Below are positions 1 through 34,493 of a DNA stretch of 34,493 bases, piece after piece. Both the position numbers and the translations under genes were made by a program. The stretch lies in NCBI RefSeq assembly GCF_000220565.1, contig NZ_AFPM01000284.1, forward strand, positions 1-34,493, in the 5' to 3' direction. This stretch comes from Oceanicola sp. S124. GTDB lineage: Bacteria > Pseudomonadota > Alphaproteobacteria > Rhodobacterales > Rhodobacteraceae. Each line of letters opens with the position of its first letter. The stretch's first letter is position 1. The notes under the pieces are model-generated. The model was not told where the DNA came from. It searched no databases and saw only the letters and a list, made by a program, of their open reading frames with translations.

Positions 1-2508
1 GCCATCCGCCGCGCCGCCGGTCTGGGCGCGCTGTCGCAGCTGCCCGACCCCGAGTCCTACGACAAGGGCTTCCTGCATTGCGACCTGCTGGTGATCGGTG
101 GCGGCGCGGCCGGCCTCTCCGCCGCGCTGACCGCCGGCCGTGCGGGGGCGAATGTAATCCTTTCCGACGAGGATCTGCGCCTTGGTGGCCGCCTGCTGGC
201 CGAAAGCGATCCGCTGGACGATGCCCCCGCCGCCGACTGGGTGGCCCGGGCCGAGGCAGAGCTGCGCGCCCTGCCCAATGTCCGCGTGATGCCCCGCACC
301 ACGGTCTTCGGCGTCTACGATCACGGCGTCTACGGCGCGGTCGAGCAGGTCTCGGACCTGCCCGGCGCAGCGCTGCGCCAGACCCTGTGGCGGATCACCG
401 CGACGCGCGCCGTCATGGCCACCGGCGCCACCGAGCGCCACATCCCCTTCCGCGACAACGACCGCCCCGGCATCCTGCTGGCCGGTGCCATGCGCGCCTA
501 TGCCAACCGCTGGGCCGTGGCGCCGGGCGCGGGCAAGGTGGCGATCTTCACCAATAACGACGACGGGCACCGTACGGCGCTGGATCTTCAGGCCAAGGGC
601 GTCGACCTGCTGGGCGTCATCGACAGCCGGACCGGGGCGCGCTCTTTCGGAGACTACCCGATCTTCGCCGGCGGCCGTGTCACCGGCACCTCGGGCCGCA
701 GGGGCCTGCGCGCCATCCGCCTCGCCTGGAACGGCCGCGAGGAAGAGCTGGCCTGCGCCGCCCTCGGCGTCTCGGGCGGGTGGAACCCGAACATCCAGCT
801 GGCCTCGCACCACCGGGGCCGTCCGCAATGGGATGCCACGCGCCTCGCCTTCCTCGCTCATGGTGGACCCGAGGGGCTGATCCCCGCCGGTGCCGCCGCG
901 GGCGAAGGCTCGACGCACCATGCGCTGGCGTCCGGCCACCATGCGGCAGCGGATGCCCTGCACCAGCTCGGCCTGACCGCGCCTGCCCCCGACCTGCCCC
1001 GCGCCGAAGACCGTCAGGCCGGCGCCGAGGCCTTCTGGCATGTCCCCGGCAAGGGGCGCGCCTGGGTGGATTTCCAGAACGATGTCACCGTCAAGGACAT
1101 CAAGCTGGCCCATCAGGAGAACATGCGGTCCGTCGAGCACCTGAAACGCTGGACCACGCTGGGCATGGCGACCGACCAGGGCAAGACCTCGAACGTCACC
1201 GCCCTGGCCGTGATGGCCGAGCTGACCGGCCGCAGCATTCCCGAGACGGGCACCACTATCTTCCGCCCGCCCTATACGCCCGTCAGTCTCTCGGTTCTGG
1301 GCGGCGGCGATACGGGGGCGCATTTCCGCCCGACCCGCCTGACCCCGACCCATGCCTGGGCCAAGGCGCAAGGCGCGCTGTTCGTCGAGGCCGGCCAGTG
1401 GATGCGGGCGCAGTATTTCCCCCAGCCGGGCGAAACCCACTGGCGGCAAAGCGTCGATCGCGAGGTTCTGGCGGTGCGCGCCGGGGTCGGCCTCTGCGAT
1501 GTGACCACCCTTGGCAAGATCGACGTGCAGGGCGCCGATGCGGGCGAATTCCTCAACCGGATCTACGCCAACATGATGGGCACCCTGGCCGTCGGCAAGG
1601 TCCGCTACGGGCTTATGCTGCGCGAGGACGGCCACGCCTATGACGACGGCACCTGCGCCCGGCTGGGCGAGACCCATTACGTCGTCACCACCACCACGGC
1701 CAATGCCGGGCTGGTGCTGCGCAACATGGAGTTCGCCCGCCAGTGCCTCTGGCCCGAGCTGGACGTGACGCTGATCTCGACCACCGACGCCTGGGCGCAG
1801 ATCGCCGTGGCCGGGCCGAACGCCCGCCGCCTGCTGAGCCGCGTCACCGACGGCTTCGACCTCTCGAACGAGGCCTTCCCCTTCATGGCCTGCGCCGAGC
1901 TGACGGTGGCGAATGGCTGCCCGGCGCGACTGTTCCGCATCTCGTTCTCGGGCGAGCTGGCCTACGAGATCGCCGTGCCCGCCCGCTACGGCCAGGCGCT
2001 GATGGAACGGCTGATGCGCGAGGGCGCCAACCTTGGCGTCACCCCTTACGGGACCGAGGCGCTTTCGGTCCTGCGGATCGAGAAGGGCCATGCCGCCGGG
2101 GCCGAGCTGAACGGCCAGACCACGGCGCTGATGCTGGGCCTGGGGCGCATGGTCTCGCAGAAGAAGGACAGCATCGGCGCGGTGATGTCGCGGCGCGAGG
2201 GGCTGGCGCAGGACAAGCGGCGGCTGGTCGGGCTGCAGGCGGTGGATCCCGCGCAGCCGCTGCCCGCCGGGTCGCATCTGTTCCGCGAAGGGGCCGCGCG
2301 TGACACCGCCTCGGATCAGGGCTGGATCACCTCGGCCTGCTACTCGCCCCATGTCGGCGGCCTCATCGCGCTCGGCTTCCTCGAAGAGGGCGACGCACGG
2401 CTGGGCGAAACCGTGATAGCCGCCAACCCGCTGGAAGGAACCGAGGCCGCCTGCCGCGTTGTCCCGGCCCATTTCGTCGACCCCGAAGGAGGACGTCTGC
2501 GTGACTGA
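1..2508 (+). CDS. soxA: Sarcosine oxidase alpha subunit, 5' truncated by window edge
   Basis: The reading frame is open from the first base and ends in TGA at 2506-2508, giving the last 835 residues of a protein normally near 1000 aa, so roughly the first 150 residues lie outside the window. A dinucleotide-binding Rossmann motif (VIGGGAAGLS) sits at residues 31-40 of the visible part. The C-terminal half, from about residue 430, resembles the GcvT/aminomethyltransferase fold that binds tetrahydrofolate. This architecture is that of the large subunit of heterotetrameric sarcosine oxidase, which with SoxB, SoxD and SoxG oxidises sarcosine to glycine, 5,10-methylene-THF and hydrogen peroxide in the cytoplasm. 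The next gene, soxG, overlaps it by 8 bases, matching the usual soxBDAG order; soxB and soxD would lie upstream outside the window. A related dimethylglycine dehydrogenase-like enzyme is less likely because of the following gamma subunit. Confidence 0.95.
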   Translation, partial: AIRRAAGLGALSQLPDPESYDKGFLHCDLLVIGGGAAGLSAALTAGRAGANVILSDEDLRLGGRLLAESDPLDDAPAADWVARAEAELRALPNVRVMPRTTVFGVYDHGVYGAVEQVSDLPGAALRQTLWRITATRAVMATGATERHIPFRDNDRPGILLAGAMRAYANRWAVAPGAGKVAIFTNNDDGHRTALDLQAKGVDLLGVIDSRTGARSFGDYPIFAGGRVTGTSGRRGLRAIRLAWNGREEELACAALGVSGGWNPNIQLASHHRGRPQWDATRLAFLAHGGPEGLIPAGAAAGEGSTHHALASGHHAAADALHQLGLTAPAPDLPRAEDRQAGAEAFWHVPGKGRAWVDFQNDVTVKDIKLAHQENMRSVEHLKRWTTLGMATDQGKTSNVTALAVMAELTGRSIPETGTTIFRPPYTPVSLSVLGGGDTGAHFRPTRLTPTHAWAKAQGALFVEAGQWMRAQYFPQPGETHWRQSVDREVLAVRAGVGLCDVTTLGKIDVQGADAGEFLNRIYANMMGTLAVGKVRYGLMLREDGHAYDDGTCARLGETHYVVTTTTANAGLVLRNMEFARQCLWPELDVTLISTTDAWAQIAVAGPNARRLLSRVTDGFDLSNEAFPFMACAELTVANGCPARLFRISFSGELAYEIAVPARYGQALMERLMREGANLGVTPYGTEALSVLRIEKGHAAGAELNGQTTALMLGLGRMVSQKKDSIGAVMSRREGLAQDKRRLVGLQAVDPAQPLPAGSHLFREGAARDTASDQGWITSACYSPHVGGLIALGFLEEGDARLGETVIAANPLEGTEAACRVVPAHFVDPEGGRLRD

Positions 2509-3052
2509 CCTGACCCCCATGGCCGCCCTCGGCGCCACCCCCGCGCAGACCGGTTTCGGGCCGCTGACCCTTTCCGAAGAGGGCGGGCTGGGCCTGATCT
2601 CCCTGGCTCTGCCCGTCGGCACCGACCTCGCCGCGATCGATCTGCCCCTGCCGGGCCCCGGTGGCTATCTTGCTGGCGAACCATCCATTTTCTGGATGGG
2701 CCCGCAACAGTGGATGGTCGAGACGCGCGCGCCCGGGGCCTCCATGGTGCGGCTTGCCGCCCTGCCCGGTGCCCGTACGACCGAGCAGAGCGATGGCTGG
2801 GTCAGCTTCCGCATCACCTCGGAAGCCGGGCCCGCGCCGCTGCTGGACCTCGCGGCGAAGCTGGTCAACCTGCCCGCCGAGCAGATCGCGCCGGGCCGCG
2901 CCACGCGCACGCTGCTGCATCATCTCGGCTGCTTCGTGCTGCGCCGCTCCGAGACGGAGATGGCCGTGCTGACCCTGCGCTCGGCGGCGGGCAGCCTGTG
3001 GCATGCGCTGACCGAAACCGCTGCACGGCATGCGGCCGGCACCGCGACATAG
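2501..3052 (+). CDS. soxG: Sarcosine oxidase gamma subunit
   Basis: A 183-residue protein beginning with VTDLTPMAAL, read from GTG at 2501. This start is chosen because GAAGGAGG lies 8-15 bases upstream and because it overlaps the soxA stop by 8 bases; the upstream in-frame start at 2459 would lie deep inside soxA. The length and the pattern of a small GcvT-like fold (for example GGYLAGEPSIFWMGPQQWMV near the middle of the N-terminal half) fit SoxG, the smallest-domain partner of the heterotetrameric enzyme. It has no visible cofactor motif of its own; in the family it packs against the alpha and beta subunits. Translational coupling to soxA fits stoichiometric assembly. Confidence 0.9.
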   Translation: MTDLTPMAALGATPAQTGFGPLTLSEEGGLGLISLALPVGTDLAAIDLPLPGPGGYLAGEPSIFWMGPQQWMVETRAPGASMVRLAALPGARTTEQSDGWVSFRITSEAGPAPLLDLAAKLVNLPAEQIAPGRATRTLLHHLGCFVLRRSETEMAVLTLRSAAGSLWHALTETAARHAAGTAT

Positions 3053-3133
3053 GGACCGGCGCTCCAGATCCTCTCTGGACAGCTTCGGCGCGGGCTGGTT
3101 TCGTACGAACCCGTGAAGTACGGAAGGCGGACG

Positions 3134-4198
3134 ATGGCGGACGAGACCCTGCGCAGCCCGGGCATTTTCGACGGGCACAATGACCTGATCCTTCGGATGA
3201 TCACCGGCAAGGTGACCGCCGCCGCCCTGCGCGAGGGCACGCTTGGCGGCCACATCGACCTGCCACGTGCCCGCCACGGTGGCCTGGCCGGTGGCTTCTT
3301 CGCCATTTTCGTGCCCGGCACCGATGAGAACGCGATCCGGATGGAGGAGTTCTCGAAGCCCGCCTACGACCTGCCCCTGCCGCCGCCGGTCGACCATGCG
3401 ACCGCGCTGGAGATCACCCGGCAGGGCTTTGCCGCGGCCCGTTCGTTGCAGGCTGAGGGCGTCATCAAGGTCTGCACCGACATCGACAGCCTCGAAGCCG
3501 CCCTGCCCGGCCCCGCCATGGCGGCGGTGCTGCACATCGAGGGCGCCGAGGCGATCGGCCCCGACCTCGCAGAGCTGGATGAGTTCCACGCCCTTGGCCT
3601 TCGCTCTCTCGGACCGGTCTGGAGCCGCCCGACGATCTTCGGCGACGGCGTGCCCTTCCGCTATCCGTCGGACCCGGATACAGGCCCGGGCCTGACCGAG
3701 GCCGGAAAGCGGCTGATCGGGGCCTGCAACCGTCTGAAGATCGTTGTCGACCTGTCGCATCTGAATGCCCGCGGCTTCGATGACGTGGCCCGGCTGAGCG
3801 ATGCCCCCCTTGTGGCAACCCACTCCAACGCATGGGAAATCTGCCCCCATGCCCGCAACCTCACCGACCGTCAGCTGGCCATGATCGCCGAGAGCGACGG
3901 CATGGTGGGCATCAACCTGGCCACGGGCTTCCTGCGGCCCGACGGCCAGATGGCCGCCGACATGTCCCTGGACCTGCTGATCCGGCACCTGGATCACCTG
4001 ATCTCCCGGCTGGGCGAGGATCGCGTCGGCTTCGGCTCGGATTTCGATGGCGCGATCGTGCCCGAGGTGATCGGCGACTGCGCCGGGCTACCCAACCTGC
4101 GCCGCGCCCTGCGAGAGCGTGGCATCAACCAGCGCCTGATGCAGAAGCTTTGCCAGGGCAACTGGATGAGGGTGCTGCGCCGCACCTGGGGAGGCTGA
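3134..4198 (+). CDS. M19 family (membrane dipeptidase-type) metallopeptidase
   Basis: A 354-residue TIM-barrel amidohydrolase-superfamily dipeptidase. The binuclear zinc ligands of the M19 (renal dipeptidase) family can be placed: H15 and D17 in FDGHNDL, E136 in HIEGAEAIG, H209 in VDLSHLN and H230 in ATHSN, with the late Asp in GFGSDFDGAI. ATG at 3134 is preferred over GTG at 3113 because GGAAGG lies 7-12 bases before it. There is no signal peptide, so the enzyme is probably cytoplasmic. It follows soxG by 81 bases in the same direction; an M19 dipeptidase is also found with the glycine betaine/dimethylglycine genes of Pseudomonas, so a catabolic link is plausible although the substrate is not known. 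Confidence 0.9.
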   Translation: MADETLRSPGIFDGHNDLILRMITGKVTAAALREGTLGGHIDLPRARHGGLAGGFFAIFVPGTDENAIRMEEFSKPAYDLPLPPPVDHATALEITRQGFAAARSLQAEGVIKVCTDIDSLEAALPGPAMAAVLHIEGAEAIGPDLAELDEFHALGLRSLGPVWSRPTIFGDGVPFRYPSDPDTGPGLTEAGKRLIGACNRLKIVVDLSHLNARGFDDVARLSDAPLVATHSNAWEICPHARNLTDRQLAMIAESDGMVGINLATGFLRPDGQMAADMSLDLLIRHLDHLISRLGEDRVGFGSDFDGAIVPEVIGDCAGLPNLRRALRERGINQRLMQKLCQGNWMRVLRRTWGG

Positions 4199-4240
4199 AC
4201 AGCGCGGGGTGACTCCGGCCGCCAGCCCCGATAGCCCGAC

Positions 4241-6160
4241 TCAGCAGATCCGCGAGCCCCGGCCGGCGTCCGCACCCGGCCAGCCGGCACGCCCGGACAC
4301 CCCGCTTGCCCCTCCGAGCCGGTAGTCCGGCGGCGGTATCGCGAGCGCTTCCCGGTCGGGGACCGGCGCGCTTTCGGTCCAATGCATCAGAGCCGCCATC
4401 GCGCCGGCGGCGTCACCAAGGTGCAGCCTCTCGGAGAGATCGGCCAGCGCCTCGTGGAGACGGGCCGTAGCCAGCTGAGCCTCCTGCGCGCGAAGGATCC
4501 TGGGATGCGGCGTCGGCAGCATCTCGGCCGCGATCAGAAGTTCCTCTTCCAGCTTCTCCCCCGGGCGCAGGCCGGTAAACCTGATCTCGATGTCGCCCTC
4601 GGGATGATCGGCATCGCGGGGCGTCATCCCGGCCCCTCGGATCATCTGCCGGGCCAGGTCCAGGATCTTCTGGGGCCGGCCCATGTCGAGCACGAAGACC
4701 TCGCCACCAATGGCGAAATGCCCTGCCAGCAGGGTCAGCCGCACCGCCTCGGCCGCGCTCATGAAGTAGCGCGTCACCTGGGGATGGGTCACAGTGACCG
4801 GCCCGCCGCGCGAGATCTGTTCCGTGAAAAGGGGCACGACCGATCCCGAAGACCCCATGACATTGCCGAAACGCACCATGGCAAAACGGGTGCCGCCGCC
4901 ACGCGCCGCAAGGTCCTGCACGATCAGCTCGGCCATGCGCTTGGTTGCGCCCATGACCGACACCGGCCGCACTGCCTTGTCGCTCGAGATCAGGATCATC
5001 CGCCCGACACCGGCCCGCGCTGCCGCCTCTGCCAGCACCTGCGTCCCCAGGACGTTGTTGCGGATCCCTTCAAGCGGGTTCAGCTGGACCAGCGGCACAT
5101 GCTTGTAGGCCGCCGCGTGGAAGATCACCTGGACGCGCTGCTGCGCCAGAAGGCGGGCAATCAGGCCGGCGTCGCAGACCGACCCCAGCACCGGAAGCAC
5201 CTGCACCGGGGCGTCCTCGAGTTCACGCGCAATCTCATAGAGCGCCAGTTCCGAGTGGTCCAGCAGAACAAGGCCGCGCGGTCGCAGGCGAGACAGCTGG
5301 CGGGACAGCTCCGCCCCGATCGAGCCGCCGGCGCCGGTGACAAGGATCACCTGGCCGACATAGCTTTCGCCGCCCTCTGGCAGGTTATGGTCAAGCCCGG
5401 CGCGCCCCAGCAGGGTCGCCATGTCCGGACGGTCCGCGCCCCTGCCCCAGAGCCGGGCGGCAAAACCGGGCAGGGTTTCGACATCGCATCCGGCCCCGGC
5501 AAGGGCTTGCCGAGCAGCAGCCTGCGCCGCAGGAGGCAGCGCCAGCACGACAAGGTCGACACGCAACCGCGCGACCAGCGCAACCGCGCGCGCAGGTGGA
5601 TGAACCGGCACACCGGCAAGACGCTTGCCCTGCATGCGCAGGTCCTGGTCAACGAAGCCCTGCACGCGCAACGCCTCATCCCCCGAGAGCGCCGCCGCAA
5701 GCTGCTGCCCGGCACGTCCGGCGCCCCAGATCAACACCCGCTGCGGTCGTCGCGCCAGGGCATGGGCCCTAAGAGCCAGGTGCAGCAGCAACAGCCGCCC
5801 CGCAATTGACGACGCCGCAAAAAGCGTGGCGAAGACAAGGCCCTGCGCCCCTGTCAGCAGGCCAACCGCCACCATGGGCGACAGGAGCAGCGCAAGGAGC
5901 AGGCCTTGGTTCAGGCTTCGGGGAATGTTCTGCTGCCGATAGGTTCGCAGCTTCATGCGGTGCAGCCCCAGCACGGCCCCCAGACCGACACCGGCGACCG
6001 TGAGCAGCATGGAAAGCCAAAGGGGCATTTCACCGGGCAACGTCAGGGAGACCAAGGTCGTCGCCAGCTGCGCCGCCACGCCGTCGACCAGCAGCAGGAT
6101 CATGGCTTTGCGACGCGGGCCAAGATCGGTCAGCCCCTCTGCCAGGGGACGCGGGGTCAT
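4241..6160 (-). CDS. FlaA1/PglF-like membrane UDP-sugar 4,6-dehydratase (CapD family polysaccharide biosynthesis protein)
   Basis: A 639-residue protein with four hydrophobic segments between about residues 18 and 130, a first Rossmann-like domain (VLIWGAGRAGQ, 142-152) and a second, catalytic SDR domain (VTGAGGSIGAE, 274-284). The active-site segment ISSDKAVRP...VMGATK (391-407) has Met403 where ordinary SDRs have Tyr, with Lys407; this Tyr-to-Met change is characteristic of the PglF/FlaA1/WbpM 4,6-dehydratases, which convert UDP-GlcNAc to a 4-keto-6-deoxy sugar. The length is usual for the long membrane-bound class. The ATG overlaps the stop of the sugar transferase gene as ATGA, so it is the last gene of a three-gene operon. 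The short Gly-rich tail (about residues 620-639) looks unconserved. Confidence 0.9.
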   Translation of the reverse strand: MTPRPLAEGLTDLGPRRKAMILLLVDGVAAQLATTLVSLTLPGEMPLWLSMLLTVAGVGLGAVLGLHRMKLRTYRQQNIPRSLNQGLLLALLLSPMVAVGLLTGAQGLVFATLFAASSIAGRLLLLHLALRAHALARRPQRVLIWGAGRAGQQLAAALSGDEALRVQGFVDQDLRMQGKRLAGVPVHPPARAVALVARLRVDLVVLALPPAAQAAARQALAGAGCDVETLPGFAARLWGRGADRPDMATLLGRAGLDHNLPEGGESYVGQVILVTGAGGSIGAELSRQLSRLRPRGLVLLDHSELALYEIARELEDAPVQVLPVLGSVCDAGLIARLLAQQRVQVIFHAAAYKHVPLVQLNPLEGIRNNVLGTQVLAEAAARAGVGRMILISSDKAVRPVSVMGATKRMAELIVQDLAARGGGTRFAMVRFGNVMGSSGSVVPLFTEQISRGGPVTVTHPQVTRYFMSAAEAVRLTLLAGHFAIGGEVFVLDMGRPQKILDLARQMIRGAGMTPRDADHPEGDIEIRFTGLRPGEKLEEELLIAAEMLPTPHPRILRAQEAQLATARLHEALADLSERLHLGDAAGAMAALMHWTESAPVPDREALAIPPPDYRLGGASGVSGRAGWPGADAGRGSRIC

Positions 6161-6771
6161 CGTCGCCTCCGCCGGTCGGGCAGGAAGGTCATGAGGATCA
6201 GATGCAGGTCCAGCCAGAGCGTGCGCCGGCGGGCATAAAGCAGATCCAGCCGGGCCTTTGCCGGGATGCAGCGCGTTGAATAGGTCCGTTCGGTCTCTTC
6301 GGCGCTGCGACAGGGGGCGAGAAGGGTTTCCTCGCGATGACGGAAGTGCACGGTCGCCATGCCGGTCAGCCCTGGACGAGAGCGCAGCACAGCTGCGTAG
6401 AGGCGCGGATGAGCCTCGACATATCGGCGCAGCGGCGGACGTGGCCCGACGACCGAGATATCGCCGTTCAGCAGGTTCCAGAGCTGGGGCAATTCATCCA
6501 GGCGGAGCCGACGCAAGTGTCCCCCCAACCGCGTGATGCGCCTGGCCTTGTCGCCCCCGGAAACACCGCGATCGGTGGGGTCCGGGCGCATGGTACGGAA
6601 CTTCCAAAGGGTGAAAGGCTGATCCGGCGCGCGCATGCGTTCGGCACGGTAGAGAATCGGCGGACCGTCACACAGGCGAACCGCCAGCGCCACCAGAAGC
6701 AGCAGTGGCCAGAGCAGAGCCACCCCGGCAAGGGCCAGCAGCAGGTCGAAGGCGCGCTTTCCGGTGCTCAT
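6157..6771 (-). CDS. PglC-like undecaprenyl-phosphate sugar-1-phosphate transferase
   Basis: A 204-residue small phosphoglycosyl transferase. It has a single N-terminal hydrophobic segment (residues 8-32) and the hallmark motifs of the bacterial sugar transferase family: FTLWKFRTM (53-61), the catalytic Asp-Glu pair D92/E93 in RLDELPQLWN, GDISVVGPRPP (103-113) and RPGLTG. These monotopic enzymes load a sugar phosphate onto undecaprenyl phosphate at the inner face of the inner membrane and so initiate a glycan. ATG at 6771 is preferred over 6798 because it overlaps the upstream stop as ATGA and has GAGGGAG about 8 bases before it. Together with the downstream PglF-like dehydratase it resembles the first steps of a diNAcBac or other deoxy-amino-sugar glycan, but no aminotransferase or acetyltransferase is present here. 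Confidence 0.9.
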   Translation of the reverse strand: MSTGKRAFDLLLALAGVALLWPLLLLVALAVRLCDGPPILYRAERMRAPDQPFTLWKFRTMRPDPTDRGVSGGDKARRITRLGGHLRRLRLDELPQLWNLLNGDISVVGPRPPLRRYVEAHPRLYAAVLRSRPGLTGMATVHFRHREETLLAPCRSAEETERTYSTRCIPAKARLDLLYARRRTLWLDLHLILMTFLPDRRRRR

Positions 6772-7655
6772 CAGGCAGGCTCCCTCGCGCGACGCCATTG
6801 GGAGATCAGTCCCTCGGCCGAGCCGCTACGCGCCAGCGCGCCGCAGATGCCCTGCATCCGCGCAGGATCCAGCGCCAGGACGGGAAGCGCCGAGGGCGGT
6901 GCCGGACGCCAGCGCAGGGGCACACCGGCGGCACGTATCAGATCTTCCATCGCGACGGGCTGCGGGCCGGTGGCATTGACGCAATCCGGCAGATCCCGGA
7001 CGGGACAGGTTGCAAGCCGCGCCAGCAGGCGTAGCAAATCCTCGGCCCCGATATAGGATCGCCGGGGGCCCGAACCGTCGTCGAATCGGTCAAGCACCAC
7101 GGGACCGCCTTTCGCAATCGCCTCGAAAAGCTGATCCGCCCCGGCCAGGTTGCCCAGACGGACCACCGTGCTGCGCGGTGCCATCCCTGGCCGCTGCGCA
7201 TGCCAGGTGGCGATTGCTGCCTCCATATGCTGCTTGGCCACCCCATAGGGCCCGAGCGGTGCCAGCCCCATGTCTTCTGCCGCAGGGGCGCAGTGCAGAC
7301 CGGCCTGGACGGCACCGCTGGACAGGTGGATCACCCGCTGCGCCCCCACACGGCGCGCAAGATGAAGTGCAGCCCGGGCCAGCACCGCATTCTGCGCCAG
7401 TTGCTCGGGCGACCCCGACGTCACCCCCCAGAGCGCCAGGATGACCCGCGCCGAGAGGCCGCGTGGCAACGGTCGCCCCGGCTGCCATTTCAGCACATCC
7501 GCGCCGCCGTCCCCGCTGCGCTGCTGCCAAAGGATACGCGGCCGCCCCATGGGCGCGAACCCCGCCCGCAGCCGGGGAGAGCCGGCGAGCACGCCCCGCA
7601 GCAGGCGCCCCGCGCGCCCCGAACTGCCCAGCACAAGTAGATCCGCCGCAACCAT
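6771..7655 (-). CDS. NAD-dependent epimerase/dehydratase family protein (extended SDR)
   Basis: A 294-residue SDR protein. The N-terminus carries a Rossmann nucleotide motif (LVLGSSGRAG, 7-16) and the catalytic set S113 (HLSSGA) and Y137-x3-K141 (PYGVAK). ATG at 7655 is chosen: GGGACGG precedes it, and a longer reading up to 7865 would overlap motB and contribute sequence with no family features. It is the first gene of the minus-strand glycan operon, and its stop overlaps the sugar transferase ATG. The family includes UDP-sugar 4-epimerases and reductases that finish nucleotide sugars; sequence alone does not say which sugar. The middle section is shorter and less typical than in GalE, so a reductase role like that of WbpK/FnlB-type proteins is equally possible. 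Confidence 0.8.
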   Translation of the reverse strand: MVAADLLVLGSSGRAGRLLRGVLAGSPRLRAGFAPMGRPRILWQQRSGDGGADVLKWQPGRPLPRGLSARVILALWGVTSGSPEQLAQNAVLARAALHLARRVGAQRVIHLSSGAVQAGLHCAPAAEDMGLAPLGPYGVAKQHMEAAIATWHAQRPGMAPRSTVVRLGNLAGADQLFEAIAKGGPVVLDRFDDGSGPRRSYIGAEDLLRLLARLATCPVRDLPDCVNATGPQPVAMEDLIRAAGVPLRWRPAPPSALPVLALDPARMQGICGALARSGSAEGLISQWRRAREPA

Positions 7656-7827
7656 CCGCCGTCCCGTCCTGCAATTTCCCGCAGACTGGCCGCAACTGGT
7701 TAAAGTTCCATTTGTGTTCCCAGAAAAACCGCGCTCCTCGGAAGAAACCGGACAATCGTGCCTGTTAAGCTTCCCGCAAGATCCTGCCGCTACACCTGAT
7801 ATCGGGTGAGTTACAGAGGTGGTGGAG
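7656..7827. promoter_or_regulatory. Divergent promoter region between glycan operon and motB, with 16-bp near-palindrome
   Basis: This 172-bp gap must hold the promoters for the minus-strand glycan operon and for motB. At 7793-7808 lies CACCTGATATCGGGTG, an inverted repeat with one mismatched pair, centred on GATATC and ending about 20 bases before the motB ATG; its position fits an operator. Two single TTAA half-boxes occur at 7700-7703 and 7765-7768, but neither has a TTAA partner seven bases away. The stretch 7690-7760 is distinctly richer in A/T than the flanking genes. No -35/-10 pair is confidently recognised. Confidence 0.4.
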
Positions 7828-8661
7828 ATGAGCGGGCAGAGCAATGCCGCGCCAATCATCATCAAGAAGGTGAAGAAGGGCGGCGGCGACGGGCATCATG
7901 GCGGTGCCTGGAAGGTGGCCTACGCCGACTTCGTGACGGCCATGATGGCCTTCTTCCTTCTGATGTGGTTGTTGAACGCGACGACGGAAAAGCAGCGCAA
8001 GGGGATCGCGGATTACTTCTCTCCGACGATTCCGCTGAACCGGGTCTCCGGCGGCGGCGATGGTGCCTTCGGCGGCGAAAGCACCTTTTCCGAGATCGCC
8101 CTGCCGCAGGTCGGCACCGGCGCGACCTCGCTCAATCCGACCCCGCAGGACAAATCGTCCGGGCGCGAGGCGCAGCAGTCCGAGGACGCCGAGGCCCGCC
8201 AGCTTGAAGAGATCGAGAAGATCCTGCGCGGCCAGACCGGCGAAAGCGACGTCCACCCCGAGATGCTCCGCCACATCGTGACGCGGGTCACCGACGAAGG
8301 CCTGGTGATCGAGCTCTTTGAAACGGACGAGGCCGCCCTTTATCGTGGCGAGACCGCCGAACCGACCGCCCTGCTGGAACAACTGGCCGCGATGCTGGTG
8401 CGCGTGACCTCTCTGGTCACCAACGAGATGGCGATCGAGGGGCATGTCCATGCCCGCCCGGTGGTGCTGAACGACAATCCGGTCTGGGATCTCTCGACTC
8501 AGCGCGCCGCTGAGATGCGCAAGCTCATGCTGCGGCAGGGTCTGCCCGGAAACCGCGTGGCGCGGATCACCGGCCATGCGGATCGGGAGCTGGCAGACCG
8601 CAACCCCATGTCAGCACGCAACAATCGGCTCGAGATCATCCTGCTGAGGCGCAACCGCTAG
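7828..8661 (+). CDS. motB: Flagellar motor stator protein MotB
   Basis: A 277-residue protein with the MotB layout: short basic cytoplasmic N-terminus (PIIIKKVKKGGG), one membrane helix (about 30-50) carrying the ion-binding Asp34 in AYADFVTAMMAFF, a plug/linker with Gly/Ser-rich sequence, and a C-terminal OmpA-like peptidoglycan-binding domain ending in NRLEIILLRR. MotB anchors the stator to the cell wall and, with MotA, couples ion flow to rotation. ATG at 7828 is favoured over GTG codons at 7819 and 7822 because the purine-rich AGAGGTGG sequence is then correctly placed as the ribosome site. No motA is adjacent; the gene stands at the head of the flgE-K-L-I block. Confidence 0.95.
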   Translation: MSGQSNAAPIIIKKVKKGGGDGHHGGAWKVAYADFVTAMMAFFLLMWLLNATTEKQRKGIADYFSPTIPLNRVSGGGDGAFGGESTFSEIALPQVGTGATSLNPTPQDKSSGREAQQSEDAEARQLEEIEKILRGQTGESDVHPEMLRHIVTRVTDEGLVIELFETDEAALYRGETAEPTALLEQLAAMLVRVTSLVTNEMAIEGHVHARPVVLNDNPVWDLSTQRAAEMRKLMLRQGLPGNRVARITGHADRELADRNPMSARNNRLEIILLRRNR

Positions 8662-8699
8662 CCCCAGTTTTTGGCCGCAAGTGCTGAGGATTTTAGATG

Positions 8700-8714
8700 T
8701 TAGCGGCATTTTAA
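8700..8714. promoter_or_regulatory. CtrA-like box upstream of flgE (one mismatch)
   Basis: TTAG-CGGCATT-TTAA matches the alphaproteobacterial CtrA recognition pattern TTAA-N7-TTAA with one mismatch. It lies 59-73 bases before the flgE ATG in the 111-bp motB-flgE gap, which is A/T-richer than the genes. CtrA is known to control flagellar genes in Rhodobacterales, so the location is sensible, but binding is inferred from pattern only. Confidence 0.4.
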
Positions 8715-8772
8715 GCCGGCGCCCTTAGCTGTTGCTGCGACGAAAAGGTCGATGCAGCAGAAAGGCGTATTC

Positions 8773-10074
8773 ATGACAATTTCCTCGTCCCTCAATGCGG
8801 GCGTTGCCGGTCTCCAGACCAATGCCACCCGCCTTGCGGCCATTGCCGACAACATCGCGAATTCCTCCACCTATGGCTACAAGCGGGTCGCCACCGACTT
8901 CAGCTCTCTTGTGCTGAGTGAAAGCGGCGCCGGCTATACCGCCGGTGGGGTGCGCGCGACGACCCAGCGGATGATCGACCAGCGGCGCTCGATCGTGCCG
9001 ACGGACAACCCGACCGACCTGGCGGTGCGTGAACGCGGGATGCTGCCGGTGGCCAACGGGGCCGAGGTGGCCGCGACCGGCACCTTCGAACAGATGCTGT
9101 TGACCAGCACCGGATCCTTCCGCACCGACGAAGACGGATACCTGCGCACCGATACCGGGCTGATCCTGCTGGGCTGGAAGGCCAACTCCGATGGCTCTAT
9201 CCCCGCCGTGGCACGGGAAACCTCGACCGGTCTGGTGCCGGTGCAGATCGACCCCTCGGCCTACTCCGGCAATCCCACGACCGAGATCGGCATGGGCATC
9301 AACCTGCCCGCGACAGAGACCGAGGACACCGCCTCGGGCGATCCGCTGTCGGTGACGATCGAGTACTACGATAACCTCGGCAAGCCCGAGACGCTGACCG
9401 TCACCTTCACGCCCGATGTCGCCGGCCCCGGCGCCTCGAACTCCTGGCTGATGGAGATCACCGACAGCGCCCTCGGCACGCTGGTCGGGGAATATACCCT
9501 CGACTTCAACGATACCCGCACCGAGGGGGGCACGCTGGACGCGGTGACCCTCGGCTCGGCCGGCACCGCCTACAGCGCCGCCACCGGCAAGGTGACGGTC
9601 ACCGTCGCCTCGGGCCCGATCGAGATCGACCTGGGGATGCTGGACGCAAGCGGCGGGCTGTCACAGCTTGGTGACAAGTTCGCCCCGACCGGCATCACCA
9701 AGGATGGCTCTGCCGTCTCCAACATTACCGGGGTCGAGGTCGATGCCAACGGCTACGTGCGCGCCTACTTCGAGAGTGGCGCGGCGCAGATCCTCTACCA
9801 GGTGCCGCTGGCCGACGTGGTCAATGTCAACGGCATGCGCTCGATGGACTACCAGACCTACATGCCGACGCCGGAAAGTGGCGGCTTCTACCTCTGGGAT
9901 GCCGGCGACGGTCCGACCGGCGACATCGTGGCCTATGCGCGCGAGGAATCCGGCACTGATGTCGCCGGAGAGCTGACCGACATGATCCGCACCCAGCGCG
10001 CCTATTCCTCCAACGCCAAGGTCTTCCAGACCGTCGACGAGATGTTGCAGGAAACCACGAATATCAAGCGCTGA
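8773..10074 (+). CDS. flgE: Flagellar hook protein FlgE
   Basis: A 433-residue hook protein. The N-terminus MTISSSLNAGVAGLQTNATR is the flagellar basal-body rod/hook motif, followed by IADNIANSSTYGYKR; the C-terminus (TDMIRTQRAYSSNAKVFQT...) is the matching C-terminal rod/hook helix that pairs with it in the assembled filament. The middle (about 90-360) forms the variable hook domains rich in Thr, Gly and Asp. ATG at 8773 is chosen over 8752 because it gives the family N-terminus and has AGAAAGG 8-14 bases upstream. FlgE is exported through the flagellar type III system and polymerises into the hook. Confidence 0.95.
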   Translation: MTISSSLNAGVAGLQTNATRLAAIADNIANSSTYGYKRVATDFSSLVLSESGAGYTAGGVRATTQRMIDQRRSIVPTDNPTDLAVRERGMLPVANGAEVAATGTFEQMLLTSTGSFRTDEDGYLRTDTGLILLGWKANSDGSIPAVARETSTGLVPVQIDPSAYSGNPTTEIGMGINLPATETEDTASGDPLSVTIEYYDNLGKPETLTVTFTPDVAGPGASNSWLMEITDSALGTLVGEYTLDFNDTRTEGGTLDAVTLGSAGTAYSAATGKVTVTVASGPIEIDLGMLDASGGLSQLGDKFAPTGITKDGSAVSNITGVEVDANGYVRAYFESGAAQILYQVPLADVVNVNGMRSMDYQTYMPTPESGGFYLWDAGDGPTGDIVAYAREESGTDVAGELTDMIRTQRAYSSNAKVFQTVDEMLQETTNIKR

Positions 10075-10144
10075 CAAAGGCTTGATCCACGGCGGCGCAG
10101 GAGGCGCCGCCACATGATCCCCGCTGTCCAGAAAGGTCCGCCGC

Positions 10145-11602
10145 ATGAGCCTCTCCGGTGCCCTGTCCAATGCCCTCTCGGGCCTGACCGCCTCAGCGCG
10201 GCATTCATCGGTCGTCGCCTCGAACATCTCGAACGCCATGACAGAAGGCTATGCCCGCCGCACCCAGGAGGTGCACGCCCGCGCCTCCGGCACCTGGGGC
10301 GGGGTCGAGATCGGCGGCGTCACCCGCCATGTCGACCGGGGCCTGGTCGCAGATACCCGCGACGCCAACTCCGCCATGCAGCACGCCGATGCCGTGACGG
10401 TCTTCCAGCGCCGCATGGAAGATCTGCTGGGCACGCCCGAGGACGGCAGCTCGCTGTCGGGGCGGCTGACCACCTTCGAAAGCGCCATGATCGCGGCGGC
10501 GTCGCGCCCCGACCTGACGGAACGTCTGACGACCGTGCTCTATGCCGCCGAGGATGTCGCCAAGACAATCAAGGATATCGGTGACGGCATCCAGCAGATC
10601 CGCCAGGACGCGGATACCGAGATCGCGACCGCCACGACCCGGATGAATACCCTGCTGGAAGAGATGCGCAGCCTGAACGAGGGGATCAACCGGGCACGGC
10701 TGACCGGCGGCAACTCGGCACCGCTGGAAGATCATCGCCAGGCCGCCCTGGACGAGCTGTCCGACTACATCCCGATCATCGAGGTGGCGCGGGACAATGG
10801 CCAGATCGCGCTGTTCTCCGCCGGCGGGGCAATCCTGCTGGATGGAAACTCTGCCGTGGAATTCGGCTTCAGCCGCACAACGACGATCACCGCCAACATG
10901 ACCCAGTCGGCCAGCCTGCTGTCCGGGCTGACGATCAACGGCGTGGCCGTGGACACCGCCGATGACCGCAGCCCGATTGCCGGCGGCCGGCTTGCGGCAC
11001 TCTTCGAAGTGCGCGACGAGCTGGCCGAAGGGGCCCAGGCCCGCATCGACTCGGTCGCCCGCGACCTGGTGGAACGGTTCCAGGACCCGACTCTGGATCC
11101 CACCCTGCTGGCCGGGGACGCGGGGCTGTTCACCGACAATGGCGCGGCCTTCGCCGCCACCAACGAGGTCGGCTTGGCCTCACGGCTGACGATCAACGCC
11201 GCCGTCGACCCGGACCAGGGCGGCGCGACCTGGCGGCTGCGCGACGGTCTCAACGCCACCGTCCAGGGGCCGGTCTCGGACGCCACGCTGCTGCAGGACA
11301 TGCTGGCCGCCCTGAACGAGAAGCGCACACCGGCCTCCGGGCCCTTCACCACCTCGGGGATCTCGGCCCCCAACCTTGCCTCGTCGATCATGTCCCTCAC
11401 CGGGACCGAAAGAAACCTTTCGGAACAAAGCCTTGCCTTCGCCACCACCCGCGAGGCCGAGCTGAAGGCGCGACTGCTGTCGGACGGGGTGGACACCGAC
11501 GAAGAGATGCAGCGCCTGCTGCTGATCGAACAGACCTACGCCGCCAACGCCCGGCTGGTGCAAACTGTCGAGGATCTTCTCGACATCCTGATGAGGATCT
11601 GA
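10145..11602 (+). CDS. flgK: Flagellar hook-associated protein 1 (FlgK)
   Basis: A 485-residue protein whose N-terminus (MSLSGALSNALSGLTASARH, then VVASNISNAMTEGYARR) is the rod/hook-type export and polymerisation helix, followed by long coiled-coil-forming segments around residues 95-185 (HADAVTVFQRRMEDLL and EEMRSLNEGINRARL). It ends in QTYAANARLVQTVEDLLDIL, the paired C-terminal helix. This is the FlgK pattern: the first of two junction proteins joining hook and filament. AAAGG lies about 8 bases before the ATG. It is 70 bases after flgE and 3 bases before flgL, so the order flgE-flgK-flgL is preserved. Confidence 0.93.
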   Translation: MSLSGALSNALSGLTASARHSSVVASNISNAMTEGYARRTQEVHARASGTWGGVEIGGVTRHVDRGLVADTRDANSAMQHADAVTVFQRRMEDLLGTPEDGSSLSGRLTTFESAMIAAASRPDLTERLTTVLYAAEDVAKTIKDIGDGIQQIRQDADTEIATATTRMNTLLEEMRSLNEGINRARLTGGNSAPLEDHRQAALDELSDYIPIIEVARDNGQIALFSAGGAILLDGNSAVEFGFSRTTTITANMTQSASLLSGLTINGVAVDTADDRSPIAGGRLAALFEVRDELAEGAQARIDSVARDLVERFQDPTLDPTLLAGDAGLFTDNGAAFAATNEVGLASRLTINAAVDPDQGGATWRLRDGLNATVQGPVSDATLLQDMLAALNEKRTPASGPFTTSGISAPNLASSIMSLTGTERNLSEQSLAFATTREAELKARLLSDGVDTDEEMQRLLLIEQTYAANARLVQTVEDLLDILMRI

Positions 11603-11605
11603 GCC

Positions 11606-12610
11606 ATGCCCGCCATCACCATCGGAGATCTCGCCCAAAGCTTCATGCTGCGCCAGCAGAACACCGACCTGAAGAGCCGGATGAACCAGCTCAGCCAGGA
11701 GCTTGCCTCGGGTCGCACGGCAGATGTCGCCCGCCACCTCTCGGGCAGCTACTCCTATCTCGCGGACGTGCAGCGCAACCTGACGCTGCTCGACAGCTAC
11801 GATGCCGCCACCGGTGAGGCGATCCTGTTCACCCAGACCATGCAGGACGTGCTGGACCGCTTCCAGACCCTCTCGACCAACATAGGCTCGGCGGCACTGA
11901 CAGCGGCGGGGTCCTTCCTCGACGAAGCCGTCGTCAGCGCCTCGACCCGGGCGACGGAAGACCTGGAAAGCATGGTGAACGCCATCAACTCCACCGTCGC
12001 CGGGCGGGCGCTCTGCTCGGGCATCGACAGCGATACCGCGCCCCTGGTCTCGCATGAGGACATCCTGGCAGACCTGCGCACGGCGCTGGCGGGCCAGACC
12101 ACGCTGGCGGGCGTGCAGGGCGTGCTCGACACATGGTTCGACCCCGGCGGAGGCTTCGACACGGTGGCCTACCAGGGCTCGGCGACCTCGCTGCAACCCT
12201 TCGTCCTGGGCGAGGGAGAGACCGTCGACCTCGACCTGCGCGGCGACGACGAGGCCTTCCGCAGCATGCTGAAATACGCCTCCATGGCCGCGCTGACGGC
12301 GGATCAGACACTGGGCTTCGACAGCGACCTGCAGGCCGAGATGATCAAGGCCGCCGGCGAGGGGCTGTCCTTCCGACAGGAGCGCCTGGTGCAGATCCGC
12401 GCCGACCTCGGCTATGCGCAGACCCGCGCCGAGGAAAGCTCGGCCCGCATCGTGTCCGAACGCGCCGGCTATCGGATCGCCCAGTCCGAGCTTCTCGCGG
12501 TCGATCCCTACGATACCGCGACGCAGCTGGAAGACGTGCAGTTCCAGCTGGAGGCGCTCTACGCGATGACGGTCAAGCTGGCACGGCTTTCGCTGACGGA
12601 CTACCTGTGA
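11606..12610 (+). CDS. flgL: Flagellar hook-filament junction protein FlgL (flagellin-related)
   Basis: A 334-residue flagellin-family protein. The N-terminal helix contains MLRQQNTDLKSRMNQLSQEL and ASGRTADVARHLSGS, and the C-terminal helix includes DLGYAQTRAEESSARI and LLAVDPYDTATQLEDVQFQL, giving the paired D0/D1 helices typical of FlgL. It is shorter than typical flagellin and lies directly after flgK, so FlgL (HAP3) is preferred over a filament flagellin. The start is 3 bases beyond the flgK stop and its stop overlaps the flgI start as TGATG, so the three genes are probably translated in a coupled way. Confidence 0.88.
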   Translation: MPAITIGDLAQSFMLRQQNTDLKSRMNQLSQELASGRTADVARHLSGSYSYLADVQRNLTLLDSYDAATGEAILFTQTMQDVLDRFQTLSTNIGSAALTAAGSFLDEAVVSASTRATEDLESMVNAINSTVAGRALCSGIDSDTAPLVSHEDILADLRTALAGQTTLAGVQGVLDTWFDPGGGFDTVAYQGSATSLQPFVLGEGETVDLDLRGDDEAFRSMLKYASMAALTADQTLGFDSDLQAEMIKAAGEGLSFRQERLVQIRADLGYAQTRAEESSARIVSERAGYRIAQSELLAVDPYDTATQLEDVQFQLEALYAMTVKLARLSLTDYL

Positions 12611-13710
12611 TGCTGGGCCGGATCCTCATTTGCCTCGCGCTGCTGTTGCCCCAAGCCGCGGTCTCCGGGCCGATCCGCATCAAGGACCTGGTGGAATTCG
12701 ACGGCGTGCGTGGCAATGACCTTGTGGGCTACGGCCTCGTGGTCGGGCTGAACGGCACGGGCGACGGGATCCGCAATGCGCCCTTCACCGAAGAGATCAT
12801 GTCCAACATCCTCGAGAGGCTCGGCGTGAACGTGACCGGGGAGCAATTCCGCCCCAAGAACGTGGCCGCCGTCTTTGCCACGGCCGAGTTGCCGCCATTC
12901 TCGCGTGCCGGGGGAACGATCGACGTGACCGTTTCGGCGATCGGCGATGCATCATCGCTGCTCGGCGGCACGCTGATCATGACGCCGCTGAACGCCGCGG
13001 ACGGTCAGATCTATGCGGTGGCTCAGGGCACGATCATCGCCGGCGGCGCGGCGGCTCAGGGCGACGCGGCGCAGGTGGTGCAGGGGGTCCCGACGGCGGG
13101 CGTCATCCCCTCGGGGGCCCGGGTCGAACGCGAGGTCGACTTCGAACTCTCGGCGCTTTCCTCGCTGCGCCTCGCGCTGCGCGAGCCGGATTTCACCACC
13201 GCAGGGCGGATCGAACAGGCCATCAACGAAGACTTCGCCAGCCCGGTCGCCCGCATGCTGGATGCCGGCACGGTGCGGCTGGACATCGTGGCAACCGGGC
13301 TGGCCTCGCCGGCTCATGCGCTTGGCCGGGTCGAGAATATCCTGGTCGAGCCCGAGCAAAAGGCGCGGGTGGTCGTGGACCAGCGCTCGGGCACCATCGT
13401 GATGGGAGAGGACGTGCGGATCAGCCGCGTCGCGGTCAGCCAGGGCAACCTGACCCTGCGGATCGAAGAGGATCCGGCCGTGGTCCAGCCCAACCCCTTT
13501 GCCGAGGGCGAGACGGTGGTGGTCCCACGCACCAATGCCGAGATCATCGAGGAACCCGGCATCGGGCTGGCCGAGATCCGCGAGGGCACCTCGCTCTCCG
13601 AGGTGGTCGCCGGACTGAACGCCCTTGGCGTGGCGCCGCGCGACATGATCGACATCCTTAAGAGCATCAAGGCAGCGGGTGCGCTGCATGCGGAGTTCAT
13701 TGTCCGATAG
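12610..13710 (+). CDS. flgI: Flagellar P-ring protein FlgI
   Basis: A 366-residue protein starting MLGRILICLALLLPQAAVSG, a Sec signal peptide with cleavage expected after AVS or nearby, then the strongly conserved IRIKDLVEFDGVRGNDLVGYGLVVGLNGTGDG-type opening (residues 21-52) of FlgI. Other family landmarks are NVAAVFATAELPPF and the late VRISRVAVSQGNLTL. FlgI forms the periplasmic P ring around the rod in the peptidoglycan layer. The ATG at 12610 shares one base with the flgL stop. The same frame is open back to 12133 inside flgL, but that extension is out-of-frame reading of flgL. The L-ring gene flgH and chaperone flgA are not in the window. Confidence 0.96.
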   Translation: MLGRILICLALLLPQAAVSGPIRIKDLVEFDGVRGNDLVGYGLVVGLNGTGDGIRNAPFTEEIMSNILERLGVNVTGEQFRPKNVAAVFATAELPPFSRAGGTIDVTVSAIGDASSLLGGTLIMTPLNAADGQIYAVAQGTIIAGGAAAQGDAAQVVQGVPTAGVIPSGARVEREVDFELSALSSLRLALREPDFTTAGRIEQAINEDFASPVARMLDAGTVRLDIVATGLASPAHALGRVENILVEPEQKARVVVDQRSGTIVMGEDVRISRVAVSQGNLTLRIEEDPAVVQPNPFAEGETVVVPRTNAEIIEEPGIGLAEIREGTSLSEVVAGLNALGVAPRDMIDILKSIKAAGALHAEFIVR

Positions 13711-13725
13711 GGCGAAAGCAGCGAA

Positions 13726-14005
13726 GGTGGGTTGCACCCACCCTACACTTTCCGCCCCCTCAGCCCGATATCGCGACGGCCCCTGCCATGTCGGGCGATG
13801 ACCGAACCCCCGAGTGCCCAATGCCAGGACCACCCGGTCAGGTCAGACCAAGCCGGATGGGCCCGCACCGGGACGGTCGGTGCCAAAGCGGCTGCACCCG
13901 GGCGACCGATGTCTTGAATGCCGAAGCCGGGGCAGGCGTCCAGGGGACGCATCTCCGGGGCGCGCGACGAGACGAGGCCGGGCGTAGGGTGGGTGACAAC
14001 CCACC
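13726..14005. repeat. REPIN-like inverted pair of GTAGGGTGGGT hairpins between flgI and pgm
   Basis: The 326-bp spacer 13711-14036 between convergent flgI and the phosphohexomutase gene has no credible gene. It is framed by two hairpins that are near-exact reverse complements of one another: 13726-13746 (GGTGGG-TTGCA-CCCACC followed by CTAC) and 13985-14005 (GTA then GGTGGGT-GACA-ACCCACC). The first begins 16 bases after the flgI stop, the second ends 32 bases before the pgm stop. The 238 bases between them contain further perfect small stems, for example 13936-13950 (GCGTCC-AGG-GGACGC) and 13865-13883 (GCACCG/CGGTGC). Two inverted REP-type palindromes around a structured core is the organisation of a REPIN or MITE; each outer hairpin may also end or protect the mRNA of its neighbour. 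Confidence 0.6.
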
Positions 14006-14036
14006 GTCCCCCGGCCTCGAAGATGGTTCGGCGCGA

Positions 14037-15533
14037 TCAGAAGGTCTGGTCGTAGTCGCCCACGGCGGGCTCGGTCCGGATCACCCCGTCGATCTCCTTG
14101 AAGATCGCGCGCAGCTCTTCCTCGCTGTCGGAGCTTTCGCAGACCACCACCAGGTTCGGCGTGTTCGACGAGGCCCGCACCAGCCCCCAGGAGCCATTGT
14201 CCAGGATCACCCGGGCGCCGTTCACCGTGACGACCTCCTTCACCGCGCGCCCGGCGAAGGTCTCGCCGGCTTCGGCCTTGGCGACCAGCTTCTGCACGAT
14301 ACGCTCGAGGATGTCGTATTTCTCTTCATCCGCCGCATAGGGCGACATGGTCGGGGTCGAATAGGTGACAGGCAGATCCTTGCGCAGGTCCGACATCGAC
14401 TTGTCGGGGTTGCGATCCATCAGCTTGCAGATCTCGACTGCCACCCGCATGCCATCGTCATAGCCGCGCCCGATATCCCCGGCGAGGAAGTAGTGCCCAG
14501 ACTTCTCGAAGCCCGCCAGGGCGCCCAGCTCATGCACGCGGCGCTTCATGTGGCTGTGGCCGGTCTTCCAGTAGTCGGCCACCGCACCGCCCTCGATCAG
14601 CTCGGGGTCGGCAGCAAAGAGGCCGGTGGATTTCACATCCGCCACGAAGGTCGACCCGGGGTAGAGCTTGATCAGGTCGCGCGCCATGATGACACCGACC
14701 TTGTCGGCGAAGATCTCTTCGCCCTCGTCATCGACCACGCCGCAGCGGTCGCCGTCGCCATCGAAGCCAAGCGCGAAGTCGGCGCCGGAGGCCTTCACCG
14801 AAGCCGCCATGTCATGCAGCATCTCCATGGCCTCGGGGTTGGGGTTGTAGTTGGGGAAGGTGTAATCCAGCTCGTTGTGCGAAGGCACGATCTCGACGCC
14901 GAGGCGCTCGAAGACTGCCGGGCCGAAGGCCGCCGCGGTGCCGTTGCCGGTGGCACAGACCACCTTCAGCTTGCGGCTCATCCTGAAATCACCGACCAGG
15001 TCGTCGAGATAGGCTTCGTAGACACCATCCACGCGCTCGACCTTGCCGCCCTCGCGGGCCTGGCCAAGACCGTTCAGCACGATGTCGCGCAGCTCTGCCA
15101 TCTCGTCGGGGCCATGGGTCAGGGGCATTTCGAAGCCCATCTTCACGCCGGTCCAGCCGTTCGGGTTGTGCGAGGCGGTCACCATGGCCACCGCGCAGCC
15201 GCCCAGGTGGAACGAGCTGAAATAGGCCATGGGGGTAATGCAGGGGCCGATGTCCTTGACGGTGATCCCCGCCTGCACCAGCCCGAGGATCAGCGCGTTC
15301 TTGATCGCCAGCGAGTAATCCCGGTAGTCGTTGCCGACGGCGATCACCGGCTCGACCCCGCGCTTGAACATCTGGGTGCCCAGGCCCAGGCCCAGGGCGG
15401 TCATGCCCGGCAGGTTGATCTCGTCAGGGTATTTCCAGCGGGCATCGTATTCGCGGAAGCCCGTCGGCTTGATCATCGGGTCCCGGAGAAATTCCCAGGT
15501 GTTCGGAGAGACGGTGGAAAGCGGTTTGGTCAT
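14037..15533 (-). CDS. Phosphoglucomutase/phosphomannomutase family protein
   Basis: A 498-residue alpha-D-phosphohexomutase. Landmarks in order are the catalytic phosphoserine S121 in VTASHNPNG, the metal-binding loop DGDGDR (258-263), the sugar-binding loop EKSGHYF (343-349) and the C-terminal phosphate-binding segment RASSNTPNL. The sugar loop resembles the E-x-SGH form of mannose/glucose-specific mutases, so interconversion of glucose- or mannose-1- and 6-phosphates is expected. ATG at 15533 gives the N-terminus MTKPLSTVSPNTWEFL; a second ATG at 15545 is possible and neither has a strong ribosome site. The gene is divergent from glmM, a paralogue of the same superfamily, and both feed nucleotide-sugar synthesis used by envelope glycans. 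Confidence 0.93.
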   Translation of the reverse strand: MTKPLSTVSPNTWEFLRDPMIKPTGFREYDARWKYPDEINLPGMTALGLGLGTQMFKRGVEPVIAVGNDYRDYSLAIKNALILGLVQAGITVKDIGPCITPMAYFSSFHLGGCAVAMVTASHNPNGWTGVKMGFEMPLTHGPDEMAELRDIVLNGLGQAREGGKVERVDGVYEAYLDDLVGDFRMSRKLKVVCATGNGTAAAFGPAVFERLGVEIVPSHNELDYTFPNYNPNPEAMEMLHDMAASVKASGADFALGFDGDGDRCGVVDDEGEEIFADKVGVIMARDLIKLYPGSTFVADVKSTGLFAADPELIEGGAVADYWKTGHSHMKRRVHELGALAGFEKSGHYFLAGDIGRGYDDGMRVAVEICKLMDRNPDKSMSDLRKDLPVTYSTPTMSPYAADEEKYDILERIVQKLVAKAEAGETFAGRAVKEVVTVNGARVILDNGSWGLVRASSNTPNLVVVCESSDSEEELRAIFKEIDGVIRTEPAVGDYDQTF

Positions 15534-15803
15534 GGCCCAAGTCATCCATCTGAAAAGCAATACGGAGTGGTCAGGGACTTTGGTAGCCGTAGCGCAAAGC
15601 CGTAGCAACGACCTTCCCGCGCCGTGAGAGCTTTGTTACCGAAACGTAAAATCTCAGGCGAAAGACCGCCGGGAATGAAGGCAGAGCGCCGGCTTCGTCC
15701 CGGTCCGCGGGTTGGACAGGCGGCATGGCCTTGCCTATAGCTGTGAACAGACAATCAGGCGCGGGGCGGACACCGCGCCACGGGGACAGAGACAGGACGC
15801 AGC
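15534..15803. promoter_or_regulatory. Divergent intergenic region with 9-bp direct repeats
   Basis: This 270-bp gap separates divergent pgm-type and glmM genes and should contain both promoters. AGCCGTAGC occurs twice, at 15585-15593 and 15598-15606, with a 13-base period, 52-73 bases upstream of the mutase ATG. A/T-richer sequence follows at 15628-15652 (TTTGTTACCGAAACGTAAAA). No clear -35/-10 pair, terminator or open reading frame with coding character was recognised. Confidence 0.35.
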
Positions 15804-17147
15804 ATGGCAGGCAAGCTCTTCGGCACCGACGGGGTGCGCGGACAGGCGAACAAGTGGCCGATGACGGCGGATGTGGCGCTTCAGCTCGCCGCCGCCGCGG
15901 GCCGGCACTTCCGCACCGACAAGCAAGAGCACCGGGTGGTGATCGGCAAGGACACGCGGCTGTCCGGCTACATGCTGGAAAACGCGCTGACCGCCGGCTT
16001 CACCTCGACCGGCATGAACGTCTTCCTGCTGGGCCCGGTGCCGACGCCCGCGATCGGCTACCTGACACGCAGCCTCCGCGCCGATGTCGGGGTGATGATC
16101 TCGGCCAGCCACAACCCGGCGGCGGACAATGGCATCAAGTTCTTCGGCCCCGACGGCTTCAAGCTGTCCGACGATGACGAGGCCGCCATCGAGGCGCTGA
16201 TGGAAACCGGCGTGCCCCCGGCGCAGCCGCAGAACATCGGCCGCGCCAAGCGCTACGAGGACGCGCGCGGGCGCTACGTCGAATACGCCAAGGCCACCCT
16301 GCCCCGCCGCACCCGGCTGGACGGGCTGCGCGTGGTGCTGGACTGCGCCAATGGCGCCGCCTATCGCACCGCCCCCGCCGTGCTCTGGGAGCTGGGCGCC
16401 GAAGTCTTCCCGATGGGCGTCGAGCCGAACGGCTTCAACATCAACGAGGACTGCGGCAGCACCCATCCCGAACAGGCTGCGCGCCGGGTGCGCGAGACCC
16501 GCGCCGACCTGGGCATCTGCCTGGACGGTGACGCCGACCGGGTGATCCTGATCGACGAGACCGGCCGCGTGGCCGATGGCGACCAGATCATGGGGCTGAT
16601 CGCCTCGCGCTGGAAGGACGAGGGCAAGCTGGCCGGCGACAGCCTTGTGGCGACGGTGATGTCGAACCTCGGGCTTGAGCGGTTCCTGGAAGGCCGCGGC
16701 ATCGGGCTGGAGCGTACCTCGGTCGGCGACCGCTACGTGGTCGAGCGGATGCAGGCGGGAGGCTTCAACCTGGGCGGCGAACAGTCGGGCCATATCGTCA
16801 TGACCGACCATTCCACCACCGGCGACGGGCTGCTGGCGGCGCTGCAGTTCCTCTCGGCCATGGTGGAAACCGGCAAGCCGGCCAGCGAATTGTCCAGTGT
16901 TTTCGAGCCTGTCCCGCAGAAGCTGGTCAACGTCCGCTATGCCGAGGGCAAGGCTCCGCTGGAGACCGAACAGGTGCAGGAGGCCATCGCCGAGGGCGAG
17001 AAGACCCTGGGCAAGGCCGGGCGCCTGCTGATCCGCAAGTCGGGCACCGAACCCCTGATCCGCGTCATGGGCGAGGCCGAGGACATGGCCAAGCTGGACA
17101 GCGTACTGGCCAAGATCGTCGCCGAGGTCCGCGCCGTCGCCAACTAG
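15804..17147 (+). CDS. glmM: Phosphoglucosamine mutase
   Basis: A 447-residue GlmM starting [16 protein letters not shown], the standard opening of the family. The catalytic serine is S102 in [12 protein letters not shown], the magnesium loop is LDGDADR (241-247), the substrate loop is GGEQSGHI (325-332) and the phosphate loop is [12 protein letters not shown] near the C-terminus. It converts glucosamine-6-phosphate to glucosamine-1-phosphate in the cytoplasm, the entry to UDP-GlcNAc for peptidoglycan and lipid A, and also the precursor of the dehydratase substrate expected for the glycan operon at 4241-7655. Length is normal. It ends 32 bases from the convergent TrpD2-like gene. Confidence 0.97.
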
Positions 17148-17179
17148 GGCAACGCCCAGTCCGCCCCGGCGGCTGTCGC

Positions 17180-18151
17180 TCAGACGGGCGCCGTGACCGC
17201 GCGGGCCTGCCAGAGGCGACGGGCTTCGGCCTCGGGCTGGGCAAACCCCAGCGTGTCGAGCGCAAGCGCGGCGGTGCCCAGCACCACGGCCTCGGCGAGA
17301 GTGTCCTGCCATTCCCCGGACCAGAGCTGCGCCAGCCGCGTCTGGCTTTCCCAGCCCTGGTTCAGCTTCTGCGTCTCGGGCAGGATCTCGGGCGCGCTGC
17401 CGTCGAAGGCGGCGCCGTCGCGCAGGCCGAAGAGGGCCGTGGCCTTGGTCGGGTTACGCTCGAACTCGCCGCCGCCGCCCTTGATCACGGTCAGCGCCTG
17501 CTGGCCCAGCAGCTTGCCCGCATCGGCCTGAAGTTCCCGGTAGGGTGGGTGGAACACCCCCTGGACCGAGGCCGGGGCCTTCGCCGGGTTCAGCACCCGC
17601 AGCACCGTGTTGACGCAGCTGCGCACCCCCAGCTTGTCGCGCAGGCGCAGCAGATCCAGCAGCGCGGGCTGGAAGGCTTCCAGCGACAGATAGGCGATGC
17701 CCTGCGCCTCCAGCAGCTCTCCGGCCTCTGAGACCGAGCCCGCCATGGGGATGCCGACCAGCGGCAGCGCGCCCCGGACCGAGGCCGCCGCCTGCATGTG
17801 GTGTTCGGAATTCCACCCGTGAATCAAGACCTTGTGCCCGGCAGAGGCGACCAGTCGGGCCGAGAGCAGGAAGAACGGCAGCCCCCGCGTGCGCCCGGCG
17901 GCATAGCTGGGCCAGTCAAGCGCGGGCCGGGGGATCTGCGGCAGCGTCTCGCGCGCGGCCTCGGCGAAACCGGCGATTTCCTCGGCCACCTCGCCCTTCA
18001 TGCGCAGGAGGGTCAGGATCGCGCCGATGGCTTCGGGGTCGCCTTCACCGTCCAGGATGATGCGCATGGCCTCGCGGGCCTCGTCCAGCGTGAAGGAGCG
18101 CGACCGCCCCTGCCCACGGGCCAGGATACGGGAATAGGGGGCCAGTTTCAT
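17180..18151 (-). CDS. TrpD2/YbiB-like 'glycosyl transferase family' protein in the nitrate operon
   Basis: A 323-residue homologue of the anthranilate phosphoribosyltransferase fold: an N-terminal helical domain (about 1-75, ILDGEGDPEAIGAILTLLRMKGE) and a nucleoside-phosphorylase-like domain. The PRPP-binding KHGN-type motif of true TrpD is replaced by LIHGWNSEHH, so anthranilate phosphoribosyl transfer is not expected; YbiB-type TrpD2 proteins bind nucleic acid instead. The family-like QGVFHPPYREL segment and IKGGGGEFERNP are present. ATG at 18151 overlaps the nasA stop as ATGA, so it is translationally coupled as the last gene of the nas operon. The longer reading to 18322 lies inside nasA and is not used. 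Its role in nitrate assimilation is unknown; a link to molybdopterin or siroheme supply is only a guess. Confidence 0.82.
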   Translation of the reverse strand: MKLAPYSRILARGQGRSRSFTLDEAREAMRIILDGEGDPEAIGAILTLLRMKGEVAEEIAGFAEAARETLPQIPRPALDWPSYAAGRTRGLPFFLLSARLVASAGHKVLIHGWNSEHHMQAAASVRGALPLVGIPMAGSVSEAGELLEAQGIAYLSLEAFQPALLDLLRLRDKLGVRSCVNTVLRVLNPAKAPASVQGVFHPPYRELQADAGKLLGQQALTVIKGGGGEFERNPTKATALFGLRDGAAFDGSAPEILPETQKLNQGWESQTRLAQLWSGEWQDTLAEAVVLGTAALALDTLGFAQPEAEARRLWQARAVTAPV

Positions 18152-20781
18152 TCCGCCGCCTCGCGCGGGGCCAGCCGCGCCAGCAGGTCGGCCAGCTCGG
18201 GCCGGCAGGAGCCGCAGTTGGTGCCCGCGCCGAGCGCCTCGCCGATGGCCTCGACCGAGACCAGCCTCTGGTCCTCGATGGCGTTCAGGATCGTGTTCAC
18301 CCCGATGCCGAAGCAGGAACACAGCACCGGGCCGGGGTCGGGCTGATCGGCACCGGCGCGGCCCGACAGCACCATGGGCGCATCGGTGCCCGGCAGGGCC
18401 GAAAGGTAGTCGCGCATCACGGCAACGGGTTCGGGGGCGGCGAAGAAGGCGGCACGCAGCCGGCCCTCTTCGACAAAGGCGGCGCGGAAGGTGCCGCGGG
18501 CGGGATCGCTGACGATCTGCATGTTGCCTCCGTCGATCTGGAACAGGTCTCTAGCGTAGACCTCCCAGTCGTCGGGGCAAGAGGCATGGGCGATTTCCGC
18601 CCGCCAGCCCTGCGCCGTCTTCGCCCGCGCCCAGTAGTCGGCGCGGGGGGTGAAGCCCCTGTCACTGATGGCAAATCCGTAGAACCCGGCCTGCCAGCGG
18701 GCGACCTGCGCCACGGCCGCCTTGCTTTCGGGCTGCCCCGACACCGGGTCCACCACCGGCGCCACCAGCGCGTCGATCCGGCCCGAGGGCGCGGTTTCGC
18801 CGGTCCAGTGCATGGGGGCGAAGATGTCGCCGGGGCGGATCTTCTCGGTCAGGAGGGCGCGCAGGATGGCGCGGCCATGGGGCGATGTGACCTCGACCAG
18901 ATCGGAGGGAGAGATGCCGCGCGCGGCTGCGTCGGACGGATGGATCTCAAGGAAGGGTTCCGCAAGGTGGGCCGACAGCTTCGCCGAGCGCCCCGAGCGG
19001 GTCATCGTGTGCCACTGGTCGCGGATGCGCCCGGTGTTGAGGCGGAAGGGGTGTTCCGCCGTCGTCTGCGCCACCGGGCCGCGCGGCGTGACCGGCAGCA
19101 TGCGTCCCTTGCCCGAGGGGGTAAAGAAACGCCCGTCACCGAAGAAGCGCCCGCCCTGCCGGGCGCCGGCGACGGGCCAGCGGGTGGGAGACAGGGTTTC
19201 GTACCCGGCATCCGAGATGTCGGAGAGGCCGGAGATGTCGAAATCCAGCCCGAAGCCCCCGGCGATGCCGGAAAGCGCGGCGTATTCGCGGAAGATCTCG
19301 GCCGGGCCGGCATAGTCGAAGGCCGCGCCCCAGCCCATGCGGGCGGCGAAGCCGGTCAGGTGCTGCCAGTCGGGGCGGGCCTCGCCCGGCGCCTCCAGCA
19401 CCTTGCGCTGGCGGCTGATGGTGCGGTCGGAATTGGTAACGGTGCCCGATTTCTCGGCCCAGCCGGTGGCGGGCAGCAGCAGGTCGGCGAGGCGCGCGGT
19501 ATCCGTCGCGCCGGTGATGTCCGACACCACCACGAAATCACAGCCCGCGATGGCCTCGCGCACGCGGTCGGCATCCGGCAGGGTCACTGCCGGGTTGGTG
19601 TGCATGATCCACAGCGCCTTGATGCGCCCCTCGCCCACGGCGCGGAACATGTCCACGGCCTTCAGCCCCGGCGTGTCGGCGATGGTGGGGGCATCCCAGA
19701 AGCCACGCACGGCGCTGCGGTGGTCGGCGTTTTCCAGATCCATGTGGCAGGCCAGCATGTTGGCCAGCCCGCCGACCTCGCGCCCGCCCATGGCATTGGG
19801 CTGGCCGGTGACGCTGAACGGCCCCGCGCCGGGCTGCCCGATCCGCCCCGTGGCAAGGTGGCAATTGAGGATCGCGTTCACCTTGTCGGCCCCGGCAGTG
19901 CTTTGGTTGACCCCCTGCGAATAGACGGTGACCACCTTCTCGGTGCCGATCCAGAGATCGTAGAAGGCGCGCAGATCGGCGGCTTCGATCCCCGTCGCGG
20001 TCAGGTCAGAGGCGCGGGCCACGGCCACGGCGGCCTCGAAGCCCTCGACATGAGAGAGGAACCCGGCATCCGCCGCGCCCGCGCGGTCGATGGCCGCCAG
20101 CAGCCCGTTGAACAGCGCCACGTCGCCGCCGGGGGCCACGGGCAGGTGCAGGTCGGCAATATCGCAGGTGGCGGTGCGGCGTGGGTCGATGACCACGACG
20201 CGCAGATGCGGGCGGGCCTTCTTCGCCGCGACGAGGCGCTGGTAAAGCACCGGGTGGCACCAAGCCAGGTTCGAGCCTGTCAGCACCACCAGGTCGGCCT
20301 CTTCCAGGTCCTCGTAGGTGCCGGGCACGGTGTCGGTGCCGAAGGCGCGCTTGTGGCCCGCCACCGACGACGCCATGCAAAGCCTTGAATTCGTGTCGAC
20401 ATTCGCCGACCCGATGAAGCCCTTCATCAGCTTGTTGGCGACGTAGTAATCCTCGGTCAGCAATTGACCCGAGACGTAGAAGGCCACCGCGTCCGGGCCG
20501 TGCCCGTCGATCACGGCCCGGAACTTCTGCGCCGCCAGATCCAGCGCCCTGTCCCAGCTGACCCTCTCGCCCCGCAGCATCGGGTAGAGCAGCCGGTCCT
20601 CCATCCCCAGCGTCTCGCCCAGGTTTGTGCCCTTGGAACACAGGCGACCGAAGTTCGCCGGATGCTCGGTATCTCCGCGCACCGAAAGACCGCCCTGCCC
20701 GTCCGGGCCAAGCAGCACGCCGCAACCGACCCCGCAATAGGCGCAGGTCGAGCGGATCTCGGAGGCGGAGACATCCTTCAT
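18148..20781 (-). CDS. nasA: Assimilatory nitrate reductase catalytic subunit
   Basis: An 877-residue molybdoenzyme. The N-terminal [4Fe-4S] ligands are C13, C16, C20 and C48 (CAYCGVGC...RLC), as in Nas/Nap nitrate reductases, and C135 in SRLCMASS is the probable molybdenum ligand. Molybdopterin-guanine-dinucleotide domains fill the middle, and the C-terminus carries a BFD-type [2Fe-2S] domain with LCSCFG and NCGSC (about 825-870), a feature of assimilatory enzymes. There is no twin-arginine signal, so it is cytoplasmic. It reduces nitrate to nitrite. The start shares one base with the nirD stop (TGATG). Formate dehydrogenase is excluded by the BFD tail and operon context. Confidence 0.95.
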   Translation of the reverse strand: MKDVSASEIRSTCAYCGVGCGVLLGPDGQGGLSVRGDTEHPANFGRLCSKGTNLGETLGMEDRLLYPMLRGERVSWDRALDLAAQKFRAVIDGHGPDAVAFYVSGQLLTEDYYVANKLMKGFIGSANVDTNSRLCMASSVAGHKRAFGTDTVPGTYEDLEEADLVVLTGSNLAWCHPVLYQRLVAAKKARPHLRVVVIDPRRTATCDIADLHLPVAPGGDVALFNGLLAAIDRAGAADAGFLSHVEGFEAAVAVARASDLTATGIEAADLRAFYDLWIGTEKVVTVYSQGVNQSTAGADKVNAILNCHLATGRIGQPGAGPFSVTGQPNAMGGREVGGLANMLACHMDLENADHRSAVRGFWDAPTIADTPGLKAVDMFRAVGEGRIKALWIMHTNPAVTLPDADRVREAIAGCDFVVVSDITGATDTARLADLLLPATGWAEKSGTVTNSDRTISRQRKVLEAPGEARPDWQHLTGFAARMGWGAAFDYAGPAEIFREYAALSGIAGGFGLDFDISGLSDISDAGYETLSPTRWPVAGARQGGRFFGDGRFFTPSGKGRMLPVTPRGPVAQTTAEHPFRLNTGRIRDQWHTMTRSGRSAKLSAHLAEPFLEIHPSDAAARGISPSDLVEVTSPHGRAILRALLTEKIRPGDIFAPMHWTGETAPSGRIDALVAPVVDPVSGQPESKAAVAQVARWQAGFYGFAISDRGFTPRADYWARAKTAQGWRAEIAHASCPDDWEVYARDLFQIDGGNMQIVSDPARGTFRAAFVEEGRLRAAFFAAPEPVAVMRDYLSALPGTDAPMVLSGRAGADQPDPGPVLCSCFGIGVNTILNAIEDQRLVSVEAIGEALGAGTNCGSCRPELADLLARLAPREAAE

Positions 20782-21113
20782 CAGGCGGCGCTCCTCTTGC
20801 CGACGGCGACGGCGTCCAGCATCAGCCGGCCCTCTTCCAGGCGGATCGGATAGGTGGCGATGCGGCCCTCGTCAGCACCCTGTGCCTCGCCCGTCTCAAG
20901 CGAGAACACCCAGTTGTGCAGCGGGCAGGTGACCTTGCGGCCATGCACGATGCCATCCGACAGCGGCCCGCCCTTGTGCGGGCAGCTGTTGGAAGCGGCA
21001 AAGACCTCGGCCTCGGCGGTGCGGAAGATGGCGATGCAGCCGACGGGTGTCTTGACCATCCGCGCGCCCCGCAGGGGCACGTCGTCGATATGTCCGATGT
21101 CGATCCAGCTCAT
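20781..21113 (-). CDS. nirD: Nitrite reductase small subunit with Rieske ligands
   Basis: A 110-residue Rieske-fold protein. Unlike the cluster-less NirD of enterobacteria it keeps both ligand pairs, SCPHKGGPL and TCPLHNW (C-x-H, 16 residues, C-x2-H), so it should carry a [2Fe-2S] cluster, like NasG of Paracoccus. It probably passes electrons to, or between domains of, NirB. The ATG overlaps the nirB stop as ATGA and its stop overlaps the nasA start, so nirB-nirD-nasA are tightly coupled. The length is normal for NirD. Confidence 0.93.
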   Translation of the reverse strand: MSWIDIGHIDDVPLRGARMVKTPVGCIAIFRTAEAEVFAASNSCPHKGGPLSDGIVHGRKVTCPLHNWVFSLETGEAQGADEGRIATYPIRLEEGRLMLDAVAVGKRSAA

Positions 21114-23548
21114 TCCGCGGCCTCCAGGGTGATGTCGGCAAGGGGCTGGTACTGATCGGCGCGACGTTCGGCGTGATCGGCCCAGGGGTCCTTGCGGTAG
21201 ACGGATTGCGAGATTTCAAAGCGCTCGTTCAGGGCGGCGCGCTCGGCGTCATCCGACAGACGCTCCTTCACCCAGTCGAGCCCCACCTTGGCGACCCATT
21301 TGTAGGGCCGGTCCAGGTACTTGGCGTGTTCGCGGTAAAGCTGGACGAAGGCGGCGGTCCATTCGATGGCCTCTTCTTCCGTCTTCACGTCGACGAGGCG
21401 CTCGGTTTCCTTCACGTCCATGCCAGCGGCACCGGCGACGCCCACCTGGAAGCCGCTGTCGACGCAGACGATGCCCACGTCCTTGCAGGTCGCCTCGGCG
21501 CAGTTGCGCGGGCAGCCCGAGACACCCAGCTTCACCTTGTGCGGCGTCCACGACCCCCACAGCTTCTGTTCCAGCTTGATGCCAAGCCCGGTGCTGTCCT
21601 GGGTGCCGAAGCGGCAGTGGTCCTTGCCCACGCATGTCTTCACCGTGCGCAGACCCTTGGAATAGGCATGACCCGAGACCATGCCCGCCTGGTTCAGATC
21701 GTACCAGATCGCCGGCAGATCCTCCTTCTTCACACCCAGAAGGTCGATACGTTGGCCGCCGGTCACCTTTACCGTGGGAACCTTGTACTTGTCGGCGGCG
21801 TCCGCAATGGCGCGCAGCTCGTCGGGGGTGGTGATGCCACCCCACATGCGCGGCATCACCGAGAAGGTCCCGTCCTTCTGGATGTTGGCGTGGTTGCGCT
21901 CGTTCACGAAGCGCGACTGCAGGTCGTCCTGGTACTCCAGCGGCCAATCCGCCAGCAGGTAGTAGTTCACCGCCGGGCGGCAGACATGGCAGCCGTTCGG
22001 GGTGGTCCAGCCCAGCTCCTGCCAGACGGCGGGCTGGGATTTCAGTTCCTGCGCCTTGATCAACCGGCGCACGTCCTCATGCGTCAGGTCGGTGCAGCCG
22101 CAGACCGATTGCGCGGCGGGCAGGACGAAGTCATCGCCCAGCGTGGCGGCCATGACCTGTTCCACCAGACCCGTGCAGGTCCCGCAGGAGGCCGAGGCCT
22201 TGGTCGTAGCCTTGATATCGGCGAGGCTGCCTGCCCCGTCCTTGATAGCCTGGACGATCTGTCCCTTGCATACGCCGTTGCAGCCGCAGATCTCCGCGTC
22301 ATCCGGTAAGGCTGCAACGGCTGCCAAAGGGTCCCCTGCGGCCCCCCCCTGGAAAGCCGGTCCGAAGATCAGGGTGTCGCGCATCTCGGCGACGCTTTCA
22401 CCTTCCTTGATCAGGCCGAAGAACCAGCTGCCATCGGCGGTGTCGCCGTACATCACCGCGCCGATCAGGCGATTGTCCTTCAGAACCAGTCGCTTGTAGA
22501 CGCCGCGTGCGGGATCACGGAAGACGATGTCCTCGCGGTCCTCGCCCTCGGCGAAGTCACCGGCGCTGAACAGGTCGCAGCCCGTCACCTTCAGCTTGGT
22601 CGAGACCTCTTTCTGCACGAAGGTGGCAGGCTTGCCCGACAGCGTCGCGGCGGCCACCTTGGCCTGCTCGTAAAGCGGCGCGACGAGGCCGAAGATGGCG
22701 CCGTTGTGCTCGACGCATTCGCCGACCGACAGGATATGCGCGTCCGAGGTGACCATCTGGTCGTCGACATGGATGCCCTTGTCCACGGCCAGCCCGGCCT
22801 GCTGGCCAAGCGCCACGTTGGGGCGGATGCCGACGGCCATGACCAGCAGGTCGCAGGGCAGCACGGTGCCATTGTCCAGCTCCAGCCCGGTCACATGGCC
22901 GTTTGCGCCAAGGATCTGCTTGGAGTTGGTCGAGCACAGCACCTTGATGCCCCGGCCCACCAGTTCCTTGCGCAGCAGGTAGCCCGCGGCCTCGTCCAGC
23001 TGGCGTTCCATCAGGTGGCCCATCAGGTGAACGACCGTCACGTCGACACCGCGCGCATGAAGGCCGGCGGCAGCTTCCAGTCCAAGGAGGCCGCCGCCGA
23101 TCACCACCGCTTTCGCAGCCTGTTGCTCTCCCAGGGCGATCATGCGGTTGGTGTCTTCCAGATCCCGGTAGGCGATGACGCCGTCCAGGTCGTGCCCCGG
23201 AAGGGGGATGATGAAGGGGTTCGAGCCGGTGGCGATGACCAGCTTGTCGTAGGGCAGGACATCGCCGGTCTCGGTCATCACGCGGCGGTTGGCGCGGTCG
23301 ATCTCGGCCACCTTCTCGCCGAAGCGGCAGGTGACGCCGTGCTCTTCGTACCAGGCATCGTCATGGGTGACGATCTCCTCGTAGGTCTTCTCGCCCGAGA
23401 GGACGGGGGACAGCATGAGGCGGTTATAGTTGCCGCGCGGCTCGGCGTTGAACAGGGTGACATCCCAGTCCTCGCCCTGGTCCAGCAGATGCTCCAGCAT
23501 CCGGCCCGAGGCCATGCCAGCCCCGATGACGATCAGCTTTCTGGTCAT
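21110..23548 (-). CDS. nirB: Assimilatory NAD(P)H nitrite reductase large subunit
   Basis: An 812-residue protein with FAD (VIGAGMASGR, residues 6-15) and NAD(P) (VVIGGGLLGLEAA, about 148-160) Rossmann motifs, two BFD-like segments (CGCNGVCKG...CGTC near 420-460 and CGCTD...CHVC near 485-525), and the siroheme/[4Fe-4S] reductase domain. The siroheme-cluster cysteines are C639 and C645 (CVGKDHC) and C679 and C683 (CPRNC). The enzyme reduces nitrite to ammonium with six electrons in the cytoplasm. AAGGAGA precedes the ATG. It lies 22 bases after the globin gene and is coupled to nirD. A siroheme synthase gene is not in the window. Confidence 0.96.
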   Translation of the reverse strand: MTRKLIVIGAGMASGRMLEHLLDQGEDWDVTLFNAEPRGNYNRLMLSPVLSGEKTYEEIVTHDDAWYEEHGVTCRFGEKVAEIDRANRRVMTETGDVLPYDKLVIATGSNPFIIPLPGHDLDGVIAYRDLEDTNRMIALGEQQAAKAVVIGGGLLGLEAAAGLHARGVDVTVVHLMGHLMERQLDEAAGYLLRKELVGRGIKVLCSTNSKQILGANGHVTGLELDNGTVLPCDLLVMAVGIRPNVALGQQAGLAVDKGIHVDDQMVTSDAHILSVGECVEHNGAIFGLVAPLYEQAKVAAATLSGKPATFVQKEVSTKLKVTGCDLFSAGDFAEGEDREDIVFRDPARGVYKRLVLKDNRLIGAVMYGDTADGSWFFGLIKEGESVAEMRDTLIFGPAFQGGAAGDPLAAVAALPDDAEICGCNGVCKGQIVQAIKDGAGSLADIKATTKASASCGTCTGLVEQVMAATLGDDFVLPAAQSVCGCTDLTHEDVRRLIKAQELKSQPAVWQELGWTTPNGCHVCRPAVNYYLLADWPLEYQDDLQSRFVNERNHANIQKDGTFSVMPRMWGGITTPDELRAIADAADKYKVPTVKVTGGQRIDLLGVKKEDLPAIWYDLNQAGMVSGHAYSKGLRTVKTCVGKDHCRFGTQDSTGLGIKLEQKLWGSWTPHKVKLGVSGCPRNCAEATCKDVGIVCVDSGFQVGVAGAAGMDVKETERLVDVKTEEEAIEWTAAFVQLYREHAKYLDRPYKWVAKVGLDWVKERLSDDAERAALNERFEISQSVYRKDPWADHAERRADQYQPLADITLEAAE

Positions 23549-23570
23549 TTCGATCTCCTTGGGATCGGGG

Positions 23571-24011
23571 TTAGCTTGTCCCTGCCGCGGCAGGGGGTTC
23601 AGCGGGGTAGGCCGAGGCGATCATCGCGCCCGACAGCGTGGTGTAGGCAGTGACCCAGGCGGCCTTGACCTCGGGGGTGAAGTCTTCGCCCAGACCGGCT
23701 TCGAGGGTACGCAGCAGCGAGGCACCGACGGCCTCGTAATGGGCGGGCTGGACACCGTATTCGACATGGCGCGCGGCCAGGTCGGCGGCCACCGGCAGCA
23801 GCGCGGGAATGTCGTTCAGCCCCTTCACCACGGCGTTCAGCATCTGCATCAGCTTGCCGCCCTGTTTCTGCATATCCGCCCCGGCAAAGAGCGGCTTCAC
23901 CTCGGGGGCGGTGTCGAAAAGGTCGGCGTAGAAGATTTCGGCCGCCTTGCCCTTGATCGGCCAGACCTTGGCAAAACTCGACTGGACAAGGGTGATTTCA
24001 CTGGTTTCCAT
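23571..24011 (-). CDS. Single-domain bacterial globin
   Basis: A 146-residue globin resembling Vitreoscilla-type haemoglobin or the haem domain of flavohaemoglobins, without a reductase domain. The proximal histidine is in AARHVEYGV (about residue 89), followed by PAHYEAVGASLLRTLEAGL, the usual F-G region. CD-region FAGADMQKQGGKLMQML precedes the distal helix. It sits between nrtCD (6 bases away) and nirB (22 bases), so it is an operon member. Likely jobs are scavenging nitric oxide made by nitrite reductase, or binding oxygen; which of these is inference. The last ten residues (AEPPAAAGTS) form a flexible tail. Confidence 0.88.
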   Translation of the reverse strand: METSEITLVQSSFAKVWPIKGKAAEIFYADLFDTAPEVKPLFAGADMQKQGGKLMQMLNAVVKGLNDIPALLPVAADLAARHVEYGVQPAHYEAVGASLLRTLEAGLGEDFTPEVKAAWVTAYTTLSGAMIASAYPAEPPAAAGTS

Positions 24012-24017
24012 GGGTCA

Positions 24018-25709
24018 CTACTCCGCAGCTATCTTCGCCGTCGCCCTGCCTTCGGGCTTCGGCTTGGGTTTCGCGCCGTGCTCGTACTCCTCGAGGAAAT
24101 CGAGCACTTCCTGGCGGTAGTGGTAGTAGTCGGGATGTTCCAACAGAGCCTTACGGGTCCGGGGGCGCGGCAGGTCCACCTTGGTGATCTTGCCGATGGT
24201 GGCGCGGGGGCCGTTGGTCATCATGACCACGCGGTCGGCCAGCAGGATCGCCTCGTCGACGTCATGGGTGACGCAGACGGCGGTGACCTTGGTGCGCGAC
24301 CAGACCTCCATCAGCACCTCCTGCAGTTCCCAGCGGGTGAGGCTGTCGAGCATGCCGAAGGGCTCATCCAGCAGCAGCAGCTTGGGGGAAAGGGCGAAGG
24401 CGCGGGCAATGCCGACGCGCTGCTTCATGCCGTTGGACATGGAATGCGCCGGGCGGTCCATGGCATCGGCCAGGCCCACACGTTCGAGGTAATATTCCAC
24501 CACGTCCTGCTTTTCCGCCTGGCTGGCGCGGGGATAGACCTTGTCCACGCCAATCGCGCAGTTCTCGCGCGCCGAGAGCCAGGGGAAGAGGTTGGGCGAC
24601 TGGAAGACCACCGCGCGTTCGGGGTCCGCACCGCGCACCTCGTAGCCGTCCAGCTTGATCACCCCTTCCGAGATGTCATTGAGACCGGCGGTCATGGTCA
24701 GCACGGTGGACTTGCCGCAACCCGAGTGGCCGATGAGAGAGACGAACTCGCCCCGGTCCAGCTTCAGGTTGAAGTCCTCGACCACGGTCAGCGGGCCTTT
24801 CGGCGTCGGATAGACCTTGTGCAGGTTGTCGAAGCTCAGGAAGCGGTCGTCGATCATGCCCTTCTGCGCCTCGGTGACGGCCTTGGGCAGGTTGTGGATC
24901 GCCTCGACGCTGGGAAGGGTGCGGGTCTCTTCGGCCTTGGCCTCGATACCGACATCCATCAGGTAGGTGGTGACGCGGGCGCGCAGGACCTTGAAGGTCT
25001 CGTCGCTGTTCATCGCCGAGCGGTCGCGCGGCCGCGCCATGTCCACGGTGAATTCCTCGCCCAGGGTCCCGTCGGGGTTCAGGGCGATGATGCGGTCGGC
25101 CAGCAGGATGGCTTCGTCCACGTCATTGGTGATCAGCACGCAGGTCTGCTTTTCCTCGTTCCAGATCGCCTCGATCTCGTCGCCGAGGTTGGCGCGGGTC
25201 AGGGCGTCCAGCGCGGAAAGCGGCTCGTCCAGCAGCAGGACTTCGGGGTTCATCGCCAGGGCGCGGGCCACGTTGACCCGCTGGCGCATGCCGCCAGACA
25301 GCTCCGCCGGGCGGCGGGTCGTGGCGTGGGACAGGCCGACCATCTGGATGTACTTGTCGGCCTTGGCCGTCTTCTCGGCCTTCGACAGGCCGGGGAAGAT
25401 CGTGTCCACCGCCAGCATGACGTTGCCGTGCACCGTCAGCCAGGGCATCAGCGAGTAGTTCTGGAAGATCACGCCGCGCTCGGGGCCGGGGCCCGTGACG
25501 GGCTTGCCCTTGAACAGGACCTCGCCCTTCGTGGGCGCTTCCAGCCCGGCAAGCAGGTTGATCAGGGTGGTCTTGCCGCTGCCCGAGAAGCCCAGCAGGA
25601 CCAGGAATTCGCCTTCCGCGACGCTGAGGTCGATGTCCTTCAGCACGTGGGTGGCATGGGTGCCCTCGCCGAAGCTTTTCGAGACGTTCTTGAGATCCAG
25701 GATGCTCAT
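24018..25709 (-). CDS. nrtCD: Nitrate ABC transporter ATPase, two tandem nucleotide-binding domains (NrtC-NrtD fusion)
   Basis: A 563-residue protein with two complete ABC ATPase domains joined by a linker of about 60 residues (225-290). Domain 1: Walker A GFSGSGKTT (40-48), signature LSGGMRQ (137-143), Walker B VLLLDE (157-162), and an Asn (N195, in TNDVDEA) where the switch histidine belongs. Domain 2: Walker A GHSGCGKST (327-335), altered signature MSNGMKQ (424-430), Walker B LLLLDE, and a normal switch H482 (THDVDEA). It powers NrtB at the membrane. ATG at 25709 is taken; GTG at 25718, overlapping the nrtB stop as GTGA, is an alternative. The longer reading back to 26093 is inside nrtB. 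A Lys/Pro tail ends the protein. Confidence 0.93.
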   Translation of the reverse strand: MSILDLKNVSKSFGEGTHATHVLKDIDLSVAEGEFLVLLGFSGSGKTTLINLLAGLEAPTKGEVLFKGKPVTGPGPERGVIFQNYSLMPWLTVHGNVMLAVDTIFPGLSKAEKTAKADKYIQMVGLSHATTRRPAELSGGMRQRVNVARALAMNPEVLLLDEPLSALDALTRANLGDEIEAIWNEEKQTCVLITNDVDEAILLADRIIALNPDGTLGEEFTVDMARPRDRSAMNSDETFKVLRARVTTYLMDVGIEAKAEETRTLPSVEAIHNLPKAVTEAQKGMIDDRFLSFDNLHKVYPTPKGPLTVVEDFNLKLDRGEFVSLIGHSGCGKSTVLTMTAGLNDISEGVIKLDGYEVRGADPERAVVFQSPNLFPWLSARENCAIGVDKVYPRASQAEKQDVVEYYLERVGLADAMDRPAHSMSNGMKQRVGIARAFALSPKLLLLDEPFGMLDSLTRWELQEVLMEVWSRTKVTAVCVTHDVDEAILLADRVVMMTNGPRATIGKITKVDLPRPRTRKALLEHPDYYHYRQEVLDFLEEYEHGAKPKPKPEGRATAKIAAE

Positions 25710-25714
25710 GACGC

Positions 25715-26797
25715 TCACCGGTTGTTCGAGAAGGTGAAGAGGGACTGCAGGGCGAACATCACGCGATCCAGCAGGAAGCCGATCACGCCGATGGTCAGCA
25801 CCGCGACCATGATCCTGGCGAGCGAGCTGGAAGAGCCGTTCTGGAACTCGTCCCAGACGAACTTCCCAAGGCCGGGGTTCTGGGCCAGCATCTCGGCCGC
25901 GATCAGGACCATCCAGCCGACACCGAGCGACAGGCGCAGGCCGGTGAAGATCAGCGGCAGCGCCGAGGGCAGCACCAGCTTGGTGATCTTCGACCAGGTG
26001 CCCATCTTCAGCACCTTCGACACGCTGATCAGGTCCTTGTCGATCGAGGCCACGCCAAGCGCGGTGTTGATCAGCGTCGGCCAGAGAGAGCACAGCGTGA
26101 CGGTGATGGCCGAGACCAGGAAGCTTTTCGCAAACAGCCCGTCATTGGTGGTGTAGACCGCCGAGACGACCATGGTGACGATGGGCAGCCAGGCCAGCGG
26201 GCTGACCGGCTTGAAGATCTGGATGATCGGGTTCAGCGCCGCATTGGCGGTGACCGACAGACCGGCGGCGATGCCCAGCGGAATGGCGACGGCCGAGGCG
26301 ATCAGGAAGCCGAAGAACACCGTCTTGATCGAGGTCCAGATCTGCGCGTAGTAGCTGGGCGCGCCGGTATAGGGGATCTCCTTCACCTTTTCCGGCTGGC
26401 CGTTGGCGATGAACCTCTCGTTGCGCGCATCGACGCGCTCCTGGAACGCGCGGCGGTCGGCGGCGGTCTGGATGGCGCTTTCGTGCAGCTGCACGGCTTC
26501 GGTCCAGACCTGCGCCGGTCCGGGCACGGCCCCGAGAGAGGTCTGCACGCGGGGCGCCAGGGTGCCCCAGAGGGTCAGGAAGACCGCGATGGCCAGCAGC
26601 GGCACACCCAGCAGACGCCAGATGTCGCGGGCCTGGGCCTTGGGGTTGTCGCCGGCGGCGGCCTTCAGGATCGGGGTGATCCAGGCGAGGCCCAACACCT
26701 GAAGCCATTTGTCGATGGCATTGATGCGGGTGAAAAGCTTGGCGCGACGGGCCTCGCGGGCCTCTTTGCGCGCAAAATCGGGATCGACAGTGGTCAT
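25715..26797 (-). CDS. nrtB: Nitrate ABC transporter permease
   Basis: A 360-residue inner-membrane permease of the NrtB/SsuC/TauC group. Hydrophobic segments are visible near residues 63-85, about 160-190 and across the C-terminal half; the coupling-loop region LVLPSALPLIFTGLRLSLG, which docks with the ATPase, is near residues 285-305. The N-terminus has an unusually long charged cytoplasmic extension (about residues 1-60) and an inserted polar loop (about 95-150) before the core domain. ATG at 26797 is chosen because AAGGAGA lies 7-13 bases upstream; reading further to 26878 would add an Arg/Pro-rich stretch lacking family features. It lies 244 bases after nrtA. Confidence 0.93.
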   Translation of the reverse strand: MTTVDPDFARKEAREARRAKLFTRINAIDKWLQVLGLAWITPILKAAAGDNPKAQARDIWRLLGVPLLAIAVFLTLWGTLAPRVQTSLGAVPGPAQVWTEAVQLHESAIQTAADRRAFQERVDARNERFIANGQPEKVKEIPYTGAPSYYAQIWTSIKTVFFGFLIASAVAIPLGIAAGLSVTANAALNPIIQIFKPVSPLAWLPIVTMVVSAVYTTNDGLFAKSFLVSAITVTLCSLWPTLINTALGVASIDKDLISVSKVLKMGTWSKITKLVLPSALPLIFTGLRLSLGVGWMVLIAAEMLAQNPGLGKFVWDEFQNGSSSSLARIMVAVLTIGVIGFLLDRVMFALQSLFTFSNNR

Positions 26798-26847
26798 GCG
26801 TCTTCTCCTTGATCTGCGGGAGGGCCCGCGAGGTCGGTCTGGTGTCC

Positions 26848-26894
26848 GGTTGGCAGGGCACGCACCCCTGCGGGGCATCGCCCGACCGCCAACC
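26848..26894 (-). other. Intergenic stem-loop nearest nrtB
   Basis: GGTTGGC (26848-26854) pairs with GCCAACC (26888-26894), enclosing smaller GC-rich stems. It is the last of three hairpins met by transcription between nrtA and nrtB and ends about 50 bases before the nrtB start codon. There is no T run, so RNA protection or modulation of downstream expression fits better than termination. Confidence 0.5.
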
Positions 26895-26981
26895 CTTTCA
26901 TTTCATTTCGTATTCAAGGATTCGCGCGAAGCCGGGGGTTGCCTGTTTCAAGCTTTCCCGGGGCTCCGCCCGTGATTGGCC

Positions 26982-27004
26982 CGAAAGGTCCCCCGGACCT
27001 TTCG
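26982..27004 (-). other. Perfect 10-bp stem-loop, second of two abutting hairpins after nrtA
   Basis: CGAAAGGTCC and GGACCTTTCG are perfect inverted repeats with a 3-base loop. It directly abuts the next hairpin (27005-27032) with no base in between. In transcription order it follows that hairpin. It may act as partial terminator or 3'-end stabiliser for a short nrtA message. Confidence 0.6.
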
Positions 27005-27032
27005 CCTGTCCCCCGAAGTCTCGGGGGACAGG
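27005..27032 (-). terminator. Perfect 12-bp stem-loop just after nrtA, probable partial terminator/mRNA stabiliser
   Basis: CCTGTCCCCCGA (27005-27016) and TCGGGGGACAGG (27021-27032) form a perfect 12-bp stem with a 4-base loop, 9 bases beyond the nrtA stop. There is no T run after it, because another hairpin follows immediately, so a rho-independent terminator is not proven. Such hairpins after periplasmic-receptor genes commonly raise receptor mRNA relative to permease mRNA. Confidence 0.6.
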
Positions 27033-27041
27033 TACGGTCAA

Positions 27042-28409
27042 TCACCCCTGAACCTCATTGCCGACGACAACCTGCTCGCCCTTCAGGCCGATCGGCAGGC
27101 TTTCCAGGTAGGCGTTCGGGGCTTTGCCGTCGTAGCCGATGCCGTCGATCACGTCAGAGGCAGGGGTCGGCGCCTTGTAGCCATCGCTGTCCCAGGGGAA
27201 GTCGGCTTCATTGGCCAGGCCCTCTTCCACCAGCAGGCGGGCGGCCTCCAGGTAGATCTCGGGCTTGTAGACCGACTTGGCGACCTCGTCGTACCAGCTG
27301 TCCGGCTTGGCCTCGGGGATCTGGCCCCAGCGACGCATCTGGGTCAGGTACCAGACCGCGTCCGAGTAGAAGGGATAGGTGGCGTTGTAGCGGAAGAAGA
27401 CGTTGAAGTCGGGGACCTCGCGGGTGTCGCCCTTCTCGTATTCGAAGGTGCCGGTCATCGAGTTGGCGATGACCTCGTAATCCGCGCCGACGTATTCGGG
27501 ACGCGACAGGATTTCCACGGCCTCGGGGCGGTTGGCGTTGTCGTTCTCGTCCAGCCACTGTGCGGCGCGGATCAGCGCCTTGGTCACGGCCAGCGTGGTA
27601 TTGGGGTTCTCTTCGGCGAAGGCGGCGGAGATGCCGAAGACCTTTTCCGGGTTGTTCTTCCACAGCTCGTAATCGGTGATCACCGGCACGCCGATGCCCT
27701 TGAAAACCGCCTGCTGGTTCCACGGCTCACCCACGCAGTAGCCCGAGATGGTGCCGGCTTCCAGCGTGGCGGGCATCTGCGGCGGCGGGGTGACCGACAG
27801 GAAGGCCTCGGCGCCGATCTGGCCGGTGACGTTCTCGGGCGAGTAATAGCCGGGCTCGATGCCACCGGCGGCCAGCCAGTAGCGCAGCTCGTAGTTGTGG
27901 GTCGAGACGGGGAAGACCATGCCCATGTTGAAGGGCTTGCCCTGGGCGTTGAAGCTCTCGATCACCGGCTTCAGGTGGGAGGCGGAAATCGGATGCGCGA
28001 TCTTGCCGTCCGCGTCGGTTTCCAGGCCGGGCTTCATCATCTCCCAGACTTCATTGGAAACGGTGATGCCGTTGCCGTTCAGGTCCATCGAGAAGGGGGT
28101 GATGATATGCGCCTCGGTGCCGTAGCCGATGGTCGCGGCCAGCGGCTGGCCGGCCAGCATGTGGGCGCCATCCAGGGTGCCCGAGATCACGCCATCCAGC
28201 AGCACCTTCCAGTTGGCCTGGGCTTCCAGCGTGACGAAGAGGCCCTCATCGTCGAAGAAGCCCTGCTCATAGGCGACGGCCAGCGGCGCCATGTCGGTCA
28301 GCTTGATGAAGCCGAAGGTCAGCACGTCCTTTTCCAGGTCGAGCATTTCGGCACTGGCGGGCGCGACCATGGCGGTCGTGGCGGCCAGAGAGAGAAGAAG
28401 TCGCTTCAT
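27042..28409 (-). CDS. nrtA: Nitrate-binding periplasmic protein of the ABC transporter
   Basis: A 455-residue exported receptor. [20 protein letters not shown] (1-20) is a Sec signal peptide; the mature part has NrtA landmarks [17 protein letters not shown]-type [10 protein letters not shown] and [12 protein letters not shown]. It binds nitrate (and possibly nitrite) and delivers it to NrtB. ATG at 28409 gives the signal peptide directly; the extension to 28499 would run through the regulatory leader and is rejected. The gene starts about 60 bases after a leader terminator that NasT probably controls, and is followed by three strong hairpins before nrtB. It is a paralogue of NasS encoded just upstream, which lacks a signal peptide. 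Confidence 0.95.
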
Positions 28410-28432
28410 TTCATACCCCGTCTTTGTTTCTG

Positions 28433-28460
28433 GCCCGGGGTTGGTTTCAATCTCCCGGGC
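28433..28460 (-). other. Stem-loop between leader terminator and nrtA start
   Basis: GCCCGGG at 28433-28439 and CCCGGGC at 28454-28460 are inverted repeats with a 14-base loop, 24-51 bases upstream of the nrtA ATG. It lies outside the ribosome site and may protect the processed 5' end. Function is inference. Confidence 0.4.
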
Positions 28461-28467
28461 GAACACG

Positions 28468-28518
28468 AAAAGCCACTCTGACAGACCGGATGGAGGCATC
28501 CGGATGTCGAGCGGCTTT
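28468..28518 (-). terminator. Leader intrinsic terminator upstream of nrtA
   Basis: On the minus-strand RNA, AAAGCCGCTC (28518-28509) pairs with GAGTGGCTTT (28478-28469) with one G-U pair, then GACA pairs with TGTC, and at the tip CCGGATG pairs with CATCCGG around a CCTC loop. This gives about 21 pairs with a small internal loop. The stem runs straight into a U-rich end (CUUUUCGUGUU). The 5' arm is shared with the hexaloop hairpin at 28508-28523, so the two structures exclude each other. Confidence 0.7.
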
Positions 28519-28542
28519 GCTCAGTCGAACCCAATCAGTGGG
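28508..28542 (-). promoter_or_regulatory. ANTAR-type antiterminator RNA element (probable NasT target)
   Basis: The minus-strand RNA forms TGAGC-AAAGCC-GCTCG at 28523-28508, a 5-bp stem with a six-base loop having A at position 1 and G at position 4. This is the loop signature recognised by ANTAR-domain antiterminators. Its 3' half is the 5' arm of the terminator at 28468-28518. Six bases upstream, CCCACTGATTGGG (28542-28530) can form a second small hairpin whose loop starts A-C-T-G, close to but not exactly a canonical hexaloop. The layout between nasTS and nrtA is what NasT control requires. Binding is inferred, not shown. Confidence 0.65.
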
Positions 28543-28577
28543 AGAAAGTCGTCAGGTGGGCGCCATTGCCTGCCTGT

Positions 28578-28597
28578 GATCCCGAAGGTGCGGGATC
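28578..28597 (-). other. 7-bp stem-loop early in the nasS-nrtA gap
   Basis: GATCCCG and CGGGATC pair perfectly around a six-base loop (CACCTT in the RNA), about 90 bases after the nasS stop. The loop lacks the A1/G4 bases of ANTAR targets and no U run follows, so it may be a transcript-end or protection hairpin for nasTS. The rest of the gap 28598-28685 is A/T-richer and probably includes the nrtA promoter, but no clear -35/-10 was found. Confidence 0.4.
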
Positions 28598-28685
28598 GGC
28601 GGCGTTCGCGCAAAGGTTCGGTGACAATTCGCGGTGTTTTTGGCGTGCCAGACAGAAGCTGCCGAAAAATGCGCCAGGTTTTCGC

Positions 28686-29870
28686 CTATTTGCCGCGCGA
28701 CGGCTCAAAAACGCGGCCATCGAAGAAGGAATCGGGCAGCAGCGACAGCTGCCCATGGGCCGAGGCGATGGAGGTTTCGGCGGTGACGGCGCCCTCGATC
28801 TTGGCCGAAGCGCCGGGCAGATCGGCCTCCGAGCCGACAAGGGCGGCGCGGTGCAGGTCGCTGCGGAAGGCGCCGCCGCCGGCGCGCAGGGCGGCGTCGC
28901 GGTCCAGCCCGGTGCGGGCCGCCAGCTGATGTGCGATCCATTCCGCCTGGCTGCGCCAGGGGAAGGTCGCACAGCCCTTGTGGAAGCCGACGAAACCGAG
29001 GGTCTCGCGCGTGTCGCCGCGCCCGTTGATCACCATGCGCCCGGACAGCGAGCGTTCCAGCACCTCGACGGGCAGGTTCAGGTATTCGGGCCGCGACAGC
29101 AGCTCGGCGGCCAGGCCGCGCGAGTCGGGCTCGGCCAGCCAGCGCCCGGCGCGCCAGCAGGCGCGGATCAGGCGGCCCAGCAGCGCCTCTTCGCTTTCCG
29201 CCCAGTCGGTACGGGCGGCCAGCACCTTCTCGGGGGCAAAATTCCAGATCGCCTTGCCGGGCAACAGCAGTTCTCCGGCGCCGTTTTCCACGGTGATGCT
29301 GCCCCAGGGTTCACCGACGCAGAAGGCGTCGATCTCTCCGGCGGCCATGGCATCGGCCATCAGAGGAGGCGGCACGGTGCGGATCGACACGCTCTGCGGT
29401 GCGGGCAGGCCGAGGGCCGACAGCCAGTAGTAAAGCAGTTCGGCGTGCATCGAGAAGGGGAAGGGCACCCCGATGCGCAGCGGGGCATCGGCGGGCTTGG
29501 CACGGATCAGCGCCTCTCCGGCGGCGCGGGCATCGTGGAAGGCAAAGTCATGGCCCACCTCGCGCAGCCGTGCGGCGAGCGCGTTCGAGACGCCGATCAC
29601 CGTGCCGTTGACCGACAGAACCGAGACCGCCGAGAGCGCCGCACCGGTGCCCCCCAGCCCAAGCGCAGAGGCAACCGGCACCGGCGAGAGCATATGCGCC
29701 GCCTCGACCCGGCCAAAGACCAGCATGTCGCGCAGGGACGACCACGAGGGCGCCTTGACCAGCTCCAGCGCGATGCCCTCTTCGGCGGCAAAGCCCATTT
29801 CCTGCGCGGCGATCAGCGGCGCGGCATCGACCAGCGGGATAAACCCGACATTCAGGCTGACCGCCTTCAT
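28686..29870 (-). CDS. nasS: Nitrate-sensing regulatory protein NasS
   Basis: A 394-residue cytoplasmic relative of NrtA: it begins MKAVSLNVGFIPLVDAAPLI with no signal peptide and shares landmarks with NrtA, including AHMLSPVPVA, FCVGEPWGS, LLSRPEYLNL and GRGDTRE. In Azotobacter and Paracoccus, NasS binds NasT and holds it inactive until nitrate or nitrite is bound. The ATG overlaps the nasT stop as ATGA, so sensor and antiterminator are made together. Unlike most CmpA/NrtA-like proteins it ends with a short basic tail (EPSRGK). Confusion with a second transport receptor is unlikely given the missing signal and the nasT coupling. Confidence 0.92.
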   Translation of the reverse strand: MKAVSLNVGFIPLVDAAPLIAAQEMGFAAEEGIALELVKAPSWSSLRDMLVFGRVEAAHMLSPVPVASALGLGGTGAALSAVSVLSVNGTVIGVSNALAARLREVGHDFAFHDARAAGEALIRAKPADAPLRIGVPFPFSMHAELLYYWLSALGLPAPQSVSIRTVPPPLMADAMAAGEIDAFCVGEPWGSITVENGAGELLLPGKAIWNFAPEKVLAARTDWAESEEALLGRLIRACWRAGRWLAEPDSRGLAAELLSRPEYLNLPVEVLERSLSGRMVINGRGDTRETLGFVGFHKGCATFPWRSQAEWIAHQLAARTGLDRDAALRAGGGAFRSDLHRAALVGSEADLPGASAKIEGAVTAETSIASAHGQLSLLPDSFFDGRVFEPSRGK

Positions 29871-30451
29871 CCCAGAAGCCCCGCAGCGGTGACCAGCGCC
29901 TGCGCCACATCGGCAACCCGGCGGTTCTGGTCCATGGCGGTCTTGCGCAGCAGGGCATAGGCCTCGTCCTCGCCCATGCCGCGCGCCTTCATCAAGAGAC
30001 CCTTGGCGCGGTCGATCACCTTGCGCTCTTCCAGCGCGCGCTTGGTGGCGGCCAGTTCGTTGCGCATCCGCTGGAACATGTTGAAGCGCGCCACGGCGGC
30101 ATCCATCACCGGCTTCACCCGGTCCGGCTGCAGCCCGGCCACCACGTAGGCCGAGACCCCGGCCTCGATCGCGGCGCGGGTCAGCCCGTCGTCGCTCTGG
30201 TCCACGAACATGGCGACGGGGCGCTCCAGCGGGCCCGAGGCCAGTGTCAGCTCTTCCAGCATGTCGCGCGAGGGGTTGGCGATATCCACCAGTACCATGT
30301 CGGGGTTATGCGCCTTCACCCGCCGGGCCAGCCCGGTGACCTCGGCGATGACGTGGATGTCGTAATCCCCCGCCTCGGCCAGGCTGTCGACGATCAGCAT
30401 GGCGCGGTCACGGTCCGGCTCGACGACGATGATGGAAAGCTTGTCCGACAT
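29867..30451 (-). CDS. nasT: ANTAR-domain transcription antiterminator NasT
   Basis: A 194-residue protein: receiver-like domain (1-120) and C-terminal ANTAR RNA-binding domain (about 130-190, ERKVIDRAKGLLMKARGM then EAYALLRKTAMDQNRR). D56 is at the phospho-acceptor position (VLVDIANPSRD), but the conserved receiver lysine is absent (SAYVVAGLQ), consistent with control by NasS binding rather than phosphorylation. It should bind hexaloop hairpins in the nas leader and prevent termination. ATG at 30451 has CGGGAG just upstream. The longer reading to 30949 crosses the divergent promoter and opposes the methyltransferase gene, so it is rejected. It is the first gene of the regulatory pair. Confidence 0.94.
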   Translation of the reverse strand: MSDKLSIIVVEPDRDRAMLIVDSLAEAGDYDIHVIAEVTGLARRVKAHNPDMVLVDIANPSRDMLEELTLASGPLERPVAMFVDQSDDGLTRAAIEAGVSAYVVAGLQPDRVKPVMDAAVARFNMFQRMRNELAATKRALEERKVIDRAKGLLMKARGMGEDEAYALLRKTAMDQNRRVADVAQALVTAAGLLG

Positions 30452-30591
30452 GCTCCCGACATGGCGGCAGAGCAGGGCGCTTGTAAACAGAAACGATGCG
30501 GCAGCGCGGCAAGAGCCCCCCGGCCCCCGCCGCGCCCTGCTGAAAAAGGTGGCGCGCGAGCCCGTGCAGCAAGGCGCCCCGGGGCCAACAC

Positions 30592-30606
30592 TTAATGGTT
30601 GATTAA
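30592..30606. promoter_or_regulatory. Perfect CtrA-like box in the nasT-methyltransferase divergent region
   Basis: TTAATGGTTGATTAA is an exact TTAA-N7-TTAA, the CtrA recognition pattern, inside a short A/T-rich island in otherwise very GC-rich DNA. It ends 97 bases before the methyltransferase ATG and begins 140 bases from the nasT ATG in the 252-bp gap 30452-30703. It probably marks the promoter of one of the two divergent genes. The remainder of the gap shows GC-rich sequence with no clear sigma-70 or sigma-54 promoter. Confidence 0.5.
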
Positions 30607-30703
30607 ATTTGATGCGACGATTTGGGGACGTTGTGGGCGGGGGCCTTTGGCCTAGGCTTTTGCCACGCCCTGTTGGGGCGGGTAGCGCGTGAAAGGGTTC
30701 CCC

Positions 30704-31632
30704 ATGCAGATACTGGATCACCCCCCGATGACCTGGCGCGAGGATCAGCGCGTCGCCTGGCCGATGAAGAAGCTGGGACATGCCCAGCTGGGCGCCCGCG
30801 AGGGGGCCATGCTGTACTACCTGGCCCGAGACTGGGCCTCGGGCGCGCGTCCGCTGGTCGAGCTGGGCTCGTTCCTTGGCGGGTCGGCCTCGCTGACCGG
30901 CGCGGGGCTGAAGGACAACCCGCTGTGGAACGGCCAGACGAAACTGCATTGCTTCGATATCTTCGAGGCGAAATACGGCAACATGGCCGAGTTCATCCGC
31001 ACCCGCGTCGATCCCGATTTCGAAGCGGGGCAGAATTTCCAGTATCTCTTCGATGCCCAGACCGCCGAGGTCTCAGAGGCGATCGAGGTGCATCGCGGCG
31101 ACCTGATGCAGGCCAGCTGGAGTGGCGGAGAGATCGACATGCTGTTCGTCGACATCGCCAAGACGCCGGACCTGAACCGCATCACCCTGCAACGCTTCCT
31201 GCCCGCCCTCAGGGTCGAGACGGGGCTGCTGGTGAACCAGGATTTCCACAATCCGGACAACCCCTGGATCCATACCTCGCTGGGCTTCCTGTCCAGCCAC
31301 TTCGAGCTGATCGAGCCGCGCGCCGATGATTCCATCCTGCTGCGCCTTGTCCGTCCGATCCCGCCAGAGGCGCTGCGCGAGGCCGGGCGCTTCGAGGACC
31401 TGCCGGACGAAGAAGCGATGAACCGGGTCAACCGGCTGATGTCGCTGCTGCGCCAGAACGATGCCGAACCCGCTATGTCGAGCTGGTCCGCGCCCGGCTG
31501 CAGATTCGCGCCGGCAACCGCGCGGCGGGGCGCGCCACGGTCGAGGCGGCGCTGGCCCGCTACGGCGAGGGGGATCCCAAGACCGATTTCTTCTGGAAGC
31601 GGCGGGCAGACTCGGTGCAGGCGCTGGCGTGA
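30704..31632 (+). pseudogene. SAM-dependent methyltransferase-like protein with apparent -1 frameshift near its C-terminus
   Basis: The first 255 or so residues (MQILDHPPMTWREDQR...) read as a class I methyltransferase-like protein, with LVELGSFLGGSASL as the SAM-binding loop and DMLFVDIAKTPDL as the acidic strand. In the first frame, sequence after 31471 becomes Arg/Ser/Pro-rich with no coding character. In the frame one base back, from 31472 to a TGA at 31630-31632, it continues naturally as RYVELVRARLQIRAG...TDFFWKRRADSVQALA. Restoring one C in the CCC run at 31469-31471 joins the two into about 309 residues. This is either a real one-base deletion or a sequencing error. AAAGGG precedes the ATG at 30704. 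Substrate unknown. Confidence 0.75.
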
Positions 31633-31668
31633 CCCCAGCGGCCTGATCTCACTGACCTGATCCACCGG

Positions 31669-31684
31669 CCTGCGGGCGCGCAGG
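31669..31684 (+). terminator. Possible terminator stem after the methyltransferase gene
   Basis: CCTGCG-GGCG-CGCAGG is a perfect 6-bp stem with a 4-base loop, 37 bases after the methyltransferase stop and 75 before pirin. No T run follows, so termination is uncertain. Confidence 0.3.
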
Positions 31685-31758
31685 ATCACTGTGCGCCCCC
31701 GGGCAGTTCCCGCGCAGCCATTTCGGGTTATCTTCCTTGCAACAGGAGGACCCGAAAG

Positions 31759-32736
31759 ATGAGCTGGAACCCCGATCACCTGCTGACCGACCCCGACCTT
31801 GTCGCCGCCTCGGCGCTGGAAACCGTGCTGGTGCCGCGCGCCCGCGACATCGGCGGCTTCGAGGTGCGCCGCGCCCTGCCCGCGCCGAAGCGGCAGATGG
31901 TCGGCCCCTTCATCTTCTTCGACCAGATGGGCCCGGCAGAGCTGCTGACCGGCGAAAGGATCGACGTGCGCCCGCATCCCCATATCGGGCTGGGCACCGT
32001 TACCTACCTCTATGACGGGGTGTTCCATCACCGCGACTCGGTCGGCTCGGACCAGCTGATCCGGCCCGGCGACGTCAACTGGATGGTGGCAGGGCGCGGC
32101 GTCAGCCACTCCGAACGCTCGCCCTCGGCCGAGGCGGGCGGGCCGCTCTACGGTATCCAGACCTGGATGGCCTTGCCCAGCCGGGACGAGGACCGCGCCC
32201 CGGAGTTCGAGCACCACCCCAAGGCCAGCCTGCCGATGCTCGAGGCGCATGGCATCTCGGCGCGGCTGATCCTGGGCACTGCCTTCGACGAAACCGCTCC
32301 GGCGACGCTGTTCTCGGAAACCTTCTACCTGGACGTGACGCTGGCGCCCGGCGCCGCCTTCCCCCTGCCCGACGATCACGAGGATCGCGGGCTGCATGTC
32401 ACCCACGGCAGCCTCGAGGTGGCCGGGCAAAGCTTCGAGGCCGGGCGGATGATGGTCTTTCGCCCCGGCGACCGGATCTCGGTCCGCGCCGGGCAGAAGG
32501 GCGCGCGGTTCCTCGCCCTCGGCGGCGCCACCCTGCCCGAACCGCGCTACATCTGGTGGAACTTCGTCTCGTCCTCGCCCGAGAAGATCGAGGCCGCCAA
32601 GCTGGACTGGCGGCGCGGCGACTGGGGCCGCGGGCTGTTCGACCTGCCCGCCGGCGATACGGCAGAGTTCATCGAGGCGCCCGAGGATCGGCCCGGGCGG
32701 ATGACCCCGATGCAGGCCGGCCCGCGCGGCGGTTGA
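31759..32736 (+). CDS. Pirin family protein (cupin)
   Basis: A 325-residue bicupin. The metal-binding set of pirins is visible as H73 and H75 (PHPHIG), H117 and E119 (GVSHSE), with the conserved PFIFFDQMGP just before. Pirins bind iron and some act as quercetin dioxygenases or as redox-sensing partners of other proteins; the sequence does not reveal which. AGGAGG lies 11-16 bases before the ATG. The C-terminal part (WNFVSSSPEKIEAAKLDWRRG) is the usual pirin C-terminal segment. It stands between the methyltransferase gene and ada, transcribed in the same direction, without overlap. Confidence 0.92.
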   Translation: MSWNPDHLLTDPDLVAASALETVLVPRARDIGGFEVRRALPAPKRQMVGPFIFFDQMGPAELLTGERIDVRPHPHIGLGTVTYLYDGVFHHRDSVGSDQLIRPGDVNWMVAGRGVSHSERSPSAEAGGPLYGIQTWMALPSRDEDRAPEFEHHPKASLPMLEAHGISARLILGTAFDETAPATLFSETFYLDVTLAPGAAFPLPDDHEDRGLHVTHGSLEVAGQSFEAGRMMVFRPGDRISVRAGQKGARFLALGGATLPEPRYIWWNFVSSSPEKIEAAKLDWRRGDWGRGLFDLPAGDTAEFIEAPEDRPGRMTPMQAGPRGG

Positions 32737-32804
32737 GGCGGGTTTCCGCAATAGCCGCCCGATTTCCGGCGCCAGCCCGGGGCCGGATCGGCTAGCCTGC
32801 GGCC

Positions 32805-33866
32805 ATGATGTTCGACCTGCCCCCGGATGACCTGCTCTATGACGCGCTGCTGGCGCGCGACGCCAGCTATGATGGCCGCGCCCTGGTCTGCGTGACCTCG
32901 ACGGGCATCTTCTGCCGCCTCACCTGCCCGGCCCGCAAACCCCTGCGCCAGAACTGCCTGTTCCGCGCCAGCCCTGGCGAATGCCTCGCGGAAGGGTTCC
33001 GCCCCTGCAAGCGGTGTCACCCGCTGGGTCAGGCCGAAGACCCCGCCGTCGCGACCCTGCTGGCGGCGCTGGAAGAGCGGCCCGAGCATCGCTGGACGGA
33101 AGGCTGCGTGGCGCGCCTCGGCCTCGACCCCTCGACCGTGCGGCGCGCCTTCAAGCGACAGTTCGGCATGACCTTCCTCGAGATGGCCCGCCAGCGCAGG
33201 CTGCGCGACGGTTTCCTGACCCTCGGACAGGGCGGCAAGGTGATCGAGGCCCAGCTTGATGCCGGGTTTTCCTCGGGCTCGGCCTTCCGGGCGGCCTTTG
33301 CCCGGCTTCTGGGCGCGGCGCCCGGCACCCTGCGCGGCGATGCGCTGCTGCTGGCCGACTGGATCGCCACGCCGCTTGGCGACATGATCGCCATCTCTTC
33401 CGCCCATCACCTGCACCTGCTGGAATTCACAGAACGCCGCGCGCTGGCGGGCGAGGTGCGCAAGCTCTCCGAACACGCCAGGGGATCCCTCGGCATCGGG
33501 GTGCATCCGCCGACCGAGCAGATCCGCGCCGAGCTGGCCGCGTTCTTTGCCGGACGCTCGGCCCGCTTCGAGACCCCGCTGGCGTTGCACGGCTCGCCCT
33601 TCACTCGCGAGGTCTGGGAGGCCCTGCGCGAGATCCCGGCCGGCGAAACCCGCTCTTACGGAGACCTCGCCCGCGCCCTCGGCCGGCCCGGATCGCATCG
33701 CGCCGTGGCCCGGGCCAATGGCGCCAACCAGATCGCGCTGGTGATCCCCTGCCACCGGGTGATCGGCGCCGACGGCGCACTGACGGGCTATGGCGGCGGC
33801 CTCTGGCGCAAGCAGCGCCTGCTCGAGATCGAGGCCGCCTATCGCCCGGCCCGCGCCACGGGGTGA
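32805..33866 (+). CDS. ada: Bifunctional DNA alkylation repair protein and regulator Ada
   Basis: A 353-residue protein with all three Ada parts. The N-terminal zinc domain has C37 (methyl phosphotriester acceptor), C41, C68 and C71 in GIFCRLTCPARKP and PCKRCHP, in the same spacing as E. coli Cys38/42/69/72. An AraC-type helix-turn-helix follows (about 90-180, STVRRAFKRQFGMTFLEMAR). The C-terminal O6-methylguanine-DNA methyltransferase domain carries the acceptor C316 in IPCHRVI. It removes methyl groups from DNA and, when methylated, activates repair genes. Two in-frame ATGs stand together at 32805 and 32808. No alkB follows; the next gene is an amidohydrolase. Confidence 0.95.
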   Translation: MMFDLPPDDLLYDALLARDASYDGRALVCVTSTGIFCRLTCPARKPLRQNCLFRASPGECLAEGFRPCKRCHPLGQAEDPAVATLLAALEERPEHRWTEGCVARLGLDPSTVRRAFKRQFGMTFLEMARQRRLRDGFLTLGQGGKVIEAQLDAGFSSGSAFRAAFARLLGAAPGTLRGDALLLADWIATPLGDMIAISSAHHLHLLEFTERRALAGEVRKLSEHARGSLGIGVHPPTEQIRAELAAFFAGRSARFETPLALHGSPFTREVWEALREIPAGETRSYGDLARALGRPGSHRAVARANGANQIALVIPCHRVIGADGALTGYGGGLWRKQRLLEIEAAYRPARATG

Positions 33867-33877
33867 TCCGCACTTCC

Positions 33878-33913
33878 GTCAACTGTTGACAGTATTTTCC
33901 TCCCTGATAGTTT
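33878..33913 (+). promoter_or_regulatory. Palindromic operator overlapping a -35-like TTGACA before the amidohydrolase
   Basis: GTCAACTGTTGAC at 33878-33890 is a perfect inverted repeat with a single central base. Its right half contains TTGACA (33886-33891), identical to a sigma-70 -35 element; a weak -10 candidate (TAGTTT, 33908-33913) lies 16 bases on. The arrangement, between ada and the M20 gene, is typical of a repressor site, for example of a GntR/FCD-type regulator. Regulator identity is unknown. Confidence 0.4.
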
Positions 33914-34003
33914 CGCCCCGATTTGAACGACAGCCGGTGCCGGAACGGCCGGTCCCTGCAGGGGGGCCGGGTGCCGGACTGCGGCTTGCAGGAAGGCGGG
34001 ACG

Positions 34004-34493
34004 ATGACGCACCGGGAGCACAACGCAAGAGAGCTGAGCAGCCAGGACCTTGAGGAGCTGACCCTCTGGCGGCAGGACCTGCACCGCCACCCCGAGCTGT
34101 CGGGGCAGGAGGCAGGCACCGCCGAAACGGTCCGGGCCATGTTGCAGGACACCGCCCCGGACCGGATCGTCACCGGGCTGGGCGGCGACGGCGTGGCGGC
34201 GGTCTACGAGGGCCGGGGTGCCGGCCCCTCGGTGCTGTTTCGTTGCGAGCTGGACGCCCTGCCGATCACCGAAGAGAACCCGGACCTGCCGCACCGCTCC
34301 CTGGTGCCGGGGGTGGCGCATCTCTGCGGCCATGACGGCCATATGGCAATCCTTGCCGCCACCGCGCGCTGGCTGGGCCGCAACCGGCCCGTGCGGGGCC
34401 GCCTCGTCCTGCTGTTCCAGCCCGCCGAAGAAGACGGCGCCGGGGCCGCACGGGTGATCGGGGACCCTCGGTTTGCCTCTCTGGCGGCCGACT
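34004..34493 (+). CDS. M20 family amidohydrolase/peptidase, 3' truncated by window edge
   Basis: The frame opens at ATG 34004 (GGAAGGCGGG upstream) and stays open to the last base, giving the first 163 residues. WRQDLHRHPELSGQE at residues 22-36 is the usual opening of M20D amidohydrolases (hippurate hydrolase, IAA-amino acid hydrolase-like), and HLCGHDGHMA (about 106-115) contains metal ligands, followed by LLFQPAEEDGAGA (about 134-146), the catalytic glutamate region. The enzyme hydrolyses an N-acyl amino acid or similar amide, substrate unknown. FRCELDALPI replaces the more common MRADMDALPI, retaining the Asp. The rest lies beyond the window. Confidence 0.9.
   Translation, partial: MTHREHNARELSSQDLEELTLWRQDLHRHPELSGQEAGTAETVRAMLQDTAPDRIVTGLGGDGVAAVYEGRGAGPSVLFRCELDALPITEENPDLPHRSLVPGVAHLCGHDGHMAILAATARWLGRNRPVRGRLVLLFQPAEEDGAGAARVIGDPRFASLAAD

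Follow-up and report, generated by a model that had tools for sequence, protein, structure and literature searches.

A candidate triple-hexaloop NasT leader upstream of nrtA in Oceanicola sp. S124

The RNA leader between nasS and nrtA on the minus strand of the window (the whole 34,493-nucleotide stretch of DNA analysed here) very probably acts by NasT-type antitermination. It is read here, with a probability of about 0.58, as a triple-hexaloop NasT leader in which the loop of the middle hairpin has drifted to seven bases and all three loops would dock NasT. The basic NasT switch is already known; what seems to be different is the presence of three docking hairpins, where textbook leaders have two. 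The analysis itself established the hairpins, the mutual exclusion of P2 and the terminator, conservation, covariation and the gene context; NasT-leader binding, the splitting of NasS-NasT by nitrate and the effect of linker length on EutV are taken by analogy from published work on relatives.

Gene context and structure of the leader

On the minus strand, nasT (30454-29867), nasS (29870-28686, overlapping the end of nasT), a 276-base gap and nrtA (28409-27042) lie in this order, and nrtA is followed by genes for a permease, an ATPase with two ABC domains and a globin, by nirB and nirD, and by a gene for a molybdopterin oxidoreductase, which resembles nitrate reductases with scores below the family cut-offs. 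The product of nasT, the start codon of which was set from the domain extent, is a receiver and ANTAR protein presumed to be an RNA-binding antiterminator; its ANTAR domain (PF03861, E 2.4e-22, matched in the longer open reading frame 29867-30949) is the single ANTAR match detected in the assembly (91.66% complete), and its receiver-domain match was under the Pfam cut-off. By sequence, the nearest solved chains in the PDB are 1s8n, 6wsh and 4akk, the last of which is presumably NasR. The first two are Rv1626 and EutV, respectively (PMC8934654). The adjoining nasS encodes an NrtA-like nitrate/nitrite sensor (PF13379, E 1.6e-66) at the start of which, judged from sequence, a signal-peptide-like stretch was not seen; its nearest named relatives among the best 80 of 444 matches are from the MAG Rhodobacteraceae P03SWT1bin.7 (96% identity) and Pseudooceanicola marinus (88%). 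NrtA, encoded by the first gene under presumed leader control, matches PF13379 with an E of 1.9e-92. A receiver and ANTAR protein adjoining an NrtA-like sensor is the arrangement of a NasS-NasT system, and the PF03861 and PF13379 matches agree with an earlier sequence-only reading, in which NasS and the ANTAR protein NasT were held to be encoded upstream. No sigma-70 promoter pattern was found within 21000-32000. The globin gene (23571-24011) sits amid the assimilation genes, flanked by the transporter ATPase gene and nirB; in Bradyrhizobium, such an operon is likewise credited with a single-domain haemoglobin (PMC6759348).

Folding of the leader RNA revealed three hairpins and a terminator. 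The most upstream hairpin, P0 (28553-28576, minus strand), has arms CAGG-CA-GGC and GCC-CA-CCTG around the loop AATGGC (28567-28562), with A at loop position 1 and G at position 4 (A1/G4), and a stability of -10.4 kcal/mol; it lies outside the coordinates of the sequence-only reading and was missed there. The second hairpin, Pm (28530-28542, minus strand), has arms CCC and GGG around the seven-base loop ACTGATT, again with A1 and G4. Pm had been described as a non-canonical hairpin and the first of two; the hairpin is indeed present, but because P0 sits upstream, Pm is the middle of three. The seven-base-loop form of Pm was computed at -2.8 kcal/mol and a form with 4 bp and a 5-nt loop slightly better at -3.9 kcal/mol, a preference that counts against reading the array as triple. 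The third hairpin, P2 (28508-28523, minus strand), is the antiterminator half, with an outer pair T28523-G28508 and arms GAGC (28522-28519) and GCTC (28512-28509) around the loop AAAGCC (28518-28513). A C:G pair closes the loops of P0, Pm (in its 7-nt form) and P2; the C:G pair closing the hexaloop is known from SELEX for NasR (PMC7496416). P0 and P2 thus provide the two six-base loops with A1 and G4 of a two-hexaloop ANTAR leader, and the leader departs from a design of two hairpins only, in that a third conserved hairpin with G4 stands between them. The possibility that Pm is instead a palindromic DNA site (TCCC-N7-GGGA) bound by a protein was disfavoured, since the letters of the stem vary from lineage to lineage and the pairing is kept.

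The intrinsic terminator (28461-28517, minus strand) consists of a stem at 28517-28470 and a U-rich tail at about 28471-28461, and the sequence directly 3' of the stem is UUUUCGUGUU. In a 126-nt fold, the stem has 20 pairs (28517-28509/28470-28478, 28508-28505/28480-28483 and 28503-28497/28486-28492); folded alone, it has 21 pairs and an outer pair, at -32.3 kcal/mol, in line with the roughly 21 bp and U-rich tail described before. The arm 28517-28508 is common to the terminator and P2, the last hairpin, and the two structures therefore exclude each other. This bears out the earlier claim that the AAAGCC hexaloop and the terminator are mutually exclusive, with the shared bases placed at 28517-28508 rather than 28509-28518. 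In folds of the growing transcript, P0, Pm and P2 form up to base 28476, the terminator closes after this point, and P2 is displaced solely by the final portion of the terminator 3' arm; this is the folding order required if a protein is to bind P2 before the terminator forms. A simple terminator scan did not have the leader terminator among its calls, and the stem is imperfect; furthermore, the U-run is only four long, by eye shorter than that of many relatives, which counts against the triple array. A strong hairpin (GCCCGGG...CCCGGGC) was also seen at 28433-28460, between the terminator tail and nrtA, and 29/57 leaders of the family have a post-terminator hairpin containing 5 or more GC pairs (shuffle mean 7.2, max 14).

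The 126-nt stretch is unusually stable (z -3.09; 1 of 200 dinucleotide shuffles was as stable), but the Pm-P2 stretch on its own is not (z 0.11; 103 of 200 shuffles were equally good), and it is for this reason that comparison across leaders matters.

Conservation of the hairpins among family leaders

For this comparison, 149 genomes of the family were searched, 70 of which had a NasS/NrtA-like match, and nasS-nrtA gaps were taken from 59 loci in 58 genomes; of these 59, L058 (its genome also gives L010) and L040 (P2 not clear) were left out of the rows scored. Because the first two P2 finders misplaced or missed many leaders, P0 and P2 were assigned from a list, in seven leaders by eye. Both hairpins, the homologue of P0 included, were assigned in 57/58 leaders, with the loops 38-63 nt apart (mean 49). 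A1 is present in 55/57 and G4 in 57/57 leaders for P0 and P2 each, counts that are no test, because the picks leaned on these letters. The P0 loop is AATGGC in 18/57 leaders, and 54/57 leaders passed a loose terminator test. A C:G pair closes the loop in 56/57 leaders for both P0 and P2 and, counted by eye, in 45/57 for Pm.

Compensatory changes, for which alignment of these gaps had been proposed, were found in a plain MAFFT alignment of the family leaders. Changes on both sides were seen in 5/6 pairs of P0, 4/4 of Pm and 2/5 of P2, and the covariation score was 0.442 compared to 0.186 in shuffles (reached by 0/500), with slid structures at most at 0.179. The number of pairs changed on both sides (11) was matched by 89/500 shuffles, and the proportion of alignment cells holding pairs was low for Pm (60.5%; 88.0% for P0 and 90.9% for P2), both of which count against the triple array; it should be noted that these counts are not independent events, because the leaders are related. 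Altogether, gene context, conservation and compensatory changes support the earlier proposal of a NasT-type leader.

In each leader, linker hairpins with six- or seven-base loops were ranked by stem energy only, with the loop letters ignored, and the best was taken as Pm. G4 was found in 41/57 of these loops compared to 19.6% in shuffled linkers (sd 5.8, max 38.6%), and A1 together with G4 in 24/57 compared to 2.9 in shuffles (max 8). A similar result was obtained with a second set of 80 related, named loci of the same family, 56 distinct leaders of which were scored after the omission of 12 duplicates, 11 loci without P0 by rule (among them L087 and L109, in which the P2 pick itself appears wrong) and 1 without P2: G4 was present in 40/56 (shuffled 18.9%, max 37%) and A1 with G4 in 25 (shuffled 3.1, max 10). 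In the seven-base Pm loops of the first set, G stands at position 4 in 23/28 and at position 5 in 1/28, as if one base had been added 3'; six-base loops have G4 in 18/29. The enrichment extends to the 22/57 leaders with stems other than the CCC type, 14 of which have G4. When Pm was chosen by energy register (loops of 4-8), the result was weaker, with G4 in 24/57 (shuffle 19%, max 35%) and G3 in 26/57, and this is counted against the triple array.

The alternative that survives best, and that is nonetheless rather unlikely, is a two-hexaloop leader of P0 and P2, in which Pm is a spacer that folds the long linker and thereby brings P0 and P2 together, with a loop that NasT does not read. Such a spacer would suit the retention of A1 in only 30/57 Pm loops as opposed to 55/57 for P0 and P2, a count that also weighs against the triple array; the presence of linker hairpins that are stabler than chance (mean -5.4 versus -2.3 kcal/mol in shuffles, sd 0.3); and the finding that L030, which has the longest P0-P2 distance (63 nt), also has the longest linker hairpin. 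However, a spacer does not call for the G4 enrichment of the Pm loop in two sets and in stems of other types, nor for the exact hexaloops that Rhodobacter sp. CZR27 and several Paracoccus records have in the position of Pm. In addition, an exact A1/G4 Pm occurs in 3/5 leaders whose P0 is deviant, compared to 9/57 overall (permutation p 0.023), in a small test devised afterwards. These data argue for a Pm loop that is read, as the triple-hexaloop leader supposes, and the G4 enrichment, together with the usual loop-to-loop distance to P2, supports the earlier suggestion that 28530-28542 is a variant hexaloop.

The gap between nasS and P0 contains a TGCNGCA motif in 37/57 leaders (shuffle mean 5.6, max 11; e.g., L005, L007 and L030), in tandem in 14 (shuffle mean 0.19, max 2), perhaps as an activator site; the gap of the window itself is without the motif.

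Hairpin spacing, other lineages and known systems

In the window, the linkers are 10 nt between P0 and Pm, 6 nt between Pm and P2 and 29 nt between P0 and P2, with the outer pairs of P0 counted; the medians in the 57 leaders, for uninterrupted stems, are 12 (1-20), 6 (2-21) and 33 (20-47), and the P0-P2 linker is at most 25 nt in 2/57. From loop to loop, the family medians are 21 nt for Pm to P2 and 28 nt for Pm to P0. Natural eut linkers are 5-12 nt long, and linkers of 3 or 14 nt in a eutP construct cut induction drastically (PMC3369931); antitermination by EutV was abolished by the addition of 20 nt (PMC8934654), and a survey of ANTAR targets admitted linkers of 2-25 nt (PMC8164766). The P0-Pm and Pm-P2 linkers fit these limits and the P0-P2 linker does not, with the limits derived from EutV and not NasT. 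The two canonical hexaloops of the window are, at 29 nt, farther apart than in two-hexaloop leaders of this description, and the 6 nt between Pm and P2 would be suitable, with Pm being non-canonical.

Outside the family, the two terminator-nearest hairpins are 16-27 nt apart from loop to loop in 26/30 leaders, and by this spacing it is Pm that takes the position of the first canonical hairpin, with P0 as the additional one. A third, upstream A1/G4 hexaloop was found in 7/25 of the leaders with a canonical pair (stems of 5 bp or more; shuffle mean 0.45, max 4), from four family handles plus Sphingomonas parapaucimobilis; the 18/25 without it count against a triple array. A broader count was 12/30, from which five leaders (L166, L169, L174, L176 and L180) were dropped because the P1 chosen in them was a non-A1 middle hairpin, mostly noticed via an outer pair; the count omits L167, L179, L182 and leaders lacking a recognisable pair. 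In L171, L172 and L173, the canonical pair is preceded at a distance of about 100 nt by extra hexaloop hairpins, possibly a second array. By eye, a TGGCACG-N4-TTGC/TGC motif, presumably akin to the sigma-54 consensus, is present shortly upstream of the hexaloops in several leaders outside the family (L210, L214-L219, L233, L237 and others).

Named plasmid records were also inspected; 16 were fetched, chosen from 40 listed of 172, and 14 were scored, with the omission of Sinorhizobium meliloti (L197) and of Paracoccus sp. AK26 (L245), the latter having a different gene order. Three A1/G4 hexaloops in a row are present in 6/14 records, as a raw count: Rhodobacter sp. CZR27, Paracoccus ferrooxidans, P. 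versutus, P. marcusii, Sphingomonas sp. NIC1 and S. parapaucimobilis, P. ferrooxidans and P. versutus being near copies. Allowing G1 raises this to 8/14, with the addition of P. denitrificans HAMBI_2443 and Haematobacter massiliensis. Two hexaloops were seen in P. yeei, P. alcaliphilus, Novosphingobium, Phyllobacterium and Ruegeria sp. B32, and a clear hexaloop array was not found in the Blastomonas record. The third hexaloop of CZR27 overlaps a terminator having a run of T; by eye, the arrays in P. denitrificans, P. ferrooxidans and P. versutus are not followed by a clear T-run.

An improbable alternative is the two-hexaloop leader of Pm and P2 as read earlier, with P0 serving only to protect or start the transcript at its 5' end. 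The canonical Pm-P2 spacing and 6-nt linker are as such a leader would have them, and some leaders outside the family have, by eye, a non-hexaloop 5' hairpin at the P0 place; however, the loop of P0 is the stricter one in AATGGC, A1 and G4 (picked partly on these letters), and its stem covaries.

It is very improbable that the leader is an ordinary terminator behind nasS with chance hairpins and no NasT control, for although its location and the unremarkable stability of the Pm-P2 stretch would allow this, the array shows both conservation and compensatory changes, nasT lies two genes upstream, and the sole clear match of model R1 in the genome is the nasS-nrtA leader. With an E limit of 10, R1 had 9 matches in its own genome, the leader being the best (E 5.5e-9); the next (C29:13383-13441, E 0.015) is antisense inside a 368-aa open reading frame and was taken as chance instead of a second NasT site, and the remaining seven had E 1.8-8.5. 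Across the class, 16/289 genomes, the own genome included, had a match at E of at most 0.1, and three sites (G170, G255 and G409) adjoin a NasS/NrtA-like match by coordinates; the match in G409, from another family, is weak (C54:1603-1682, E 0.07) and lies just upstream of the NasS/NrtA-like gene. Rfam release 15 covariance models gave 0 matches at the gathering score in the window and, even with E allowed to reach 1, none in 28400-28700.

The closest described arrangement of genes is that of the Paracoccus denitrificans nasA leader, where nasT-nasS likewise lie upstream of a transporter gene with hairpins in the gap, the downstream gene being nasA there and nrtA here (PMC3795266, PMC5424462). 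The hairpins described there are two, HI at 137 bp and HII at 91 bp upstream of nasA (PMC3795266, PMC5424462), and a change in HI left expression on nitrate severely deficient, whereas a change in HII hardly did so (PMC5424462); the HAMBI_2443 plasmid record has three G4 hexaloops at -155, -130 and -107. The two-hexaloop ANTAR RNAs of eut, nasF and amiE share with the window A1/G4, the C:G closing pair and a last hexaloop overlapping an intrinsic terminator, but have two hairpins, where three are present here with 29 nt between P0 and P2 (PMC3369931, PMC7496416, PMC8934654). In the Bradyrhizobium nosR leader, NasT on a leader hairpin likewise prevents a terminator, but the gene is one of denitrification (cited in PMC6759348, PMC10620151). 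The nearest precedent for three loops is the EutX/rli55 RNA, a dual hexaloop plus an extra G4 hexaloop; however, it is described as sequestering EutV and not as a leader before a terminator (PMC8934654). No description of three hexaloops in a NasT leader was found in the available portions of the literature, and papers on the Azotobacter, Pseudomonas aeruginosa and Bradyrhizobium nosR leaders might hold one.

Proposed switch and its meaning

In published systems, NasS-NasT is split by nitrate, free NasT is roughly a hexamer, and NasT binds the nasA leader (PMC3795266). By analogy, in the absence of nitrate NasS would hold NasT, and RNA polymerase would stop at the terminator near 28470. In the presence of nitrate or nitrite, NasT would be freed and dock on the hexaloops of the nascent RNA as each emerges, P0, then Pm, then P2; P2 held by NasT would keep the 5' arm of the terminator unpaired and permit readthrough into nrtA and the nitrate/nitrite assimilation genes. 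The Pm of the window, despite its seven-base loop, retains G4, is closed by a C:G pair and lies as far from P2 as is usual. We infer contact of NasT with all three loops in this order, Pm included, and Pm may instead be a spacer. An array of three sites would suit successive contact or a NasT oligomer.

A wider reading, tentative and at somewhat less than even odds, is that the basic plan of NasT leaders is an array of three hexaloops (loops about 28 and 21 nt apart in this family), that NasT is passed between hairpins or that three dimers of a hexamer are bound at once, and that the hexaloop that has decayed differs by lineage. In the EutV structure, a dimer touches one hexaloop at a time, though hexaloop spacing is critical (PMC8934654); a conserved three-hexaloop array of known spacings makes the question of contact versus spacing testable. 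Searches for ANTAR targets with a two-hairpin model that allows linkers of no more than 25 nt would pair the wrong hairpins in such leaders or overlook them, and if the three-hexaloop array is general and its decay lineage-specific, the rule of two hexaloops would be only one case of a wider pattern.
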